Shown here piece by piece: positions 1 through 64,000 of a stretch of DNA of 64,000 nt; the first letter of the stretch is position 1; each line of letters opens with the position of its first letter. Source of the stretch: Methylococcales bacterium (GTDB taxonomy: Bacteria > Pseudomonadota > Gammaproteobacteria > Methylococcales > Methylomonadaceae); contig JAPLRS010000047.1 of the NCBI GenBank assembly GCA_026399015.1, positions 1 through 64,000 of the forward strand. The letters are read 5' to 3'. Below the pieces are notes generated by a model that worked only from the letters and a program-made list of their open reading frames with translations, had not been told where the DNA came from and made no database searches. The position numbers and the translations under genes were made by a program.

Positions 1-94
1 AACCACCCGATCCCATCCCGAACTCGGAAGTGAAACCATTTAGCGCCGATGATAGTGTGGCAGTTTGCCATGCGAAAGTAGGGAATTGCCAAGC
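1..94 (+). rRNA. rrf: 5S ribosomal RNA, 3' part
   Basis: The first ~94 bases match the conserved body and 3' end of bacterial 5S rRNA: CCCGAACTCGGAAGTGAAA, then TAGCGCCGATG, GTAGTGTGG, and GTAGGGAATTGCCAAGC at the end. The 5' ~20-25 bases lie outside the window. A strong intrinsic terminator follows at once, as expected for the end of an rRNA operon. The exact mature 3' end is uncertain by a few bases. Confidence 0.93.
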
Positions 95-104
95 TCTTAA
101 TATC

Positions 105-135
105 AAACCCCGATCTTTCATCGGGGTTTTTTTTT
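105..135 (+). terminator. Intrinsic terminator of the rRNA operon
   Basis: A perfect 10-bp stem AAACCCCGAT / ATCGGGGTTT encloses the loop CTTTC and runs into a long T tract. It sits about ten bases after the 5S rRNA. Confidence 0.93.
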
Positions 136-161
136 GCCTGATGGTTTTATTCTGTTATAGA
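134..161 (+). promoter_or_regulatory. Candidate sigma-70 promoter for the HAD phosphatase gene
   Basis: TTGCCT (134-139), a 16-base spacer and TATAGA (156-161) lie just after the rRNA terminator and ~30 bases before the next start codon. The match is moderate, and the -35 box overlaps the end of the terminator T tract. Confidence 0.4.
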
Positions 162-193
162 ATAAAACAAAATTTTTTTTATTGAACTTTGTT

Positions 194-853
194 ATGAAAT
201 TAAATTGGGAGAATATTGATACCGTATTAATTGATATGGACGGAACAATACTTGACTTGTATTTTGATAATTACTTCTGGCATGAACAAGTACCTCTAAG
301 TTTCTCGATAAAAAATGGGATAGATATTAATGCTGCAAAAGCACAACTAAAACCATTATTTAAAGAAATGGAAGGGAAATTAGAGTGGTATTGTTTAGAT
401 TATTGGAGTGATGTTCTTAACTTAGATATATCAAACTTAAAATTTCAATTGTCAGATTTAATTAGTGTTCTTCCACATGCATTAGAATTTTTAATAAAAT
501 TACGCAACGCGAATCAAAAGGTGTTTTTAGTAACAAATGCTCATCGTAGTAGTTTAAACCTTAAGATGCATAAAACTAAATTAGATAGTTATTTTGATGA
601 AATAATAAGTTCACATGATTATGGTTTTCCAAAAGAGGATCAACGTTTTTGGATTAAATTGCAAAAAGAACATTATTTTAGTAATAATACTACGGTTTTA
701 ATAGATGATAATGTTGCTGTTTTAGATTCAGCAAATAAATTTGGAATTCAACATTTAATAATTTTAAGCAAACCAGATAGTAAATTAACAGAATTTATGC
801 CTTGTAGATATCCTGATGTAGTTGATTTACGTGAGTTAATGATCGGCTTGTAA
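194..853 (+). CDS. yrfG: HAD-family hydrolase, YrfG-like GMP/IMP 5'-nucleotidase
   Basis: A ~219-residue HAD-superfamily phosphatase. Motif I is IDMDGTILDL near the N-terminus (nucleophile Asp plus second Asp), motif II is VTNAH (Thr), then a mid-region Lys in FPKED, and motif IV is LIDDN. The N-terminal order LDMDGT..LD..FDNYFW and the overall length fit the YrfG group, which dephosphorylates purine nucleotides in the cytoplasm. The ATG at 194 is preferred to a TTG twelve bases upstream because family members start close to the first beta strand. It is the first gene after the rRNA operon and appears monocistronic. The HAD fold is certain; the exact substrate is inferred from the family. Confidence 0.8.
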   Translation: MKLNWENIDTVLIDMDGTILDLYFDNYFWHEQVPLSFSIKNGIDINAAKAQLKPLFKEMEGKLEWYCLDYWSDVLNLDISNLKFQLSDLISVLPHALEFLIKLRNANQKVFLVTNAHRSSLNLKMHKTKLDSYFDEIISSHDYGFPKEDQRFWIKLQKEHYFSNNTTVLIDDNVAVLDSANKFGIQHLIILSKPDSKLTEFMPCRYPDVVDLRELMIGL

Positions 854-904
854 GTTAAATGGTTAGTTTTACAAAATACATAATTATTTTTTAAACGAAA
901 TTGG

Positions 905-933
905 TTGACTATGTGTGTTTTCCCTCATATAGT
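905..933 (+). promoter_or_regulatory. Sigma-70-type promoter of trxA
   Basis: TTGACT (905-910), a 17-base spacer and TATAGT (928-933) lie 30 bases upstream of the trxA start. Five of six bases match in each box and the spacer is ideal. Confidence 0.7.
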
Positions 934-962
934 TTAACTTTTTAAATTATTGGAGATGTGGT

Positions 963-1289
963 GTGAGCGATTCAGTCCTTCATGTAAGTGATAGTGAATT
1001 TAACGAAACTGTTGTTAAAGCAAATGGACCAGTACTTGTGGATTATTGGGCTGAGTGGTGTGGGCCTTGTAAAATGATAGGACCTGTTCTTGACGCAATT
1101 GCTGAAGAGTACGAAGGTAAACTTACCATTGTTAAAATTAATATTGATGAAAACCCACAAACTCCTCAAATTTATGGGGTACGTGGCATTCCAACTTTGA
1201 TGTTATTTAAAAATGGAGAAGTTGAAGCAACGAAAGTTGGAGCTATGACTAAAACTGAATTAGCAAAATTTATAGACAGTAATATTTAA
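963..1289 (+). CDS. trxA: Thioredoxin 1
   Basis: A 108-residue classical thioredoxin, a cytoplasmic disulfide reductase fed by thioredoxin reductase that serves ribonucleotide reductase and many other targets. The active site WCGPCK is at residues ~32-37, the buried Asp lies in VDYWAEW, and the cis-proline is in GIPTLMLF. It begins with GTG after a TGGAGA ribosome-binding site (951-956). It is followed by a hairpin and then by rho with its own promoter, so trxA is probably mostly monocistronic. The trxA-rho order is common in gammaproteobacteria. Confidence 0.97.
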
Positions 1290-1297
1290 AAGTTTAT

Positions 1298-1332
1298 ATT
1301 CAGATCTGTTCAAATAATGGACAGATCTGAAT
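1298..1332 (+). terminator. Hairpin downstream of trxA without a T tract
   Basis: ATTCAGATCTGT is repeated in inverted form as ACAGATCTGAAT around an ~8-base loop. No T run follows, so it is not a standard intrinsic terminator. It may act as an mRNA end-stabilising structure or slow transcription into rho. Its right arm overlaps the -35 box of the rho promoter. Confidence 0.5.
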
Positions 1333-1346
1333 ACTTGAGCTATAAT
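1318..1346 (+). promoter_or_regulatory. Sigma-70-type promoter of rho
   Basis: TGGACA (1318-1323), exactly 17 bases, then a perfect TATAAT (1341-1346). It lies ~120 bases upstream of the rho start, leaving an untranslated leader, which fits the known autoregulation of rho through its leader in enterobacteria. The -35 box lies in the hairpin after trxA. Confidence 0.7.
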
Positions 1347-1467
1347 TCTCAATTGCAAATAGTAACGCAATCCAAGCCGTTATCTAATATTTAATCCCGT
1401 AATCTTCCCTCTTGTTACTTAATTTTCTATTTAAATGAAGTGACAATTCTTTGAGCCACATTTTTTT

Positions 1468-2724
1468 ATGAACCTTACCGAGTTAAAACTTAAACAAATT
1501 AGTGAAGTTATTGAAATTGCCGAATCATTAGGCTTAGAAAATGTTGCCAGATCTCGTAAGCAAGACTTGATATTTGCTATTCTCAAGAAACAAGCAAAAG
1601 CGGGTGATGATATATCGGGTGATGGGGTACTTGAAATATTGCAAGATGGATTTGGTTTTTTAAGAACTCCAGGGTGTTCATATTTAGCAGGACCTGATGA
1701 TATTTACGTTTCACCAAGTCAAATTAGACGTTTTTCATTAAAAACCGGCGATACCATTACTGGTAAGATTAGACCGCCGAAGGATAATGAACGTTACTTC
1801 GCGATGTTGAAGGTTGATCAGATTAATTTTGAGCCACCAGAAAATACAAAAAATAAAATAACTTTTTCTAATCTTACCCCGTTATTTGCTAAACAAAAAT
1901 TTTCATTAGAACAAGGAAATGGTACTAGTGAGGATTTAACTGGAAGAATTATTGATTTAATTGCACCAATAGGTAAAGGTCAACGCGGATTAATTGTTTC
2001 ACCACCCAAAGCAGGTAAAACAATGATATTACAAAGCCTTGCACAAGCTATTGCAGAACGCAATCCTGAATGCTATTTGATTGTATTATTGATAGATGAA
2101 AGACCTGAAGAAGTAACAGAGATGGAGCGTTGTGTTCGTGGTGAAGTTATTTCCAGTACTTTTGATGAACCTGCTACTAGACATGTTCAGGTTGCAGAAA
2201 TGGTAATTGAAAAAGCACGTAGATTAGTTGAGCATAAGCACGATGTAGTAATTTTGTTGGATTCTATTACTCGACTGGCTAGAGCATACAACACAGTAGT
2301 GCCTTCATCAGGTAAAATTTTAACTGGTGGTGTTGATGCAAATGCATTAGAAAAACCAAAACGTTTTTTTGGTGCGGCTCGTAATATAGAAGAGGGTGGC
2401 AGTTTAACTATTATCGCAACTGCTTTAGTAGATACCGGATCTCGTATGGATGAAGTTATTTATGAAGAGTTTAAAGGTACTGGCAATATGGAGTTGCATT
2501 TAGACCGAAAGATTGCAGAGAAGAGAATTTATCCTGCAATTAATATAAACAGATCAGGTACAAGAAGAGAAGAGTATTTAGTGGATTCAGATACACTTCA
2601 AAAAACTTGGATATTAAGAAAAATATTGCAACCCATGGATGAGACCGCTGCATCTGAATTTTTAATTGGTAAATTAAAAGATTTCAAAACAAATGCAGAG
2701 TTTTTTGAATCAATGAAACGTTAA
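1468..2724 (+). CDS. rho: Transcription termination factor Rho
   Basis: A 418-residue protein of canonical length. It has an N-terminal helix bundle (MNLTELK..), an RNA-binding cold-shock-like OB domain (~50-120, GFGFLR and [10 protein letters not shown]), then a RecA-like ATPase with P-loop PPKAGKTM (~residues 178-185), Walker [17 protein letters not shown], the Q-loop region and the R-loop [20 protein letters not shown]. Hexameric Rho binds rut sites on nascent RNA and terminates transcription. The ribosome-binding site is weak (an A/T-rich stretch before the ATG), and the ~120-base leader is where autogenous control would act. uppP follows after 12 bases and may be co-transcribed. Confidence 0.98.
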
Positions 2725-2736
2725 ATAAAACACAAT

Positions 2737-3567
2737 ATGACTACTGACATTACTCTTTTAATTCATGCTTTAATACTGGGCTTAGTTGAAGGTATAACAG
2801 AGTTTCTACCTGTATCATCTACAGGTCATTTAATCTTAGTTGGTCAGTTACTTGGCTTTAACGATGATAAAGGTAAAGTATTTGAAATTGCTATTCAGTT
2901 TGCTGCAATTTTAGCGGTAGTGTGGGAATATCGTAAACGGTTGTTCCATACAGTTTTAAGTCTTCGCTCTGAAGCTTCTTCTCAGCGCTTAGCGCTTAAT
3001 TTGATTGTGGCATTTTTACCCGCTGCTATTTTAGGTTTTTTATTCTTAAAACAAATTAAATATTATTTATTTAATCCCTTTGTAGTTGCTTCGGCTTTTA
3101 TTTTAGGTGGTTTTTTAATTATATGGGCTGAGAAGCGACAGCATATTGTCCATGCTGAATCCGTGGATGATTTAACTTGGCTTGATGCTTTAAAAGTGGG
3201 ATTTGCACAGGCTTTAGCTATGATACCCGGAACTTCACGCTCTGGAGCTACCATTATTGGCGGATTGTTTTTTGGTTTATCTCGTAGAGCTGCTACTGAG
3301 TTTTCATTTTTCCTTGCTATCCCTACTATGTTTGCCGCTACTTTGTATGATGTATATAAAAATCGTGATTTATTTAGTGTTGATGATTTAGCTTTATTTG
3401 CTGTGGGTGGCACAGTATCTTTTATCAGTGCTTTTATTGCAGTACGTGGCTTAATTCGCTTTATTAGTCGCCATGATTTTACCGTATTTGCTTGGTATCG
3501 GATTGCTTTTGGTATTATTGTATTGCTTTCTTCACAAATGGGTTGGGTTGATTGGGGTAATCATTAG
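2737..3567 (+). CDS. uppP: Undecaprenyl-diphosphate phosphatase
   Basis: A 276-residue polytopic inner-membrane protein of the BacA/UppP family, which recycles undecaprenyl diphosphate to the monophosphate carrier for peptidoglycan synthesis. The two signatures are present: [18 protein letters not shown] (~residues 15-32, catalytic Glu/Ser/His region) and [10 protein letters not shown] (~163-172, catalytic Arg/Ser). Eight or so hydrophobic segments follow the expected pattern. It starts 12 bases after rho on the same strand and ends at a bidirectional terminator shared with the convergent transketolase gene. Confidence 0.96.
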
Positions 3568-3596
3568 ATTACTGTCAAAATGGTTTTTTTGTTGTA

Positions 3597-3623
3597 AAAA
3601 AGGGCGCCTAGAGCGCCCTTTTT
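3597..3623. terminator. Bidirectional intrinsic terminator
   Basis: AAAAAGGGCGC / GCGCCCTTTTT is a perfect 11-bp inverted repeat around CTAGA. T runs occur on both strands, between the convergent uppP and transketolase genes. Confidence 0.93.
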
Positions 3624-3636
3624 ATTTGTTATTGGA

Positions 3637-5538
3637 TTAGCCTAACAATTCTTTTGTTTTAGCAATGATTCCTGTTGGATCAATACCTTGATGTGGGAAT
3701 TGTTCCCAAAGTCCGCCACAACCTTCTTTATGCGTTGCTATATGGGCAAATTTAGGTGTTAGGCCACGTTCAAGTAACCATGAGCCAAAGCGACTACCTA
3801 GTCCAGTTTTCTTATTATAGGATTCTACGACTAAGACAAATGGGGCTTTACCAATTTTAGCCATCATGTCTTCGTCAATTACGTTCAAAGTTGGTTTATT
3901 GATTAATCCTACATCAATCCCTTCTAATTTTAAACGCTCTACTGCGTCTAGTGCCCTATATAAGGATTCACCAAAGCTGACAATATATCCTTGTGTACCT
4001 TCACGGATCACTTCATCTTTACCAGATACAAACTTGTAATTTCCTCCAAAGAAGTCTTCTCCGTCAGTATTTAATATAGTTGGTACTTTAGAGCGAGTTG
4101 AAAAAACAAAACGTAAACCTGGATTGAAGAAAATCGTCTCTAAACAAGCTTTCATTTGTAAAGGATCAGCCGGGAAATATAGGTTAGTATCGTAACCATC
4201 ACTCAAACCGTTATCTGCAAACATGTTGTTTAGACCAAAATGACATGTGTTATCTGCCATGTCGTCAATACCAGAATGAGAGAAATGACTCAGTACGTTA
4301 GAGTTGTTTAAACGAGCCATTGTGATTTCAGACAGCAACATTTCTAAAAATGCACTAAAGGTACCAAAAATTCCTTGTTTACCTGCCTCCATACCGAAAC
4401 CTGCGGCAGCAGAGAAGTTACCGCGCTCCATAATGCCTGATGAAATAAATACTTCTGGGAAAGCAGCATGAATTTTAAATAAGCCACAAGAACCTTCAAG
4501 ATCACTATCAACAACGCGAACTTTTTCATAGCGTTCTGCTTCGCTTAAACGGCCTAGAATTTCAACAGCGGCATCACCAAATACATTACGATTAGCATCC
4601 CATTTATCACTAGAACCTAAGAAGATAGCATCATTTTTTGGAGCTTTTATTTCTTTTAAATGATCAGCAGCGGCTTGTTGGCCACGAGACTCTAAATATT
4701 CAACGGCAACTTTAACTGATATAACGTCATGACCGTGAGTTGAGCCTTCAAGACCTATAATGCCTGGGCACATAGGTCGATGGTTAATAACTGCAACAGG
4801 GCCGTCAGTTTTAATGGCCAAGCAAATACGTTTGTATAGATCATCAAGATCTTCACCGTCGCCTTCTAAGACGGTAACACCTTGACCCTCAAGAGTTTTA
4901 GCTGTGCTACATCCCGTGAGATATTTTGATGGATGACCTGCGATAGTCACATCGTTATCATCAATGATTAACTTAACGTTAAGGCCTTGAGCAACGGCTA
5001 GTCGAGCAGCTTCTGCGTCATTGCCTTCTTGTTGTGAGCCATCTGATCCTAAGCAAAAAACAACTTTACGAGGGTTGGCGATGGCAACGCCATTAACATA
5101 AGGCCACATATGTCCTAAACGGCCTGAGCTAAATTTAACACCTGGCGTAAATCCTAATTCAGGGTGCCCAGGTAAATGCGAATGAGCTGCGCGATATTCC
5201 ATAAGTCTCTTCGCGGGTAAATCACCGTTTAATGTTGACATTAAATATTGCGTGGCAACACGGTGTCCAGCTTCGTCAAAGAAAATGGGGACAAAGCCAT
5301 TAGATGAGCCTCTAAATAAAGCGTCCATAATCATGACTTCTGGAACAGTATCATAAGGTCCACCAGTATGTCCGCCAACGCCTCTAGCTGCACCTGTTGC
5401 GGTAAAGAATACGATAGCATCTCTACATAGTTGAATATTGGCCTGTAAGCTTTCTTTTTGTTGTGCTGTAAGTGTATTAATGTTGGGATCTAACTGTATG
5501 CGTTGATAGGCGCTTAGATCAATAGGGAAATTAGACAT
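3637..5538 (-). CDS. tkt: Transketolase (divergent subfamily)
   Basis: A 633-residue thiamine-diphosphate enzyme of the transketolase fold. The order is a TPP-binding domain with GHTGGPYDTVPEV and GSDGSQQEGNDAE..IDDND (the GDG...N-type cofactor motif), a pyrimidine-binding domain (~330-480, GIMERGNFSAAAGFGMEAG), and a C-terminal domain ending in TKELLG. It would transfer two-carbon units between sugar phosphates in the pentose phosphate or a related C1-assimilation cycle. The N-terminus and the GGHTGGPYDTVPE motif differ from the classical TktA pattern (KSGHPGAPMG), placing it in a separate branch. It stands alone, ends at a bidirectional terminator and diverges from an MFS gene. The specificity, including a dihydroxyacetone-synthase-like role, is not decided by sequence alone. 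Confidence 0.85.
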   Translation of the reverse strand: MSNFPIDLSAYQRIQLDPNINTLTAQQKESLQANIQLCRDAIVFFTATGAARGVGGHTGGPYDTVPEVMIMDALFRGSSNGFVPIFFDEAGHRVATQYLMSTLNGDLPAKRLMEYRAAHSHLPGHPELGFTPGVKFSSGRLGHMWPYVNGVAIANPRKVVFCLGSDGSQQEGNDAEAARLAVAQGLNVKLIIDDNDVTIAGHPSKYLTGCSTAKTLEGQGVTVLEGDGEDLDDLYKRICLAIKTDGPVAVINHRPMCPGIIGLEGSTHGHDVISVKVAVEYLESRGQQAAADHLKEIKAPKNDAIFLGSSDKWDANRNVFGDAAVEILGRLSEAERYEKVRVVDSDLEGSCGLFKIHAAFPEVFISSGIMERGNFSAAAGFGMEAGKQGIFGTFSAFLEMLLSEITMARLNNSNVLSHFSHSGIDDMADNTCHFGLNNMFADNGLSDGYDTNLYFPADPLQMKACLETIFFNPGLRFVFSTRSKVPTILNTDGEDFFGGNYKFVSGKDEVIREGTQGYIVSFGESLYRALDAVERLKLEGIDVGLINKPTLNVIDEDMMAKIGKAPFVLVVESYNKKTGLGSRFGSWLLERGLTPKFAHIATHKEGCGGLWEQFPHQGIDPTGIIAKTKELLG

Positions 5539-5783
5539 AGTTGACTACTCGTGGTTAAGGATTGTGTAATGCCAGTTTTAATGGTTATTGTTAAATTTAT
5601 ACCAAGCTAGATGCGTAATTTAAATCATAAACTGTATTAAATTTAAGAGATGGTTGATTATTTATAGTCCAACCGACGAGCAGATTACACCTTGTACTTT
5701 AAACTCTGCAAGATATTTTTATTTGATGTAAAAGTGAGTTAATATGATTTTATTACTTTTTTTTAAAGCTTATAGGTACAAAT

Positions 5784-7061
5784 TTGTCCATTATTGATAC
5801 GACACCTTCAATTACTCGGATTGCATATGCAAGTTTTATAGGTACAGCTATTGAATATTATGATTTTTATATTTATGGCATGGCGTCTGCTTTGGTTATT
5901 GGACCTATTTTTTTTCCAGCAGGTGCACCGGAAGTTCAAATATTTAGTGCATTTTTAACGTTCGCAATTGCATTTATATCTCGACCAATAGGTGCTTTGC
6001 TGTTTGGACATTTTGGTGACCGTATTGGTCGTAAGGCAACATTGATTGTTTCCTTGTTGGTTATGGGTATTTCAACAACATTAATTGGTTTTTTGCCCGG
6101 ATTTGATGTATTTGGAATATGGGCGCCTATATTGTTATGTGTATGTCGTTTTGCGCAAGGTATTGGTTTAGGAGGGGAGTGGGGCGGTGCCGCTCTTTTT
6201 GCAACAGAAAATGCGCCCGCAGGTAAGAGAGGTTTATATGGCATGTTTCCACAGATGGGGCCCTCAATCGGATTTCTTTTGGCAACAGGTAGTTTTTTAC
6301 TTTTAACTCAATTATTAACTGTACAAGAATTTAATGAGTGGGGGTGGCGTATTCCATTTGTTTCAAGTTCATTACTTGTTGTGATTGGTTTATATATTCG
6401 TATCACTTTGACAGAGACCCCTGTTTTTAACAAATTATTGCAAGAGGGCTCTAGAGTTAGTTTTCCTATTAAAGAAATATTCCAATCTTATTTAGTGCCC
6501 TTATTTTTGGGTTCTTTGGCTATGGTTGTTTGTTACGCCTTATTTTATATATCAACGGTTTTTTCTTTAAGTTATGGGACAACGGAATTAAAAATTCCAA
6601 GGCAATCATTTCTTGGTATGTTGAGTATAGCCATTCTTTTTATGGCTTTAGCAACACCATTAGCCGGATGGGCCGCTGATAGATGGGGGCGGCGACCAAT
6701 TTTATTAATGTCTTCTACTTTTGCATTCTTATCGGGTTTTATTTTGGAACCAATGTTGAGCAGTCAGTCGGTATTTTTCATTACGTTGTTGCTATCGTTA
6801 CAACTATTTTTAATGGGAGCGACTTTTGCTCCGATGGGTGCTTTATTGCCGGAGTTATTCCCTTCTCATTTAAGATATACAGGGGCAGGGACTGCTTATA
6901 ATTTAGGTGGAATATTAGGGGCTTCTTTTGCGCCATATATTGCGCAAAAATTAGTTATGATGGGTGGTCTTGCTTGGGTTGGAGGGTATGTTTCTGTGGC
7001 ATCACTAGTTAGTTTCGTAGCGGTTTATTTAATGCGTGAAACATACTGTAACGAATGGTGA
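5784..7061 (+). CDS. MFS transporter, metabolite:H+ symporter (MHS) family
   Basis: A 425-residue, 12-helix major facilitator. The N-terminus ..ASFIGTAIEYYDFYIYG and the inter-helix motif GHFGDRIGRKATL (helix 2-3 loop, ~75-87) with its second-half counterpart AADRWGRRPILL mark the MHS group, which includes ProP, ShiA, KgtP and CitA. These import organic acids or osmolytes with protons. The start is TTG (5784) with AGGT about eight bases upstream. The gene is divergent from the transketolase gene, and its substrate cannot be told from the sequence. The region between (5539-5783) is A/T-rich with no clear regulatory motif. Confidence 0.85.
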   Translation: MSIIDTTPSITRIAYASFIGTAIEYYDFYIYGMASALVIGPIFFPAGAPEVQIFSAFLTFAIAFISRPIGALLFGHFGDRIGRKATLIVSLLVMGISTTLIGFLPGFDVFGIWAPILLCVCRFAQGIGLGGEWGGAALFATENAPAGKRGLYGMFPQMGPSIGFLLATGSFLLLTQLLTVQEFNEWGWRIPFVSSSLLVVIGLYIRITLTETPVFNKLLQEGSRVSFPIKEIFQSYLVPLFLGSLAMVVCYALFYISTVFSLSYGTTELKIPRQSFLGMLSIAILFMALATPLAGWAADRWGRRPILLMSSTFAFLSGFILEPMLSSQSVFFITLLLSLQLFLMGATFAPMGALLPELFPSHLRYTGAGTAYNLGGILGASFAPYIAQKLVMMGGLAWVGGYVSVASLVSFVAVYLMRETYCNEW

Positions 7062-7073
7062 TAGTGCCAGATA

Positions 7074-7101
7074 TAACTACAGCTAAATATAGTTGTAGTT
7101 A
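7074..7101. terminator. Hairpin between convergent MFS and rpmG genes
   Basis: TAACTACA (7074-7081) pairs with TGTAGTTA (7094-7101) across a 12-base loop. There is no clear T tract on either strand, so terminator function is tentative. Confidence 0.4.
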
Positions 7102-7131
7102 ATCTAAGCACTGCACAAGAAATCTTTTAAA

Positions 7132-7287
7132 TTATTTAATTTTAGCTTCTTTGTAAATTACGTGTTTACGAACGACTGGGTCAAATTTTTTGATCTCCAT
7201 CTTTTCAGGCATAGTACGTTTGTTTTTAGTTGTGGTGTAGAAGTGACCAGTGCCTTCGGTAGAAATTAATTTAATTTTATCGCGCAT
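7132..7287 (-). CDS. rpmG: 50S ribosomal protein L33
   Basis: A 51-residue basic protein: [20 protein letters not shown] at the N-terminus, then [20 protein letters not shown] and [11 protein letters not shown]. This is the standard Cys-free L33 sequence of proteobacteria. It sits 11 bases downstream of rpmB with the ribosome-binding site GGAGAT, and the two form the classical rpmB-rpmG operon. Confidence 0.97.
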
Positions 7288-7298
7288 TTTTTATCTCC

Positions 7299-7535
7299 TT
7301 AAACCTTTGTGCCATTTTTACGTAAATCAGCTAAAACAGCATCGATGCCGTTTTTGTCGATTATGCGCATTGCTTTAGTTGAAACTCTAAGACGAACCCA
7401 ACGATTTTCACTTTCAACCCAAAATCTGTGATGTTGTAAGTTTGGAAGAAATCTTCTTTTTGTTCTGTTGTTTGCGTGTGAAACGTTATTTCCTGTAACT
7501 GGCTGTTTACCTGTTACTTGACATACTCTAGACAT
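7299..7535 (-). CDS. rpmB: 50S ribosomal protein L28
   Basis: A 78-residue protein with the L28 hallmarks [12 protein letters not shown] at the N-terminus, [17 protein letters not shown] and the C-terminal [16 protein letters not shown]. It binds 23S rRNA in the large subunit. It is the first gene of the rpmBG operon and is divergent from gshB. Confidence 0.98.
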
Positions 7536-7664
7536 AATTAGCCTCTTGATAGTGCCTAAATTTAAAAGTTAGCTAATCTTTATACCAAAATTTCTTCCCA
7601 AGGTAAATAACAATCTATAAAATGAGTCACATTATTTGTTTTAAAGTTAATAAACTGGGGTTGT

Positions 7665-8609
7665 ATGCGTATTAAACTCGGCATGGTTATGGATTCCATA
7701 GACCATATCAATATAAAAAAAGATACTAGTTTTGCAATGTTGCTTGAGGCTCAGTCAAGAGGTTGGGAACTCTATTACATGGAGCTTAATGATTTATATC
7801 TTCGTAATGGTAAAGCACATGCAAGGGTGCGAGTTATTACGGTTGAACGAAATGCTGAGTCTTGGTATCAAGTTATCGACGAAAAAGATATTGCTTTGGA
7901 TGAATTAAATGTCATTCTAATGCGTAAGGATCCGCCATTTGATCAAGAATATATTTATGCTACTTATATATTAGAGCGTGCTGAAAGTATGGGGGTATAT
8001 GTTGTTAACAAGCCTCAATCTTTACGAGATGCAAATGAAAAACTTTATACCGCATGGTTTTCTCAATGTTGTGCAGAAACTTTAGTGACGAGAGAGCCTA
8101 AAAGAGTTCGAGACTTTTTACTGGAGCAATCAGAAATTATTTTAAAGCCTTTGGATGGAATGGGCGGTACTTCTATTTTTCACTTACGCAAAGATGATCC
8201 TAATTTAAGTGTCATATTAGAGACAATGACTCAATACAATAGTCGATATGTCATGGCGCAAAAGTATATTCCTGAAATTAAAGACGGTGATAAGCGTATT
8301 CTCATGATTAATGGTGAGGCGGTACCTTATGCATTAGCACGTATTCCTGCCCAAGGTGAAACTCGAGGTAATTTGGCTGCGGGCGGTCGCGCAGAAGGGC
8401 GACCATTGACTGAGCAAGATTGGTGGATTACAAAACAAGTTGGACCCGTTTTAAAAGAAAAAGGTCTTATTTTTGTTGGTTTGGACGTAATTGGTGATAA
8501 GTTAACTGAAATTAATGTAACAAGCCCTACTTGTGTACAAGAGTTAGATAAACAATTTGGCCTTAATATAGCCGGACTTCTAATGGATCATATTGAAAAA
8601 AGTTTATAA
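7665..8609 (+). CDS. gshB: Glutathione synthetase
   Basis: A 314-residue ATP-grasp ligase joining gamma-glutamylcysteine and glycine in the cytoplasm. It has the proteobacterial GshB N-terminus (KLGMVMDSIDHINIKKDTSFAM), the ATP-grasp core ILKPLDGMGGTSIF (~residues 160-173), KRILMINGE, NLAAGGRAEGRPL (glycine-rich loop) and the metal/substrate segment LTEINVTSPT near the C-terminus. It is the first gene of a seven-gene plus-strand run, with tonB 5 bases downstream, an order shared by Pseudomonas-like gammaproteobacteria. Confidence 0.97.
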   Translation: MRIKLGMVMDSIDHINIKKDTSFAMLLEAQSRGWELYYMELNDLYLRNGKAHARVRVITVERNAESWYQVIDEKDIALDELNVILMRKDPPFDQEYIYATYILERAESMGVYVVNKPQSLRDANEKLYTAWFSQCCAETLVTREPKRVRDFLLEQSEIILKPLDGMGGTSIFHLRKDDPNLSVILETMTQYNSRYVMAQKYIPEIKDGDKRILMINGEAVPYALARIPAQGETRGNLAAGGRAEGRPLTEQDWWITKQVGPVLKEKGLIFVGLDVIGDKLTEINVTSPTCVQELDKQFGLNIAGLLMDHIEKSL

Positions 8610-8614
8610 CTAAT

Positions 8615-9463
8615 ATGATGTTACGAGCGAAATTTCGTTCCGATTCAACTCATTTGTTTATAGCGCTAGTTGTAGCTATTTTTTTTCATATTGTTATGAT
8701 TCTGGGTGTTAATATTTCTATAGATGAGGGACAGAATATTAATGAACCTATATTAATCAGCATGATTAGTAATAGTAATACTGCTGCGCCTGATCAATTA
8801 AGCAATCCAGTTTCGCAAAATCAATTAAATGCATTATCTGAACAAAAAAAAATTGCGACGCCATTAAAAATGGTAAAACAGAAAGTTGCTCAAAAATTAA
8901 AATCTGATAAAAAGATAGATAATAAAGGTCTGCAACATACTAAGCAGAAAAAACCTCCATTAAAAACCGTTAATAAAGTAGAAAGTAAAGCAGATAATCC
9001 TAAATCTGCTGAAGACGTCCCGCATTTAACGGCGGATTCTCTTCAGCAACAAATTAAGCAATTGGGCTCGGAAATAAGAGCAAGTCAATTAACTTCTGAG
9101 CAACCTAAAATAAAATTTGTAGATTCTATAGAATCAAATAAATATTTAGCTGCTCAATATGTTAAGGATTGGGAAAATAAAGTTGAGAGAACGGGAAATC
9201 TTAATTTCCCATCAGTCGCTGCAAAGAAAAATTTTTCAGGATCTTTAATATTGGATGTCGGGATTAAATCGGATGGTAGCATATATAGTATAAGGATAAA
9301 TAAGTCGTCTGGAATAGATGAGTTAGATGAAGCAGCAAAAAATATTGTACGGATGAGTGCCCCATTTCCACCATTACCTTTAGAGATAACTAAAGAACTT
9401 GATGTATTTGTTATAACTCGTGTTTGGACGTTTACTGATGAATCAGGACTTGATACACATTAG
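8615..9463 (+). CDS. tonB: TonB-like energy transducer
   Basis: A 282-residue protein with one N-terminal membrane anchor (~residues 15-35), a long Lys/Gln-rich periplasmic linker (~60-160), and a C-terminal TonB domain (~190-280: NFSGSLILDVGIKSDGSIYS, SSGIDELDEAAKNIVRM, APFPPLP). TonB couples the ExbBD proton-motive complex to outer-membrane receptors. No exbB/exbD genes lie beside it. The linker is Lys/Gln-rich rather than the usual Pro/Lys repeats, as in the TonB-family protein beside gshB in many gammaproteobacteria, so this may be a paralogue rather than the main iron-uptake TonB. Confidence 0.85.
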   Translation: MMLRAKFRSDSTHLFIALVVAIFFHIVMILGVNISIDEGQNINEPILISMISNSNTAAPDQLSNPVSQNQLNALSEQKKIATPLKMVKQKVAQKLKSDKKIDNKGLQHTKQKKPPLKTVNKVESKADNPKSAEDVPHLTADSLQQQIKQLGSEIRASQLTSEQPKIKFVDSIESNKYLAAQYVKDWENKVERTGNLNFPSVAAKKNFSGSLILDVGIKSDGSIYSIRINKSSGIDELDEAAKNIVRMSAPFPPLPLEITKELDVFVITRVWTFTDESGLDTH

Positions 9464-9495
9464 TTAAACGTATAATTGATTTTACTTTTAAACTC

Positions 9496-10059
9496 ATGAA
9501 ACAAAATATTTATCTTAATAATCAGTTTATTATTGCTATGCCCGGGTTAACTGAACCTAATTTCTCTCATACAGTCACTTATTTGTGTCAGCATAATGAA
9601 GAGGGAGCTTTAGGTATTGTTATTAACAGATCAGCCAATATGCATTTGGGCGAGGTTTTTAAGCAAATGGATATTTCTGTTACCTCAACACAGGCAATGA
9701 ATACAAAAGTTTTCGCTGGTGGTCCTGTTCAGAAAGATAGAGGATTTGTATTGCATACTGCTTGCGGTAAATGGGATGTTTCAATGAAAATATCAGATAA
9801 AATATCTTTAACAACTTCACGAGATATTATAGAAGCGATAGCAAATGATAAAGGTCCGGAAAATTATTTGGTAGCATTAGGTTATGCTGGATGGGGTAGT
9901 GGACAAATTGAACAAGAAATTCTTGAAAATTCTTGGCTTAATATTCCGTATAGTGAAAATATATTATTTGAATCCCCTATCAATCAGCGCTGGGAACATG
10001 CTGCAAAACAAATTGGAATTGATATCAATTTATTAACAAACCAAGCTGGACATTGTTAA
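9496..10059 (+). CDS. yqgE: YqgE/AlgH family protein (UPF0301)
   Basis: A 187-residue protein with the family signatures FIIAMPGLTEPNFSHTVTYL (N-terminus), GALGIVINR, FAGGPVQKDRGFVLH and ALGYAGWGSGQIEQEI. In Pseudomonas the homologue was named AlgH, but the molecular function is unresolved. The gene almost always precedes ruvX, as here. It is part of the gshB-pyrC' run. Confidence 0.95.
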   Translation: MKQNIYLNNQFIIAMPGLTEPNFSHTVTYLCQHNEEGALGIVINRSANMHLGEVFKQMDISVTSTQAMNTKVFAGGPVQKDRGFVLHTACGKWDVSMKISDKISLTTSRDIIEAIANDKGPENYLVALGYAGWGSGQIEQEILENSWLNIPYSENILFESPINQRWEHAAKQIGIDINLLTNQAGHC

Positions 10060-10084
10060 TGTCTACAATTCGTAATTTTTATTT

Positions 10085-10531
10085 ATGCTAGATTCTTTGA
10101 ATATAAAAACCAATTCGGACACTTACTTAGGGTTTGATTTTGGATATAAAAAAATAGGTGTCGCCGTAGGTGAAACCCTTACTTCGACCGCAAGTCCTTT
10201 ACAAACCATACGCTCAATTAATCAAAGTCCTGATTGGCAGATTATAAGTAAACTCATTCAAGAATGGCGTCCAACGGGTCTAGTAGTGGGTATTTCAAGG
10301 CAATCTGATGGGTCTGATAATCCAGTAACGCCACGTATAATAAAATTCTGTAATCAATTGCATGGGCGCTATCAACTTCCTGTATATCAACAAGATGAAA
10401 CATTATCGACTTTTGAAGCGAAGCAGATGTTGTTTGATGATGTAAATTTAAGTGCGACTAAATTATGGGAAGTGCAAGACCAGTTAGCGGCGCAATTAAT
10501 TTTACAATCTTGGTTAAATGATCAAATATAA
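10085..10531 (+). CDS. ruvX: Putative Holliday junction resolvase / pre-16S rRNA nuclease
   Basis: A 148-residue RNase H-fold protein: LGFDFGYKKIGVAVGE (first catalytic Asp), VVGISRQSDG, and the acidic motif QQDETLSTFEAK. This is the YqgF/RuvX family, essential in E. coli for 16S rRNA 5' maturation and also proposed as a resolvase. It follows yqgE by 25 bases and precedes pyrR by 11. Confidence 0.95.
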   Translation: MLDSLNIKTNSDTYLGFDFGYKKIGVAVGETLTSTASPLQTIRSINQSPDWQIISKLIQEWRPTGLVVGISRQSDGSDNPVTPRIIKFCNQLHGRYQLPVYQQDETLSTFEAKQMLFDDVNLSATKLWEVQDQLAAQLILQSWLNDQI

Positions 10532-10542
10532 GGGCAATATAA

Positions 10543-11049
10543 GTGTTAGAAATAAATGAGTTGTTGGATAAGCTTGAAACAGATTTAAAACGTATTATTG
10601 CTGAAAGACAATTAGTTAATCCTTTGATGATTGGTGTTCGAACAGGTGGTGTTTGGGTTGCAGAGCATCTTCATCAAAGATTAGAGATTATTGAGCCATT
10701 AGGGTTATTAGATATATCTTTTTATCGAGATGATTTTTCTCAAATTGGTGTGCATCCGAATGTTAAGCCCAGTCAATTACCTTCACAAATTGAGGATCGT
10801 AATATTATTCTGATCGATGACGTGTTTTATACTGGTAGAACAGTTAGAGCCGCTTTAAATGAAATTTTTGATTACGGCAGGCCTAATCAAGTCGTTTTAG
10901 CGGTTTTAATCGAGCGAAACGGACGACAAATTCCATTATCACCCGATTGTTCGGGGGCTTTTATTGAGTTAAACGCGGGACAAAGAATTAAATTAATTGG
11001 ACCGGATCCATTGCTCATTGAGATGCAAACATTAGACCTAGAGTTTTAA
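10543..11049 (+). CDS. pyrR: Bifunctional pyr operon regulator / uracil phosphoribosyltransferase
   Basis: A 168-residue type I phosphoribosyltransferase. The PRPP motif is NIILIDDVFYTGRTVRAAL (~residues 85-103) and the N-terminal flap is IGVRTGGVWVAEHL. PyrR converts uracil and PRPP to UMP; in Gram-positives it also binds pyr mRNA, and in gammaproteobacteria it usually sits before pyrB as here. It starts with GTG. I see no obvious PyrR-type RNA anti-antiterminator upstream, so a regulatory role is not shown by the sequence. Confidence 0.93.
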   Translation: MLEINELLDKLETDLKRIIAERQLVNPLMIGVRTGGVWVAEHLHQRLEIIEPLGLLDISFYRDDFSQIGVHPNVKPSQLPSQIEDRNIILIDDVFYTGRTVRAALNEIFDYGRPNQVVLAVLIERNGRQIPLSPDCSGAFIELNAGQRIKLIGPDPLLIEMQTLDLEF

Positions 11050-11052
11050 TCT

Positions 11053-12018
11053 ATGAATGATAATATTCAAATAAATTCGGAAGGCAAACTTAAGCATTTC
11101 TTGAGCATAGATGGCTTGCCAAGAAGTTTATTAACCGAAATATTAGATGTAGCAGAGTCTTTTGTGGGTGTTAATGATTTACAAATAAAAAAAGTGCCAT
11201 TATTACGTGGCAAAACAATTGTGAATCTATTTTTTGAAAATAGCACGCGTACTCGAACAACCTTTGAGTTAGCTGCAAAGCGCTTATCTGCAGATGTTTT
11301 AAGTATGAGTATTGCGACTTCCTCAACCTCAAAAGGTGAGAGTTTGTTAGATACTATTCGTAATTTAGAAGCTATGTTTGTTGATATGTTTGTCGTGCGT
11401 CATGCAATTAGTGGTGCCGCGCATTTTATTGCGCAACAAACAGCACCTCATATTAGCGTTATTAATGCAGGTGACGGTCAACATGCTCATCCGACTCAAG
11501 CAATGCTTGATATGTTTACAATCAGGCAAATCAAGAAAGACTTTGCGCCTTTAAAAGTTGCCATCATAGGTGATATTTTACATTCCAGAGTAGCAAGATC
11601 TCAAATTCAAGCTTTAAATACATTAGGCGTTGCCGAGGTTAGGGTTATCGCACCAAAAACCTTGTTACCTGCGCATGTTGAAAGTATGGGGGTTAATGTA
11701 TTTTACGATTTAAACGCGGGATTAAAAGATATTGATGTTGTGATTATGTTACGCCTACAAAAAGAGCGCATGACTTCTGCATTACTGCCTAGTGAAAGTG
11801 AATATTTTAAATGCTTCGGTTTAACGGAAGATAAATTAAAAATTGCTAAGCCTGACGCAATTGTTATGCATCCCGGTCCCATTAATCGTGGTGTTGAAAT
11901 TGAATCGAAAGTAGCTGATGGCCCTCAATCAGTCATACTTAAACAGGTTAGTAATGGTATTGCAGTGCGTATGGCTGTTATGGCAATGGCTATGCAAAAG
12001 CAAGGGGCAGTGCAATGA
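11053..12018 (+). CDS. pyrB: Aspartate carbamoyltransferase catalytic chain
   Basis: A 321-residue transcarbamoylase with the carbamoyl-phosphate motif [15 protein letters not shown] (~residues 58-72), the loop [24 protein letters not shown] and the C-terminal [12 protein letters not shown]. It makes carbamoyl-aspartate in de novo pyrimidine synthesis. No regulatory chain (pyrI) is present. It overlaps the next gene by four bases (ATGA), giving translational coupling to a pseudo-dihydroorotase, which is the class A (Pseudomonas-type) ATCase arrangement. Confidence 0.97.
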
Positions 12019-13295
12019 AAAATATTTATATTAAAAATGGCTTGCTTATAGATCCGGTTAATAAAATAAATCGAATTGGAAATGTTTATATTGCTGATGG
12101 AAAAATAATTTCAGTTACAAATGAGCCTTCTGGTTTCAAAGCCGATGAAATTATTGATGCAGAAAATAAAGTTATTAGCCCGGGGTTTATAGATTTAAGT
12201 ACTCGGTTACGGGAACCCGGTCAAAGTCGTAAAGCTACCTTTAGAAGTGAGTCATTAGCAGCGTTAAGTGGTGGAATAACGTCTATGTGTTTGCACCCTG
12301 ATACGAGTCCTGCTATCGATACATCCGCTGTTGCAGAACTTATTAAAGATTTAGCTAAAAAAGCGGGTTATCCAAAGATATATCCGATTGCTGCTTTGAC
12401 ACAAAAATTAGAAGGGACAGAGTTAAGCTCAATGCTCTCTCTTAAGCAGGCGGGGTGTATTGCGGTGGGTAATGCAAATCAACCGGTTAGAAATTTGCTT
12501 ATCTTAAGACGTGCAATGGAATATGCGGCTAGCCACGATTTATTAGTGATATTTCGACCTAATGATTATTGGTTAGGAAATAATGGTTGTGTACATGAGG
12601 GTTTTTTTGCAACCCGTTATGGTTTACCCAGTATTCCTGAGGCAGCTGAAACAATTGCTTTGGCTCAGTGTCTAGAGTTGGTTGAATTAACAGGTTGTCG
12701 AGTGCATTTTGGTCAGTTAAGTTGCAAACGTTCAGTTATTAAAATACATCAAGCGAAAAAATATGGGTTACAGGTAAGTGCTGATGTTGCTATTCATCAA
12801 TTACATCTCACAGAAAATGATATTGTTCCGTTTGATAGTAACTATCATGTGATACCACCTTTAAGAACAGATGCAGATTTGCAATATTTAAGACATGGAT
12901 TGTCTACAGGAACAATTAATAGTCTTTGTTCAGATCATCAACCTCACGATATAGATGCTAAGCTGGGTGCTTTTCCTGAAACAGAGCCTGGAATTTCATC
13001 TTTGGAAACCGTATTACCACTCATGCTTGATTTGGTGGCGCAAGGTGTTGTAACACTTGAGCAGGGAATTGCTTCATTGACGAGTAATCCTGCCCGAGTT
13101 TTAAAGATTGATAGCGGTGCTTTAACAGAGGGATTCTCTGCGGATGTTTGTGTTTTCGATCCTAACTTAGAATGGCAAATTAATGCTGATAATTGGAAAA
13201 GCCAAGGTCATAACACACCATTTTGGGGTAAAACCATGAAAGGCAGAGTGACTCATACCATTCAATCGGGTAACTTGGCTTATACAATTTCTTAA
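12015..13295 (+). CDS. pyrC': Non-catalytic dihydroorotase homologue (PyrC') of class A ATCase
   Basis: A 426-residue amidohydrolase-fold protein of the dihydroorotase family, translated from the ATGA overlap with pyrB. The metal-binding HxH after the first strand is absent: the family's DxHxHLREPG reads [10 protein letters not shown] here (~residues 57-66), and the later pattern HxCHVS reads HFGQLS. The Asp motif CSDHQPHD is retained. This matches the inactive PyrC' subunits of Pseudomonas, which are needed for assembly of the dodecameric ATCase but do not close dihydroorotate. A catalytic dihydroorotase must therefore be encoded elsewhere. Family assignment is sure; inactivity is inferred from the missing ligands. 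Confidence 0.9.
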
Positions 13296-13328
13296 ATGTA
13301 TTATTAAAACTAATCGCTTGTCGATGAA

Positions 13329-14192
13329 TTAGTCATTAATAATAGTGGCTATTTTTTCGCCAAGCTTCACAGGGCAGTCAGCAACAAAAGTGTCTTCCCA
13401 TTGGGTTTTATTCTTACCGAATAAAACAATAATAGTTGAACCCATATTAAAGCGCCCCATTTCTTCACCTATTTTCAGAGTAGGGGCGTTTTCGTCATAT
13501 TTCCATGATCTAACTTTGGAAATAGTTGGGGGTGTAACAACACCATGCCATACTGTTTCTATACTAGACACAAAAATGGCACCGACTAAAATTAATGCCA
13601 TGGGGCCTGCTTCAGTATCAAATAACGCGACAACTCTTTCATTTCTAGCAAATAAACCAGGAACGGATTCGGTGGTCGTTTTATTAACACTAAACAATCT
13701 TCCAGGAATATGAATCATCTCTCTTAATGTACCTGTCAAAGGCATATGCAGACGATGATAATCTTTGGGTGAAAGGTAAATAGTCGCAAATGATCCTTCC
13801 ATAAAAGGTAGGGCACGCTCAACATCACCGCCTAATAAATCCACTGCCGTATAGTTTTTTCCTTTAGCTTGAAAGATTTCCCCTTCTTTAATAAGGCCCG
13901 CTTGGCTAACTGCTCCATCTGCAGGGCAGGCAATAGCATTTGTTTGAATCGGAAATGTTCTGGCACTGGGTTTAAGTTCTCGAGTGAAAAACTCATTAAA
14001 GCTTTTAAATTCAGAGAGATCTGAAATAAGCGCCTCATCCATGTTCACGTTGTAATGCTTAATAATTTGTTTGATGAACAGGTTTTTCCAAGCTTTATTT
14101 TCACAGTGAGTCAATTTACTCATCAGATTAGAAAGAAAATGATGCGGTAATAAATACTGAGGTAGGGTCACTAGTGATTTTTTAATGGACAT
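13329..14192 (-). CDS. psd: Phosphatidylserine decarboxylase proenzyme
   Basis: A 287-residue proenzyme that makes phosphatidylethanolamine at the inner membrane. Landmarks are FNEFFTRELK (~residues 67-76), CPADGAVSQAG, YLSPKDYHRLHMPLTG and the self-cleavage motif MGST within GRFNMGSTIIVLF (~250), where the Ser becomes the pyruvoyl group. It is convergent with pyrC', with only 33 bases between the stop codons. The sequence is complete. Confidence 0.97.
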   Translation of the reverse strand: MSIKKSLVTLPQYLLPHHFLSNLMSKLTHCENKAWKNLFIKQIIKHYNVNMDEALISDLSEFKSFNEFFTRELKPSARTFPIQTNAIACPADGAVSQAGLIKEGEIFQAKGKNYTAVDLLGGDVERALPFMEGSFATIYLSPKDYHRLHMPLTGTLREMIHIPGRLFSVNKTTTESVPGLFARNERVVALFDTEAGPMALILVGAIFVSSIETVWHGVVTPPTISKVRSWKYDENAPTLKIGEEMGRFNMGSTIIVLFGKNKTQWEDTFVADCPVKLGEKIATIIND

Positions 14193-14274
14193 GAATGATT
14201 TGGTTATTAGTTGTAAGGGTTCTGGCTAACAAATGTCGAACTAGTTTATTGGCAGTTAAACTAATAAGCTTATA

Positions 14275-14667
14275 TTAAGGTAAGTTAACTAATTCAGGGG
14301 CCTGCCATTCAGGGTTTTTATGCTCAACAATGACGGTAGTATAAATTCCGCCACGCACATTAAATTCCGCGCGAATACGCATAAAGTTTGGGTTAATAGC
14401 GCTTACAAGGTCGTTAAGAATTTCATTTGTAATCGCTTCATGAAATGCGCCTTGCTCACGGAATGACCACATGTATAGTTTAAGACCTTTTAGTTCAACA
14501 CAAAGAGCTGCAGGGACATATTCAATTTGGATAGTAGCAAAATCGGGTTGTCCTGTTTTTGGGCACAAGCAAGTGAATTCTGGTACGTCAATACGAATAG
14601 TGTAATCACGAACTTGTTGTGGATTTTCAAATGTTTCTAGCGTTTTTGTAGGTTGAGTTGTAGTCAT
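14275..14667 (-). CDS. queF: NADPH-dependent 7-cyano-7-deazaguanine reductase (short QueF)
   Basis: A 130-residue single-domain (type I) QueF of the tunnelling fold that reduces preQ0 to preQ1 for queuosine in tRNA. The catalytic Cys lies in [14 protein letters not shown] (~residues 32-45), the QueF signature is [14 protein letters not shown], followed by GAFHE. No preQ1 riboswitch is evident in the upstream bases, and no other que genes are in the window. Confidence 0.95.
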
Positions 14668-14797
14668 TCTATTAATATAGTTTTATTGAAAGTTAGCGTT
14701 ATTTTAACAGCAATAGTTACCTAGGCAATGCTCTAAATGTAGGATTTTAGGTAAAGTGATTAAAACTTAGTTATGTAAATAAAAGACTAAATTAGAT

Positions 14798-15568
14798 TTA
14801 ACTGTCTTTTTGGGGCGCATTGCTAAAAGTCCTATAATCGATTGATACTTTGAGACCTGCAAAGTTTCCACTCATTTTAACGAGTTCTTGAGACTTCTTA
14901 TCAAAACTAATTTTTATTTCATTTAAGGCGTTATCTTCATAGCCTTCATCAATATGAGGAGTATCTAATAAGAATTTATAAATATAAACCTCAAGTTCAC
15001 CTTCATCATTAATATGTAATGGTTCTCCTAGGTGAGAGATAACATCCGCTTTTTTGGGTAGTGCGGTTATTATTTTTTCAAGAGTTTGGTTGTTCGCTTT
15101 TAGCTGTCTTTTTTCGGTGTCAATTTCTGCCCCACCTATAGATCGTAAGGATGCATCTAAAAATTGAGGCGGAGCTATTTTTAAAAATAAAGGTGAGAAT
15201 GACCAATCAATAATTTTTCCTTCTTTATTAAAATTCAATTCAGAATAGAAATTGATTTCAGGTTTTACAAATTGTTTATTAGCGTCGATTTTACGGAAGA
15301 AATATTTCCAACACCTGCCTTCATTACTAAGATTATTTTCTGTAGGATATAAATTTGATAAAGATACAAAATCTTCGCTCAATAAAATGGGATCTTTGAA
15401 ATGAAGAGTAAATTTATCGGTTGTTTCTGTATAGAAATGTTGATCAAACTTACTCATTTGTAGGTAAGTCTTGTAAGCTCTAACCCAATAAATACAGCCT
15501 GATAAAGAGCAGGTAATTACCAAAGCTAGGAGTATTTTGAACAGAAAATTAAAGTAGACTTTAAACAT
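14798..15568 (-). CDS. Hypothetical lipoprotein
   Basis: A 256-residue protein I do not recognise. It has a hydrophobic N-terminal segment ending in a lipobox, LSGC (Cys ~25), so it is probably lipidated by Lgt/Lsp and anchored in the outer or inner membrane facing the periplasm. The rest is soluble, of mixed charge, with a repeated theme of aromatic and acidic residues (DKFTLHFKDPILL, WSFSPLFLKIAPP). No catalytic motif is visible. It is alone on the minus strand and divergent from the type I secretion operon. Confidence 0.7.
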   Translation of the reverse strand: MFKVYFNFLFKILLALVITCSLSGCIYWVRAYKTYLQMSKFDQHFYTETTDKFTLHFKDPILLSEDFVSLSNLYPTENNLSNEGRCWKYFFRKIDANKQFVKPEINFYSELNFNKEGKIIDWSFSPLFLKIAPPQFLDASLRSIGGAEIDTEKRQLKANNQTLEKIITALPKKADVISHLGEPLHINDEGELEVYIYKFLLDTPHIDEGYEDNALNEIKISFDKKSQELVKMSGNFAGLKVSIDYRTFSNAPQKDS

Positions 15569-15781
15569 GAGTTACCTGTGGAATGACCATTTTTTTACTT
15601 GTATATTTGATGGTTATTTATTGAAATTAATGACTTATAAATAAGCAAAGCATATGTTAAGCGTTAAACAATAAAAACATAACTATATTCTTTCTAGGCA
15701 AAATATCAAGATTGCATTCTTGCGTACCTCAAAACAGCATATGACTGAAATATTACTTTTAATGAGCTTTAAATATAAGCC

Positions 15782-15790
15782 TGATATAAT
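15782..15790 (+). promoter_or_regulatory. Candidate extended -10 promoter of the type I secretion operon
   Basis: TGATATAAT combines a TGn extension with a perfect -10 hexamer, ~80 bases before the ABC gene. No good -35 box is visible. The surrounding 15569-15871 stretch (303 bases) is A/T-rich and otherwise holds nothing I can identify. Confidence 0.5.
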
Positions 15791-15871
15791 CGCAAAATTA
15801 TTTAGTTATTGATTTTAACTATCAGCCTATAAGAAGTTGTTATATTTAAATCCCCCAACCTAGAAAAATAC

Positions 15872-17587
15872 ATGAAACTCAATCAGCTTTCGGATTTAAC
15901 CCTTGCTTTAAAAGAGTGCAGAAGCGCTTTTATTTCAGCAGCCGGCTTTAGTATGGTCATTAATATTTTGATGTTAGTACCATCATTATATATGCTTCAG
16001 GTTTATGATCGAGTTGTACCTACCGGTAATACTTCAACTCTGCTCATGTTAACACTTATCGTATTTGTGCTGTTTTTAACGATGAGTTTAATTGAGTGGG
16101 TTAGGTCACAAATATTAGTGCGAGTGAGTTCTAGGTTAGAACTTTTACTTAATCAACGCGTTTTTTCTATAGCTTATAAGCAATCTTTATATTCGGGTGG
16201 TCAACGCGCTACTACACAACCGTTTGATGATTTAACAGGTTTGCGTCAGTTTTTAACTGGAAGTGGTTTGTTTGCTTTCTTTGATGCGCCTTGGATGCCA
16301 ATTTATATAGCGTTGATGTTTGTTTTTCATTCTTGGTATGGTTGGTTTTCGGTAGCCACATCAATTATCTTAGTGATCATTGCAATCGTTAATGAAAAGG
16401 CGACGGCTAAAACCTTAGAGGAAGCCAATAAACAATCTATGATTAGCCGAGGTCAAGTCAGTAGAAATTTAAGAAATGCTGAGGTGATTGAAGCAATGGG
16501 TATGATGGCTAATGTCAGAGAGCGTTGGTTAGTTACTACCCATCAAGTGTTGTCATTACAATCAGAAGCTAGTTCACGGGCAGGTATTATTGCTGCAGCC
16601 TCAAAAGTTGTACGATTAACATCGCAATCATTAATATTAGGCTTGGGTGCTTATTTAGTTATTGAGAGAGAAATTACACCGGGTTTAATGATCGCTGGAT
16701 CAATTCTTTTAGGTAGAGCCTTAGCCCCTATTGATATGGTTATTGCTAATTGGAAAGGTTTTATTAACGCGCGCGGACAATATGAGCGCCTTAATGAAAT
16801 GTTTTTGAAAATTCCTGCGGATACAGAAAAAATGCCTTTGCCTGCACCGACTGGTTTAATTCAATTTGAAGAAGCGCAAGTTATTCCCCCAGGTGGTAAG
16901 TTACCTGTATTAAAAGGAATTAGTTTAATTATAGAGCCGGGTAATTTATTAGGGGTAATTGGTCCCAGTGGAGCAGGTAAATCGACGTTTGCTAGAGCTC
17001 TTTTAGGTATTTGGCCAACAGCAAGCGGTAAGGTTCGTTTAGATGGTGCTGAAGTTTCCCATTGGAATCGTGATGAGCTAGGCCCTTATATTGGTTATCT
17101 GCCACAAGATGTTGAGTTATTTGAAGGGACTATCAGTGAAAATATTGCGCGTTTTGGTGAAATAGACGCTGAAAAAGTTGTTGATGCAGCCAAAATGGCT
17201 AATGTACATGACCTTATTCTGCAATTACCAGAAGGTTATGATACGGTTATTGGTGCAACGGGTGGCATTCTATCGGGTGGTCAGCGTCAACGTGTCGGTT
17301 TGGCGCGTGCCTTATATGGCAGTCCGGTATTAGTTGTGTTGGATGAACCTAACTCAAACCTAGATGAGCAAGGTGAGTTAGCCTTAGGCAATGCTTTACA
17401 AGCCATGAAACGCAATAAGGTTACGGTTGTTTTGGTCACTCATCGTCAAAATGTTTTAACGCATGTCGATAAATTATTAGTGTTGAACGATGGTAAATTA
17501 GCCGTTTATGGTCCTAGGGACCAAGTTATTGCTCATTTACAACAGGCTCAGCAAGCAAACACGACTCCAGTTGCTACACAATCTTAA
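15872..17587 (+). CDS. Type I secretion system permease/ATPase (PrtD-like)
   Basis: A 571-residue ABC half-transporter of the PrtD/AprD/HasD type. The membrane domain (~1-300) has SLYMLQVYDRVVPTGNTSTL. The nucleotide-binding domain has Walker A GPSGAGKST (~368-376), signature LSGGQRQRVGLARAL, Walker B VLVVLDEPNSNLD and the H-loop VTHR. There is no N-terminal C39 peptidase-like domain, which separates it from HlyB and bacteriocin exporters. It is the first gene of the three-gene exporter, with the adaptor starting 16 bases later. It would export RTX-type proteins directly from the cytoplasm. Confidence 0.95.
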   Translation: MKLNQLSDLTLALKECRSAFISAAGFSMVINILMLVPSLYMLQVYDRVVPTGNTSTLLMLTLIVFVLFLTMSLIEWVRSQILVRVSSRLELLLNQRVFSIAYKQSLYSGGQRATTQPFDDLTGLRQFLTGSGLFAFFDAPWMPIYIALMFVFHSWYGWFSVATSIILVIIAIVNEKATAKTLEEANKQSMISRGQVSRNLRNAEVIEAMGMMANVRERWLVTTHQVLSLQSEASSRAGIIAAASKVVRLTSQSLILGLGAYLVIEREITPGLMIAGSILLGRALAPIDMVIANWKGFINARGQYERLNEMFLKIPADTEKMPLPAPTGLIQFEEAQVIPPGGKLPVLKGISLIIEPGNLLGVIGPSGAGKSTFARALLGIWPTASGKVRLDGAEVSHWNRDELGPYIGYLPQDVELFEGTISENIARFGEIDAEKVVDAAKMANVHDLILQLPEGYDTVIGATGGILSGGQRQRVGLARALYGSPVLVVLDEPNSNLDEQGELALGNALQAMKRNKVTVVLVTHRQNVLTHVDKLLVLNDGKLAVYGPRDQVIAHLQQAQQANTTPVATQS

Positions 17588-17603
17588 ACATAAAGTTAAC
17601 ATT

Positions 17604-18926
17604 ATGAAGTATCAAAATAAATTAATTCCAACCTCAGTGATGTCAAAGACTGATGATAAGCCCGTCCGAATGTTAGGGCTATTTGTATTGTTGTTTACTT
17701 TTGGGTTCTTTGGTGTTTGGGCTTATCTGGCACCAATTGATGGTGCAGCCATGGCGCCTGGGGTAGTCACTGTTAAGTCACATAAAAAAACAGTCCAGCA
17801 TTTAGATGGTGGAATTGTCAGCCAACTGTTTGCAAAAGATGGTGATATTGTTAAAGAAGGTGATTTATTACTCACTTTAGATGGTACAGAAAATAAAGCA
17901 CAGTTAGAAATTGCCCGCGGACAATTTATAACTTTAGCTGCACAAGTCGCTAGACTAGAAGCAGAAAGAGATGGTCTTAAGACTTTACATTATCCCGTGT
18001 CTTTTGATGATGCTAGCGATGTAAGAATTGCAGAAGCAAAAAAGACTGAAGGACAATTATTTATAGCGCGTAAAAATGCTCATGAAGGTGAGATGGCAGT
18101 TTTAACACAAAGAATTGGACAATTAAGTTCAAAAATCGATGGTTATAAAAGTCAGCGAACAAGTAAACAAGAGTTGGTAGCTTCGTATGGTGAAGAAGCC
18201 AAAGATCTAAAAGAATTATTGGCCGAAGGCTTTGCCGATAAACAACGCCTTAGAGACACAGAACGAAATTACATGCTTAATAGCGGTGAGATTTCTGCCT
18301 TAACATCTGAAATTGCTGCGACCCAAATACAAATTGGTGAAACTAAGTTAGAAATACTGCAATTGGAGAAGAAGTTTCAAGAAGAGGTTTCAACTAAATT
18401 AAGTGAAGCTCAAACCAATTTATACGATGTTAATCAGCGTATGTTAGCTACCAAAGATAAAGTTAAGCGCATTGATATTAAAGCGCCTGTATCAGGTCGG
18501 GTCATGGGGATGGAGGTTCATACTGTTGGTGGTGTAGTACTGCCTGGTCATCCTATTTTAGATATTGTTCCTCAGAAAGAAGAGTTAATTATTGATGCAA
18601 AGGTATCGCCTTTGGATATTGATAGAGTAACAGTCGGGTTGGTTGCTGAAGTACGATTTACAGCATTTACACAAGCATTAACCCCAGTGATTGAAGGTAA
18701 GGTCATTAACTTGTCAGCAGATAGTCTTATAGAAGAAAAGACTGGCGCGCCTTATTATCAAGCACATATAGAATTGACTCCTGAAAGTTTAAAAAAGATG
18801 TCGCATCTTGAATTAGTGCCAGGTATGCCAGTTGAGGTTTTAATTAAAACAGGTGAACGTACCGTATTCCAATATTTAACTAAACCAATTCACAATGCTT
18901 TTGCACGTGCCTTTATTGAGGATTAA
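17604..18926 (+). CDS. Type I secretion membrane-fusion protein (HlyD/PrtE family)
   Basis: A ~440-residue periplasmic adaptor with one transmembrane helix (~20-40), a lipoyl half-motif HLDGGIVSQLFAKDGDIVKEGD, a long coiled coil (~120-290) and the second half IKAPVSGRVMGMEVHTVGGV followed by a beta-barrel domain. The C-terminus LTKPIHNAFARAFIED is typical of PrtE. The ATG at 17604 is preferred; an upstream in-frame TTG would overlap the ABC gene and add 32 residues lying before the expected cytoplasmic tail. It bridges the ABC protein and TolC. Confidence 0.94.
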   Translation: MKYQNKLIPTSVMSKTDDKPVRMLGLFVLLFTFGFFGVWAYLAPIDGAAMAPGVVTVKSHKKTVQHLDGGIVSQLFAKDGDIVKEGDLLLTLDGTENKAQLEIARGQFITLAAQVARLEAERDGLKTLHYPVSFDDASDVRIAEAKKTEGQLFIARKNAHEGEMAVLTQRIGQLSSKIDGYKSQRTSKQELVASYGEEAKDLKELLAEGFADKQRLRDTERNYMLNSGEISALTSEIAATQIQIGETKLEILQLEKKFQEEVSTKLSEAQTNLYDVNQRMLATKDKVKRIDIKAPVSGRVMGMEVHTVGGVVLPGHPILDIVPQKEELIIDAKVSPLDIDRVTVGLVAEVRFTAFTQALTPVIEGKVINLSADSLIEEKTGAPYYQAHIELTPESLKKMSHLELVPGMPVEVLIKTGERTVFQYLTKPIHNAFARAFIED

Positions 18927-18928
18927 GG

Positions 18929-20248
18929 TTGATGTTTAAATTTAAAAATACTCTGTTAATGGCGGTGATTGTTGCAAGTCCTCCAGTCGTTCATGCTGAA
19001 AATTTAATGAATATTTATCAGCAGGCTTTACAAGCTGACCCGCAATTAAAGGCGGCAGAATTTAAAGTTGAAGTGGGTAGCTCACAAAAAGGTCAGGCTT
19101 TGGGCCAAATGTTGCCACAAATTAATGCGACGGGTAATTGGTCAGAAAATAAACAATTATCAGGTGGTTTTACAAAAGGTGGTCGAGACTATAAAGGTAC
19201 CCGCTATTATTTATCGTTAACCCAGTCTGTTGTGGATTTTGCGAAGTTTTGGGAATGGCGCCAATCTCAAGAAGTAGAAAACCAATACGCATCAGAATTA
19301 ATTGAAGCTCAACATACTTTATTTTTTAATGTGGTGGAACGGTACTTTAGTGTTTTAGATGCAGAAGATCAATTGCGTTTAACACAACAAGAAAAACAAG
19401 CGACAGAAACAGAGTTAGAGCAGGTTAAAAAACAATATGCTAAGCAGTTGATTAAAATAACTGATCTTTATGAGGTTGAGGCGCGTCTTGATCAAATTAA
19501 AGCGGATGAGATTGAGTCAGAAAGTGTTTTAATTATAGCCAAACAAGGACTTAAAGAATTAACAAACACTTTACCCGTGCAACTTGATAAATTGCGTGAT
19601 GATATTGAATATAAAGAATTAGAAGGAAAGCTTGATGATTGGATTGCTGTAGCAAAAAGTGAAAATCCGATAATGGCGTCGCAGCAAAGTGCAGTTGAAG
19701 CAGCTAGAAATAATGTAGCTGTTCAAAAATCAAAATACTTACCCGTCGTAGATTTACAACTCAATTATTATGATACCAATACGGGCTATCAAAACACCCA
19801 AATTCAGGGCTCCGCTTATCAAACAGAAGTAGCAGCCTTAAACGTTAATGTACCTTTGTTTACTGGTGGTACAACGACGCATCGCATGTATGAAGCACAG
19901 AGCCGATTGGCAATGAGTAAAGAAGAGAGTGAAGCTAAACTCAGAGCTTTAGTTAAAGAAACCAGTGATGCATTTTCTGCTTCAAATGCCAATGCGAGAC
20001 GAATTAAGGCCTCAAAGGTTGCATTACTTTCAGCTACTAAATCAAGAGAGGCAATGCAAAGTGCTTTAAAACATGGTGTTGAGACTGTTGCTGACTTGTT
20101 ACGCGCACAACAACTTGAATATAAGGCTAAAAGAGAACTTTCTCGATCTAAATACGAGTATATTATTAATCGTATTCGTTTCTTAAAAGCGATTGGTACG
20201 ATTAACGAAGAAAATTTACAAGAAGTTAACGCCTGGTTAACAAAGTAA
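18929..20248 (+). CDS. TolC family outer-membrane efflux protein (PrtF-like)
   Basis: A 439-residue protein with a signal peptide (cleavage after VVHA, ~residue 23), two outer-membrane efflux protein repeats with long alpha-helical stretches and the family segments NIYQQALQADPQLKAAE and LNVNVPLFTGGTTTHRMYEA. It forms the trimeric outer-membrane channel of the type I exporter. It follows the HlyD gene by two bases and is the last gene before a good terminator. Confidence 0.94.
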   Translation: MMFKFKNTLLMAVIVASPPVVHAENLMNIYQQALQADPQLKAAEFKVEVGSSQKGQALGQMLPQINATGNWSENKQLSGGFTKGGRDYKGTRYYLSLTQSVVDFAKFWEWRQSQEVENQYASELIEAQHTLFFNVVERYFSVLDAEDQLRLTQQEKQATETELEQVKKQYAKQLIKITDLYEVEARLDQIKADEIESESVLIIAKQGLKELTNTLPVQLDKLRDDIEYKELEGKLDDWIAVAKSENPIMASQQSAVEAARNNVAVQKSKYLPVVDLQLNYYDTNTGYQNTQIQGSAYQTEVAALNVNVPLFTGGTTTHRMYEAQSRLAMSKEESEAKLRALVKETSDAFSASNANARRIKASKVALLSATKSREAMQSALKHGVETVADLLRAQQLEYKAKRELSRSKYEYIINRIRFLKAIGTINEENLQEVNAWLTK

Positions 20249-20261
20249 TATAAACAAGCAG

Positions 20262-20303
20262 CCTAAGCACTTTTAGTTAACAATTCAAAGTGCTTAGGTT
20301 TTG
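20262..20303 (+). terminator. Intrinsic terminator of the type I secretion operon
   Basis: CCTAAGCACTTT (20262-20273) pairs with AAAGTGCTTAGG (20287-20298), followed by TTTTG. It lies 14 bases after the TolC gene and may also serve the convergent glycosyltransferase gene. Confidence 0.85.
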
Positions 20304-20313
20304 TTGTAAATGA

Positions 20314-21354
20314 TTAAAGCGTTATCTTTTTAACTTCAGCCATGTTCCAAATGGAATCAATAAAGTCAGTTTCCATTGCGGGCATACCGTCTTTAAGCCA
20401 CTGAACGATAATTTTAGCTACATTAGGATACGTGATATGCGTTGCCTGATTAGATTGTAAAAACTGTTCAATCACGGGCGCTTCCAAATTATTCATTGTT
20501 AGGCCATAACCTAACTCTTTTAAAGCTGCAGCATTTGAAATCTGTTCCATTTGTGCATGTAACGGTTTAGCAAGAATCTTCTTGCCTAATTGCAAGGCTT
20601 CACTTGCTAATTCAAATCCGGCATTACTAATAATGCCCGCACAATCATATACATCTTTTTGAAATTGATCACGCGACAGCGGATTACAGATAATATGAGA
20701 AAATGCCGAAGGTGTCACTTCAGGTGAATATAAATAAAAGTCATATTCTGTGTAAGGCGCTAAAAGCGCAATCACTTCTTTTTGATCTTCAAAAGGCAAA
20801 TAAACGACTATTTTATTTTTGATAATATTTTGCGGTGCCTCTGGTGTTTCAATAATAGGGGGCAATATTGGTTGACCAAAATGATGCCAATGTAAACCAA
20901 CACCCGTGTCAGCAGGTGCAAAATATTTCATAACCTGATTGGCAACTGGGTCAGAACCTTTTCTAGGGATTTTGTGATTAAAAGCATATTGATGGCCAAT
21001 ACCTAAAACATGCTTTTTTTGTTGCCTTGCTGCCCAAGCAGTCACAGGCTCAAAGTCACTAATCACTTGATCATAGCCACTTAGATCCAGTGTCTTAATG
21101 TCATTTAATAAGGTACGAGGTTTGGCGTCCAAGGCAGTTTTAAGATAGCTTACTTGGCCTTTATTGGTGTTAAAAGTAAGGCCAGAACGGATTTGATAGT
21201 CGTTAAATATATCCATATCAAAATATTTATCAGCCGGTCTACCGGTAAATTGAAATTTAACCTCAATACCTGCTGCATAAAGTTCTTTTGCCATTACTCT
21301 AGCGCGAGTGATATGACCGTTGCCAGTGCCTTGTACACCATAAAAAATTTTCAT
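20314..21354 (-). CDS. Glycosyltransferase, MJ1255/VC2487-like (GT-B fold)
   Basis: A 346-residue protein starting MKIFYGVQGTGNGHITRARV, the N-terminal glycine-rich loop of GT-B enzymes related to MurG/UGT. A donor-binding half contains CAGIISNAGFELASEAL and PLHAQMEQISNAAAL (~255-300), typical for UDP-sugar binding. The family (MJ1255/VC2487) is conserved but its acceptor is unknown. The ATG at 21354 overlaps the stop of the upstream PAP2 gene (ATGA), so the two are translationally coupled and probably act on the same lipid-linked substrate. Confidence 0.85.
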   Translation of the reverse strand: MKIFYGVQGTGNGHITRARVMAKELYAAGIEVKFQFTGRPADKYFDMDIFNDYQIRSGLTFNTNKGQVSYLKTALDAKPRTLLNDIKTLDLSGYDQVISDFEPVTAWAARQQKKHVLGIGHQYAFNHKIPRKGSDPVANQVMKYFAPADTGVGLHWHHFGQPILPPIIETPEAPQNIIKNKIVVYLPFEDQKEVIALLAPYTEYDFYLYSPEVTPSAFSHIICNPLSRDQFQKDVYDCAGIISNAGFELASEALQLGKKILAKPLHAQMEQISNAAALKELGYGLTMNNLEAPVIEQFLQSNQATHITYPNVAKIIVQWLKDGMPAMETDFIDSIWNMAEVKKITL

Positions 21355-21878
21355 ATTTGACCTATATAACCTAAACAAAAAATTGCCGTACTCATTCCTA
21401 AAATAGAACCCACTAAAGTATCAGTAGGAAAGTGCACGCCTAGCACAACACGAGAGCAAGCCACTAAAGTTGCCCACATATAAAACGGGATGATTAACGC
21501 AGGAAAATAATAGCTGAGTAGCGTTGCCATCATAAAGGCGGCTGAGGTATGGCCAGATGGAAAGCTAAATTGATCTGATGGTTTGATAATGCTACGGAAG
21601 TTTTTTAAAGCCGCTTCGGGGCGATTTCTTTTTAAACCATTTTTAAGAATAAAGTAGAGTGGTCTTTCTATGGCGAAGGCCAATAAAATCACATGTAAAA
21701 ATGAACTCTCATAACCCTCGTGCCAACATAAAACTGCGGCAATTAGAACATAGAGTGGGCCATCCGCCGTTTTTGAAAGATAGCGACTAGCTTTAGTTAA
21801 AGCCCCATGAATTCGAGTATTAATCAGCCAAGTAAACATAAATACATCGTATTTATGAATAGAATAGAGTAATTTCAT
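21351..21878 (-). CDS. PAP2 family phosphatase (membrane)
   Basis: A 175-residue integral membrane phosphatase with all three PAP2 motifs: KNGLKRNRP (K-x6-RP), PSGHTSAAF and SRVVLGVHFPTD (SR-x5-H-x3-D, catalytic His). About five hydrophobic segments are present. Members dephosphorylate phosphatidate, PGP or undecaprenyl diphosphate. It is co-translated with the downstream glycosyltransferase through a four-base overlap. The upstream 21879-22084 region is shared with the divergent TVP38-like gene. Confidence 0.9.
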   Translation of the reverse strand: MKLLYSIHKYDVFMFTWLINTRIHGALTKASRYLSKTADGPLYVLIAAVLCWHEGYESSFLHVILLAFAIERPLYFILKNGLKRNRPEAALKNFRSIIKPSDQFSFPSGHTSAAFMMATLLSYYFPALIIPFYMWATLVACSRVVLGVHFPTDTLVGSILGMSTAIFCLGYIGQI

Positions 21879-22084
21879 AACTTATCCCCTTACCTTAAAG
21901 AAGCACGACTTGCGTGACGTACTTGTAAAATCGAAACTTTTTTACACTTTTGTGACAAGATTAAATGTCTACTATGACAACTTAGTTAAGGTTTGTTTAA
22001 GATTGTGTTACATCGCTTTTTGAGCTCTTTAAAACGCCCTAAGTTTGTATGTTAAAATAATCGGTATATAAATTTGGGTGTTTA

Positions 22085-22759
22085 ATGAGTCAATTAAAAT
22101 ATAGATTTTCTAAGATATTAGCCTTGCTTTTGCTTATTCTCTTAATGGCAGGTAGTGCGTATATTCTCTCTGTCGTTCCTTACAAAGATTTGTTAAATCA
22201 GAGTTATCAAATTAAACAAGCATTGGCTGAATTAGGTTACTCAGCACCTCTTATTTTCTTATTAGCGACCACTTTATTTACCGCGCTAGGCGTTCCAAGA
22301 CTTTTATTTTGTACCTTAGCGGGCATTGTCTTTGGGTTTGAATGGGGTGTTGTTGTTAGTCATTTAGGCACAATTCTGGGTGCTTATATCACTTTTGCGT
22401 TTGCGCGTTGGGCAGGTCGAGAATGGGTACAGAAAAGATTTCCAAAAATCACTACACTTGCTCAATCCTCCAAAGTTTCAGGTTGGCATTCTGTTTTATT
22501 AATGCGACAACTGCCTATTACTGGTCTATATAACAGTATTTTGTTAGGACTAAGCTCTGTTAGTCACTGGCATTTTTGGGTAGGTACTTTTATTGGATTT
22601 TTGCCCTTAGGTATCACCGCTACTTTAATAGGGGCTGGTGTTATACAGGCAGATTTGGTTAGCTTAGGAAAGTATTTGGCCATTGCAGCCTGCGCTTTTT
22701 ATATACTGCCTTTACTACTAAAATGGTTTCTAGCTCAGTGGCGTCAAAAAAACGCATAA
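22085..22759 (+). CDS. TVP38/TMEM64 (VTT domain) membrane protein
   Basis: A 224-residue polytopic protein with an N-terminal helix, then the VTT/SNARE-associated core: PRLLFCTLAGIVFGFEWG, GAYITFAFARWAGR and the membrane re-entrant region LLMRQLPITGLYNSILLGLS (~140-160) in place of the usual R.sPi.PfnllNy. The family includes DedA/YdjX proteins, recently linked to lipid scrambling or flipping of undecaprenyl phosphate or phosphatidylethanolamine. Placement beside PAP2 and a glycosyltransferase agrees with a lipid-carrier role (inference). Confidence 0.85.
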   Translation: MSQLKYRFSKILALLLLILLMAGSAYILSVVPYKDLLNQSYQIKQALAELGYSAPLIFLLATTLFTALGVPRLLFCTLAGIVFGFEWGVVVSHLGTILGAYITFAFARWAGREWVQKRFPKITTLAQSSKVSGWHSVLLMRQLPITGLYNSILLGLSSVSHWHFWVGTFIGFLPLGITATLIGAGVIQADLVSLGKYLAIAACAFYILPLLLKWFLAQWRQKNA

Positions 22760-22785
22760 GCTAGAAATATTTCAAGAATGTGTTA

Positions 22786-25440
22786 TTAAGCGACTAAGCT
22801 TTTACTCGCAACTTCATACACATCTTTAGACACATTTTCGGTGGCAATAATGCGCTCCAATTGCGCCTTCATTAGAGACTGTCTATTAACATCATAACGT
22901 TTCCAACTGGTTAAGGCATTTAACATTCTAGAGGCCACTTGTGGGTTTAAGGTGTTTAAAGCAATAATTTGGTCGCCTAAAAACTCATAACCTTGGCCAT
23001 TTGCAGCATGAAAATGTAAAGGATTTGCCTGACTAAACGCCCCGATTAATGACCTTACTCGGTTAGGATTTTTAAGATCAAAGGCAGGATGATTTAATAA
23101 GCTTTGTACCACATTAAACGTATCAGCGTTAGGGCTAGAGGCTTGTAAGCTAAACCACTTATCAATGACCAAAGCCTCATTTTGCCATTGCTGATAAAAA
23201 TTGGCTAAGCAAGTGGCTTTAGTCGGGTGATTATGATGCACAATAACCGATAAAGCCGCCATTTGATCGGTCATGTTTTTAGTCGTGTTAAATTGTTTCT
23301 CTGCCCATTCATAAATACTGGCTTGAGCTAATCTACCTAAATAAGCGAGGCAGACATTTTTAATGCGTCTACGACCAATCGCGCCAGCATCAAACTGTCC
23401 AGATTCTTCACGATTATTCTCAGCGTACAGGGTTTTAAACTGAGACTCTAAGAGTGTTGCTAAAGAGGTTAACACAAACTCACGGGCGGTATGAATGGCC
23501 TCAACGTCAACCACAGCCATTTGTTCACCCAGATAGGTTTCAGAAGGTAAGCTTAATAGTAATGACAAATAAGATAAATCCTCCCAAGATTGTTCTAGTA
23601 ATTGTTTAAACGCTTTAACAATAATAGAGTTGATTTGTAAGGGGCGACCATTCTGCACGTCTGCTATCAAATCAGCAATAATCTGTCCTGCTAATTGTTG
23701 ACCCGCCTCCCAACGATTAAAGGTATCTGTATCGTAGCTTAATAAAAAGGCGAGCTCTTCAAGACTGCGCTCCATGACTAACTTAACCGGTGCAGAGAAA
23801 CCACGTAATAACGATACTACGGGTTGCGTATTTAGATTTTCAAAGACGAACGTTTGTTCTGCCTCAGTTAACTCTAAAATCACTTGTTCACTGACAGTTG
23901 AGTTGCCTTGTAATTGACAGTTTATTTTAGCGCCGTGATTATTAATTAAGCCAACAGACACCGGAATATGTAAGGGTGCTTTATGATCTTGGCCAGGCGT
24001 AGCAGGGCAATGTTGCTTAATGGTTAAGCTGAGGGTTTGGCTATTAAGATCATAGGCTTGATTAACCGTTAAAACGGGAGTGCCCGCTTGTTCATACCAG
24101 CGTCTAAATTGGCTTAAATCAACTTCATTAGCTGCTTCCATCGCATTAACAAAATCATTACAGGTAACGGCTTGGCCATCATGGCGAGCAAAATATAAAT
24201 CACAACCTTTTCTAAAACCTTCAGCACCTAATAGGGTATGAATCATCCGCACCACTTCGGCGCCTTTTTCATACACTGTTAAAGTATAGAAATTATTAAT
24301 TTCTATATACGTGTCAGGACGAATAGGGTGTGCCATAGGGCCGGCATCTTCAGCAAATTGGCGCGTTCTTAAGTTAATAACGTCTTCGATGCGTTTAACG
24401 GCTTTAGACGTACGGTCCCCAGTAAATTCTTGGTCACGAAATACCGTAAAACCCTCTTTTAAACTGAGTTGAAACCAATCGCGGCACGTTACCCGATTAC
24501 CCGTCCAGTTATGAAAATATTCATGACCAATAACGCCTTCGATATGTTCATAATCAAAGTCAGTGGCGGTATCAGGGCGGGCTAAGACAAACTTAGTGTT
24601 AAATACATTGAGGCCCTTATTTTCCATAGCGCCCATATTAAAGTGCCCAACCGCCACAATCATGTATAAGTCTAAGTCATACTCTAAGCCATAGACTTCT
24701 TCATCCCATTGCATTGCATTTTTAAGTGATTGCATGGCATGGTCGCATTTATCTAAATCATGTTTTTCAACAAAGATTTGTAAACTGATAGTACGGCCTG
24801 ATTGAGTTACAAAGTGATCTTCAATACAGTCAAGCTCACCTGCGACTAGCGCAAATAAATAGCAGGGTTTATTAAAAGGGTCTTCCCAGGTTACCCAATG
24901 TTGATTATTGGGTAATTCACCTTCGGCAACTTTATTACCATTAGACAATAGTACCGGATAACGGGTTTTATCCCCTGTTAAAGTAGTGGTGAACTTTGTC
25001 ATCACATCGGGTCGGTCTAGAAAGTAAGTAATCTTTCTAAAGCCTTCGGCTTCGCATTGCGTGCACAACATGTCATTAGAAAGGTACAAACCTTCTAATG
25101 CGGTATTGGCTTTTGGATTGATGGTGTTTTCGATCGTTAAAACAAATTCACGTTGGTGTGGCACAGCGTGAATAGTTAAAGATTCTGCTGTCAGTTGGTA
25201 ATCTTGTTCTGTAAGTTCCGTGTCATCGTTAAGAATAATGCGAACTAAGTTGAGATTTTCACCTAATAGCACTAATGGTGCATCACCCGTTTTACTGTCG
25301 GGATTTTTATATAAAACCAGTTTTGATACAACTTGGGTATTTTCTGCGTCTAAAGAAAAGTTTAAATCTACACTCTTAACTAAATAATCTGGCACCGTGT
25401 AATCTTTTAAATAAATAGTCTGTGGATTAGCGTCGCGCAT
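22786..25440 (-). CDS. pepN: Aminopeptidase N (M1 family)
   Basis: An ~885-residue zinc metallopeptidase of the proteobacterial PepN type. It has the exopeptidase motif GAMENKGL (~residue 268) and the zinc motif HEYFHNWTGNR followed by a downstream Glu in LKEGFTVFRDQEF (~308-330). The long C-terminal superhelical domain extends to the end. It trims N-terminal residues from peptides in the cytoplasm. I choose MRDANPQTIYLKDY (25440), which matches the E. coli start pattern, over a start 12 codons upstream. It overlaps the end of the DUF423 gene by 14 bases. Confidence 0.95.
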   Translation of the reverse strand: MRDANPQTIYLKDYTVPDYLVKSVDLNFSLDAENTQVVSKLVLYKNPDSKTGDAPLVLLGENLNLVRIILNDDTELTEQDYQLTAESLTIHAVPHQREFVLTIENTINPKANTALEGLYLSNDMLCTQCEAEGFRKITYFLDRPDVMTKFTTTLTGDKTRYPVLLSNGNKVAEGELPNNQHWVTWEDPFNKPCYLFALVAGELDCIEDHFVTQSGRTISLQIFVEKHDLDKCDHAMQSLKNAMQWDEEVYGLEYDLDLYMIVAVGHFNMGAMENKGLNVFNTKFVLARPDTATDFDYEHIEGVIGHEYFHNWTGNRVTCRDWFQLSLKEGFTVFRDQEFTGDRTSKAVKRIEDVINLRTRQFAEDAGPMAHPIRPDTYIEINNFYTLTVYEKGAEVVRMIHTLLGAEGFRKGCDLYFARHDGQAVTCNDFVNAMEAANEVDLSQFRRWYEQAGTPVLTVNQAYDLNSQTLSLTIKQHCPATPGQDHKAPLHIPVSVGLINNHGAKINCQLQGNSTVSEQVILELTEAEQTFVFENLNTQPVVSLLRGFSAPVKLVMERSLEELAFLLSYDTDTFNRWEAGQQLAGQIIADLIADVQNGRPLQINSIIVKAFKQLLEQSWEDLSYLSLLLSLPSETYLGEQMAVVDVEAIHTAREFVLTSLATLLESQFKTLYAENNREESGQFDAGAIGRRRIKNVCLAYLGRLAQASIYEWAEKQFNTTKNMTDQMAALSVIVHHNHPTKATCLANFYQQWQNEALVIDKWFSLQASSPNADTFNVVQSLLNHPAFDLKNPNRVRSLIGAFSQANPLHFHAANGQGYEFLGDQIIALNTLNPQVASRMLNALTSWKRYDVNRQSLMKAQLERIIATENVSKDVYEVASKSLVA

Positions 25441-25831
25441 TTTTGTACCTACTTTGATGTTGTTTTTGTGCTGCAAAAATAGCGAGTAAAGTCCACGCTA
25501 TAATAAAACTAACCCCTCCGATGGGCGTTAGCATACCTAGTTCTTTAATGTTTAAGAGAGCAAGCAGGTAAAGACTGCCTGAAAATAGCAAAATACCAAA
25601 AAACAGGCATCTACTTGTCCATGTAAGCAGTTTCGATTCAGGCTCTTGTTGCTGGATAATTCCAACCACTAATAAGCCAAGTGCATGCCACATTTGATAC
25701 GTAACACCGGTTTGATACGTTGTTAAAAGTTCTGGGCTTAAGATGTTTTTTAAACCATGTGCACCAAAGGCACCTAAAGCAACCGCTAACAGGGCGCTAA
25801 TGGCCCCAAGAAATAAAGAGGGTGATTTCAT
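25427..25831 (-). CDS. DUF423 family membrane protein
   Basis: A 134-residue protein of four hydrophobic helices with the family pattern AVALGAFGAHGLKNIL (~residues 16-31), YQMWHALGLL and TPIGGVSFIIAW. This is the YgdD/DUF423 group of small inner-membrane proteins of unknown function. Its C-terminus overlaps the pepN start, so translation of the two is probably coupled. moaB lies just upstream on the same strand. Confidence 0.9.
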   Translation of the reverse strand: MKSPSLFLGAISALLAVALGAFGAHGLKNILSPELLTTYQTGVTYQMWHALGLLVVGIIQQQEPESKLLTWTSRCLFFGILLFSGSLYLLALLNIKELGMLTPIGGVSFIIAWTLLAIFAAQKQHQSRYKNARR

Positions 25832-25832
25832 A

Positions 25833-26357
25833 TTATTTTTCTAACAGTCTTGGCATTAATTGCACAAGATTACAAGGTCGAGTTCTATGATCCAGTTGGT
25901 CTTTAATTAACAGTTCCCATGCGGTTTTACAGGCATTTGAGGAACCAGGTAAACAAAATATATAAGTACCATTTGCTACACCTGCAATGGCTCTTGATTG
26001 GATGGTTGAGGTTTTAATGTCTTGATAAGACAACATTCTAAACGTTTCACCAAAGCCATCTAAAGTTTTATCAAGCAGAGGCGACACCGCTTCAGGTGTG
26101 CCATCTCTGCCTGTTACACCAGTTCCGCCAGTACTAATAATAACGTTAACCGCATTATTAGCAATCCAATTTGAAACTTGTGCCCGAATTTGATAAATGT
26201 CATCGGGCACAATAACTTTTTCTGCAACAGCGTGACCTGCCGTGGTGATTTGGTTAACTAGAGAGGCCCCTGAAGTATCATCGGCTTCGGTACGGGTATC
26301 AGAAACCACTAATACAGCAATATTTAAAGGGATAAATTGTCTCTCTGTTTTCATCAT
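25833..26357 (-). CDS. moaB: Molybdenum cofactor biosynthesis protein B
   Basis: A 174-residue protein of the MoaB/MogA fold with TRTEADDTSGASLVNQI, IISTGGTGVTGRDGTPEAV (~residues 75-95) and the C-terminal LPGSSNACKTAWELLI. It would adenylylate molybdopterin or act in a related Moco step. No other mo- genes are in the window. It is the first gene of a probable moaB-DUF423-pepN run, with one base between the first two. Confidence 0.93.
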   Translation of the reverse strand: MMKTERQFIPLNIAVLVVSDTRTEADDTSGASLVNQITTAGHAVAEKVIVPDDIYQIRAQVSNWIANNAVNVIISTGGTGVTGRDGTPEAVSPLLDKTLDGFGETFRMLSYQDIKTSTIQSRAIAGVANGTYIFCLPGSSNACKTAWELLIKDQLDHRTRPCNLVQLMPRLLEK

Positions 26358-26395
26358 TTAGAGTTTTATTGATAGCAGTTAATAGGAAGTAAAAC

Positions 26396-27760
26396 TTATC
26401 TTAACACAACAAAGAAACCCTCTTGCCCGCGCTGAATATTAATCAAGAGCGCATTTCTTGGGTCTACTACCTTCTGAAATTCATCAATATTATGTATACG
26501 ATAGCGATTTGCAGAAATAATGATATCTCCCACTCTTAAACCGACTTTCCAGGCATAAGAGGTCGTATCGATTTTATTAATGAGCACCCCCTCAACTTGA
26601 TCTTTAAGGGTAGGGGTTAAAACAGTCGCTTTTAATAATGGATGAATTTTTTCACCCGCATATTGGGGTATTTCTTGTTTACCGATTGTCGCAATGACAG
26701 ATTTTTTATCATTACCACGATAATACTCAATACTAACACTATCACCAATTTGTAATAGACCAACAATGTTACGGATATCTTGACTATTCTTAACCGGTTT
26801 ATCGTTAGCAGAAACAATAATATCACCGGGCTCTAAACCGGCTTTTGCCGCAGGAGAGTTGCTTTCGATATGACTAATGGCCGCGCCGTGTTTATTTTCA
26901 AGGTTAAAAGCATTCACTAATTCGGGGGTTAAATCTTGCGTTGTAACACCTAATAAACCGCGTTTTACCTCGCCGTGTTTAACCAAAGATTCTTTAATAG
27001 GTAGAATCATATTGGTCGGAATGGCAAAACCAATACCGACATTACCACCCGTGGGGGCAAGAATAGCCGTATTCATACCAATTAACTCGCCTCGTAGATT
27101 AACTAAGGCGCCACCAGAATTACCCGGATTAATAGAGGCATCAGTTTGAATAAAATCTTCATAACCTTCAATACCAAGCCCCGATCTACCCAAGGCGCTA
27201 ATAATGCCGGAGGTTACGGTTTGGCCCAAGCCAAAGGGGTTACCAATAGCCACCACAAAATCACCGACTTTTGCTTGACTAGAATCAGCAATGGCGAGTT
27301 GCGTTAAATTTTCAGCGGGGACTTTAATAACCGCGATATCCGCTTCAGGATCGGTACCAATTAATTCTGCGTTAAGTTGTCGGCCATCAGTTAACGTGAC
27401 AACAATTTTATCGGCTTTATCGATCACATGATTATTAGTGAGTACTAACCCCTGTTTACTGTCGATAATAACGCCCGAACCTAAGCTGTTTTTTTGTTGT
27501 TGACGCGACTGTTTGGGGACATTAAAAAACTGTCTAAAGTAAGGGTCCTGCATTAAAGGATTATCGTTAACTTGCACATTGGTTGAGGTAGAAATATTAA
27601 CGACTGCCGGCATGCTGCGTTCAAGCATGGGGGCTAAAGATGGTAGAGCTTGGCCCTCCACAAAAGGGGGTAAGCCTGCGGCGGGTGTAGTAAAAGAACT
27701 TGTTAAACCAATAGAAAATATAGACGTTAAAAACAATTTTTTGATTAAAGATGTATTCAT
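26396..27760 (-). CDS. degQ: Periplasmic serine endoprotease DegQ/MucD-like
   Basis: A 454-residue HtrA-family protease. It has a signal peptide (cleavage near TTPAAG, ~28), a trypsin-like domain with His in TNNHV (~108), Asp in DPEADIAVIKV (~142) and Ser in GNSGGALVN (~213), then two PDZ domains (~270-355 and 370-450). It degrades and refolds misfolded envelope proteins. A Gln-rich loop (QQQKN) precedes the catalytic His, as in the LA loop of DegP/DegQ. The length is nearer DegQ/MucD than DegP. It is a single gene; the terminator upstream of it belongs to leuB. Confidence 0.93.
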   Translation of the reverse strand: MNTSLIKKLFLTSIFSIGLTSSFTTPAAGLPPFVEGQALPSLAPMLERSMPAVVNISTSTNVQVNDNPLMQDPYFRQFFNVPKQSRQQQKNSLGSGVIIDSKQGLVLTNNHVIDKADKIVVTLTDGRQLNAELIGTDPEADIAVIKVPAENLTQLAIADSSQAKVGDFVVAIGNPFGLGQTVTSGIISALGRSGLGIEGYEDFIQTDASINPGNSGGALVNLRGELIGMNTAILAPTGGNVGIGFAIPTNMILPIKESLVKHGEVKRGLLGVTTQDLTPELVNAFNLENKHGAAISHIESNSPAAKAGLEPGDIIVSANDKPVKNSQDIRNIVGLLQIGDSVSIEYYRGNDKKSVIATIGKQEIPQYAGEKIHPLLKATVLTPTLKDQVEGVLINKIDTTSYAWKVGLRVGDIIISANRYRIHNIDEFQKVVDPRNALLINIQRGQEGFFVVLR

Positions 27761-27872
27761 AAGGTTATCTCAAGGATTGTTAAACATGCATAACTGACAA
27801 TATAAGTACAAAAAGGTTTAATACAAGTGCTGATAAATACACTTATCATAAAAAATAAAACATTTAGTATAA

Positions 27873-27905
27873 AAAAAGGGCGAGCTTATTAAGCTCGCCC
27901 TTTTT
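27873..27905 (-). terminator. Intrinsic terminator downstream of leuB
   Basis: GGGCGAGCTT / AAGCTCGCCC is a perfect stem with loop ATT, flanked by A and T runs on both sides. It lies 24 bases after the leuB stop on the minus strand and before degQ. Confidence 0.92.
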
Positions 27906-27928
27906 ATAAAACAAAAATGCTCTAAAGC

Positions 27929-29035
27929 TTAAACTCTTGGCATTTGTCTTAATTTTTCAACTACTTTATCGCCAAATTCAACAGTGTTAATCATAGTAAC
28001 ACCAGTGCCTGGTTTAGAAAGATCAGCTGTTGAGTAACCATCAGCAAATACACCTTGCATAGCAGCCCATACATTTTTAGCTTCTTCAGCCATATCAAAA
28101 CTGTTCTCTAACATCATTGCTACAGAACCAATCATAGAGTATGGGTTGGCAATGTTTTTACCAGCGATATCTGGAGCCGAGCCATGTGATGGTTCATAGT
28201 AAGCTTTATCTGGGCCAATACATGCAGAAGGCATTAAGCCTAAAGAACCTAAAATTCCGCCACCTTGGTCACTTAAAATGTCACCAAACATGTTTTCCAT
28301 TACCATCACGTCAAATTGTGTTGGTCTTAAGCAAAGGTTAGTCGCTGCAGAATCTACTAATTGATGGATCACTTGTACATCAGGGTATTCAACCGCTACT
28401 TCGTCTAAAATTTCATTCCACAACACGCTAGATTTTAAAACGTTACTTTTGTGGATGTTATGTAACACTTTTTTACGTTTGTTAGCCAATTTAAAGGCTT
28501 GATGCATAATCTGACGAATTTGATTTTCATCATACTCTAAAGTTTCTTTTACATAACGTAAGCCTTGTTCGTTAATACCGGCTTCTTTGTTACCAAAGTA
28601 TAGACCGCCTACCAACTCGCGCACCATAATAATATCAATACCTTCACCGATAATTTCTGGTTTAAGTGGTGAAAAATGCGCTAAGGCTTTAGGTAATGAA
28701 ACAGGGCGGAAGTTAGCATAAGTATTGTAACGACGACGTAAAGGTAATAAAGCGCCACGCTCTGGTTGTTTATCAACAGGAATCTTTTTAGATTCTTCAT
28801 GGCTTAAACCGATAGTGCCTTTAAGAATCGCATCCGCTTGATCACAAATATCAATAGTGGCTTGTGGGAAAGCATCACCAAATTCAAAATACGCACAGGC
28901 ACCAAAGGCTGCAGGCATTAGCTCAAAAGTAACATCATTACGTTCTTCAATGACTTTAAGTACTTTAATGGCTTCTTTAGTGATTTCTGGGCCTATACCG
29001 TCACCGGCAAGAATAGCGATTTTATAATTTTTCAT
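27929..29035 (-). CDS. leuB: 3-Isopropylmalate dehydrogenase
   Basis: A 368-residue enzyme of the isopropylmalate/isocitrate dehydrogenase family: AILAGDGIGPEIT (N-terminus), the LeuB motif RELVGGLYFGNKE (~140-152), the catalytic Lys region NIHKSNVLKSS, and the metal/NAD segment MENMFGDILSDQGGGILGSLG (~245-265), YEPSHGSAPDIAG. It catalyses oxidative decarboxylation of 3-isopropylmalate in leucine synthesis. The other leu genes are not adjacent. It marks the left border of the accessory region. Confidence 0.92.
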   Translation of the reverse strand: MKNYKIAILAGDGIGPEITKEAIKVLKVIEERNDVTFELMPAAFGACAYFEFGDAFPQATIDICDQADAILKGTIGLSHEESKKIPVDKQPERGALLPLRRRYNTYANFRPVSLPKALAHFSPLKPEIIGEGIDIIMVRELVGGLYFGNKEAGINEQGLRYVKETLEYDENQIRQIMHQAFKLANKRKKVLHNIHKSNVLKSSVLWNEILDEVAVEYPDVQVIHQLVDSAATNLCLRPTQFDVMVMENMFGDILSDQGGGILGSLGLMPSACIGPDKAYYEPSHGSAPDIAGKNIANPYSMIGSVAMMLENSFDMAEEAKNVWAAMQGVFADGYSTADLSKPGTGVTMINTVEFGDKVVEKLRQMPRV

Positions 29036-29230
29036 GAGTTCCTATTTAAGTCTGATTACAATTTACGCGCACGCACGATAATGCCGAGTATTTTACTGTA
29101 TTTTTTTAAAGGATGGGGTGTAACAAAAAATCCTCAACACACTCTGCCCAACCCAACCATCTTTTACAAAAAGCAAACAACTACCTTGCCCATCTAACAG
29201 ACTCTCTAAACAAGAATTAGTTTGTAAAAT

Positions 29231-29247
29231 GTATCGCATAGAGATAC
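29231..29247. promoter_or_regulatory. Possible HigA operator
   Basis: GTATC (29231-29235) and GATAC (29243-29247) form a short inverted repeat ending 8 bases before the higB start. HigBA modules are normally repressed by HigA at such palindromes. The arms are only five bases, so this is tentative. Confidence 0.35.
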
Positions 29248-29255
29248 GCTTTGGC

Positions 29256-29468
29256 ATGATAAAAAGCTTTAGGCATAAAGGCCTCCAACAATTCTTTGAA
29301 ACAGGCTCAAAAGCCGGCATTGCCGCCGAGCATGAAAGCAAATTGAGTCGACAACTACTCGTACTTAATGCCGCCAAAGCCCCACAAGAAATGAATGTTA
29401 TAGGCTGGAAACTGCATCCACTCAAAGGCGAACTCGCCATCTTGATTGATTATCAAGACTATCACTAA
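29256..29468 (+). pseudogene. higB: HigB-like toxin with internal in-frame deletion
   Basis: A 70-residue remnant of the HigB (RelE-superfamily) mRNA interferase, which normally has ~92 residues. The N-terminal half MIKSFRHKGLQQFFETGSKA and the following helix to GWKLHPLKGELA are intact. The C-terminal DYQDYH is intact too. The ~22 residues normally between them are missing: the beta strands W-S-(I/V)-x-V-N-G-N-W-R and the following strand. That segment carries the conserved catalytic/RNA-binding residues. The reading frame is kept, so a short protein could still be made, probably without toxicity. The start chosen is MIKSF, not the ATG 27 bases upstream, which lies in the putative operator. 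higA follows 12 bases later. Confidence 0.8.
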
Positions 29469-29480
29469 CAGGACACGAAC

Positions 29481-29777
29481 ATGACTATGTATAACCCGCC
29501 CCATCCCGGCAGTTTATTAAAAGAAGATATCTTACCCGAACTCGATATTAGCATTACCGAAGCCGCCACTCAGTTGGGTGTGTCCCGCGTTGCGTTATCA
29601 CGCGTCATTAACGGCAAAGCCGCTATTAGCGCAGAAATGGCCTTAAGACTTGAAGCGTGGATCGGTGGACCCACCGCAGAAACATGGATACGCATGCAGG
29701 CCGAATACGATCTTTGGCAAGCGCGTCAAAAAACGACGATCTCCATTACACCGATAAAAATACCCCACGCCGCCTAA
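29481..29777 (+). CDS. higA: HigA-family antitoxin, Xre-type repressor
   Basis: A 98-residue protein starting [20 protein letters not shown], the usual HigA N-terminus, with a helix-turn-helix [19 protein letters not shown] (~residues 34-52) and a tail [17 protein letters not shown]. It would neutralise HigB and repress the operon. It is intact although the toxin is not. The gene looks richer in G+C and uses more GCC/CGC codons than its neighbours, suggesting transfer. Its stop is followed by a long non-coding stretch. Confidence 0.93.
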
Positions 29778-29920
29778 ACAAAACCGATATATAGGGCAAT
29801 GAGTCCCCCGAGAATTTAAAGCCCTCTCTAAATCAGCTTTAACGAACTATGATTCCTAGGTGAGTCTTGCCAATAAATAGCGTCTCAAACATTGCTAATG
29901 TTGGTGCTTTTTGTAAAAAA

Positions 29921-30195
29921 GAGTGGATGTATGCCACGAAGATAAAGGATGCGTCTGTGATAGTAATGGATGTGTACCGTGAAAGAAAGTATGAGTATTG
30001 CGATAATAATAGACATATTCCGCGACGATAAAGCTTAAGTATCCTGATATAAATGGACATGTACCAAGACGATAAAGGTCGATTATCGTGATAGTAGTTG
30101 GATATGTTCAGCGAAGAAAAAGGACGAGTATCACGATAGTAATGGAGATTTACCGCGAAGATAAAGGACGAATACCTAGATAATAATGGACATAC
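29921..30195. repeat. Degenerate ~44-bp tandem repeat, about six units
   Basis: Within the 460-base gene-free stretch 29778-30239, units of 43-45 bases recur head to tail. Each unit carries a block like CGAAGATAAAGGACGA, then a short palindromic core (TATCGTGATA, TATCACGATA, TATTGCGATA, TATCCTGATA), then a block like GATAGTAATGGACATG. Divergence is spread over the whole unit, with no constant-repeat/variable-spacer pattern. The period is not a multiple of three, so it is unlikely to be a coding repeat even though the minus strand happens to be open. This looks like a decayed minisatellite. The flanks of the stretch (29778-29920) hold nothing I recognise. Confidence 0.8.
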
Positions 30196-30239
30196 TTTTA
30201 CATAAAGTAAACTAAGAATGCAGCGCCTGAATAACACTA

Positions 30240-30788
30240 TTATTGCCAAAGCTCTAAAAGATATTCATCCGTTAGCATCGGGCAGTCATTTAACAAAACC
30301 AGCGTTCCTGATATGCGAATATTTTGTAAAAACTCTTCATAACTCACAAAAATACCTAGCCAATTGGGCGTCATACCATTTGGACCTTGGATTTCTAAAT
30401 AGGCACCGACATAAAAGCCTTCTTGATTATTGTTTTCAAAGTAAGCTGCACAAACAGGTTTTACAAGAAACTCATCATCGTCAAAAACACTAGCCATTCT
30501 TTCTCTAGCAAACTTAAGTCTTAAGGGATCATCAATTTCGCTTAGGTCATAGCCCCACCAGTTTGCTAATTCTTCATCATTAAAACACCAATTTGCCAGC
30601 GCTTTAATGTCTAAGGCGTACACATCTGTAGGCGATGATTCAATCAGAACTTCCCAGCCGTCAGTTTCTAACCAATCAAAAAGCGCTTTAATATCTTTGG
30701 GTTCTTGTTTAGAGCGACCAAAAACCACATCTATGATGGCCTCTCTAAGTGATGCCAGATGTTGCGGAAGTATTTGGGGTTCAGCCAT
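30240..30788 (-). CDS. Hypothetical protein, acidic, 182 residues
   Basis: I do not recognise a family. The protein is soluble, acidic and Trp-rich (FDWLETDGWEV, NWWGYDLSEID, PNWLGIFVSYEEF), with no signal peptide or membrane helix. The N-terminus MAEPQILPQHLASLREAIID and the even spread of conserved-looking aromatic residues suggest a folded cytoplasmic protein. The gene lies between the tandem repeat and the large helicase, in the same orientation as the latter, with 198 bases between. A link to the helicase is possible but unproven. Confidence 0.65.
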   Translation of the reverse strand: MAEPQILPQHLASLREAIIDVVFGRSKQEPKDIKALFDWLETDGWEVLIESSPTDVYALDIKALANWCFNDEELANWWGYDLSEIDDPLRLKFARERMASVFDDDEFLVKPVCAAYFENNNQEGFYVGAYLEIQGPNGMTPNWLGIFVSYEEFLQNIRISGTLVLLNDCPMLTDEYLLELWQ

Positions 30789-30986
30789 ATGTAATCCTTA
30801 TTTGTATAAATTAGATTGGAATAATTGTATTTATTAAAAGTTGAGCAACCTAGACCTAAATCAGTTCAACACACTGTAACGCTTAGGTAAGTCTTGCCAG
30901 TTTTTGGCTTTAAGTAAGTCACTGGCATTGGTTAACTGGAATCTAAAGGTTATTTGTTTAGGCATAATAATGACTTGATTCAATTA

Positions 30987-33900
30987 TCATGCTGACTTAA
31001 GAATAGAAAAATGTCTAAATAACTCCATAGGCATGGCATTTTTTAATTGCCATGTTATTGAAATAGGTTTCTCTCCTTCAGCTTTTATTAACACCGCTTC
31101 GCCCAAAGACGCATAAGCTGTGTCTTGATTTTCTCTTACAAAAAGAAAAAACCGCCAGCCGTTTGTATCGGCATCTCCCACACTTTCAAGATAGCGTTTC
31201 CCAGTAGGATTTTTAGAGCTAGCTACATTTTGTGATTGCCAATGAAATAAGGTCGGGCTAATAGCATAGTCATGATATTGAACACGTTCTGAAAAACCTG
31301 TGCTTTTATCAAGCGTCACAAACATCAACTCTATTTTGTATTCTGGAAGTGCTAAACAACCCTCTCTAAACGCAGGTCGTTTATTGGCGTTTGCATATCC
31401 AATTGCTGTAATAATATCCGATCTGGAGTAGCGGTTGTGCAGAGATAATGCCCATATTGATGGCGTATTTTCTAAGTGCAAATATGGATGAATAGATTGC
31501 TCTAAGCGCCAATCAATTAGTTCAAGTAATTCGTCTTTAATGGCGGGATGTTGGTTAATTAAGTTTATAAAGTTAGGTGCTGTAATGAGTTCGGATTGTT
31601 TAACTAAAAAAGCATGCGCAAGTATTTGTATTCGGGTTTCATCTATTGTATTGAGTACTAAAGCATCACGCCACGCATTTAAAATCTTTATATCATCAAC
31701 ATATAATAGACTTCCAACCCTACCCAATAATTCAGTTTCTCTGGGCCCTTCGCTTAATGTAGGGATTTGAGCACGGCGTTTGAGTTCAGTCCACGAATAT
31801 TTACCAGAATAAATATCTGTGATTTCTAAGCTGTTCTCAACTAAAAAATCTTTTAGCGAAATTTCATTTTTATTTTTAGTGTTTGTCCAAGCCACTAGTT
31901 CAACAACCAAGCGCTTTATATTTAACTTTAGCGCCGCTTTTAGGTTCTGTAATACGCGCTCTCTTGCGACTCGATCAAATTGGATATGGCACCCTGTTGG
32001 TAATAAACCAAACCCCTTATCAACAGATTCTTTTAAAGAAGCTTTATTTTGCCCCGTTAAAGTTCTTAATAAAATGTCGAATCTAAACTCTTTAGAATAG
32101 GTACCAATAAAATCTAACACTAAACAACTAGATTTATTTTGAGCTAAGCGCAATCCTCGGCCAATTTGTTGTTGGAAGATGACGGGACTCTGGGTGGGAC
32201 GTAATAAAAATAAGGTGTTTACATCTGGTATATCTATGCCTTCGTTAAATAAATCACAAGTAAAAATAACTTTTATTAAGCCTTGTGTCAGCTTGTTAAT
32301 GGCTGAGTCTCGTTCTTGTTGGTTATGTTGTCCTGTAATTGCAATGACTGGTATACCGTGTGCATTAAAATACTCAGCCATAAATTCTGCATGACTAACA
32401 CTAATGCAAAAACCAATGGCCTTCATTTTGTTTATGTCACTGACATATGATTCTGTTGCTAAAAGAGCTGAGCGGGCACGAATATCACTGGCTGAAATTA
32501 TTTTGCCCAGTTCGGTATCGATATTAGCTTTTTTCCAATTGATATTCGATAAATCAATATCATCATGGCTGGCGTAATATTCAAAAGGACAAAGTAACTC
32601 TTGGTTTAAGGCATCCCATAAACGTAAAGTAACAGCAGGGGAACCATCTGGTCTGGCATCGAAATATTGGTTTAAGCTTTTTCCATCGGTTCTTTCAGGG
32701 GTGGCAGTTAATCCTAAAAGAATTTTTGGTTTGATAGATGAAACAAATTTATCAAAAGAGTTTGCGGGTAAATGATGAGCCTCATCAATAATAACCATGT
32801 TCCAATAATCAACACCATATTGTGAAACCAAATCACGACCATGCACCGTATTTATCGTCGCAAATAAATGGTCATGCTGACTGGCTTTATTATTTCCATC
32901 TAGTAATTCTGCAAAATTAGTGTCTCGCAATACTTGTCTAAAAGTGTAAATAGCCTGCTGGAGAATTTGTATTCGATGCGCGATAAATAATAAACGGGGA
33001 TGACCACCTTGTTCTTTTGCTAATCTTGCATAATCGAAAGCGGCCACAACGGTTTTACCTGTGCCTGTTGCAGCAACAACTAAGTTTCGATAACGTTGAT
33101 GCGCTCTTTCTGTTGCTAAGCGATCAAGCATTTCTTGTTGATACGATTTGGGACTTAAGTCAAACCATGATTGAATGGCAATGGGCTCATAAATATTACT
33201 TGAGTTATTTCCATGTCTTGATTCTTTCTTTAGGGCATTTTCTAAAGCTTCACGATGCGCTTGATTTGTAGGGTCATAATGTGAAAACTCGCTATCATTC
33301 CATAATGTTTCAAAATGGGCTTGAGCATTCTTAAAAACTGCTTCATTTGATGCTTGGGTGAGCTTAACTGTCCATTCGATTCCACTAATTAATGCGGATT
33401 CTGATAGGTTTGCACTACCTATAAAGGCAGTGCCAAATCCACTCTGCCGATTAAAAATCCAGGCCTTTGCATGCAGACGTGTCCGTCTGCCATCTAAGGA
33501 AATTTTTAAGTCTACATTGGGCAGTTCAGCTAATGCGTTAACGGCTCTTGCTTCAGTAGCGCCTATATAGGTGGTTGTTAAAATTCTGAACCGCGTTCTT
33601 GATTGTCCATTAGCATCCACGGCGGTAGCTTGTTTTAGAATATCGATAATCTTTCTAACACCACTCCATGTGATAAAGCTCACTAAAATATCGACGCTAT
33701 CAACAGCCTGTAATTCTGCGATTAATTCTTCTAATAAAGAGGGTTCACTACGAGAAGAACTAAATAACCAAGGAGTGCGAAGCCCCGTAATGGGAAAAAT
33801 ACCCGGCATATTAGATTCATGTATAGACTTTAAAACTTGAAGAGGATTGGCAATTAGATCTGATTCAACTGTGTTTTTAGCTTCTAGACGGGCTGTTTTT

Positions 33901-34142
33901 AAAAGCGTTGAAATAAGCTGTAATTCCACTTGAGATTGTTCAAGATCATCGCCAGTTGACGATGATATTTTATCTAACAGCTCAGGTAATCTATTAATAA
34001 GCTCATTGATTAGATATTCACGAGTTTCAACAGATGACGGTATGCGAATAGTGGCTTGATTGTCGGTGACTAATTTATTTATTTCTTCTAATTCGTCCTC
34101 ACGAATGAGCCGATCATAGAGTCCCTTAGGTAATTTGGTCAT
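30987..34142 (-). CDS. PLD-nuclease / SF2 helicase / DUF3427 protein
   Basis: A 1051-residue multidomain protein. After an N-terminal helical region (~1-120) comes a phospholipase D-like domain with HAKAWIFN..GSANLS (~223-246; His, Lys, Ser and Asn of the HKD-type site, with Asn in place of the usual Asp). A superfamily 2 helicase follows: Walker A ATGTGKT (~360), DEAH in IIDEAHHLP, motif III LTATPERTDG, motif VI QQIGRGLRLAQ (~655). The C-terminal DUF3427 region (~760-1045) completes it. Related proteins resemble the translocase subunits of restriction systems and are suspected of acting against foreign DNA; that role is inference. It stands alone, with no methylase beside it. The 144 bases upstream hold no clear promoter. 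Confidence 0.88.
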   Translation of the reverse strand: MTKLPKGLYDRLIREDELEEINKLVTDNQATIRIPSSVETREYLINELINRLPELLDKISSSTGDDLEQSQVELQLISTLLKTARLEAKNTVESDLIANPLQVLKSIHESNMPGIFPITGLRTPWLFSSSRSEPSLLEELIAELQAVDSVDILVSFITWSGVRKIIDILKQATAVDANGQSRTRFRILTTTYIGATEARAVNALAELPNVDLKISLDGRRTRLHAKAWIFNRQSGFGTAFIGSANLSESALISGIEWTVKLTQASNEAVFKNAQAHFETLWNDSEFSHYDPTNQAHREALENALKKESRHGNNSSNIYEPIAIQSWFDLSPKSYQQEMLDRLATERAHQRYRNLVVAATGTGKTVVAAFDYARLAKEQGGHPRLLFIAHRIQILQQAIYTFRQVLRDTNFAELLDGNNKASQHDHLFATINTVHGRDLVSQYGVDYWNMVIIDEAHHLPANSFDKFVSSIKPKILLGLTATPERTDGKSLNQYFDARPDGSPAVTLRLWDALNQELLCPFEYYASHDDIDLSNINWKKANIDTELGKIISASDIRARSALLATESYVSDINKMKAIGFCISVSHAEFMAEYFNAHGIPVIAITGQHNQQERDSAINKLTQGLIKVIFTCDLFNEGIDIPDVNTLFLLRPTQSPVIFQQQIGRGLRLAQNKSSCLVLDFIGTYSKEFRFDILLRTLTGQNKASLKESVDKGFGLLPTGCHIQFDRVARERVLQNLKAALKLNIKRLVVELVAWTNTKNKNEISLKDFLVENSLEITDIYSGKYSWTELKRRAQIPTLSEGPRETELLGRVGSLLYVDDIKILNAWRDALVLNTIDETRIQILAHAFLVKQSELITAPNFINLINQHPAIKDELLELIDWRLEQSIHPYLHLENTPSIWALSLHNRYSRSDIITAIGYANANKRPAFREGCLALPEYKIELMFVTLDKSTGFSERVQYHDYAISPTLFHWQSQNVASSKNPTGKRYLESVGDADTNGWRFFLFVRENQDTAYASLGEAVLIKAEGEKPISITWQLKNAMPMELFRHFSILKSA

Positions 34143-34285
34143 TAGAAGTTTTAGATAGTGTTTAGTTTAAGTGACTTAGAATCAAGACAATTAATTAGAA
34201 TAAATTTATTTTAGCTGATGAGTTAGTTTATAGGTGTTATTTGTTTAAAAAGTACCTGAATTTATTTTAAATTTACTTAATTAAA

Positions 34286-35062
34286 TTAGGCAATAACAGT
34301 CACTAAACTTTTTGCAATACACTCAGTCAAAAGGCGAGTTATTTCTTTAAATCTTATATTTGGATGACCGGTATTTTCATCAAGATAAAGTCCACGATTA
34401 ACTTCTATCATTACGGCAGAGACTCTTTTGTCAGTATGATAATAAGGCATGGGGACTAAGGCGCCAGCAAAGGGTTCATTTAAAGAGGTGTTGAAACCAG
34501 CATCTTCAAATGTATCTATAAACACCGCTGCTAATTTGTTGGGCGTATGAAATGCATCAGTACCAATACAAATATCGGGCCTTGTGAGGCGTTGATCATA
34601 TTCGTACTTTAATGGCACTGACGGAAAACTATGCGCATCAATTATTAGCACCTTATTATGTTTTTCTAAGGTTTTTTGAGTAACATTAATGAGTCTTTCG
34701 TGATGCGGTGTGTACCATTGTTTAATTAAGGCTTGGCGATCTTCTGCGGTTAAGGTTTTCCGTAATGGCTCACCGTTGGCAGTTCGGGTGTATATAACGC
34801 CCATGCCTTTTTCAACCATAGTTTCTTGTGCGTCATCTGTAAAACGTTCCACATCAATCACTAAGCGACTGACAGGTGCTCTAACAATTTGCTGTTCAGG
34901 GACACCTTGGGTAAAGAGGTCTAGGGTATGATGATCTGTCATCTTAATAATTTCTTGATTAAGACTTTTATCATCCAGCACAAATTGTTGCCTAATTTCT
35001 GCAGGTATTAATGTCGAATCATGCGGCACATGAAAGATCACCCATTCCGGAGTTGATTGCAT
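34286..35062 (-). CDS. N-formylglutamate amidohydrolase family protein
   Basis: A 258-residue protein of the N-formylglutamate amidohydrolase family: FHVPHDSTLIP at the N-terminus, DHHTLDLF and VSRLVIDVERF (~65-75), VLIIDAHSFPSVPL (~140) and MIEVNRGLYL near the end, all carrying the family's His/Asp/Glu metal-binding residues. The founding activity is the last step of one histidine-degradation route, but many members lie outside hut loci, as here, so the substrate may differ. It overlaps the upstream DUF3293 gene by one base and is co-translated with it. Confidence 0.88.
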   Translation of the reverse strand: MQSTPEWVIFHVPHDSTLIPAEIRQQFVLDDKSLNQEIIKMTDHHTLDLFTQGVPEQQIVRAPVSRLVIDVERFTDDAQETMVEKGMGVIYTRTANGEPLRKTLTAEDRQALIKQWYTPHHERLINVTQKTLEKHNKVLIIDAHSFPSVPLKYEYDQRLTRPDICIGTDAFHTPNKLAAVFIDTFEDAGFNTSLNEPFAGALVPMPYYHTDKRVSAVMIEVNRGLYLDENTGHPNIRFKEITRLLTECIAKSLVTVIA

Positions 35063-35490
35063 TATCTTAACAACACCAATTTTGGTAAACAGTCTGAGTC
35101 ACACCAGACTATGGCATTTTGTTCATACTTTTTACCCAGCTCACAAGATTCTTGAAGTGATAATCCTAAAACCAAATAACTAGCTTCAACAGGCCAATCA
35201 CCAGAATGATGGATGCCTTCAGCGAGTAAATATTTTAAGGCTTTATCATCAAGTTCAGCCACTAAGTCTTTATTACGCGCTATATTAACGGATTCTTTTA
35301 GTACCTGACTGTAAGGGTTGTAAGCCGTGATAAAAGTGCAGGTATTGGTTTTATGGGTTTCATATAGTTTATTCAGCCCCGTACTGTACTCGTCTACATG
35401 TAATATTAAAGTTTGTTCGTCATAAACAATAAAGTCAGTTTCTGTATAAGCTAATATTGTTTCAGATGGAATAGCAGATTCTAATGTCAT
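35062..35490 (-). CDS. DUF3293 domain-containing protein
   Basis: A 142-residue protein whose central and C-terminal parts fit the DUF3293 pattern: FITAYNPYSQVLKES, GDWPVEASYLVLGLS, and ELGKKYEQNAIVWCDSDCLP. The function is unknown. No signal peptide or catalytic motif is evident. It ends at the start of the N-formylglutamate amidohydrolase gene with a one-base overlap, so the pair is probably one transcript. Confidence 0.8.
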   Translation of the reverse strand: MTLESAIPSETILAYTETDFIVYDEQTLILHVDEYSTGLNKLYETHKTNTCTFITAYNPYSQVLKESVNIARNKDLVAELDDKALKYLLAEGIHHSGDWPVEASYLVLGLSLQESCELGKKYEQNAIVWCDSDCLPKLVLLR

Positions 35491-35562
35491 GTTATTTAGA
35501 GTAATGGTAAGGATAAAAATAGTATCTTTATAATATAGCGGATACTTTAAAAATCTCTCGGA

Positions 35563-35769
35563 TTAATTCTTAGCCTCTCTGCGTTTACGATAATCCGTCA
35601 CACTTTGAGCAGATACCCATATCACACCGTTTTCTTTAAAGTTACACGACTCAAAACCTTCCGGAATTATTAATGTTTTTAGCGCAGAGATGCTAATACC
35701 TAACAGCTTTGCAGCCGTCGCTTGTGAGTAATAAAGTTTACCTTGATGAGTAATTGTGTTTTTTGGCAT
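35563..35769 (-). CDS. Small helix-turn-helix protein (excisionase/AlpA-like)
   Basis: A 68-residue basic protein with a MerR/excisionase-type helix-turn-helix: YYSQATAAKLLGISISALKT (~residues 13-32), then a wing region (CNFKENGVIWVS) and a charged end TDYRKRREAKN. Proteins of this size act as excisionases or small regulators, often on mobile elements. Its 5' leader contains a perfect palindrome and is repeated ~960 bases away before a decayed copy of the gene (36694-36813). An autoregulatory role through the palindrome is likely but inferred. Confidence 0.75.
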   Translation of the reverse strand: MPKNTITHQGKLYYSQATAAKLLGISISALKTLIIPEGFESCNFKENGVIWVSAQSVTDYRKRREAKN

Positions 35770-35855
35770 ATTAATTCCTCATTTGTGATTAAGAGCCGGA
35801 AATATTTCCGGTTGTTGAGGAATACTTTAATCAGGAGTGGCGACAAATTGTGACG
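35767..35855 (-). promoter_or_regulatory. Palindromic leader/promoter element, copy 1
   Basis: The region upstream of the small HTH gene includes its start codon, the perfect palindrome CCGGAAATATTTCCGG (35796-35811) and, further upstream on the minus strand, a -10-like TTAAAGTATTCC. It ends at the motif whose plus-strand form is CGACAAATTGTGACG. The whole ~89-base block is homologous to 36724-36813, with the spacing between start codon and palindrome kept. Confidence 0.65.
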
Positions 35856-35952
35856 CAAATACTTGCCAGTAAAATTGAATAACTACATAGAATTTGATCA
35901 GCACTTTTTCTCAACATAATGAGGTTATGCAATAAATTAGTTTGCTTTATAA

Positions 35953-35975
35953 AGTGTAAGAATATATCTTACACT
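35953..35975. promoter_or_regulatory. Operator palindrome of the parDE module
   Basis: AGTGTAAGA (35953-35961) and TCTTACACT (35967-35975) form a perfect 9-bp inverted repeat around ATATA, 28 bases before the parD start. It fits a ribbon-helix-helix antitoxin operator. An A/T-rich -10-like stretch lies within it, so binding would block the promoter. Confidence 0.65.
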
Positions 35976-36003
35976 AACCTTAAACACTCTTTAGGAAATC
36001 ATT

Positions 36004-36264
36004 ATGGCACAAGCACGAACCCAAACCGTTAGTCTTGGTGAGCACTGGAACAACCTCATTGAAACATTACTTAAAAGTGGACGTTATGCAAGTGTGAGTG
36101 AAATTATGCGCGATTCCTTAAGATTGTTAGAAGAAAGGGAGGCTAATTCAAAATTACAATCTTTACGTAACGCGATCATAGAAGGGGAAGAAAGTGGTGA
36201 TGCGGGTGAATTATCTATGGAAATGATTAGGCAAGAAGCCAAAAAAGAAGTTGGCTTAATCTGA
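36004..36264 (+). CDS. parD: ParD-like antitoxin (ribbon-helix-helix)
   Basis: An 86-residue type II antitoxin: MAQARTQTVSLGEHWNNLIE, then GRYASVSEIMRDSLRLLEER (~residues 27-46), the RHH DNA-binding half typical of ParD/CopG. The C-terminus is acidic and would wrap the toxin. The ribosome-binding site AGGA is well placed before the ATG. The stop codon (TGA, 36262-36264) overlaps the proposed CTG start of the toxin gene, so the two are tightly coupled. Confidence 0.92.
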   Translation: MAQARTQTVSLGEHWNNLIETLLKSGRYASVSEIMRDSLRLLEEREANSKLQSLRNAIIEGEESGDAGELSMEMIRQEAKKEVGLI

Positions 36265-36560
36265 AAACGCGCAGGATTCATATACAATCATCTGCAAAAG
36301 AAGATCTTAAAAACATATGGCTATACTCCTATAAGAACTGGGGTGTAGATCAGGCTGATAGTTATTTTGATGAATTAAATGCTACATTCGCTTTAATCTC
36401 AGAGAGTCCAGAACTTGGTTTTGCCTGTGATTATATCCGTGAGAACTATAGACAATTCCACATCAACCGGCATTTAATTTTTTATTATTTTTCTGCGAGT
36501 AAAATTCATATCGTGCGGGTTTTGCATGACAGTATGAATTACAAAGAACGCCTTAAATAA
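36261..36560 (+). CDS. parE: ParE-like toxin with apparent CTG start
   Basis: A 99-residue RelE/ParE-superfamily toxin read directly from the sequence: TRRIHIQSSAKEDLKNIWLY at the N-terminus, YFDELNATFALISESPELG in the middle, then RQFHINRHLIFYYFSASKIH and VRVLHDSMNYKERLK at the end. This is a full-length ParE with the conserved C-terminal basic and aromatic residues. No in-frame ATG, GTG or TTG exists between the preceding in-frame stop (36228) and the body of the gene. The best start is CTG at 36261 in the CTGA overlap with the parD stop. ParE toxins poison DNA gyrase. Coding content is sure; the start codon is inferred. Confidence 0.82.
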   Translation: MKTRRIHIQSSAKEDLKNIWLYSYKNWGVDQADSYFDELNATFALISESPELGFACDYIRENYRQFHINRHLIFYYFSASKIHIVRVLHDSMNYKERLK

Positions 36561-36603
36561 TCAAGCACTATCTGATAAAGCCTGAACAAGTAAATCTGAT
36601 ATG

Positions 36604-36660
36604 AAAAAAAGCCTTCATCTAAAAACCGATTAGATCTTTAGACAAAGGCTTCATTTTTTA
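36604..36660 (+). terminator. Intrinsic terminator of the parDE module
   Basis: AAGCCTT (36609-36615) pairs with AAGGCTT (36645-36651), and inside it TCTAAA pairs with TTTAGA. The sequence CATTTTTTA follows. It lies ~45 bases after the parE stop. Confidence 0.72.
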
Positions 36661-36693
36661 AAGTCATTAGCATGGGAGTTTTTTGGCACCTGA

Positions 36694-36726
36694 TTAACCC
36701 TGTTTTGCGTTAGCTAAATTCGACAT
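36694..36726 (-). pseudogene. Ten-codon remnant of a second small HTH gene
   Basis: An ATG (36726) placed exactly as in the intact HTH gene relative to the duplicated leader opens a frame of ten codons, MSNLANAKQG, then TAA. The intact gene begins MPKNTITHQG, so the Gln-Gly at positions 9-10 is shared. Nothing resembling the rest of the HTH protein follows. This is probably the 5' end of a paralogue whose body was deleted. Confidence 0.5.
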
Positions 36727-36813
36727 GTGCATTCCCCGTTGGTGATTTATAACTGGAAACAATTTCCAGTTGTTGGAGAATACTATAATGGGGTGAAACG
36801 ACAAGTTGTGACG
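36724..36813 (-). repeat. Palindromic leader/promoter element, copy 2
   Basis: Homologous along its whole length to the leader at 35767-35855: same start codon position, GTGATT, palindrome CTGGAAACAATTTCCAG (36753-36769), TTGTTG, GAATACTATAAT and ACAAGTTGTGACG. The palindrome arms differ from copy 1 (CTGG/CCAG versus CCGG/CCGG), but pairing is kept by matching changes. The two copies are in direct orientation and bracket the parDE module. Confidence 0.68.
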
Positions 36814-36853
36814 GTCTAGAAAATCTTTAGGTAATACCTAAAAGATAAGTAGA

Positions 36854-37270
36854 TTAGAGCTTCTCTAGGTTTGAGGCAACTTTTGCAAACTCAGTAAAAT
36901 CTAATAGGTGGTTCGTTATAATGCTGTAAACAATCTGCCAGTTAATGGCATCATAGTTATGCACGGCGATATTTCTAAATCCAATCGCTTTTTTTAGATT
37001 TGTGGCTAAAGAATCACTAATCAAACCACTTTGTTCGAGTTGATCAAATGTTTGGCCCATTGTGTTGGGCGGTGGTAGGTCCATACAAGAGATAAGATGA
37101 GCACCAATATCTACACAGAGTTGTACTGCTCGGCTTAAGTTAAGTGAGATAATATCTTGTAGGTCAATATCTGAGATCAATATAGAGGGATCATTTGGGC
37201 ATTTTGTCTCAATTCGCTGTAAACATCGGCGTAAGGACTCTAATTTTTGTGCAATTATTTCCCTATCCAT
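36854..37270 (-). CDS. hepT: HepT-like toxin (DUF86)
   Basis: A 138-residue all-helical HEPN protein. The catalytic/ligand motif Rx4HxY is present as RNIAVHNY (~residues 107-114) after the conserved FRN-type approach KKAIGF. HepT proteins are RNases or AMP-acceptor toxins, neutralised by the partner nucleotidyltransferase, which AMPylates the Tyr of this motif. The gene begins within the last 16 bases of the mntA-like gene, the usual tight coupling of this module. Confidence 0.9.
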   Translation of the reverse strand: MDREIIAQKLESLRRCLQRIETKCPNDPSILISDIDLQDIISLNLSRAVQLCVDIGAHLISCMDLPPPNTMGQTFDQLEQSGLISDSLATNLKKAIGFRNIAVHNYDAINWQIVYSIITNHLLDFTEFAKVASNLEKL

Positions 37271-37680
37271 AACGCTCTCCGTTCTGCCAATATTCGGTTA
37301 CGATAAGGCATAAAATCCGCCTGATCAAATAGGTTTCTGCTTATTAGTTGGCCGTAGAGAGTGTCGCTACCAAATAAACGTCGACCATGTTTTAATATTT
37401 GGCCTAATAGAGGTACACCGGTTACTTTTAAATCAATTAAATCAATCGGCCTGCCGGTTGCTTCTGCTAAGGCAGAAATAATGTGTATTTGTTCATCTGC
37501 ACTTAAGGTTTTTTTTGCTAAAACAGCAATATCCAAATCACTATCGACTCTGGCTTGGCCTTTTGCAACAGAGCCAAATAAGATGGCTAACTCTAGGTCT
37601 GTAAATTCATTTAATACTTTTCTAAGAATGTTATCAATTTCATCATATTGATCTGCAGAAGATGAAGTAGTTGAGCTCAT
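37255..37680 (-). CDS. mntA: MntA-like nucleotidyltransferase antitoxin
   Basis: A 141-residue minimal nucleotidyltransferase with the motif GS-x10-DxD: GSVAKGQARVDSDLDIAVL (~residues 35-53), which chelates the catalytic metals. In characterised pairs this protein transfers AMP to the HepT tyrosine and so disarms it. It lies upstream of and overlaps hepT on the same strand. It is intact and has both Asp residues. Confidence 0.9.
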   Translation of the reverse strand: MSSTTSSSADQYDEIDNILRKVLNEFTDLELAILFGSVAKGQARVDSDLDIAVLAKKTLSADEQIHIISALAEATGRPIDLIDLKVTGVPLLGQILKHGRRLFGSDTLYGQLISRNLFDQADFMPYRNRILAERRALWIGK

Positions 37681-37967
37681 GATAAGGTCTTTTGCATTGA
37701 TAGTGCGTCTAGTATTGGTAGATTTGATAATAACATATTTGTTTGATTTATCTACTTATCTTAAAAGCAACTAAGCTTTAATGTTATTCCCTTAATATTA
37801 AACTCCTATTTTTTCAGGATAGTTACCTGAAAAGTAAGAAAATGATGGAAGTTGCGCATATTCGAGTTATCATAACCACCGCAATAAAGGCTGAGTTGCT
37901 AAAAATAATCAAGCTTGAAGACAAGCTATAAAAATAAACGGCCAATACAATAATTAGGAGGAAACTG

Positions 37968-38294
37968 ATGAATCTTGATAATAAATTTACGGCCTTACAG
38001 TTGGCTATTATTAATAATCAAGCGGCTCTATATACGTGTGCATGCCCTGTGCATATCAGTATGCAAATTATAAATTTACGTAAGTTATTTGATTACCAAA
38101 AGACTTGCATGGAAGTACCAGCCGAAAATGAAACTCAATTGATTGTGCATCAACGCATTGCAGAAGTTACAAAGCAAGCGCATGAGTTGATGGAAAAATG
38201 TTTGGATGAGGTGTTGGATTTAGAAGGCTGGGATAGAACAAAGATGGAAATGCCCGAAGGTTTACGTAAAAGAATTGATGTAAAAGGCGCTTGA
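37968..38294 (+). CDS. Hypothetical protein, 108 residues
   Basis: Not recognised. It is a soluble, largely helical protein with a Cys-rich spot YTCACPVHISMQIINLRKLF (~residues 24-43) and a helical, charged second half (HQRIAEVTKQAHELMEKCLD). The ATG has an excellent ribosome-binding site (TAGGAGGAAACTG), so it is likely expressed. The upstream 37681-37967 stretch holds nothing clear. It is the last gene of the accessory region and is convergent with tex. Confidence 0.65.
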   Translation: MNLDNKFTALQLAIINNQAALYTCACPVHISMQIINLRKLFDYQKTCMEVPAENETQLIVHQRIAEVTKQAHELMEKCLDEVLDLEGWDRTKMEMPEGLRKRIDVKGA

Positions 38295-38314
38295 TAGGCG
38301 TTTATGTAAGTCTA

Positions 38315-38345
38315 ACAAGTGCTGACTTTGTAGCCAGCACCTTGT
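38315..38345. terminator. Hairpin between convergent genes
   Basis: ACAAGTGCTGAC and GCCAGCACCTTGT form an imperfect stem of about eleven pairs around TTTGTA. It is placed between the convergent hypothetical gene and tex. The following T run is short, so function is likely but not strong. Confidence 0.5.
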
Positions 38346-38358
38346 TTGTAGGGTAAAA

Positions 38359-40523
38359 CTATTTTTTTAAAGCTTTTGCAAAGGCGTTAGCCATACTGTT
38401 TTGCACAATAGGCTGAGGTTTAGCTTTGTTGGGTGTTTTGATAGTTTTTCTATCGGGTTTACTTTCTACAAAATCTTCATCAGTAGTGGTTTTCATGGAT
38501 AATGAAATTCGCTTACGCTCTGCATCCACTTCTAATACTTTTACTTTAACCATATCGCCTGTTTTTACGGCATCTCTTGGGTCTTTTATAAAGGTATCAG
38601 ATAGATGTGAGATATGAATTAAACCATCTTGATGCACGCCAATAGCGGATCTCGGCCAGGCTTTTCTAGTTCTTGCAAAATATCCGTAACGGTCGGTAAA
38701 CCAAAGTCTGCATTGGTATAGTTGCCAGGGTTTAGCGAGCGTAAAAATTGGCTTTGGCCAATTAAATCTCGAATAGATTTTCCAGTATTATCAATAATGG
38801 CTTCTACTACAGGATAGGCTTCTGGATGCACGGCGGAAGCATCTAAAGGATTATCGCCATTCATGACTCTTAAAAAACCTGCCGCTTGTTCGTAAGCTTT
38901 ATCACCTAATCGAGGCACTTTTTTGAGTTGTTTACGATTTAAGAAAGGGCCATTGTCATTTCTAAAGGCGACGATATTTTCGCTCACACTGGCTGATAAG
39001 CCCGATACTTGTTTAAGTAAAGAAACTGAGGCCGTATTAACATCTACCCCTACGGCGTTTACGCAATCTTCCACAACGATGTCTAAACTTTTGGCTAATT
39101 GAAATTGATTAACATCATGTTGATACTGACCTACGCCTATAGATTTAGGATCAATTTTAACCAATTCTGCTAAAGGATCTTGTAAGCGACGGGCTATAGA
39201 AACAGCGCCTCGTAAAGATACATCGAGTTCTGGAAATTCTTTAGCTGCAAGTTCAGACGCAGAGTAAACAGATGCGCCTGCTTCAGAAACCGTAATCTTG
39301 GTAAATTTTAGTTCGGGATGGCGTTTAATGACATCGGCTACTAATTGGTCAGTTTCTCTAGAGGCTGTGCCATTACCAATACTAACTAGCGATACTTGAT
39401 GTTGGGCAATTAATTTAGCGAGGGTCGAAATAGATTCATCCCATTGTTTACGCGGTGGATGTGGGTAAATGGTATCGGTACCTAAGACTTTGCCGGTGGC
39501 GTCAATAATAGCGACTTTAACACCGGTACGAATACCTGGATCTAGGCCCATGGTGGCTTTTGATCCTGCCGGCGCGGCTAATAATAAGTCTTTTAGATTG
39601 TTGGCAAATACTTTAATAGCCTCTGTTTCTGCAGCTTCTCTTAAACGCATTTTTAAGTCTAAATCAATGCGGGTAAACAGTTTAATTTTCCAAGCAAAAC
39701 GCGCTGTTTCTGCTAACCATGCATCTGCGGGTTTAGTGGTATCGGTAACATTAAGATGTTGAGAAACAAATTGGGTGCACAATAAATGCGCGTCTTTTTC
39801 TTCGAGCCCTGGTTTAAGATTAATGGTTAATAAATCTTCATTTCGACCACGGAATAAAGCTAAAGCGCGGTGCGATGGAATTTTATTGATGGCTTCTTGG
39901 TAGTCAAAGTAATCTTTAAATTTTTCTGCGACTTGTTCTTTTTCTGGGACAACTGTCGCATGAATAATACCGTCTTTCCATACGCGCTCACGCAGCTCTG
40001 CTAAGAGTTCTGCGCTTTCAGAAATGCGTTCCATGATAATTTGTCTGGCGCCTTCTAAGGCGGCGGCCACATCAGGGACTTCTTTATCGGTATTAATGTA
40101 AGCAACCGCGACCTCTGTTGGAATAACACTACGATCGTCTAAGATGTTGTCGGCTAAGGGCTCTAAACCCGCTTCTTTAGCAATTTGGGCTTTAGTTCGG
40201 CGCTTAGGTTTATAAGGTAAATATAAATCTTCTAACAGAGTTTTAGTGTCGGCATCAATAATGGCTTTTTCTAATTCTGGGGTGAGTTTGCCCTGTGAGT
40301 TAATGCTTTCTAAAATCGTTTCGCGTCTAGCATTTAGTTCACGTAAATAGCCTAGACGTTCTTCTAACTGTCTTAATTGCGTGTCATCTAAACCACCGGT
40401 AACTTCTTTTCGGTAACGAGCGATAAAGGGTACTGTGCTGCCTTCATCTAATAAAGCGACTGCGGCTTTTACTTGGTGGCTATTAACTGAGAGTTCTTCG
40501 GCTATGCGTAAGATGACATCCAT
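38359..40523 (-). pseudogene. tex: Transcription accessory protein Tex, broken by a frameshifting deletion
   Basis: Two reading frames together make an almost complete Tex/YhgF protein. The first (40523-38619, 634 residues) covers the helical N-terminal part, the YqgF-like domain (MGLDPGIRTGVKVAI) and the HhH domains, ending ELEKPGRDP then LLACIKMV and a stop. The second (38637-38359) resumes in another frame with GVHQDGLIHISHLSDTFIKD, the second half of the C-terminal S1 RNA-binding domain. Intact Tex has ~39 further residues between PGRDP and the S1 core (EFKTA..PGM..GVVTNVTNFGAFVDI). These are gone, with a frame change at the join near 38650. The product would lack its S1 domain. A sequencing or assembly error cannot be excluded. 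Confidence 0.85.
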
Positions 40524-40573
40524 AGATTTTTATTTCTTATAGGTTTAAAGAGTTGCGTATTGTAGCAGAGGGT

Positions 40574-41776
40574 TTAATAAAGCAAATAAGCTAAACGCTC
40601 TTGTTGCCAAGCCTGCTCATCTTGTCTGGTTAGGGTTTCTAAATCATTTGAAGTTGCCTGCAGATTATCTACCCACTCGCGTAATAGCGGTGAGCCATTA
40701 ATCACATCAATGGCTAGGCGATCTAGTTCGTATTCATAAGGAAAGTCGCGCCAGAGTGGATAATCAGGCTGTAATTGGCGTATGGCTTTAAAAGCCAAGG
40801 CTTGTAAACGCCAAGGCTTAAATTGCTGATGATCATAAGCTGAATCTTCAACATGAATTTGCACGCCAGAACAAAGCTGTCCGGCATATTTATGAAAGGT
40901 GGGTTCAAACCAACATTCTCTTAAGCGACAGCCTTTTAACCATTCAGGTGCTAATGTCTGCATGGTTTTAATGATGGCTTTGGCATCAATATTCGGCGCA
41001 CCAAATAACTCAAGAGGGCGTGTGGTGCCGCGACCTTCGGAAAGTGTAGTGCCTTCTAACATGACAGTGCCCGCATAACAGCGCGTCATCCAAAGATTGG
41101 GTGCGTTAGGGCTGGGGTTAATCCAGGTGCGTTCTTGTAATGGCCAGCCGTAGCCTGGTGCTGTTTCAGGTTGCCAATCTTGCATAGTAATCACTTGGCA
41201 ATCCACATCTAGGTTTAATGTTTTAATAAACCAGTGGGCTAATTCGCCCATGGTTAAGCCATGTCGCATGGGCAGTGCGCCGGCTCCGACAAAGCTTTCC
41301 CAACCCGAGCGTAATATTAAGCCTTCAATAGGTCTGCCTGCTGGATTAGGTCTATCTAAAATCCATACGCTTTTATTGTGTAAGGCTGCCGCTTCTAAGA
41401 CATAACGTAGCGTGGTAATAAAGGTATAAATGCGACAGCCCAAGTCTTGTAAGTCCACTAATAAGGTGTCAAAGGTGTCCATCATAGCGTCAGTTGGTTT
41501 TCTAACTTCACCATATAAGCTAAAGACCGGAATGCCTAATTCTGGATCTATATGGTCCGGCGACTCCATCATATTGTCTTGTTTATCACCGCGTAGACCA
41601 TGTTGAGGCCCAAAGGCCGCAGTGATAGTTAACTCTGGTAAGTTAGCAAGCGCGTCTAAACTGTGCGTTAGATCTTGGGTAACTGACGCTGGGTGAGCTA
41701 GCAGAGCAAGGCGCTTGCCTATAAGAGGCTGTCTTAGTTGAGCGTCTTCAAGTAAGCGATCAATTCCAAATTTCAT
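40574..41776 (-). CDS. DUF1343 family protein (NamZ/YbbC-like exo-muramidase family)
   Basis: A 400-residue protein of the DUF1343 family. Signatures are GKRLALLAHPASV, AFGPQHGLRGDKQDN, LVDLQDLGCRIYTFITTLRY, WILDRPNPAGRPIEG, LPMRHGLTMGELA and SEGRGTTRPLELFGAP. The Bacillus homologue NamZ releases terminal N-acetylmuramic acid from peptidoglycan fragments. No signal peptide is present, so this copy is probably cytoplasmic and may act in cell-wall recycling. I start at MKFGIDRL (41776); the longer frame would overlap the DOMON gene. The two genes are four bases apart. Confidence 0.87.
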   Translation of the reverse strand: MKFGIDRLLEDAQLRQPLIGKRLALLAHPASVTQDLTHSLDALANLPELTITAAFGPQHGLRGDKQDNMMESPDHIDPELGIPVFSLYGEVRKPTDAMMDTFDTLLVDLQDLGCRIYTFITTLRYVLEAAALHNKSVWILDRPNPAGRPIEGLILRSGWESFVGAGALPMRHGLTMGELAHWFIKTLNLDVDCQVITMQDWQPETAPGYGWPLQERTWINPSPNAPNLWMTRCYAGTVMLEGTTLSEGRGTTRPLELFGAPNIDAKAIIKTMQTLAPEWLKGCRLRECWFEPTFHKYAGQLCSGVQIHVEDSAYDHQQFKPWRLQALAFKAIRQLQPDYPLWRDFPYEYELDRLAIDVINGSPLLREWVDNLQATSNDLETLTRQDEQAWQQERLAYLLY

Positions 41777-41780
41777 AAGT

Positions 41781-42326
41781 TTAGGCGAGGGTTGAGTAAG
41801 GAATATAGCCAGCACGGTGATGAAAGTTAGGCTGTGCTTCTGGATGTTTTAGTGCCCAATACGACAAGTCATTTTGTTGTGATTCTATGACCGCCGATAA
41901 GCCTATTAACCAATTTTTATTTGGGCTTAACAATTCTAAGTCAGCTAAATTGAATGTGGCTTCGACTTCTAGTTGGTTTAAGGTCTGGTTAATACGTAGT
42001 TTGGGTGCGTTTTTAATCTGCCATTCTCTTCTAATTCTATAACTATCAAAGGCGTACGCCGCCCATAAAGTTGAGGGCGAAAAATTAAATTCATGATAGT
42101 TTTCACTATCAGCTTGGGCGATAAATAGCTCAAAACAACTGTGTTGCCATAAATTATCGCAAGCCACGGGTGTTTGTATTTCTGGAATTAATAGTTGGCT
42201 TAAATCTGCGGTTAATTGAAAGCTAAGATGAAGTTGATTTTCTGCTAGTTCTGATACTGTTGCGGTTAACTGACTCACATGCGGAGTGGGTGTGGCTGGA
42301 TGGCAGGTGAGTGTTTGAATAATCAT
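41781..42326 (-). CDS. DOMON-like domain protein
   Basis: A 181-residue protein matching the DOMON-like group: SFQLTADLSQLLIP, the conserved DNLWQHSCFELFIAQADSE (~residues 77-95), YHEFNFSPSTLWAAYAFDSY and a C-terminal YWALKHPEAQPNFHHRAGYI. It is a beta-sandwich fold likely to bind a sugar or other ligand. No signal peptide is seen. It is immediately upstream of the DUF1343 gene (four bases), which suggests a joint role in cell-wall sugar recycling; that is inference. Confidence 0.82.
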   Translation of the reverse strand: MIIQTLTCHPATPTPHVSQLTATVSELAENQLHLSFQLTADLSQLLIPEIQTPVACDNLWQHSCFELFIAQADSENYHEFNFSPSTLWAAYAFDSYRIRREWQIKNAPKLRINQTLNQLEVEATFNLADLELLSPNKNWLIGLSAVIESQQNDLSYWALKHPEAQPNFHHRAGYIPYSTLA

Positions 42327-42382
42327 TAAGCTATTTTCTTAAAACGTGGCAGTGGAGTCAAATTATGCTTTGGGTTTATGTC

Positions 42383-43210
42383 TTAAAGTATGGATTGATA
42401 GTGCGCAATGAGTTGTTGGTATTGATGGACTTCCTCTAATTTACCGCGTTTATTAACGCCTATTAAGTAGATTTGGGCTTTTTTAATCAGCATCTCTGTA
42501 GCGGCTAACTTGTGTTCTGGTGATAATTCTGCTGTTTTAATTAGCTTTTCTAGGGCTTTAATTCTAAATCTATCCATGCCCCAAAGTTGTTGAGAGAGTT
42601 GATCTGTATGGCCACCGTATTTTTTTATTTGTGCATCGGTAATGAGTAAAACGGGATATTTAGCTGTAATGCGCAGCCAAACATCGTAGTCTTCACAAAC
42701 GGGTAGATCAGTATCAAACAGACCTAGTTCTGCAAATAGTGAGCGGTGGATTAATACCGTTGAGGGTGAAATGGCGCATAACGGTAAACAGTCATTAAAA
42801 ATCCAACCTCCTTTTTTTTGGTACTGTTTGCTTACATTAACGCGAACCCCATTACGTATCCAGATTTCTTCGGTGTGACAAATTTTATATTCTGGTTGTT
42901 GAGTGAGGGCGTTAACTTGACGCTCTAATTTACTGGGTAACCATTCATCATCTGAATCTAATAATGCAATCCAGTCGCCAGTAGCGACCTGGATGCCGGC
43001 GTTTCTTGCACTGCTTACCCCTTGGTTTGATTGATGGAGGGTTTTAATGTCAGGAAACTCTTCGTGTAGCATTAAGCTAGTATTATCCGTTGAACCATCA
43101 TCAATCACAATAATTTCATAGGGTTGTAGTGATTGATTTAAAACGGATAGCAATGCTCTTTTAAGCAGATCGCACCGATTGTAAGTGGGGATAATAACGG
43201 AGATTTTGAT
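42383..43210 (-). CDS. Family 2 glycosyltransferase lacking a standard start codon
   Basis: A GT-A glycosyltransferase of ~276 residues. The homologous sequence begins IKISVIIPTYNRCDLLKRAL, continues with EIIVIDDGSTDNT and the metal-binding DSDDEW (~95), then CEDYDVWLRI. No ATG, GTG or TTG lies in this frame between the upstream stop (43274-43276) and the TTG at 43151-43153. Starting at that TTG would remove the first beta strand and nucleotide-binding residues. I therefore mark the coding span from the first homologous codon (ATC, 43208-43210). Either a rare start codon is used or the start was lost by mutation. Acceptor and donor are unknown. Confidence 0.7.
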   Translation of the reverse strand: MKISVIIPTYNRCDLLKRALLSVLNQSLQPYEIIVIDDGSTDNTSLMLHEEFPDIKTLHQSNQGVSSARNAGIQVATGDWIALLDSDDEWLPSKLERQVNALTQQPEYKICHTEEIWIRNGVRVNVSKQYQKKGGWIFNDCLPLCAISPSTVLIHRSLFAELGLFDTDLPVCEDYDVWLRITAKYPVLLITDAQIKKYGGHTDQLSQQLWGMDRFRIKALEKLIKTAELSPEHKLAATEMLIKKAQIYLIGVNKRGKLEEVHQYQQLIAHYQSIL

Positions 43211-43273
43211 AACGCAGCTCGTGGCTAAACGCCGATAGATAGTTGGTTTAGGGTAGATGGGGTTTATTGTTGC

Positions 43274-43306
43274 TTAATACTCGCATCTAAATGATGCGAG
43301 TATTAA
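43274..43306 (-). terminator. Strong hairpin after the UPF0182 gene
   Basis: TTAATACTCGCATC and GATGCGAGTATTAA form a perfect 14-bp stem around TAAAT, 12 bases after the UPF0182 stop on the minus strand. No T tract follows on that strand, so it may be a Rho-dependent or mRNA-protecting hairpin. It lies just before the glycosyltransferase frame. Confidence 0.6.
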
Positions 43307-43318
43307 CGCGATTTAGAT

Positions 43319-45961
43319 TTATTGTGCTACAACAGATTTAGGTGTTTCTGTGCCGTCACTTTCTGAAGCATTTTTCATAAAGATTTGTTTTAAACGATTA
43401 AATGCAGACCATAAAGTGGTATCCATAATAGTTTCGTTGCCAATTGATACGATGATGCGAGTCAATTGTGGCATTTTATCTTTATTCGAAGCGATATAAA
43501 TAGGTTGGACATAGAGCACGGTATGCCCCATAGGCATAATAATCATTCTACCCATTTCAACGACTGATCCATACTGACCCCATAAGGTAAATTGCGCAGA
43601 AATTTCAGGATCTTGTTGAGTTAAAGCTTCGATTTGAGCAGGGCCGTTAACTTGAATATCTTTACCAAATTTATAAACGGTAATGCTCGGGTTGTAACTA
43701 CCATCACAAAGAGTTTTATCCATGGTGCCTGCAACCCCAATCATACTTAAATTGGTTCTGTTAACCGGTGTCATGGGTTCAATTAAGACAAATTCTTCAG
43801 AGTCATTGCAGTTACCAAAATCCATAGTTTGGTAATAAGGTTCTACTGGTTCACCTCTAACATTTGCTTGCGCCCAGGTTTCTGCTTGTTCGTAGAACAA
43901 CTCTGGACTTTGCTGATGGTATTTGGCGTAGATCTTCATTTGTAAACTATACAAATCACGCGGATAGCGTAGATGTTGTTTTAATTCCAACGGCATATCT
44001 GATAGATTCTTAAATAAATGCGGATAAGCGTTGTTGTAAGCATTAACGATTGGATCTGCAGGATCTGAAATATAAAAATCCACATCACCGTCATAAGCAT
44101 CGACCACAACTTTGACTGAATTTCTAATATAGTTAAAGTCTTGTTTGCCATCTAAAAAGCCGTGGCTTGTTGGTTTAGCTACCGGATATTTATCAGAAAT
44201 GGTGTAAGCATCTTGTATCCAATAAAAACGATCTTTATTAATAACGAGGTAAGGATCTTTATCTAAATGTAAAAAAGGTGCAATTTTGTGCACGCGCGCG
44301 GTGATGTTACGATGTATTTTGACTTTACTTTCATCGCTGATGTTAGTTGAGAAAAAGATTTTTTCATCTTTGAAGTATAAAGAAAATAGAGCTTTTCTAA
44401 ATAAAGACGGAATGGGGATGCCGCCTTCACCATGATAAGGCAAAGTGACACTAGGATCGGTTCCGGCAATGGCTTCTATATTGAGCTTATTGGGTACGAT
44501 GGCATATTGGTATTGTTCAAGGCCATAATAAATGTCGGGTGTATCTACTTTAAAGCCGACATCAGAATTCATATTTAAATCACGCAGATACCATATTAAA
44601 GGTTTATTGGCGTCTTGGGCGGCTGGAGTAACAGCTGCACCATAACCGTGTGTATAGCGTAAATGTATGTTTTCCCAGTTTTGGGCTTCTGGTGGTAATT
44701 TAGTGGTATTAACTTCACGAGCCGCTAAGTTGACTTGTCGAGTGTGATCTAAAACAAAATACCGATCTTCATCTACCGATAGAATTTTGTAATACGGTCT
44801 AATTTCTTGCAATTGCTTATAGCTATCAACAATAAATTCTCTATCCCATACTGGAATATTTTCGAAACGTTTTTGGGTGCCCCAGGTTTCAATATCTTGA
44901 GTAGCATTGAGTTTAATGGATAAATCAACGGTATTAATCTTATTTAAATTGTATGCAGCTAGCGTTGCATCAATGTTTTGTTGCATAAATGACTTGTTAC
45001 TCGATACCGGATTAGGGTTTACGAAATAACGATTAATAGCGTTTGGGATAAAGTCAACGTGAGGTAAAGAAAATGCACCTAGAAATAGACTAAGTGAGAT
45101 GAAAAAAGGTTTCTTAACACTATGATTTGCCGAGAAAATTAGCAGGCTTAAAGAAAAAGCTGTGGCGATAAAGGTCGCAATTTGTAGCCAAATGATAGGT
45201 AATTGGTAGCGTAGTTCTAAAAAGCCTGGGCCATAGAAAATGGGTTCATGGCTTTGTGTATAAAGTAAATTAAAGCGATCGAGCATAAAGCCCCAGACCA
45301 CAAATCCGACGACAAAAGATAACAATATTGATAAATGTACTTTAACGGCGAGAGGATATTCTTTATTTTGGTTAGGTATAAAAGTGTGTTCTAGCCAATA
45401 CAACAAGCCAATCGCAGAGAAAATGAGGCTAGCTGTAATCAGTAATTCTTGTTGAATAAGCACAAAGATTGGGTAGGACAGCAGATAAAAGCTAATATCA
45501 TTGCCATAAACACTCTCCGTAACGCCCGAATTTTGGCCAAAGAAAAATAATAAGGCGTCTTCCCATTGATTGTAAAAAGGAATAGCAATAAAAATGGCTA
45601 ATGCGAGAGAAACAGGGGTGTAGACCTTTGCTGAGCCGTTCATGAAGACATCAGCAAAGCGTTGGAACCGTTGATGGCGTTCTAAATTCGCAGTTATTTC
45701 ATCGCTGGCGGCAATGCCTAAATACCGCGAAGCAATCCAGAAATGAAAGAAGAAGATGGTAAAGAAAAATAGGGTAACGCCTCCAGAAAGGAAGAATTTA
45801 TATAAGAGTCTTTGCCAGAAATAGGGTTCAAGATTTAAAGATTGAAACCACCAGAGGTCAACAAATAGATCAAGAAAGATAAAATGGAATGCGATAAAGA
45901 CAATAATCGCAATAAGCAATAATGCACCAATAATCGCGGGTAAAAACTTCATGTTCCGCAT
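43319..45961 (-). CDS. UPF0182 family membrane protein
   Basis: An 880-residue protein with about seven N-terminal membrane helices (residues ~1-300) and a large soluble C-terminal part. Family signatures include LFVDLWWFQSLN, RFNLLYTQSHEPIFYGPGF, YTHGYGAAVTPA, YYGLEQYQYAIVPN and LRYPRDLYSLQMKIYAKYH. The function of UPF0182 is not established; its topology suggests a large extracytoplasmic domain. The gene stands alone with hairpins at both sides. The start may be the ATG at 45961 or the Met three codons later. Confidence 0.9.
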   Translation of the reverse strand: MRNMKFLPAIIGALLLIAIIVFIAFHFIFLDLFVDLWWFQSLNLEPYFWQRLLYKFFLSGGVTLFFFTIFFFHFWIASRYLGIAASDEITANLERHQRFQRFADVFMNGSAKVYTPVSLALAIFIAIPFYNQWEDALLFFFGQNSGVTESVYGNDISFYLLSYPIFVLIQQELLITASLIFSAIGLLYWLEHTFIPNQNKEYPLAVKVHLSILLSFVVGFVVWGFMLDRFNLLYTQSHEPIFYGPGFLELRYQLPIIWLQIATFIATAFSLSLLIFSANHSVKKPFFISLSLFLGAFSLPHVDFIPNAINRYFVNPNPVSSNKSFMQQNIDATLAAYNLNKINTVDLSIKLNATQDIETWGTQKRFENIPVWDREFIVDSYKQLQEIRPYYKILSVDEDRYFVLDHTRQVNLAAREVNTTKLPPEAQNWENIHLRYTHGYGAAVTPAAQDANKPLIWYLRDLNMNSDVGFKVDTPDIYYGLEQYQYAIVPNKLNIEAIAGTDPSVTLPYHGEGGIPIPSLFRKALFSLYFKDEKIFFSTNISDESKVKIHRNITARVHKIAPFLHLDKDPYLVINKDRFYWIQDAYTISDKYPVAKPTSHGFLDGKQDFNYIRNSVKVVVDAYDGDVDFYISDPADPIVNAYNNAYPHLFKNLSDMPLELKQHLRYPRDLYSLQMKIYAKYHQQSPELFYEQAETWAQANVRGEPVEPYYQTMDFGNCNDSEEFVLIEPMTPVNRTNLSMIGVAGTMDKTLCDGSYNPSITVYKFGKDIQVNGPAQIEALTQQDPEISAQFTLWGQYGSVVEMGRMIIMPMGHTVLYVQPIYIASNKDKMPQLTRIIVSIGNETIMDTTLWSAFNRLKQIFMKNASESDGTETPKSVVAQ

Positions 45962-46195
45962 AATATCCTCAAATAGTTATAAATGTTAACGAGGGTGGGG
46001 TTTCTAGTACTATTCTAACATCCAATAGCGACTTAGTAATGCTTTAGGCGTTAAAGCTAGAGTGTAAAATAATAGATTAGATGGATGAGAAAGAGCTTTA
46101 ACCTGGGTTTGATGCGCTAAATTAGTGCGGTTATTCTTAAATAGGGTGGTGATAGTGATACATGTTGGAGCATTGGGTTTGTTAATTTGGACAGA

Positions 46196-46330
46196 TTGTT
46201 TAGTTATCGAGTCAGTTTATAGGGTTTTATAGCTTTTGGCATAGTAACTGCTTTAGTTATTACAAACGTTGTTCAATCTCCTGTGTGTTGCCACTATGAG
46301 GCGCTTAACCGAGTTAAGCGCCTTCTTTTT
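46196..46330 (+). ncRNA. Possible small RNA gene in the UPF0182-rmuC gap
   Basis: The 380-base gap 45962-46341 contains no protein gene, yet it holds a strong intrinsic terminator facing the plus strand: AGGCGCTTAAC-CGA-GTTAAGCGCCT (46299-46323) followed by TCTTTTTG. Both flanking genes are on the minus strand, so this terminator serves neither. Upstream is a moderate promoter, TTGTTT (46196-46201), 16 bases, TATAGG (46218-46223). A ~100-base transcript from ~46230 to ~46330 would result. The terminator is seen; the RNA is inferred. Confidence 0.35.
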
Positions 46331-46341
46331 GTGAATTACTT

Positions 46342-47685
46342 TTATGCGTTTGGTATTTCATTTTCATCTGTTTCTACTTCAATACCTGCTTGCTGATTAA
46401 TATGTTTAGGTAAGGTTTTTTTAACCTTTATCCCGAGTTCAACAAAGCTATTAGCTTGGCGTATTAAATTACCATTTCCATGGGTTAGTTTATTCATCAC
46501 GCCTTCATAAGTGCCTTGTACAGTGCTTAATTGTTTGCCCAATTTGTCTAAGTCTTCTACAAAGCCCCGAATTTTGTCATAAACCACGCCGGCTTTATCT
46601 GCAATGAGTTTTGCATTCTCATTTTGGCGTTCATAGCGCCAGATATTTTCAATGGTACGTAGCGTGGCTAATAAAGTGGTGGGAGTAACTACGACAATGT
46701 TGTGTTCGAAGGCATCCGTAAATAAGCGCTCATCTGCTTGAAAGGCTGCAATAAAAGCGGCTTCTATGGGCATAAAGAGTAAAACAAAGTCGAGTGAGCG
46801 TATGCCTTTTAGGGCAGAGTAATCTTTTGCGCTCAAGCCTTTAATATGATTACGCACTGCATCGGTGTGTTGTTTTAAATATTGACTTCGTTCGATATCG
46901 TTTTCTGCTACGCAATATTGTTCATAAGCGATTAAGGAGACTTTGGAGTCAATGATAATGTCTTTTTCTTCAGGAAGGTGCACGATGACATCGGGTTTAA
47001 AGAGGCGATTATCTTCGTCTCTAAAAGACCCTTGGGTGTCGTATTCAATGCCTTTACGCAGACCAGAACGTTCTAACACCGATTCTAAAATCATTTCTCC
47101 CCAATTACCTTGGGTCTTTTTATCACCTTTTAGCGCGCGCGTGAGGTTTAAGGCCTCTTTATTCATTTGAGCCGTTTCGGTTCTGAGCAATTTGATTTGT
47201 TCAGTTAAAGAAACTCGATCTTTATTTTCATTATCGTAGACGGTTTCAATACGTTGTTTAAACTCGCCCAACTGTTCACGCAAGGGTTTAACAATATGAT
47301 CTAGGCTGATTTTATTGTGTTCCGTGAATTGTTTGTTGCGTTCTTCAAAAATCTTACTGGCTAGATTTTCAAATTGAGTGCTAAGGCGAGTTTCTGAGTC
47401 TTTTAATAAAGCTAATTTTTCGTCTGCATTTTTGAGTTGCTCATGCAGACGAGTTTTTAATTCAATATGTGCGTTTTTTGTTTCAAGATAAAGTTGTTGT
47501 AAGGCTTTATACTCGGCATCTTGTTGAGTAAGATGCTTTAACTTTTCTTCTGAAACAGCAAGTTGCGTACTTAGCTCAGCCAATTTTGCTTTATCTTGAA
47601 AGCTTAAAAAACGCATCGCTATGGCACCTATTAAGAGTCCAGATACTCCCCAAACAACTTCTGGCGCCACATCTATTAATGTCAT
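46342..47685 (-). CDS. rmuC: DNA recombination protein RmuC
   Basis: A ~447-residue protein: an N-terminal membrane-spanning segment (VVWGVSGLLIGAIAMRFL), a long coiled coil (~30-180), then the RmuC nuclease-like domain with KGDKKTQGNWGEMILESVLE (~205), KPDVIVHLPEEKDIIIDSKV and FVLLFMPIEAAF. The PD-(D/E)XK-like residues are retained. RmuC limits inversions at short repeats and has been linked to defence against foreign DNA. I start at MTLIDVAP (47685), ten bases after hemL; the longer frame would overlap it. Confidence 0.93.
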   Translation of the reverse strand: MTLIDVAPEVVWGVSGLLIGAIAMRFLSFQDKAKLAELSTQLAVSEEKLKHLTQQDAEYKALQQLYLETKNAHIELKTRLHEQLKNADEKLALLKDSETRLSTQFENLASKIFEERNKQFTEHNKISLDHIVKPLREQLGEFKQRIETVYDNENKDRVSLTEQIKLLRTETAQMNKEALNLTRALKGDKKTQGNWGEMILESVLERSGLRKGIEYDTQGSFRDEDNRLFKPDVIVHLPEEKDIIIDSKVSLIAYEQYCVAENDIERSQYLKQHTDAVRNHIKGLSAKDYSALKGIRSLDFVLLFMPIEAAFIAAFQADERLFTDAFEHNIVVVTPTTLLATLRTIENIWRYERQNENAKLIADKAGVVYDKIRGFVEDLDKLGKQLSTVQGTYEGVMNKLTHGNGNLIRQANSFVELGIKVKKTLPKHINQQAGIEVETDENEIPNA

Positions 47686-47695
47686 TAACTCACTC

Positions 47696-48976
47696 TTATA
47701 GGATTTTAAAGACAGTTTCGGCAATATCTAAGGTTTTTTCTATATCAGCATCGCTGTGTGCTGCGGATACAAAACCAGCCTCAAATGCTGAGGGCGCTAA
47801 GTAAACGCCAGCGTCTAACATGGCATGAAAAAAACGTTTAAATAAAGCTTGATCGCATTGCATTACTTGTTTAAAGCTAGTGATTTTGGGTTCAGCGCTA
47901 AAGAATAGACCGAACATACCACCTACTTGATTAGTGCTTAAAGCAATGCCCGCTTTTTGTGCGCGATCTTTTAAGCCTGTGGTTAATTTGGTGGTTTTTA
48001 AGCTTAAGGATTCATAAAAACCGGGTTGGGCAATTAACTCAAGGGTTTTTAGCCCGGCCGCCATCGCGACTGGGTTGCCTGATAAGGTGCCTGCTTGATA
48101 GACTGGACCTAAAGGTGCAAGGTGTTCCATGATCTGGCGCTTTCCACCAAAAGCACCGACTGGCATGCCGCCACCAATAATCTTACCTAAAGTTGTTAAG
48201 TCAGGTTGGATGTTATATAAGCCTTGAGCACTATGTAAACCCACTCTGAATCCTGTCATTACCTCATCAAAGATTAAAACGCTGCCATGCGCATCACAAA
48301 CTTCGCGTAGGGTTTCTAAAAAACCAGGAACTGGAGGAATACAGTTCATGTTTCCTGCTACAGGCTCAACAATGATGCCGGCGATTTGATCACCAATTTC
48401 AGCGAAGAGTTGTTTGACAGATTCTGCGTCATTGAAAGTTAGGGTGATTGTATCTGCAGCAACAGAAGCGGGGACTCCGGGTGAGCTGGGTACACCAAAA
48501 GTTAAGGCGCCTGATCCTGCTTTAACTAAAAGAGAATCTGAATGGCCATGGTAGCAACCTTCAAATTTAACAATTTTGTCGCGCCCTGTGTAACCTCTGG
48601 CTAAGCGAATGGCACTCATGGTTGCTTCTGTACCCGAACTGACCATTCTTACTAAATCACAAGAGGGGACTAGCTCACAGACGCGTTGGGCCATGATGGT
48701 TTCTATTTCTGTGGGTGCACCAAAGCTTAAGCCTTTTTCTGCAGCAACTTTAACCGCATTGATGACTTCTGGGTGTGCATGACCTAAAACCATAGGGCCC
48801 CAAGAGCCAACGTAATCGATGTATTGTTTGCCTGTGCTATCAGTTATATAGGGTCCAGAGGCATGATCAATAAAAACAGGAGTGCCTCCAACGCCACTAA
48901 ATGAGCGAACTGGAGAGTTAACTCCACCGGGAATAACTTGTTTAGCGTCAGAAAATAATACAGTTGCTTGGGTCAT
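47696..48976 (-). CDS. hemL: Glutamate-1-semialdehyde 2,1-aminomutase
   Basis: A 426-residue PLP enzyme of class III aminotransferases, making 5-aminolevulinate from glutamate-1-semialdehyde in the C5 haem route. Key sequences are [65 protein letters not shown] and the PLP lysine in [16 protein letters not shown] (~residue 264). It lies upstream of rmuC on the same strand and is divergent from the corrinoid adenosyltransferase gene. Both products feed tetrapyrrole cofactors, but co-regulation is not evident from sequence. Confidence 0.97.
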
Positions 48977-49108
48977 AATATGTTTTTTTAAGGTTACAAT
49001 GAGGGTTGTAAGAATAAGGTAACTTTATCATGATTGAAAGCTATCGGCGTTTCACTTTTGTAAAATTCTTATCTTTTCTTGGCGTTTATTGAAATAAGGG
49101 ATAGTAAT

Positions 49109-49645
49109 ATGAAATCGAGAGAAAGGCGCCATGGACTTGTTGTGGTTAATACAGGTGAGGGTAAGGGCAAGTCATCTAGCGCTTTTGGCATGGTTTTTCG
49201 AGCTGCTGGTTGGGGAATGAAAGTTTGCGTCATTCAGTTTATAAAAGGACAGTGGCAAACTGGTGAGCAAAAAGCTGCTGCTCGTTTTGATAATATTGAG
49301 TGGCATGCTTTAGGTGATGGATTTACTTGGGATACCAAAAATCCTGAACAAGATATAAAAACCACCAAAGCAATTTGGGAGTTGAGTAAAGAAAAGATTA
49401 GTTCTGGTGAGTTTGATGTCGTCTTGTTAGACGAGATTAATTATTGTTGTGGTTATGGTTGGCTAAATGGCCAAGACATCGCTGATTTTATTCATAATGA
49501 GAAACCCTCATGGAGTCATTTAATTATGACAGGTCGTAATGCAGCGCCTGAGGTTATTGAGATTGCGAATACAGTGACTGAAATGATGCCTATTAAACAT
49601 GCTTTTGAGCAGGGTATTAAAGCAGAGCAAGGCATTGAATTTTAA
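49109..49645 (+). CDS. cobO: Cob(I)yrinic acid a,c-diamide adenosyltransferase
   Basis: A ~178-residue CobO/BtuR-type enzyme that attaches the adenosyl group of ATP to the cobalt of corrinoids. It has the P-loop VNTGEGKGKSSSAFG (~residues 13-27), WGMKVCVIQFIKGQWQTGEQ and LLDEINYCCGYGWL. I choose the ATG at 49109 with AAGGGA upstream; the longer frame would begin at a TTG. No cobalamin riboswitch is recognisable in the 132 bases between hemL and this gene. Its presence shows that the cell uses or makes adenosylcobalamin. Confidence 0.94.
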   Translation: MKSRERRHGLVVVNTGEGKGKSSSAFGMVFRAAGWGMKVCVIQFIKGQWQTGEQKAAARFDNIEWHALGDGFTWDTKNPEQDIKTTKAIWELSKEKISSGEFDVVLLDEINYCCGYGWLNGQDIADFIHNEKPSWSHLIMTGRNAAPEVIEIANTVTEMMPIKHAFEQGIKAEQGIEF

Positions 49646-49807
49646 TAGCAAGCGTCGGTTAATTTTATGCGCCTTATGGCGAGAATAAATATTTGTTTTT
49701 TGCAATCGACGAAACTTATTGTATAAGGTAACGATTGAAAGAGCGTAATGTTGTAAGGCTATTTTGATTTTAAAAACGATTATTATTTTTTATTGAGAAA
49801 CGTATTT

Positions 49808-51373
49808 ATGGAAACTTATCTACCTATAGTTCAACAGCTATCATCTGAGTGGCTGGCTTGGGCGCTTGTAAATCAAATGAATGCAGGTGTTTTAGCAGCA
49901 GCAGTTTTTTTTGTAACGGCAGTGTTGTATAGCTTTAGAGTGGGTTTCTTAAAAAGACAAATACGAATTAATGATAAGGCTAATAAAAACGTTCAAGAAA
50001 ACTTAAATGCGCAACTGGCAACGGCTCAACAAGAATTACAAACAATACAAGCGGAGTTGGTTTCAAACACTGAGCAAATGACTCAAGCGCAACAAGTCGC
50101 TCAAACTGAAACTGAAAGAGCTAAAAATTATGAGGAATTAGTTTCTTTACGTAATACGCAAGTGTCTAGTTTGATTCAATCTCTAGCAACTCGATTTGAT
50201 TTAGGTGAGCGACCATTCCCCTTAATGGGAGATATTAAAGCTGAGGGCTTATGGCAACAGCATCAGAGAGTGACTGAGTTATTGGCGACGCGCTTACAGA
50301 GTGAGCAGCAGGCTAAAACGCAATTAGACCAAGCTTATCAAGTTGAAACTTTACAACGCAGAGAATTAGAGTCTTTAAGAGATACTCTGCAAACCACTTT
50401 AATGGCTCAACAAGCGCAACTTTCAAATTTAGAACAAGCACTTGAAGAGCAGAAATCCATTTTAAAGATTCAACAAGATAGAGCAGAGCAAGCATTAACA
50501 GAAGCTTTAGCTCAGTCTCAGGCAGAGTTAGATCGTATTCCATTATTAGAGCAACAAATTCAAGCATTCTCAAATACACATCAACATTATCAAGAATTAC
50601 AAAAAGAAATAGCGCTTAAAGATGCAATTATTGCTCAGCTTGAAAAGAATAAGGCGCTTGAGTCAAAGGTTGAGGTTGTTGCAAAACCGAACCCACCTCC
50701 AGTCGCAACACTACCCGAGATAAAACCTATACCGCCAGTTGTAAAGCCATCAACTCACGCTCCTGCACCTGTTATTGAAACGCCACCTGTTGAAAATAAA
50801 CAAGAGTTGTCAGCGTCTGATAAAGAGCCTAGTGCTGGTATATCTGGTAAGTTTAAAGGCTTGTTTGCTAAAAACATTGATAAGACTGATGTGAAAGTCG
50901 TAGCTCCAGAAATTGTCGTTATTGAGCCTGTTGTCGTGCATGAAGAGGTTGTTCCGCCAGTTAAAGTAGAAAAAATAGGTGGTTTTGGCAAACTGAAAGG
51001 CTTATTTGGTAAGTCTGCTGTTGAGCCGGTTGTTACAGAAGTTGCTTTACCGACTCCCGCTCCAGAGCCAATTCTAGTTGCACCAGAAATCATTACGCCA
51101 GAACCTGTTGTGGAAGTTAAAGAAAGTAGTTCAGGTTTTGCAGGTAAATTTAAAGGCTTATTAGGTAAAAAAGAAGTTGCACCAGTTGCAGAAGAAACTG
51201 TACCCGTAGTTAAAGAACCGGTCGTCACTCCGATAGTACAGCCAGTACCTGAGCCAGAAGTTGAGGTAGAGTCTTCTGAGTTTGTAGAGCCCCAAAATCA
51301 GGTTGATTTTTTGAAGGAAGATATTGCTAAAGCAAAGGCAATGTTTAATGGTTTGTTTGGTAAAAAGAAATAG
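49808..51373 (+). CDS. Membrane-anchored coiled-coil protein with four FKGLFGK-like motifs
   Basis: An ~521-residue protein I cannot assign to a family. One N-terminal membrane helix (~residues 25-45, GVLAAAVFFVTAVLYSFRVG) is followed by a long Gln/Glu-rich coiled coil (~50-290). A Pro/Val/Glu-rich tail then carries four spaced copies of a basic amphipathic motif: SGKFKGLFAK, FGKLKGLFGK, AGKFKGLLGK and, at the very C-terminus, MFNGLFGKKK. The linkers are rich in APEPVV-type residues. The design suggests an inner-membrane-tethered scaffold whose repeated motif binds a partner or a membrane surface. It is 20 bases upstream of a soluble RnfB-type gene and probably co-transcribed. Confidence 0.72.
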   Translation: METYLPIVQQLSSEWLAWALVNQMNAGVLAAAVFFVTAVLYSFRVGFLKRQIRINDKANKNVQENLNAQLATAQQELQTIQAELVSNTEQMTQAQQVAQTETERAKNYEELVSLRNTQVSSLIQSLATRFDLGERPFPLMGDIKAEGLWQQHQRVTELLATRLQSEQQAKTQLDQAYQVETLQRRELESLRDTLQTTLMAQQAQLSNLEQALEEQKSILKIQQDRAEQALTEALAQSQAELDRIPLLEQQIQAFSNTHQHYQELQKEIALKDAIIAQLEKNKALESKVEVVAKPNPPPVATLPEIKPIPPVVKPSTHAPAPVIETPPVENKQELSASDKEPSAGISGKFKGLFAKNIDKTDVKVVAPEIVVIEPVVVHEEVVPPVKVEKIGGFGKLKGLFGKSAVEPVVTEVALPTPAPEPILVAPEIITPEPVVEVKESSSGFAGKFKGLLGKKEVAPVAEETVPVVKEPVVTPIVQPVPEPEVEVESSEFVEPQNQVDFLKEDIAKAKAMFNGLFGKKK

Positions 51374-51393
51374 TTACGATTTAAATTGAGCCT

Positions 51394-51960
51394 GTGATAG
51401 AACAAATAAATGCAATTTTGCCACAAACGCAATGTCGTCAATGTGGCTTTAAGGGCTGTCGTCCTTATGCTGAAGCCATTGCTTCAGGTGTCGCCGATAT
51501 CAATCAATGTCCTCCGGGTGGTGAGGCGGGCATTGAACAATTAGCTAAGTTATTGAGAGTTTCAGTAAAACCGCTTAATTCAGAATTTGGCGAGCCTAAG
51601 CCTAAGCAAGTCGCCTTTATTATTGAAGAAGATTGTATTGGATGTGTGAAGTGTATTGCAGCCTGTCCAGTTGATGCAATTTTAGGTGCGGCAAAGTTTA
51701 TGCACACGGTTATAGCGAATGAATGTACAGGTTGTGAACTTTGTATATCACCCTGTCCGGTTGATTGTATTGAAATGCGTGATGTTGAGGCGATTGTTGA
51801 AACTGAGTTAGATTTTTTTAAGACTCAGAAATATGTTGCCGCTCAAGTTGCCAGAAGCCGTTACGAAGCGAAGGTTTTACGGATAGAGAAAGAAAATCAA
51901 GAAAAAGCCGAGCGTGCTAAACAAAAAAGAGCAGCATTGCTCGGCTCCAAAGCGCTTTAA
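51394..51960 (+). CDS. rnfB: RnfB-type iron-sulfur protein without membrane anchor
   Basis: A 188-residue ferredoxin-like protein. The N-terminal Fe-S domain [16 protein letters not shown] (~residues 14-29) and downstream CPPGGE match RnfB/RsxB. Two [4Fe-4S] ferredoxin motifs follow: [12 protein letters not shown] and [12 protein letters not shown] (~78-120). Unlike Rnf complex subunits it lacks the N-terminal membrane helix and has no other rnf gene nearby. Such stand-alone, soluble versions are common in proteobacteria, with an unknown electron partner. It starts with GTG. Its stop overlaps the stop of the convergent yggT gene. Confidence 0.88.
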
Positions 51961-52535
51961 CTAATAATAGTTGCTAATTCATAAAGAGGTGGCAAAATGA
52001 CCATTTTTGCCATCTGTAATACCATCAGTGCCGCTAAGGGTGATAAATCAATACCACCTAGGTCTGGAATAATTCGTCTAAATACATCAAGTACGGGTTC
52101 GGTAATGGTTCTTAATACCGAGTTTGCTGCGCTAAATGCCCCTGGGTTTGCCCAGCTAAGTAATGCTCTAGCAAAAATACTAAAAACTAATACATTGAGC
52201 AGTAAAGAAACTATTTGAGCAATTGAAGTGATAGCAAGAGCACCAATATTAATCATGCCACCGTCTAAGAGCAGGCGAATTGAAAAGTCAGCCAACATCT
52301 GTAATGCCAATATTAGTATTAATGATGCTGTATCAATTCTACCGACAGATGGAATAAAGCGACGTAATAATTTTAGAGGTGGATGGGTGATTTTTACTAA
52401 GAATTGTAAAATTGGATTGTAATAACCAGCGCCGCCCCATTGTAATAAAAAGCGTAATAAAGCAGCTAAGATATAAAGTGAAAATACACTATCAATTAAA
52501 AATATAAGTGGATCTGTTAAGTAAGTTGAACCCAT
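51957..52535 (-). CDS. yggT: YggT family membrane protein
   Basis: A 192-residue protein with two YGGT repeats: each has membrane helices and a conserved P-x(3)-(L/F)-R-R-(F/I)-I-P segment, [20 protein letters not shown] in the first half and [19 protein letters not shown] in the second. The function is not established, though homologues affect osmotic behaviour and division-site or thylakoid organisation. It directly follows proC (one-base overlap), the conserved proC-yggT arrangement of gammaproteobacteria. Confidence 0.93.
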
Positions 52536-53362
52536 TAGTTTTTCTCCGCGGGTTTTGACATTTCAATAGAACGATCTCTGGCCGCATGTAAGGCTTTTGA
52601 TACTAATTCGGTAAAACCACCCGCTACAAATGTTTCGATGGCCTTTTGGGTCGTGCCACCCGGTGAGGTGACTCTTTTGCGTAATTCTTCTGGTGATTCA
52701 GAAGATTCTAAAGCAATTTTTGCAGCGCCTAAAGCAGTTTGTTGTACTAATAAGCGCGCTGTGTTTGGTGTTAGGCCTAATTCTAAAGCGGTTTTTTCCA
52801 TGGCTTCCATCAAAAGAAAGTAATACGCTGGCCCGCTACCGGAAACGGCAGTAACAGCATCTAATTCGCTTTCTTCTTCAACCCAGAGTGCAATGCCTAC
52901 CGAGCGCATAATGCTTTCTGCTAAATCATGTTCACTAGTACTTACATTAGAATTGGCATGTAAGGCGGTAGCACCAGTTAATACGAGTGCCGGTGTATTA
53001 GGCATGCAACGCACAATTGCAATATCGGCCCCTAACCATTGGCTTAAGCTAGTTTGACTAATGCCTGCGGCAATTGACACGACCAATGATTTGTTTTGTT
53101 GTATTAACGGAGCCGCTTTTTCAGCAACTTCTTTTAGTATTTGAGGTTTTACAGCTAAGACAACTACATCAACGGCGTTGATGATTTCATTGTTATCTGT
53201 CGTCGTATGTACATTTAGACTGTTTTCTAAGTTTTTAAGGGCGTCTAAATTAATATCTGACACCCAAATATGTTGAGCAGAATGACCGCTGGCAATTAAA
53301 CCGCTAATCAAGCTAGAGGCCATATTGCCTCCACCGATAAAACCAATTTTCTGTGTATTCAT
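52535..53362 (-). CDS. proC: Pyrroline-5-carboxylate reductase
   Basis: A 275-residue enzyme that makes proline with NAD(P)H. The Rossmann motif is IGFIGGGNMASSLISGL (N-terminus), followed by VVVLAVKPQ, IVRCMPNTPALV (~115-127), AVSGSGPAYYFLLMEA (~165-180) and the C-terminal VTSPGGTTQKAIE. All are diagnostic for ProC. yggT follows with a one-base overlap. The upstream neighbour yggS, often present, is missing here. Confidence 0.97.
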   Translation of the reverse strand: MNTQKIGFIGGGNMASSLISGLIASGHSAQHIWVSDINLDALKNLENSLNVHTTTDNNEIINAVDVVVLAVKPQILKEVAEKAAPLIQQNKSLVVSIAAGISQTSLSQWLGADIAIVRCMPNTPALVLTGATALHANSNVSTSEHDLAESIMRSVGIALWVEEESELDAVTAVSGSGPAYYFLLMEAMEKTALELGLTPNTARLLVQQTALGAAKIALESSESPEELRKRVTSPGGTTQKAIETFVAGGFTELVSKALHAARDRSIEMSKPAEKN

Positions 53363-53481
53363 TTTTAATAAAGTTAGGTTAAGTTAAGCATATTTTAACC
53401 TATATAAGGCCAGTGCAATAATTCGCAAGTGTTTTCCTATAAAATGCGTCTTTAAAAAGAGGCAACTGTAAAACTAATCGC

Positions 53482-54474
53482 ATGATCGAAACTATTTATA
53501 TAGAAGAAAATATCTTGCAACATCCGCGGGTGTTGGAGATTTTGGCGCGTTTCCCACAGGCTAATAAAATAACTTGTGGTCGTTATGGTGAAGTTTTTAA
53601 TCCCAAAGCCCAAAACTTTAGATTGCAAAAACAAAAGCCGGCTTTGATATTGGCTGAGAAATATAAGAATTTTACGATGCCTGCTCCATCGGGTTATGGT
53701 GTAGGTGCTGAGCGTAATTATTATTTTTCTCATATGCTTAATTGTTTGTACGATTGCCGATATTGCTTTTTACAAGGGATGTATCAATCGGCTAATTATG
53801 TATTGTTTGTTAATTACGAAGACTTTCAAGCCGATATTAAAGCGCGAGCAGAGGAGTTTCCTGATGAGCCTGTGCATTTTTTCTCTGGTTATGATTGTGA
53901 TAGTTTAGCTCTAGAGCCAGTGACTGGATTTGCTGAACAATTCCTACCAATTTTTGAACAAATTCCTAATGCTTGGTTGGAGTTGCGTACTAAAAGTACT
54001 CAAGTTAGAAGTTTGCTGAATAAAACACCTTTTGAGCGTTGTATTGTAGCTTTTAGTTTAAATCCTGATGAAATTGCCTCAAAAGTTGAAGATAAAGCGC
54101 CTAGTTTAGAGCGTCGTCTTGATGCTTTGTGTAAAGTGCAGGCTCAGGGTTGGCAAATTGGTTTACGCTTTGATCCACTTATTTATCAAACGGGTTATCA
54201 AGCCCAATATCAGCGTTTGTTTGAGCAGGTATTTTCTAAAATTAATTTGGCGCAGTTACACTCGGTCAGTTTAGGGACTTTTAGATTGCCAGAGAGTTAT
54301 TTTAAAAAGATACATAAGTTGTATCCTGAAGAAAGATTGTTCGTGAGTCCTTTAGAAAATCAACAGGGTATGGTGTCTTATCAACAAGACTTAGAGCTAG
54401 AAATGATGGGCTATTGCACCGAGCAACTTTTAAGTTATATTCCAAAATCGGTATTTTTTCCATGCACACTTTAG
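53482..54474 (+). CDS. Spore photolyase-like radical SAM protein
   Basis: A 330-residue protein with the radical SAM cysteine motif CLYDCRYC (C-x3-C-x2-C, ~residues 87-96) in the SPL-like context FSHMLNCLYDCRYCFLQG. The N-terminal part (ITCGRYGEVFNPKAQNFRLQ) also resembles the SPL family. True spore photoproduct lyases repair a thymine dimer type found in spores. The organism suggested by the window does not form spores, so this branch probably has another DNA- or nucleotide-related role. It overlaps the SDR gene by 13 bases and is translated with it. Confidence 0.83.
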   Translation: MIETIYIEENILQHPRVLEILARFPQANKITCGRYGEVFNPKAQNFRLQKQKPALILAEKYKNFTMPAPSGYGVGAERNYYFSHMLNCLYDCRYCFLQGMYQSANYVLFVNYEDFQADIKARAEEFPDEPVHFFSGYDCDSLALEPVTGFAEQFLPIFEQIPNAWLELRTKSTQVRSLLNKTPFERCIVAFSLNPDEIASKVEDKAPSLERRLDALCKVQAQGWQIGLRFDPLIYQTGYQAQYQRLFEQVFSKINLAQLHSVSLGTFRLPESYFKKIHKLYPEERLFVSPLENQQGMVSYQQDLELEMMGYCTEQLLSYIPKSVFFPCTL

Positions 54475-55175
54475 AGCGCACTATTTTAGTGACCGGTGTT
54501 AGTTCTGGTATTGGTTTAGCTGTGGCTGAGCAATTATTAAAATATGGTCATACTGTGCTGGGCATTGCTAGGCGGGCTGATCAAGTATTGGCTAAATACC
54601 CTGAGTTTGTGCCGATTGTCTTAGATGTAAGTCAATTAGATGTATTGCCGCAGAAAATTAAAGAACTACAACAAGCTTATCCGGCACTTGATGCGGTGAT
54701 ATTTTGTGCGGGTAAAGGGCAGTTTGGGGCAATAGAGCAGTTTTCTTATGAGCAAATTGATGCGTTAATGACGCTTAATTTTACTAGTCAGGTTTATTTA
54801 ACCAAAGCTTTATTGCCGGATTTTAAGCGTAAAGCACAGTGTGATTTAATTTATATAGGTTCTGAAGCGGCCTTAAAGGGTAGCCGTAATGGTGCCTTGT
54901 ATTGTGCGAGTAAATTTGCCTTACGTGGCTTTACCCAAGCGTTAAGAGAAGATTGTGGTAAAAGCAATGTCCGAGTGAGTTTAATAAATCCAGGCATGGT
55001 AAAAACACCTTTCTTTAATGAGTTAAGTTTTGAACCAGGTGATCATCAAAGCAATAGCATTACCACGGAAGATATATCTGAAGCGGTGATATATGTTTTA
55101 AATTCACCGACTAATATAGTGATAGATGAGATTAATTTAAGTCCCTTGAATAAGGTGGTTAAGTTTAAGAAATAA
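54462..55175 (+). CDS. Short-chain dehydrogenase/reductase
   Basis: A ~237-residue classical SDR: cofactor motif TGVSSGIG (~residues 11-18), structural FCAGKGQFG in place of NNAG, Ser in YIGSEAALKG and the catalytic YCASK (Tyr-x3-Lys, ~150-154), then NPGMVKTPFF. It probably uses NADP(H), judging from the Arg residues after the second strand (ARRADQ). The substrate is unknown. The start at MHTLERTILVTG (54462) lies inside the 3' end of the radical SAM gene, so the two are translationally coupled. Confidence 0.88.
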   Translation: MHTLERTILVTGVSSGIGLAVAEQLLKYGHTVLGIARRADQVLAKYPEFVPIVLDVSQLDVLPQKIKELQQAYPALDAVIFCAGKGQFGAIEQFSYEQIDALMTLNFTSQVYLTKALLPDFKRKAQCDLIYIGSEAALKGSRNGALYCASKFALRGFTQALREDCGKSNVRVSLINPGMVKTPFFNELSFEPGDHQSNSITTEDISEAVIYVLNSPTNIVIDEINLSPLNKVVKFKK

Positions 55176-55184
55176 TAAAAGTTC

Positions 55185-55670
55185 TTACAACGAGTGATAA
55201 CCTTTTATAGATAGTATTAATGTCATCGGTTGAGTTGGTGAGGCGATAAAGCCATTACGCTCATAAAATGATTTTGCTTCGATAGAAATGGCATGCACGA
55301 GAATACCTCGTATCCCAAGAATTCCAGCTGCTTGCGCAGTGCGTATGACCGCGTCTTGAAGTAAGGCAACACCAAGTCCTATTCCTTGAAAAGAATGATC
55401 AACTGCAAGACGGCCTAGAATTGCAACGGGAATAGGGTTTGGCATATTACGACGAACTTGGCTAGGGGCATCGTTTAGCTCTAATGCTCCTGAAGCAAGA
55501 CAGTAATAGGCAATTACTCTTTGTTCTTTTAACACTACATAAGTACGAGAAGCACTGCTGACTTGATTTGGATAGGCTCTTTTTTTGAGCCAATCATTAA
55601 GGTTATCAATATTACAGTTAAACTGACTAATTTGATGATCGGGGTTCAATAAAATAGGGGAAGATAGCAC
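55185..55670 (-). CDS. tacT: GNAT-family toxin (TacT-like)
   Basis: A 161-residue acetyltransferase of the type paired with DUF1778 antitoxins; known members acetylate the amino group of charged tRNAs and stop translation. It has NCNIDNLNDWLKKRA, the acetyl-CoA loop FQGIGLGVALLQDAV (~residues 95-110) and a C-terminal FYERNGF with the catalytic Tyr. It starts with GTG in a one-base overlap with the antitoxin stop (TAGTG), confirming the operon. It appears intact. Confidence 0.92.
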   Translation of the reverse strand: MLSSPILLNPDHQISQFNCNIDNLNDWLKKRAYPNQVSSASRTYVVLKEQRVIAYYCLASGALELNDAPSQVRRNMPNPIPVAILGRLAVDHSFQGIGLGVALLQDAVIRTAQAAGILGIRGILVHAISIEAKSFYERNGFIASPTQPMTLILSIKGYHSL

Positions 55671-55954
55671 TATTTATTCCAAGGTTTTGAGGCAGACATC
55701 AGTCTTTCAAATCCTTCACCTTGAGGCGGTTGATCAAGTAAATCAAGAAAATGATTGTAAGTTTCTTCATCGACACGCATTAACGTTTGATCAAGAAGAG
55801 ATTCTTCTGCAGCGCGTCGAGCAGCATCAATCATAAAGTCGGATCGTGTTTTGCCTTGAGTTTTTGCCGCTCTATCGATTAAATTGCGAATATCATGACG
55901 AATACGCAAGTTTACCGCATGAGTTTGTGTCTCGTTTATTGGATTGTAAGACAT
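55670..55954 (-). CDS. tacA: DUF1778 antitoxin (TacA-like)
   Basis: A ~94-residue ribbon-helix-helix antitoxin: AVNLRIRHDIRNLIDRAAKT then GKTRSDFMIDAARRAAEE (~residues 14-50), the usual DUF1778 N-terminus. A C-terminal helix LMRVDEETYNHFLDLL would bind the acetyltransferase. The start at MSYNPINE is preferred to an ATG five codons upstream. An inverted repeat upstream (55999-56017) is a plausible operator. Confidence 0.92.
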   Translation of the reverse strand: MSYNPINETQTHAVNLRIRHDIRNLIDRAAKTQGKTRSDFMIDAARRAAEESLLDQTLMRVDEETYNHFLDLLDQPPQGEGFERLMSASKPWNK

Positions 55955-55998
55955 AAAAATTATCTCCATTCAAATTTCAATTAACCATATCATAATAC

Positions 55999-56017
55999 AG
56001 ATACCTGTTGTGTATCT
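55999..56017. promoter_or_regulatory. Candidate TacA operator
   Basis: AGATAC (55999-56004) and GTATCT (56012-56017) form a perfect 6-bp inverted repeat around CTGTTGT, ~45 bases upstream of the antitoxin start. It fits autoregulation by an RHH antitoxin. Confidence 0.45.
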
Positions 56018-56190
56018 ATTTGATAAATTTATAGCCCTTTTAGAGATTACTTTTTTAAAGTCATTCAAATCGTTATAATGTTTGTTAAGGGTGTTGATTA
56101 GCTGTGTAATCCACCCTTTCACAAGATTCTCCGCTTATATTAGTCACCACAGTTCATTGAATTTTAAAATCTTTTATCGAGACACTCACA

Positions 56191-56697
56191 ATGTTAAACG
56201 CAATAAAATTTAACGCTAGGATTTGGTTTTTCTTAGGTTTTTTAGCTTGTGCTGGTTTATTGGGCATGGGTGCTTATTTTCAATTAGTGCAAGGTTTAGA
56301 GCCTTGTCCTTTATGCATTTCACAGCGTATAGCTATTTTTGTAACAGGTGTGGTATTTTTAATCGCAGCCATTCATAACCCTAGAAAAATGGGCGTGAAG
56401 CGTTATGCTATTTTAGGAACTATCACTGCTTTGTTAGGTGCATCCATTTCTACTCGACATGTCTGGTTACAACATTTACCTCCAGATAAAGTACCTGAGT
56501 GTGGCCCTGAATTAAGCTATATGTTTGAGTATTTTCCGATATTTGACACTTTAAAGTTTATGTTAAGTGGCACAGGTGACTGTGCAAAAGTAGATTGGAC
56601 TTTATTAGGGTTTAGTATGCCTGTTTGGACTTTATTAGCTTTTTTAATACTAGCAACTTTAAGTTTTTTACAAATTTGGAATACAGCTAAAGAATAA
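56191..56697 (+). CDS. dsbB: Disulfide bond formation protein B
   Basis: A 168-residue inner-membrane protein with four helices. The first redox pair is in CPLCISQR (~residues 35-42) and the second pair is formed by the Cys in PECGPELSYM and the Cys in GTGDCAKVDW (~108-135). It re-oxidises DsbA with quinone. The arrangement is complete. The gene is single, 57 bases upstream of priA. Confidence 0.95.
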   Translation: MLNAIKFNARIWFFLGFLACAGLLGMGAYFQLVQGLEPCPLCISQRIAIFVTGVVFLIAAIHNPRKMGVKRYAILGTITALLGASISTRHVWLQHLPPDKVPECGPELSYMFEYFPIFDTLKFMLSGTGDCAKVDWTLLGFSMPVWTLLAFLILATLSFLQIWNTAKE

Positions 56698-56754
56698 ATA
56701 ATCCCCATTAAATTAACGCAATAGCTTGCAATTAATATTAAGAAGTTATCAGTA

Positions 56755-58986
56755 ATGCCCAAATTGCAAGTTGTTGACCCCGTTATTTTTAGAGTTGCTA
56801 TACCTGTCCCTGTTTATCGTTTATTTGATTATCTAGCACCTGCAGACCTTGATTTAAAAGCTATTAAGCCAGGTGTACGTTTGGAAGTGCCATTTGGTAA
56901 GTCTAAAAAAATAGCTTATTTATTAGAAATTACTCAACAGAGTGATATTGATGTCACTAAGCTAAAACCGATAATACGCGTTTTGGATCAGCAATCTTTG
57001 TTATCCAGTAAAGATTTGCGCTTATTGCAATGGGCGAGTGATTATTATCAGCATCCTTTAGGGGAGGTGATCAGTACTGCTTTTCCTACTGCTTTAAGGC
57101 AAGGTAAACCTGCGGAACTAAAAGTTGAAAAACGCTATTGTTTAACAGAATTAGGCAAAGCAATAGATTCAACTGACTTAAAGCGCACTCCAAAACAAAA
57201 GAATCTCATAGACAAATTTAGGGTAAGAGAACAGCCATCTTTATCTGAAACAGAACTAGCTGAATGGAATTCGCATTGGCGTCCGTCTCTTAACTTACTA
57301 ATCACTAAGCAATTGTTAATGCCGTGTGAGGTAAATACGCCTTATGTGGCTTTAAAAACAGTCCTCAGAAATCAACCTTTGATTTGTAATCCACAACAAA
57401 AAACTGCTATTGATAGCGTTTGTGGTCATTTGGGTAGTTTTAAAGCCTTTTTATTAGAAGGCATCACCGGAAGTGGTAAAACAGAAGTCTATTTACAGAT
57501 TATTCAAGCGGTTTTAGAGCAAGGATTACAAGTATTGGTGTTAGTGCCAGAAATTACGTTAACGCCACAACTTGAGGAACGCTTTAAACAACGCTTCGCC
57601 GTTAATATCGCTATTTCTCATTCTAAACTGACCGATAAGCAACGCCAGATTGCGTGGTTGCAGATGCAAACAGGTCAGTGTTCTATTATGTTGGGTACGC
57701 GCTCGGCTTTATTTACCCCTTTAAAAAGACCGGGGTTGATTATTCTGGATGAAGAGCATGATGGCTCTTTTAAACAGCAAGAAGGATTTCGATTTTCGGC
57801 GCGAGATGTGGCCTTAGTGCGTGCTAAATCATTAGCGATACCCGTGGTTTTGGGCTCGGCGACACCGTCTTTGGAAAGTTTGCATAATGCCCAAAGACAA
57901 CGTTATGAGTTATTACATTTACCTGAGCGTGCGGGAAATTCAATTGAACCAGAATTGCAGTTGTTAGATATTAGAAATAAAGGCATTCAAGAAGGATTAT
58001 CGGATGCCTTAATTGCCGAGATGCATAAAACGTTGGTAAAAAATGAACAGGTCTTATTATTTTTAAATAGACGGGGATTTGCGCCGACGTTGATTTGTCA
58101 TAGCTGTGGCTGGGTGGCTCGATGTTTGCGGTGTGATGCAAATTTGGTCATTCACTATGATGAAGCACGGTTGCGTTGTCATCATTGTGCCCAAGAACAA
58201 GTGTTACTTAAACAGTGTCCCGATTGTAAAGGTGGTCAATTAACGCCTTTAGGATTGGGCACTGAGCGAGTAGAGCGAGTTTTAGCGGATTTGTTTGCAG
58301 ATAAAGTAACTGTTAGATTGGATCGAGATACCACGCAACGTAAAGGCACATTAGAAAAGTATTTGCAGCAAATAAACGCTGGCGCTGTGGATATTATTTT
58401 GGGTACCCAAATGTTGGCTAAAGGGCATCACTTTCCTAATGTAACTTTAGTGGCTATTTTGGATGTGGATAGCGGTTTATTTAGTATTGATTTTCATGCC
58501 GCAGAAAAAATGGCGCAGATGATAGTGCAAGTGGCGGGTCGAGCGGGGCGAGCTGATAAGCTTGGTAAAGTGATTATGCAAACTAGACATCCAGAGCACC
58601 CTTTACTTACCAAGCTAATTACCGAAGGCTATAACAGTTTTGCGCAGACAGTTTTAGTTGAGCGTAAAGACGCGGCTTTACCGCCTTATAGTTATCAGGC
58701 TTTACTTAGAGTTCAGTCTTTAGAACCTGAGGCCCCCAAGTTATTTTTTCAGGCTCTAAGTGCTTTAATGCAAAATATAAACAGTGGACATACTTTAATT
58801 TTGGGGCCGGTTGTGGCACCTATGGCTAAACGAGCGGGTCAGTATCGTTATCAACTGTTGTTTCAAAATACCCGACGCAATGAATTACAAGGTTTTTTGA
58901 AGACCTTAATGCCTGAAATAACTAAGCTAAAACAGGCAAAAAAAGTCCGCTGGTCACTCGATGTAGACCCTGTGGATTTATATTGA
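56755..58986 (+). CDS. priA: Primosomal protein N' (replication restart helicase PriA)
   Basis: A 743-residue SF2 helicase that reloads the replisome at stalled forks. It has the N-terminal 3'-DNA-binding domain (PVYRLFDYLAP), Walker A GITGSGKTEVY (~residue 238), DEEH in ILDEEHDGSF, LGSATPSLES, and the Zn-binding Cys array CHSCGWVARCLRCD..CHHC..CPDC (~445-490) unique to PriA, then helicase motifs V-VI (GTQMLAKGHHFPNV, QVAGRAGRADK). The sequence is full length. Confidence 0.97.
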   Translation: MPKLQVVDPVIFRVAIPVPVYRLFDYLAPADLDLKAIKPGVRLEVPFGKSKKIAYLLEITQQSDIDVTKLKPIIRVLDQQSLLSSKDLRLLQWASDYYQHPLGEVISTAFPTALRQGKPAELKVEKRYCLTELGKAIDSTDLKRTPKQKNLIDKFRVREQPSLSETELAEWNSHWRPSLNLLITKQLLMPCEVNTPYVALKTVLRNQPLICNPQQKTAIDSVCGHLGSFKAFLLEGITGSGKTEVYLQIIQAVLEQGLQVLVLVPEITLTPQLEERFKQRFAVNIAISHSKLTDKQRQIAWLQMQTGQCSIMLGTRSALFTPLKRPGLIILDEEHDGSFKQQEGFRFSARDVALVRAKSLAIPVVLGSATPSLESLHNAQRQRYELLHLPERAGNSIEPELQLLDIRNKGIQEGLSDALIAEMHKTLVKNEQVLLFLNRRGFAPTLICHSCGWVARCLRCDANLVIHYDEARLRCHHCAQEQVLLKQCPDCKGGQLTPLGLGTERVERVLADLFADKVTVRLDRDTTQRKGTLEKYLQQINAGAVDIILGTQMLAKGHHFPNVTLVAILDVDSGLFSIDFHAAEKMAQMIVQVAGRAGRADKLGKVIMQTRHPEHPLLTKLITEGYNSFAQTVLVERKDAALPPYSYQALLRVQSLEPEAPKLFFQALSALMQNINSGHTLILGPVVAPMAKRAGQYRYQLLFQNTRRNELQGFLKTLMPEITKLKQAKKVRWSLDVDPVDLY

Positions 58987-59064
58987 GATTGTTTGGATGG
59001 ATAATCACGGCAATTTAATGGATAATGTGGGCATATTTATCCGATTTAACTTCGCAGTGCAGCA

Positions 59065-60822
59065 ATGAAACAAAAAATAGAGGCTCTTCTTCAACACGCC
59101 ATTAAAACTCTAAAAGATGAGGGGGTTATTGGTTCAGAACTAAATCCACAAATTACTATAGATCGCGCCCGTGATGCTCAGCATGGCGATTTTGCATCTA
59201 ATTTAGCTTTAATACTGGCTAAGCCGGCTCAATTGAATCCTAGAGAACTTGCTGTAAAAATCATTGCGGCATTGCCACAAGATGATGCTGTTACTAAAGT
59301 TGAATTGGCGGGTCCTGGGTTTATTAATTTTTTTATTAATCCAAATTCGCAATATCAAATTGTTGGCCAGATTCATCAGCTAGGCCATGAATATGGTTTA
59401 AGTAAAGTAGGGGCTGGTAAAAAGGTACAAGTTGAGTTTGTGTCAGCTAATCCAACCGGTCCTTTGCATGTTGGACATGGACGAGGTGCAGCTTATGGTT
59501 CTGTGGTCGCTGATTTGTTGCAAGCCGTTGGGTTTGATGTACATCGTGAATATTATGTAAATGATGCGGGTCGTCAAATGGATATCTTAGCAGCCAGTGT
59601 CTGGTTAAGATATTTAGAAGAATGTGGTGAGGTTGTTACCTTTCCAAGTAATGCTTATCGAGGTGATTATGTTCGCGAAATTGCAAAAGATATTTATAAA
59701 AATTCTAGCAATGATTACCGTCGCCCTATTGATTTAGTATTAGAAAATACGCCACCCGATGAACCACAGGGTGGCGATAAAGATTTATATATTGACGCTA
59801 TTATTGATCGTACTAAAACCTTATTAGGCTCACAATACCGAGACTTTTTCCAAATTGGTTTAGAAAATATTCTGGATGATATTAAGGCTGACTTAGAAGA
59901 ATTTGGGGTTAGTTATCAACAGTGGTTTTCAGAACGCGATTTGATGGATGATGGTTCCGTTCAAAAAGCTTTAGCTCGATTAGAAGCTGGTGGACATTTA
60001 TATCAACAAGAGGGTGCGACTTGGTTTGCTTCTAGCCAATTGGGCGATGAGAAAGATCGAGTAGTTGTTAGAGAAAATGGTCAATATACCTATTTTGCTT
60101 CTGATATTGCATACCATATGAATAAATTGGATCGTGGTTTCGATCAAATTATTGATATTTGGGGTGCAGATCATCATGGTTATGTGCCAAGAGTAAGAGC
60201 GGCAATTCAAGCATTGGGTGCGGATGCATCTAAATTAAAAGTGTTATTAGTGCAGTTTGCCGTGTTATATAGGGGTGAAGAGCGCGTGCAAATGTCGACA
60301 CGTTCTGGTGAGTTCGTTACTTTGCGAGAGTTGCGTAGTGAAGTGGGCAAAGATGCCGCACGTTTCTTTTATGTCATGCGTCGTTCAGAACAACATATGG
60401 ATTTTGACTTAAAGTTGGCGACATCAAAATCGAATGAGAACCCAGTATTCTATGTACAATATGCGCATGCACGCGTTTGTAGCGTGTTACGTCAGTTAGA
60501 CGAAAAAGGATTCAGCAGAAATATTGCTTTAGGTATGGAAAATCTAGCACTATTAAATGCAGAACATGAAATCGCTCTACTAGGAACATTAGCTCGTTAT
60601 CCAGAAGTATTAGAGCGAGCTGCTTTGCAATATGAGCCACATCAAGTAATACATTATTTGCGTGATTTAGCCCATGAGTTTCATACTTATTATAATGCTC
60701 ATCAATTTCTTGTTGAAGACGCGAGTATTCGTGATGCAAGATTAAATTTGGTTTGTGCAGTAAAACAAGTATTGGCAAATGGCTTAGGTCTTTTAAATAT
60801 AAACACACCTGAATCTATGTAA
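59065..60822 (+). CDS. argS: Arginyl-tRNA synthetase
   Basis: A 585-residue class I synthetase. It has the ArgS-specific N-terminal domain ([14 protein letters not shown]), the HIGH-type motif [16 protein letters not shown] (~residues 131-146), [12 protein letters not shown], the KMSKS-equivalent region [14 protein letters not shown] (~412) and an all-helical anticodon-binding domain. It charges tRNA-Arg. Its stop overlaps the start of the following SPOR gene by one base, a conserved pairing in gammaproteobacteria. Confidence 0.97.
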
Positions 60823-61418
60823 TGGCCAGAGACTATAAACCAAGAAATCAAGAAAAAGGCAATTGGCGTTCTAGCTCAGAGCATGGAAAATCGTCTAGTG
60901 TTGGCCTTTGGAAGACTATGTTATTTACCGCGGTTGTTATTTTATTAGCTGTGGGCTTGGTTTATATAATTACGAAAGTATTTAAGAAAGAAGAAAAAAC
61001 TGCTCCGCCGATCGTCGCAGAACAGTCAGTGGCAGAGCAACCAAAACCTGTCGCTGAAGTAAAAGTTGAACCTAAAATTCCGCAGTTTGATTTTTATACT
61101 ATATTACCTGAGAAAGAAGTAATCGTTCCTGAGTATGAGATTAAAACTCGGGTACGTGAAGAGCGAGTTGGTAAGGCCAAAGAAACCCATTACGTTATGC
61201 AGGCCGGCTCTTTTAAAACAGTTAAAGAAGCAGAGCAATTACATACAAAGTTAATGCAGATGGGTATTGATTCAAAGATTGAAAAAAGTAAAGCGGGTAC
61301 TGTTAATTGGTATCGCGTTAAAATAGGGCCTTACACCCAAGCAGAAAGTGTTAAGACTATTCAAGCTAGGTTAAGGCCAAATGGTATAGATGCTGTAGTT
61401 ACGGAAGAAGATAAATAG
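60822..61418 (+). CDS. SPOR domain protein (FtsN-like)
   Basis: A 198-residue bitopic membrane protein with a short basic cytoplasmic N-terminus (ARDYKPRNQEKGNWRS), one membrane helix (~30-50), an acidic/Pro linker and a C-terminal SPOR domain (~120-195: HYVMQAGSFKTVKEAEQLHT, NWYRVKIGPYTQAESVK). SPOR domains bind denuded glycan strands at the division septum. Position after argS is typical for the ftsN-like gene of gammaproteobacteria, and the size is a compact version of FtsN. Confidence 0.88.
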   Translation: MARDYKPRNQEKGNWRSSSEHGKSSSVGLWKTMLFTAVVILLAVGLVYIITKVFKKEEKTAPPIVAEQSVAEQPKPVAEVKVEPKIPQFDFYTILPEKEVIVPEYEIKTRVREERVGKAKETHYVMQAGSFKTVKEAEQLHTKLMQMGIDSKIEKSKAGTVNWYRVKIGPYTQAESVKTIQARLRPNGIDAVVTEEDK

Positions 61419-61426
61419 ATTAAGGC

Positions 61427-63817
61427 TTAACCTTCAGCTTCTTCTTTATCATCATCTGTTGTCATATCAGAAATCTCTTTTAAGCGTGAAATAGCTTTAA
61501 AGTTAATGCTATTCTCAGGATATAAGCCGTCGGAATCTACTTCACCCGCATATTGACCGGTCAATAGTTCTAGGGTTTCATTAACGGTTCCTACCGCATA
61601 AACTGCAAACAGCCCCTGAGACACTGCATCAATCACTTCTTGTTTTAACATTAAATTACGTTTATTAGCTGCAGGAATAATGGCTGCGTGTTCACCTGTT
61701 AAGCCACGTGCTTTACAGAGTCTAAAGTAACCCTCAATTTTTTCGTTAATTCCACCCACAGCCTGTACTTCACCATATTGATTTACAGAACCTGTAACCG
61801 CAAAGGCTTGCATAATGGGCGTGCGAGTTAAAGCTGAAATAAGGCAACAGAGTTCTGCTAATGAGGCACTATCACCATCGATATAACCATAAGATTGTTC
61901 AATAGCGATACTAGCCGAGATAGCTAAGGGAAATTGTTGTGCGTAAGAGTGTCCTAAATAACCGGTTAAAATCATTACACCTTTAGAGTGAATGGCTTGG
62001 CCTAATTCCGCTTCTCTTTCAATATCAACTATACCCCTGGAACCTGGATAAACCGTGGTAGTAATTCGAGCGGGTGCGCCAAAGCTACTGCCACCAATTT
62101 CTAATACAGTTAAGCCATTAATTTTTCCAATGGCTTCGCCGTCTGTATCAATAAGAATAGTGCCATCAAGCATTTCTTCTAGAATCGCTTGTGATAAACG
62201 CCCATTACGGTGTTCTCTAGCACTTAGCGCTTGTTCGATATGTGCTCTATCAATTTCTTCTTGCTGAGCTTGATTACAAAATAAGTTAGCTTCCGCAATA
62301 ATATCTAGAGAATCTTTAATATGCGCAGAAAAATGATTCTGATTTTCTGAAAGTCGGCAACTGTGTTCAATTAAACTTTTTACTGCCGCCCTAGTTAAAG
62401 GCTTAGCACCTGAATCTTTAGCATGCTTAAGCATTAATAATGCAAAGCCTTGCATGGATTCTTCATTACGCGGGATGTAATTATCAAAGTCCGCCAGAAT
62501 TCTAAACATTTCATTAAATTCGGCATCCATTTCTTCAAGCAGATAATAAATATCGCGTGAGCCTACTAGTATCACCTTAACCTTAAGGGGGATGACCTCT
62601 GGTTTTAGTGTAATCGTATTAATGCCAAGTTCAGAATACGGTGACTCAATTTCAACCCGACCCGATTGTAAGGCGCGTTTAAGACCTTCCCAGACATAAG
62701 GGTAGGTGAGTAATTTTTCGGCATCTAAAATTAAATAGCCACCGTTAGCTCTATGTAAAGAACCTGCACATATTTTTTGATAGTTAGTAACTAAAGTGCC
62801 TTGATCGCTGACATATTCAATTCGGCCGAATAAGTTTTGATAAATAGGATGAGGTTCATAAATAACAGGAGCCCCAACTTCTAATTTATTATCAACAATG
62901 ATATTTGGTGCGTAAAGTTCGGTTAATGCTAAACGTTTGATCGCGGATTCTCTGGGTTCTGGTGTGCGACCAGGCATTAAATAATCAGAGATAGTGAGGC
63001 TTAAGTTCTTTTTTATTTCTGCTAAATAGGTGATGACGTCATCTATATTTTGATACTTTTCGTCTAGCTCAGTAAACAGTGGATCAATTGCTAGGCTGAT
63101 TGTTTCATTATCTAATTGTTTGACTTTTTCAACCATTGACCTACGCCATTGGGGTAATTCCAATAGCACTTCACTTAAATAATCTTCTAAATCTTCAACG
63201 TGACCATGAAAGGTTTCCCGTTCTGATTGTGGAAGTAAGGCAAATTGCTCTTCATTGAGAGATTTATTATCTCTAATGGGGGCAAAGGTAATTGTTTCAT
63301 TTTCTTTAAATACCGCGATACTTAGGCCTTGGGCTTTTTTATCAACTAAATCGACAGCGGCATTATAACTTTGCGTAAATTGACGTTCGATGGCGGATTT
63401 TTTTTGTTGATAAGCAGGGCTTTCAAAGGCGGCAGGAAAAGTCGCTAAAAGATCATCTAATAATTTATCAATATCTTTGCTTAAAATTTGACCATATTCA
63501 GCAGGCAACTCAATAGCAACAGGTTCTCGGCTGTTATCAAAGTTATCCACGTAAGCGTAAGAAGAGGGAGCTGCTTGAGTATGGGCCAGCGTTTCAAGAT
63601 GATTCATGACCATGGTTAAGCGCCCCAAGCCATTTTCACCCATCACAAAAATATTGTAACCGGGGTTTGGCATGGCAATGCCAAATTCAAGAGCGGATTG
63701 CGCTCTAGGTTGTCCTAAAATGTCACTGTGTAAGCGGGGGATTTCCGGTAAGTCAATGCCGTTTAAATCGACAGAAAGTTTAAGTGACTCTATTGGAAGC
63801 TTTAAATGATTGGACAT
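61427..63817 (-). CDS. Lon-related AAA/S16 protease (LonB-like, AAA_32)
   Basis: A 796-residue protein with a divergent N-terminal AAA domain and a C-terminal Lon protease domain. The catalytic Ser is in GDSASLAELCCL (~residue 648) and the Lys in GGINEKIEGYF (~690), so the dyad is intact. Walker B is GGYLILDAEKLL. The P-loop reads GENGLGRLTM (~55-64), with Arg-Leu where GK(S/T) is expected; I am not sure this is general in the family. Such proteins (AsrA/YcbZ relatives) are ATP-dependent proteases of heat or stress responses. It is convergent with the SPOR gene, with eight bases between. Confidence 0.87.
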   Translation of the reverse strand: MSNHLKLPIESLKLSVDLNGIDLPEIPRLHSDILGQPRAQSALEFGIAMPNPGYNIFVMGENGLGRLTMVMNHLETLAHTQAAPSSYAYVDNFDNSREPVAIELPAEYGQILSKDIDKLLDDLLATFPAAFESPAYQQKKSAIERQFTQSYNAAVDLVDKKAQGLSIAVFKENETITFAPIRDNKSLNEEQFALLPQSERETFHGHVEDLEDYLSEVLLELPQWRRSMVEKVKQLDNETISLAIDPLFTELDEKYQNIDDVITYLAEIKKNLSLTISDYLMPGRTPEPRESAIKRLALTELYAPNIIVDNKLEVGAPVIYEPHPIYQNLFGRIEYVSDQGTLVTNYQKICAGSLHRANGGYLILDAEKLLTYPYVWEGLKRALQSGRVEIESPYSELGINTITLKPEVIPLKVKVILVGSRDIYYLLEEMDAEFNEMFRILADFDNYIPRNEESMQGFALLMLKHAKDSGAKPLTRAAVKSLIEHSCRLSENQNHFSAHIKDSLDIIAEANLFCNQAQQEEIDRAHIEQALSAREHRNGRLSQAILEEMLDGTILIDTDGEAIGKINGLTVLEIGGSSFGAPARITTTVYPGSRGIVDIEREAELGQAIHSKGVMILTGYLGHSYAQQFPLAISASIAIEQSYGYIDGDSASLAELCCLISALTRTPIMQAFAVTGSVNQYGEVQAVGGINEKIEGYFRLCKARGLTGEHAAIIPAANKRNLMLKQEVIDAVSQGLFAVYAVGTVNETLELLTGQYAGEVDSDGLYPENSINFKAISRLKEISDMTTDDDKEEAEG

Positions 63818-64000
63818 GAATACAGTTAACGGTCTACAAATGATAAATAATTGAGCATTCTAACATTTTTATAGACTTGTTCTATAAGGCATCTGCGGAT
63901 TTATTGGTTCTTATGGTGGTATTTGTTTGCTTTGTTAGCCATAGCATCATAAAAAACAGTGATATCAAGACGATAATGGTTGGTTTATCACCAAAACGGG
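63818..64000. other. Right-end non-coding stretch
   Basis: The last 183 bases lie upstream of the Lon-like protease gene. I see no reading frame with recognisable content, and no clear promoter or terminator. Confidence 0.5.

What the first reader, a model, noticed from the sequence alone, without database searches (positions are those of the whole stretch)
35767..36813. Duplicated palindromic leader bracketing parDE, with compensatory arm changes
Two ~89-base blocks in direct orientation share start codon position, a palindrome, a -10-like element and a CGACAA-TTGTGACG end. Copy 1 drives an intact small HTH gene; copy 2 leads into ten codons ending in the same Gln-Gly and then a stop. The palindromes differ (CCGG/CCGG versus CTGG/CCAG) but keep symmetry, which argues for selection on a protein-binding site or RNA hairpin after duplication. 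The arrangement suggests that parDE inserted between two tandem copies or that recombination removed one gene body. I know no described family of this leader.
Basis: partly seen in the sequence, partly recalled or inferred. Interest (0 to 1): 0.62.

Follow-up and report, generated by a model that had tools for sequence, protein, structure and literature searches.

The report
Shared DNA-damage-type promoter with RNA hairpin
The two repeated blocks look like leftover promoter-plus-hairpin leaders of a multi-copy, probably DNA-cutting enzyme gene in methane-eating bacteria, and their promoter part also stands in front of DNA-repair and phage-defence genes, which points to an undescribed damage- or attack-response circuit.

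Summary
The duplication is real and far above chance. Both blocks (minus strand) are copies of one promoter/5'UTR module, found at 21 places in 9 of 200 genomes searched (own included), one genus only. Its usual partner is a 277-aa HNH/endonuclease-VII-like protein starting MSNLAFEIGFDHY. Copy 2 is that gene's leader plus an MSNLA stub, body deleted; copy 1 is fused to the HTH gene. The module has two parts. (1) A promoter, CGTCACAAnTTGTCG-N11-TAnnnT, also found, in one or more relatives, before recC, sbcD, yfbR, sspBC, brxF and others: 55 pattern hits versus 4 controls in eight leader genomes. TTGTCG-N11-TAnnnT equals the mycobacterial PafBC spacing. Sister HNH genes lie divergent from WYL-domain regulators, with a palindrome in the equivalent place. 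(2) A hairpin just after the predicted transcription start: 111 of 112 cells pair in 14 leaders, 19 by G-U, so an RNA hairpin rather than a DNA operator. Best reading: a WYL-regulated, probably damage- or phage-responsive promoter module of a repeatedly decaying HNH nuclease family. WYL binding, damage induction and the hairpin's function are inferred, not shown.

The parts
35767..35856 (-). Leader copy 1 (promoter + 5'UTR), fused to the HTH gene
   Evidence: covariance-model hit of 98.5 bits
35841..35855 (-). Box CGTCACAATTTGTCG of copy 1 (putative WYL-type operator overlapping the -35 region)
35824..35829 (-). -10 element TAnnnT (TAAAGT), 11 nt after TTGTCG
35794..35813 (-). RNA hairpin of copy 1 (core CCGGAAATATTTCCGG)
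35563..35769 (-). 68-aa winged-HTH protein (excisionase/MerR-like model), now behind leader copy 1
   Evidence: ORF; AF2 mean pLDDT 82; weak Foldseek hits to Xis, RdfS and MerR proteins, best E 0.049; no Pfam family at E <= 0.01
36724..36814 (-). Leader copy 2 (promoter + 5'UTR)
   Evidence: covariance-model hit of 103.5 bits
36799..36813 (-). Box CGTCACAACTTGTCG of copy 2
36782..36787 (-). -10 element TAnnnT (TATAGT), 11 nt after TTGTCG
36751..36771 (-). RNA hairpin of copy 2 (CTGGAAATTGTTTCCAG)
36694..36726 (-). Stub MSNLANAKQG-stop: first five codons of the HNH gene, then sequence resembling what follows the HNH gene in G011
36676..36689 (-). Remnant of a second HTH start (GTGCCAAAAAACTC; ATGCCAAAAAACAC in G011)
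36004..36264 (+). parD antitoxin gene between the two leaders
   Evidence: Pfam PF03693
36273..36560 (+). parE toxin gene between the two leaders
   Evidence: Pfam PF05016
36604..36659 (.). Terminator-like fragment that in G011/G014 follows a 210-aa ORF; marks a junction in this patchwork
   Evidence: by eye

Best explanation
The two blocks are two copies of the promoter/5'UTR module of a multi-copy HNH (endonuclease-VII-like) nuclease gene family of Methylococcaceae. Each once preceded such a gene, very likely with the HTH gene behind it as in relative G011. In copy 2 the nuclease body and nearly all of the HTH gene were lost; in copy 1 only the nuclease body was lost, which put the HTH gene under the leader. 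Step 1 (sequence shown, binding inferred): a box CGTCACAAnTTGTCG, set 11 nt before a TAnnnT -10 element and covering the -35 region, is bound by a WYL-domain activator, as PafBC, DriD and SiwR act elsewhere. Step 2 (inferred from the gene set and from known WYL activators): single-stranded DNA or another nucleic-acid signal of DNA damage or phage attack turns the activator on, raising recBCD, sbcCD, yfbR, defence genes, the nuclease and, in this strain, the HTH protein. Step 3 (structure shown by pairing, role inferred): the transcript starts close to an 8-bp hairpin upstream of the Shine-Dalgarno sequence, which most likely stabilises the mRNA or limits translation.
For: Leader recurs at 21 places in 9 of 200 genomes, with unlike upstream flanks, six times before an open HNH gene. 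HNH identity: PHROG endonuclease families E 6.6e-15 and 8.3e-14; modest HNH-fold matches over residues 70-175. Shared promoter: GTCANAANYTGTCG-N11-TANNNT with up to one mismatch gives 55 hits vs 4 reversed-pattern hits in the eight leader genomes, 24 vs 25 in the other 27; of 46 inspected sites in five genomes 40 lie outside ORFs of 120 aa or more. Sites chosen without the -10 have TAnnnT at spacing 11 in 19 of 25 unique cases, next best 4; ten of the 19 are not leader copies. Downstream genes: recC, sbcD, yfbR, sspBC, and brxF one gene further on. PafBC consensus tTGTCRgtg-8nt-TannnT (PMC5656591). WYL link: 5 of 7 subfamily-II HNH genes directly divergent from a WYL gene, a sixth with two genes between, with a palindrome and a TAnnnT 10-11 nt on; a second WYL family has the box at its start in 5 of 6; a third WYL gene lies just upstream of recC and its box in G000, G006, G011 and G014, and among 25 same-genus genomes occurs in exactly the five with 7 or more pattern hits. 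Seven of the eight leader genomes have one of the last two families. Hairpin: 111 of 112 cells paired, slid versions at most 65.2%.
Against: No expression or binding data. The five expanded genomes are close relatives, so co-occurrence is not independent. Several WYL families could claim the box; G015 has two pattern hits and no WYL match. The subfamily-I box is a poor palindrome (4-6 of 8), unlike the sister operators. In 15 of 17 distinct promoters the box contains GTCACA, a 4-of-6 match to a -35 hexamer at a long 19-nt spacing, so part of its conservation could be plain promoter. At the MSDPLL-type WYL genes the box points away from the gene. The recC box is kept in only 6 of 78 recC loci, all among the closest relatives. 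A LexA-like gene is present in 13 of 13 genomes searched, so this would be a second pathway. Shuffles reach the hairpin's covariation score in 30 of 500, and of two further copies outside that alignment one keeps the stem and one, decayed, does not.
Confidence: 0.58

Rival explanations
1. The box is the operator of a WYL repressor (BrxR/CapW type) that silences nuclease and defence genes until infection, rather than of an activator.
For: The box covers the -35 region; some downstream genes are defence genes (sspBC, brxF); the MSDPLL-type WYL genes have the box at their own start, as autorepression would. BrxR and CapW were seen only as search listings with the start of the abstract.
Against: The best -35 match is only 4 of 6 at a 19-nt spacing and the box keeps a fixed 11-nt distance to the -10, which suits an activator; repair genes recC, sbcD and yfbR are included.
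Confidence: 0.2
2. The box is bound by an unrelated factor (for example a MerR-type protein, which also uses long 19-nt spacers [recalled], or a sigma factor), and the WYL links are incidental.
For: No direct binding evidence; GTCACA at 19 nt from the -10 in 15 of 17 distinct promoters; the subfamily-I box is less symmetric than the WYL-linked palindromes; G015 has box sites but no WYL match.
Against: Several separate kinds of WYL linkage and the match to the PafBC consensus.
Confidence: 0.2
3. The central palindrome is a DNA operator of the 68-aa HTH protein (autoregulation).
For: Symmetric in the two window copies; the HTH gene directly follows copy 1.
Against: 19 of the 20 cells that depart from Watson-Crick pairing in 14 leaders are G-U pairs, which preserve RNA but not DNA symmetry; no HTH homologue was found in G002, G015 and G027, which carry the leader.
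Confidence: 0.04
4. A longer RNA switch (concerns the hairpin half only): ATTCCTCA before the hairpin pairs with the Shine-Dalgarno TGAGGAAT and shuts off translation, as in T4 homing endonuclease leaders.
For: 85.5% of cells pair, one position with changes on both sides; RNAalifold includes part of this stem; RBS sequestration is reported for I-TevI and mobE (PMC2988022 passages).
Against: The -10 position puts ATTCCTCA in the discriminator, probably not transcribed; pairing is weaker than for the hairpin, breaks in several copies, and shuffles reach its percentage in 47 of 500.
Confidence: 0.2
5. The leader is the end or target of a mobile element, and conservation reflects recombination (homing) rather than regulation.
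For: Multi-copy, different flanks, HNH nuclease, similarity that begins at or near the box.
Against: Box and spacing also stand before unrelated genes without the hairpin or the nuclease.
Confidence: 0.1

Closest known systems
Mycobacterial PafBC regulon (RecA-NDp promoters, tTGTCRgtg-8nt-TannnT)
   Same: TTGTCG, 11 nt, TAnnnT; repair genes among the targets; WYL-WCX regulators; a LexA-like gene beside it
   Different: Gammaproteobacterial methanotrophs, where the PafBC-like WYL-WCX class is said to be much less abundant (PMC6789036 passages); no PafB-PafC pair identified; an extra left half GTCACAA in the box; damage response untested
DriD of Caulobacter and SiwR of mycobacteria
   Same: WYL activators with (pseudo)palindromic sites over or between -35 and -10, at fixed distance from the -10 for DriD
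   Different: DriD site is ATACGAC(N7)GTCGTAT; other gene sets; no hairpin leader mentioned in the passages read
BrxR/CapW WYL regulators of defence systems
   Same: WYL proteins tied to BREX and CBASS defence (search listing only); here boxes stand before sspBC and a brxF-containing locus
   Different: Here the box has a fixed distance to the -10 and the set includes repair genes
T4-type free-standing HNH homing endonucleases with 5' hairpins (mobE, seg43(25))
   Same: Nuclease gene with a stem-loop just upstream of the RBS; seg43(25), a segD-like endonuclease, has a hairpin that does not sequester the RBS (passages)
   Different: Chromosomal bacterial family with a C-terminal helical part; homing not shown; transcription from its own regulated-looking promoter

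Membership tests
PafBC/RecA-NDp promoter | TTGTCR followed after 11 nt by TAnnnT | tested here: met
   19 of 25 unique clade sites selected without the -10; consensus from PMC5656591 passages
PafBC/RecA-NDp promoter | DNA-repair genes downstream | tested here: met
   recC, sbcD and yfbR by Pfam on one representative each; other targets are defence genes or unknown
PafBC/RecA-NDp promoter | Bound and activated by a PafB-PafC heterodimer with ssDNA | not testable with these tools
   single WYL-WCX proteins present; binding not tested
WYL transcription factor regulon | WYL gene linked to its operator | tested here: met
   5 of 7 subfamily-II HNH loci directly divergent; recC locus in four genomes; box at the start of 5 of 6 MSDPLL-type WYL genes. 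Linkage only; binding not tested
DriD regulon | ATACGAC(N7)GTCGTAT | tested here: not met
   Boxes have GTCG on the right but no ACGAC on the left (comparison by eye)
HNH/endonuclease-VII-like nuclease | Conserved HNH-type core and fold | tested here: met
   PHROG E down to 6.6e-15; invariant D104, W105, S106, D108, R109, N112, G115, Y116, N120, N129; VIA Z up to 6.8 over residues 72-171, modest, and Foldseek E above 0.001; no significant Pfam hit. Activity not tested
Homing endonuclease | Cleaves an empty allele and copies itself in | not testable with these tools
   Only multi-copy spread with different flanks seen
RBS-sequestering riboregulator | SD paired inside the transcript | tested here: inconclusive
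   85.5% of cells pair, but the 5' arm is probably not transcribed
Rfam RNA families | Match at gathering score | tested here: not met
   Only 5S rRNA in the window
parDE toxin-antitoxin | ParD and ParE domains adjacent | tested here: met

The most novel reading that the evidence does not exclude
Freshwater Methylococcaceae carry a second, LexA-independent response with PafBC-like promoter logic: WYL activators drive recBCD, sbcCD, nucleotide-pool, SspBC/BREX defence genes and a spreading HNH nuclease family. The nuclease carries its promoter and an mRNA hairpin along and, when it decays, leaves the regulated leader to capture neighbouring genes such as the HTH gene here.
Probability: 0.38. 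Interest if true: 0.75.

Novelty: new variant of a known kind. Interest (0 to 1): 0.6.

Why it matters
WYL damage responses are worked out in mycobacteria and Caulobacter; a gammaproteobacterial one with the PafBC spacing would suggest that this promoter logic is wider than thought. It would also link double-strand-break repair with phage defence under one box. The HNH family gives natural copies of regulator-operator pairs with changed half-sites (TTGTCG versus TTGTAAGGG), so specificity could be tested directly.

Tried and rejected
Rfam found nothing but 5S rRNA in the window. Pfam and NCBIfam gave no significant hit for the HNH protein, the PDB sequence search none below E 0.9, PADLOC none for HNH or HTH at E <= 0.01. 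Homing boundaries via an empty site were not determined. HNH subfamily III has other leaders, four of them 115-133 bp from a dif-like site; not pursued. A class-wide sample at E <= 1e-15 found the HNH protein only in the own genome among 369, and one search found it in 33 of 200 relatives, so the family looks restricted to methanotroph relatives, as far as sampled. The DNA-operator reading of the palindrome and the anti-Shine-Dalgarno switch were considered and ranked below the plain RNA hairpin. WYL-recC adjacency in wider bacteria: a WYL match was found in 3 of 80 recC loci, all in the nearest clade (some loci have under 1 kb upstream), so the adjacency is local. The own genome also has a WYL protein of another type (C40, MSNNHHDTL; also G011, G025), not considered further. 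Two of the ten pattern sites of the own genome (L167, L245) lie inside ORFs and are probably chance. Of the 48 sites of the five expanded genomes, 46 were counted; the two left out (G014:C64, G011:C216) are recC sites seen. In one search, 30 rows were reduced to 25 unique before counting, nine of the 19 at spacing 11 being leader copies or close kin; of 23 hits in other genomes 16 had loci to examine, and 3 of these 16 have TAnnnT at 11. G024, the ninth leader genome, is counted among the 'other 27' (2 hits, 0 controls).
Full report
Observation. Read on the minus strand, the blocks are 35856-35767 and 36814-36724. They align over their whole length with a local score of 44, against a maximum of 21 in 5,902 comparisons of copy 1 with random window segments. 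Shared parts, in order, are CGTCACAAnTTGTCG, ATTAnAGTATTC, an inverted repeat, a Shine-Dalgarno region and ATG.

What the leader belongs to. A search of 101 genomes (own included) found the leader in 8, all of the same genus. A covariance model (11 leaders, 8 base pairs) found 21 places in 9 of 200 genomes, own included. Going through the fetched loci, six places lead into an open 277-aa gene that begins MSNLAFEIGFDHY (G002, G006:C8, G011, G014:C113, G014:C187 cut by its contig end, G027:C200). Six lead into a stub or decayed remnant of it (window copy 2, the same in G022, G014:C3, G014:C160, G015 with only MSNL shared, G027:C160). Four are fused to the HTH gene or its remnant (window copy 1, the same in G022, G006:C13, G014:C2). 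Five are other cases (G024:C85 before a different gene with the hairpin kept, G027:C162 decayed, and three where mainly the promoter matches: G014:C133, G006:C9, G022:C133). The upstream flanks differ between places, so the unit has moved or been copied.

The nuclease. The 277-aa protein has no significant Pfam or NCBIfam assignment but matches phage endonuclease and endonuclease-VII profiles (PHROG 3322 E 6.6e-15, 1035 E 8.3e-14) and is 29-39% identical over part of its length to phage proteins, several annotated as endonucleases (20 of 23 records listed). An AlphaFold2 model from 25 relatives has mean pLDDT 91. Residues about 70-175 match HNH nucleases (Cas9 HNH, PacI, McrA, Cap5), with Foldseek E above 0.001 and VIA Z up to 6.8, so the fold support is modest. 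Relatives of the protein occur in 33 of 200 genomes, 9 of 55 genera; a class-wide sample of 369 found none outside the own genome at E <= 1e-15. Nuclease activity is not shown.

History of the window locus. In G011 the order is leader, HNH gene, then the HTH gene with 33 nt between. Window copy 2 keeps the leader and MSNLA, then jumps to what corresponds to the HNH-HTH gap and the first letters of a second HTH gene (GTGCCAAAAAACTC). Window copy 1 joins the leader's start region to the HTH start. I conclude that two leader-HNH-HTH units stood here and both lost the nuclease (inference from these alignments by eye; G011 is the only genome seen with an intact HNH gene beside the HTH gene). parDE and a fragment with a terminator that follows a 210-aa ORF in G011/G014 lie between. 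G022 shares the arrangement and keeps about 107 bp between the leaders that the window lacks.

The promoter half. The box with up to one mismatch gives 30 hits and 0 reversed-pattern controls in the eight leader genomes. With the -10 added, the counts are 55 versus 4 there and 24 versus 25 in the other 27 genomes of the genus. Box sites selected without reference to the -10 show TAnnnT at exactly 11 nt in 19 of 25 unique sites, the next-best spacing having 4. Nine of the 19 are leader copies or close kin; the other ten include sites before the sbcD operon (two orthologues), yfbR, a transglutaminase-like gene, a gene followed by brxF, and sspBC, and one inside a coding region (L172). In the other genomes 3 of 16 examined sites have the spacing. 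In five genomes 40 of 46 counted sites lie outside ORFs of 120 aa or more. Downstream genes by profile, one representative each: RecC (Exonuc_V_gamma, E 1.7e-93), SbcD, YfbR, a SLOG protein, DUF4007, and SspB/SspC and BrxF by PADLOC. The targets differ between genomes: recC in all five expanded genomes, sspBC in G014 and brxF in G011 only as far as seen. The SLOG site lacks a proper -10 and the Sir2 site of G018 lies outside the clade, so both are weaker. Within the box, GTCACA matches the -35 hexamer at 4 of 6 with a 19-nt spacer in 15 of 17 distinct promoters, so part of the conservation may be a weak long-spacer -35. A LexA-like domain is present in all 13 genomes searched (that profile also rings in some control archaea).

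The regulator. The mycobacterial PafBC promoter consensus is tTGTCRgtg - 8 nt - TannnT (passages of PMC5656591), the same distance as here. PafBC inserts between promoter DNA and sigma domain 4 and is activated by ssDNA (passages of PMC11804915). Its site is non-palindromic, and the PafBC-like WYL-WCX class is much less abundant in Proteobacteria (passages of PMC6789036). DriD is a homodimeric WYL activator whose site, ATACGAC(N7)GTCGTAT, overlaps the -35 at a fixed distance from the -10 (PMC12340889, passages and section 11). SiwR is a WYL activator binding an imperfect palindrome between -35 and -10 (passages of PMC10693628). WYL links found here: (a) in 5 of 7 subfamily-II HNH loci the gene is directly divergent from a WYL-WCX gene, in a sixth two small genes lie between, and the seventh is at a contig edge. 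The region upstream of the HNH gene holds ACCCTTAC-N7-GTAAGGGT, exact in 4 of 7, 7 of 8 and 6 of 8 letters in two more; TAnnnT follows at the equivalent 11 nt in five of these six and at 10 in one. In the seventh, L054, the script picked another repeat, and TTGTAA-N11-TATAAT was read by eye. (b) A second WYL family (MSDPLL) has the TTGTCG box at its own start in 5 of 6 full copies, pointing away from the gene. (c) A third (MNDQINRHH; WYL E 7.9e-16) stands just upstream of recC and its box in G000, G006, G011 and G014; among the 25 same-genus genomes it occurs in exactly the five with 7 or more pattern hits. In G022 the recC box is kept although the WYL gene is on another contig. (d) G002 and G027, leader genomes without the third family, have the second; G015 has no WYL match. 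These genomes are close relatives, so (c) and (d) are weaker than they look. Which of the WYL proteins acts on the window leaders is open.

The hairpin half. In 14 leaders, 111 of 112 cells of an 8-pair stem form standard pairs; slid controls reach at most 65.2%. Position 17/31 is CG in 5, UA in 5 and UG in 4. Nineteen cells are G-U, against one unpaired cell. That pattern fits an RNA stem better than a DNA operator. Shuffles reach the covariation score in 30 of 500, so the support comes mainly from retained pairing and the G-U changes; cells of related sequences are not independent. Of two further copies outside this alignment, G024:C85 keeps the stem and the decayed G027:C162 does not. A second stem between ATTCCTCA and the Shine-Dalgarno pairs in 85.5% of cells, but its 5' arm lies within about 8 nt after the -10 and is probably not transcribed. 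Other genes behind the box do not show the hairpin by eye, so promoter and hairpin look like separable modules.

The HTH protein. 68 aa, predicted winged-HTH (mean pLDDT 82); the best Foldseek matches include phage Xis, RdfS and MerR proteins, all with E above 0.04. Homologues are in 7 of 101 genomes, own included. Its capture by the leader in this strain makes it a likely member of the same response; that is inference.

Setting. A relative (G006) has a contig of the same number and length as CAIXAE010000009.1, an uncultured Methylococcaceae MAG, so the host is taken to be a gammaproteobacterial methanotroph.

Verdict. Shown: homology, recurrence, fixed spacing, gene set, stem pairing. Inferred: the exact decay history, WYL binding, activation by damage or phage, and hairpin function.

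Noticed in passing
L063 to L066 (G026, G016, G018, G020), 115-133 bp upstream of HNH genes: HNH subfamily-III genes lie next to a sequence matching a dif consensus recalled from memory (ATTTAACATAATATACATTATGCGAA), in four genomes.
   Followed up: no
L039 3929-3944 and L040 2601-2616: Upstream of the MNT-HEPN pair in G011/G014 the box occurs with a different palindrome (CACTAAACTTTAGTG) and a degenerate -10.
   Followed up: partly
L252 (G022:C5) and L265, upstream of recC: A reverse-transcriptase-like sequence stands where the WYL gene stands in relatives, with the recC box kept; identified by eye only.
   Followed up: no
window 38359-38637 and 38619-40523: A protein that looks like Tex (by eye) is split over two overlapping ORFs, suggesting a frameshift or assembly error.
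   Followed up: no
window 36854-37680: HepT/MNT-type pair beside parDE; in G011/G014 two further small genes that look like VapBC by eye lie between it and the leader.
   Followed up: partly
G000:C29:57598-58440 (L067): The window genome keeps an intact, diverged HNH relative (300 aa) elsewhere, with another leader; its G022 counterpart has an in-frame TGA.
   Followed up: no
L042 6681-6971 (G035): An HTH homologue is followed by a 96-aa protein that looks by eye like a lone WYL-type domain; Pfam gives no hit.
   Followed up: partly
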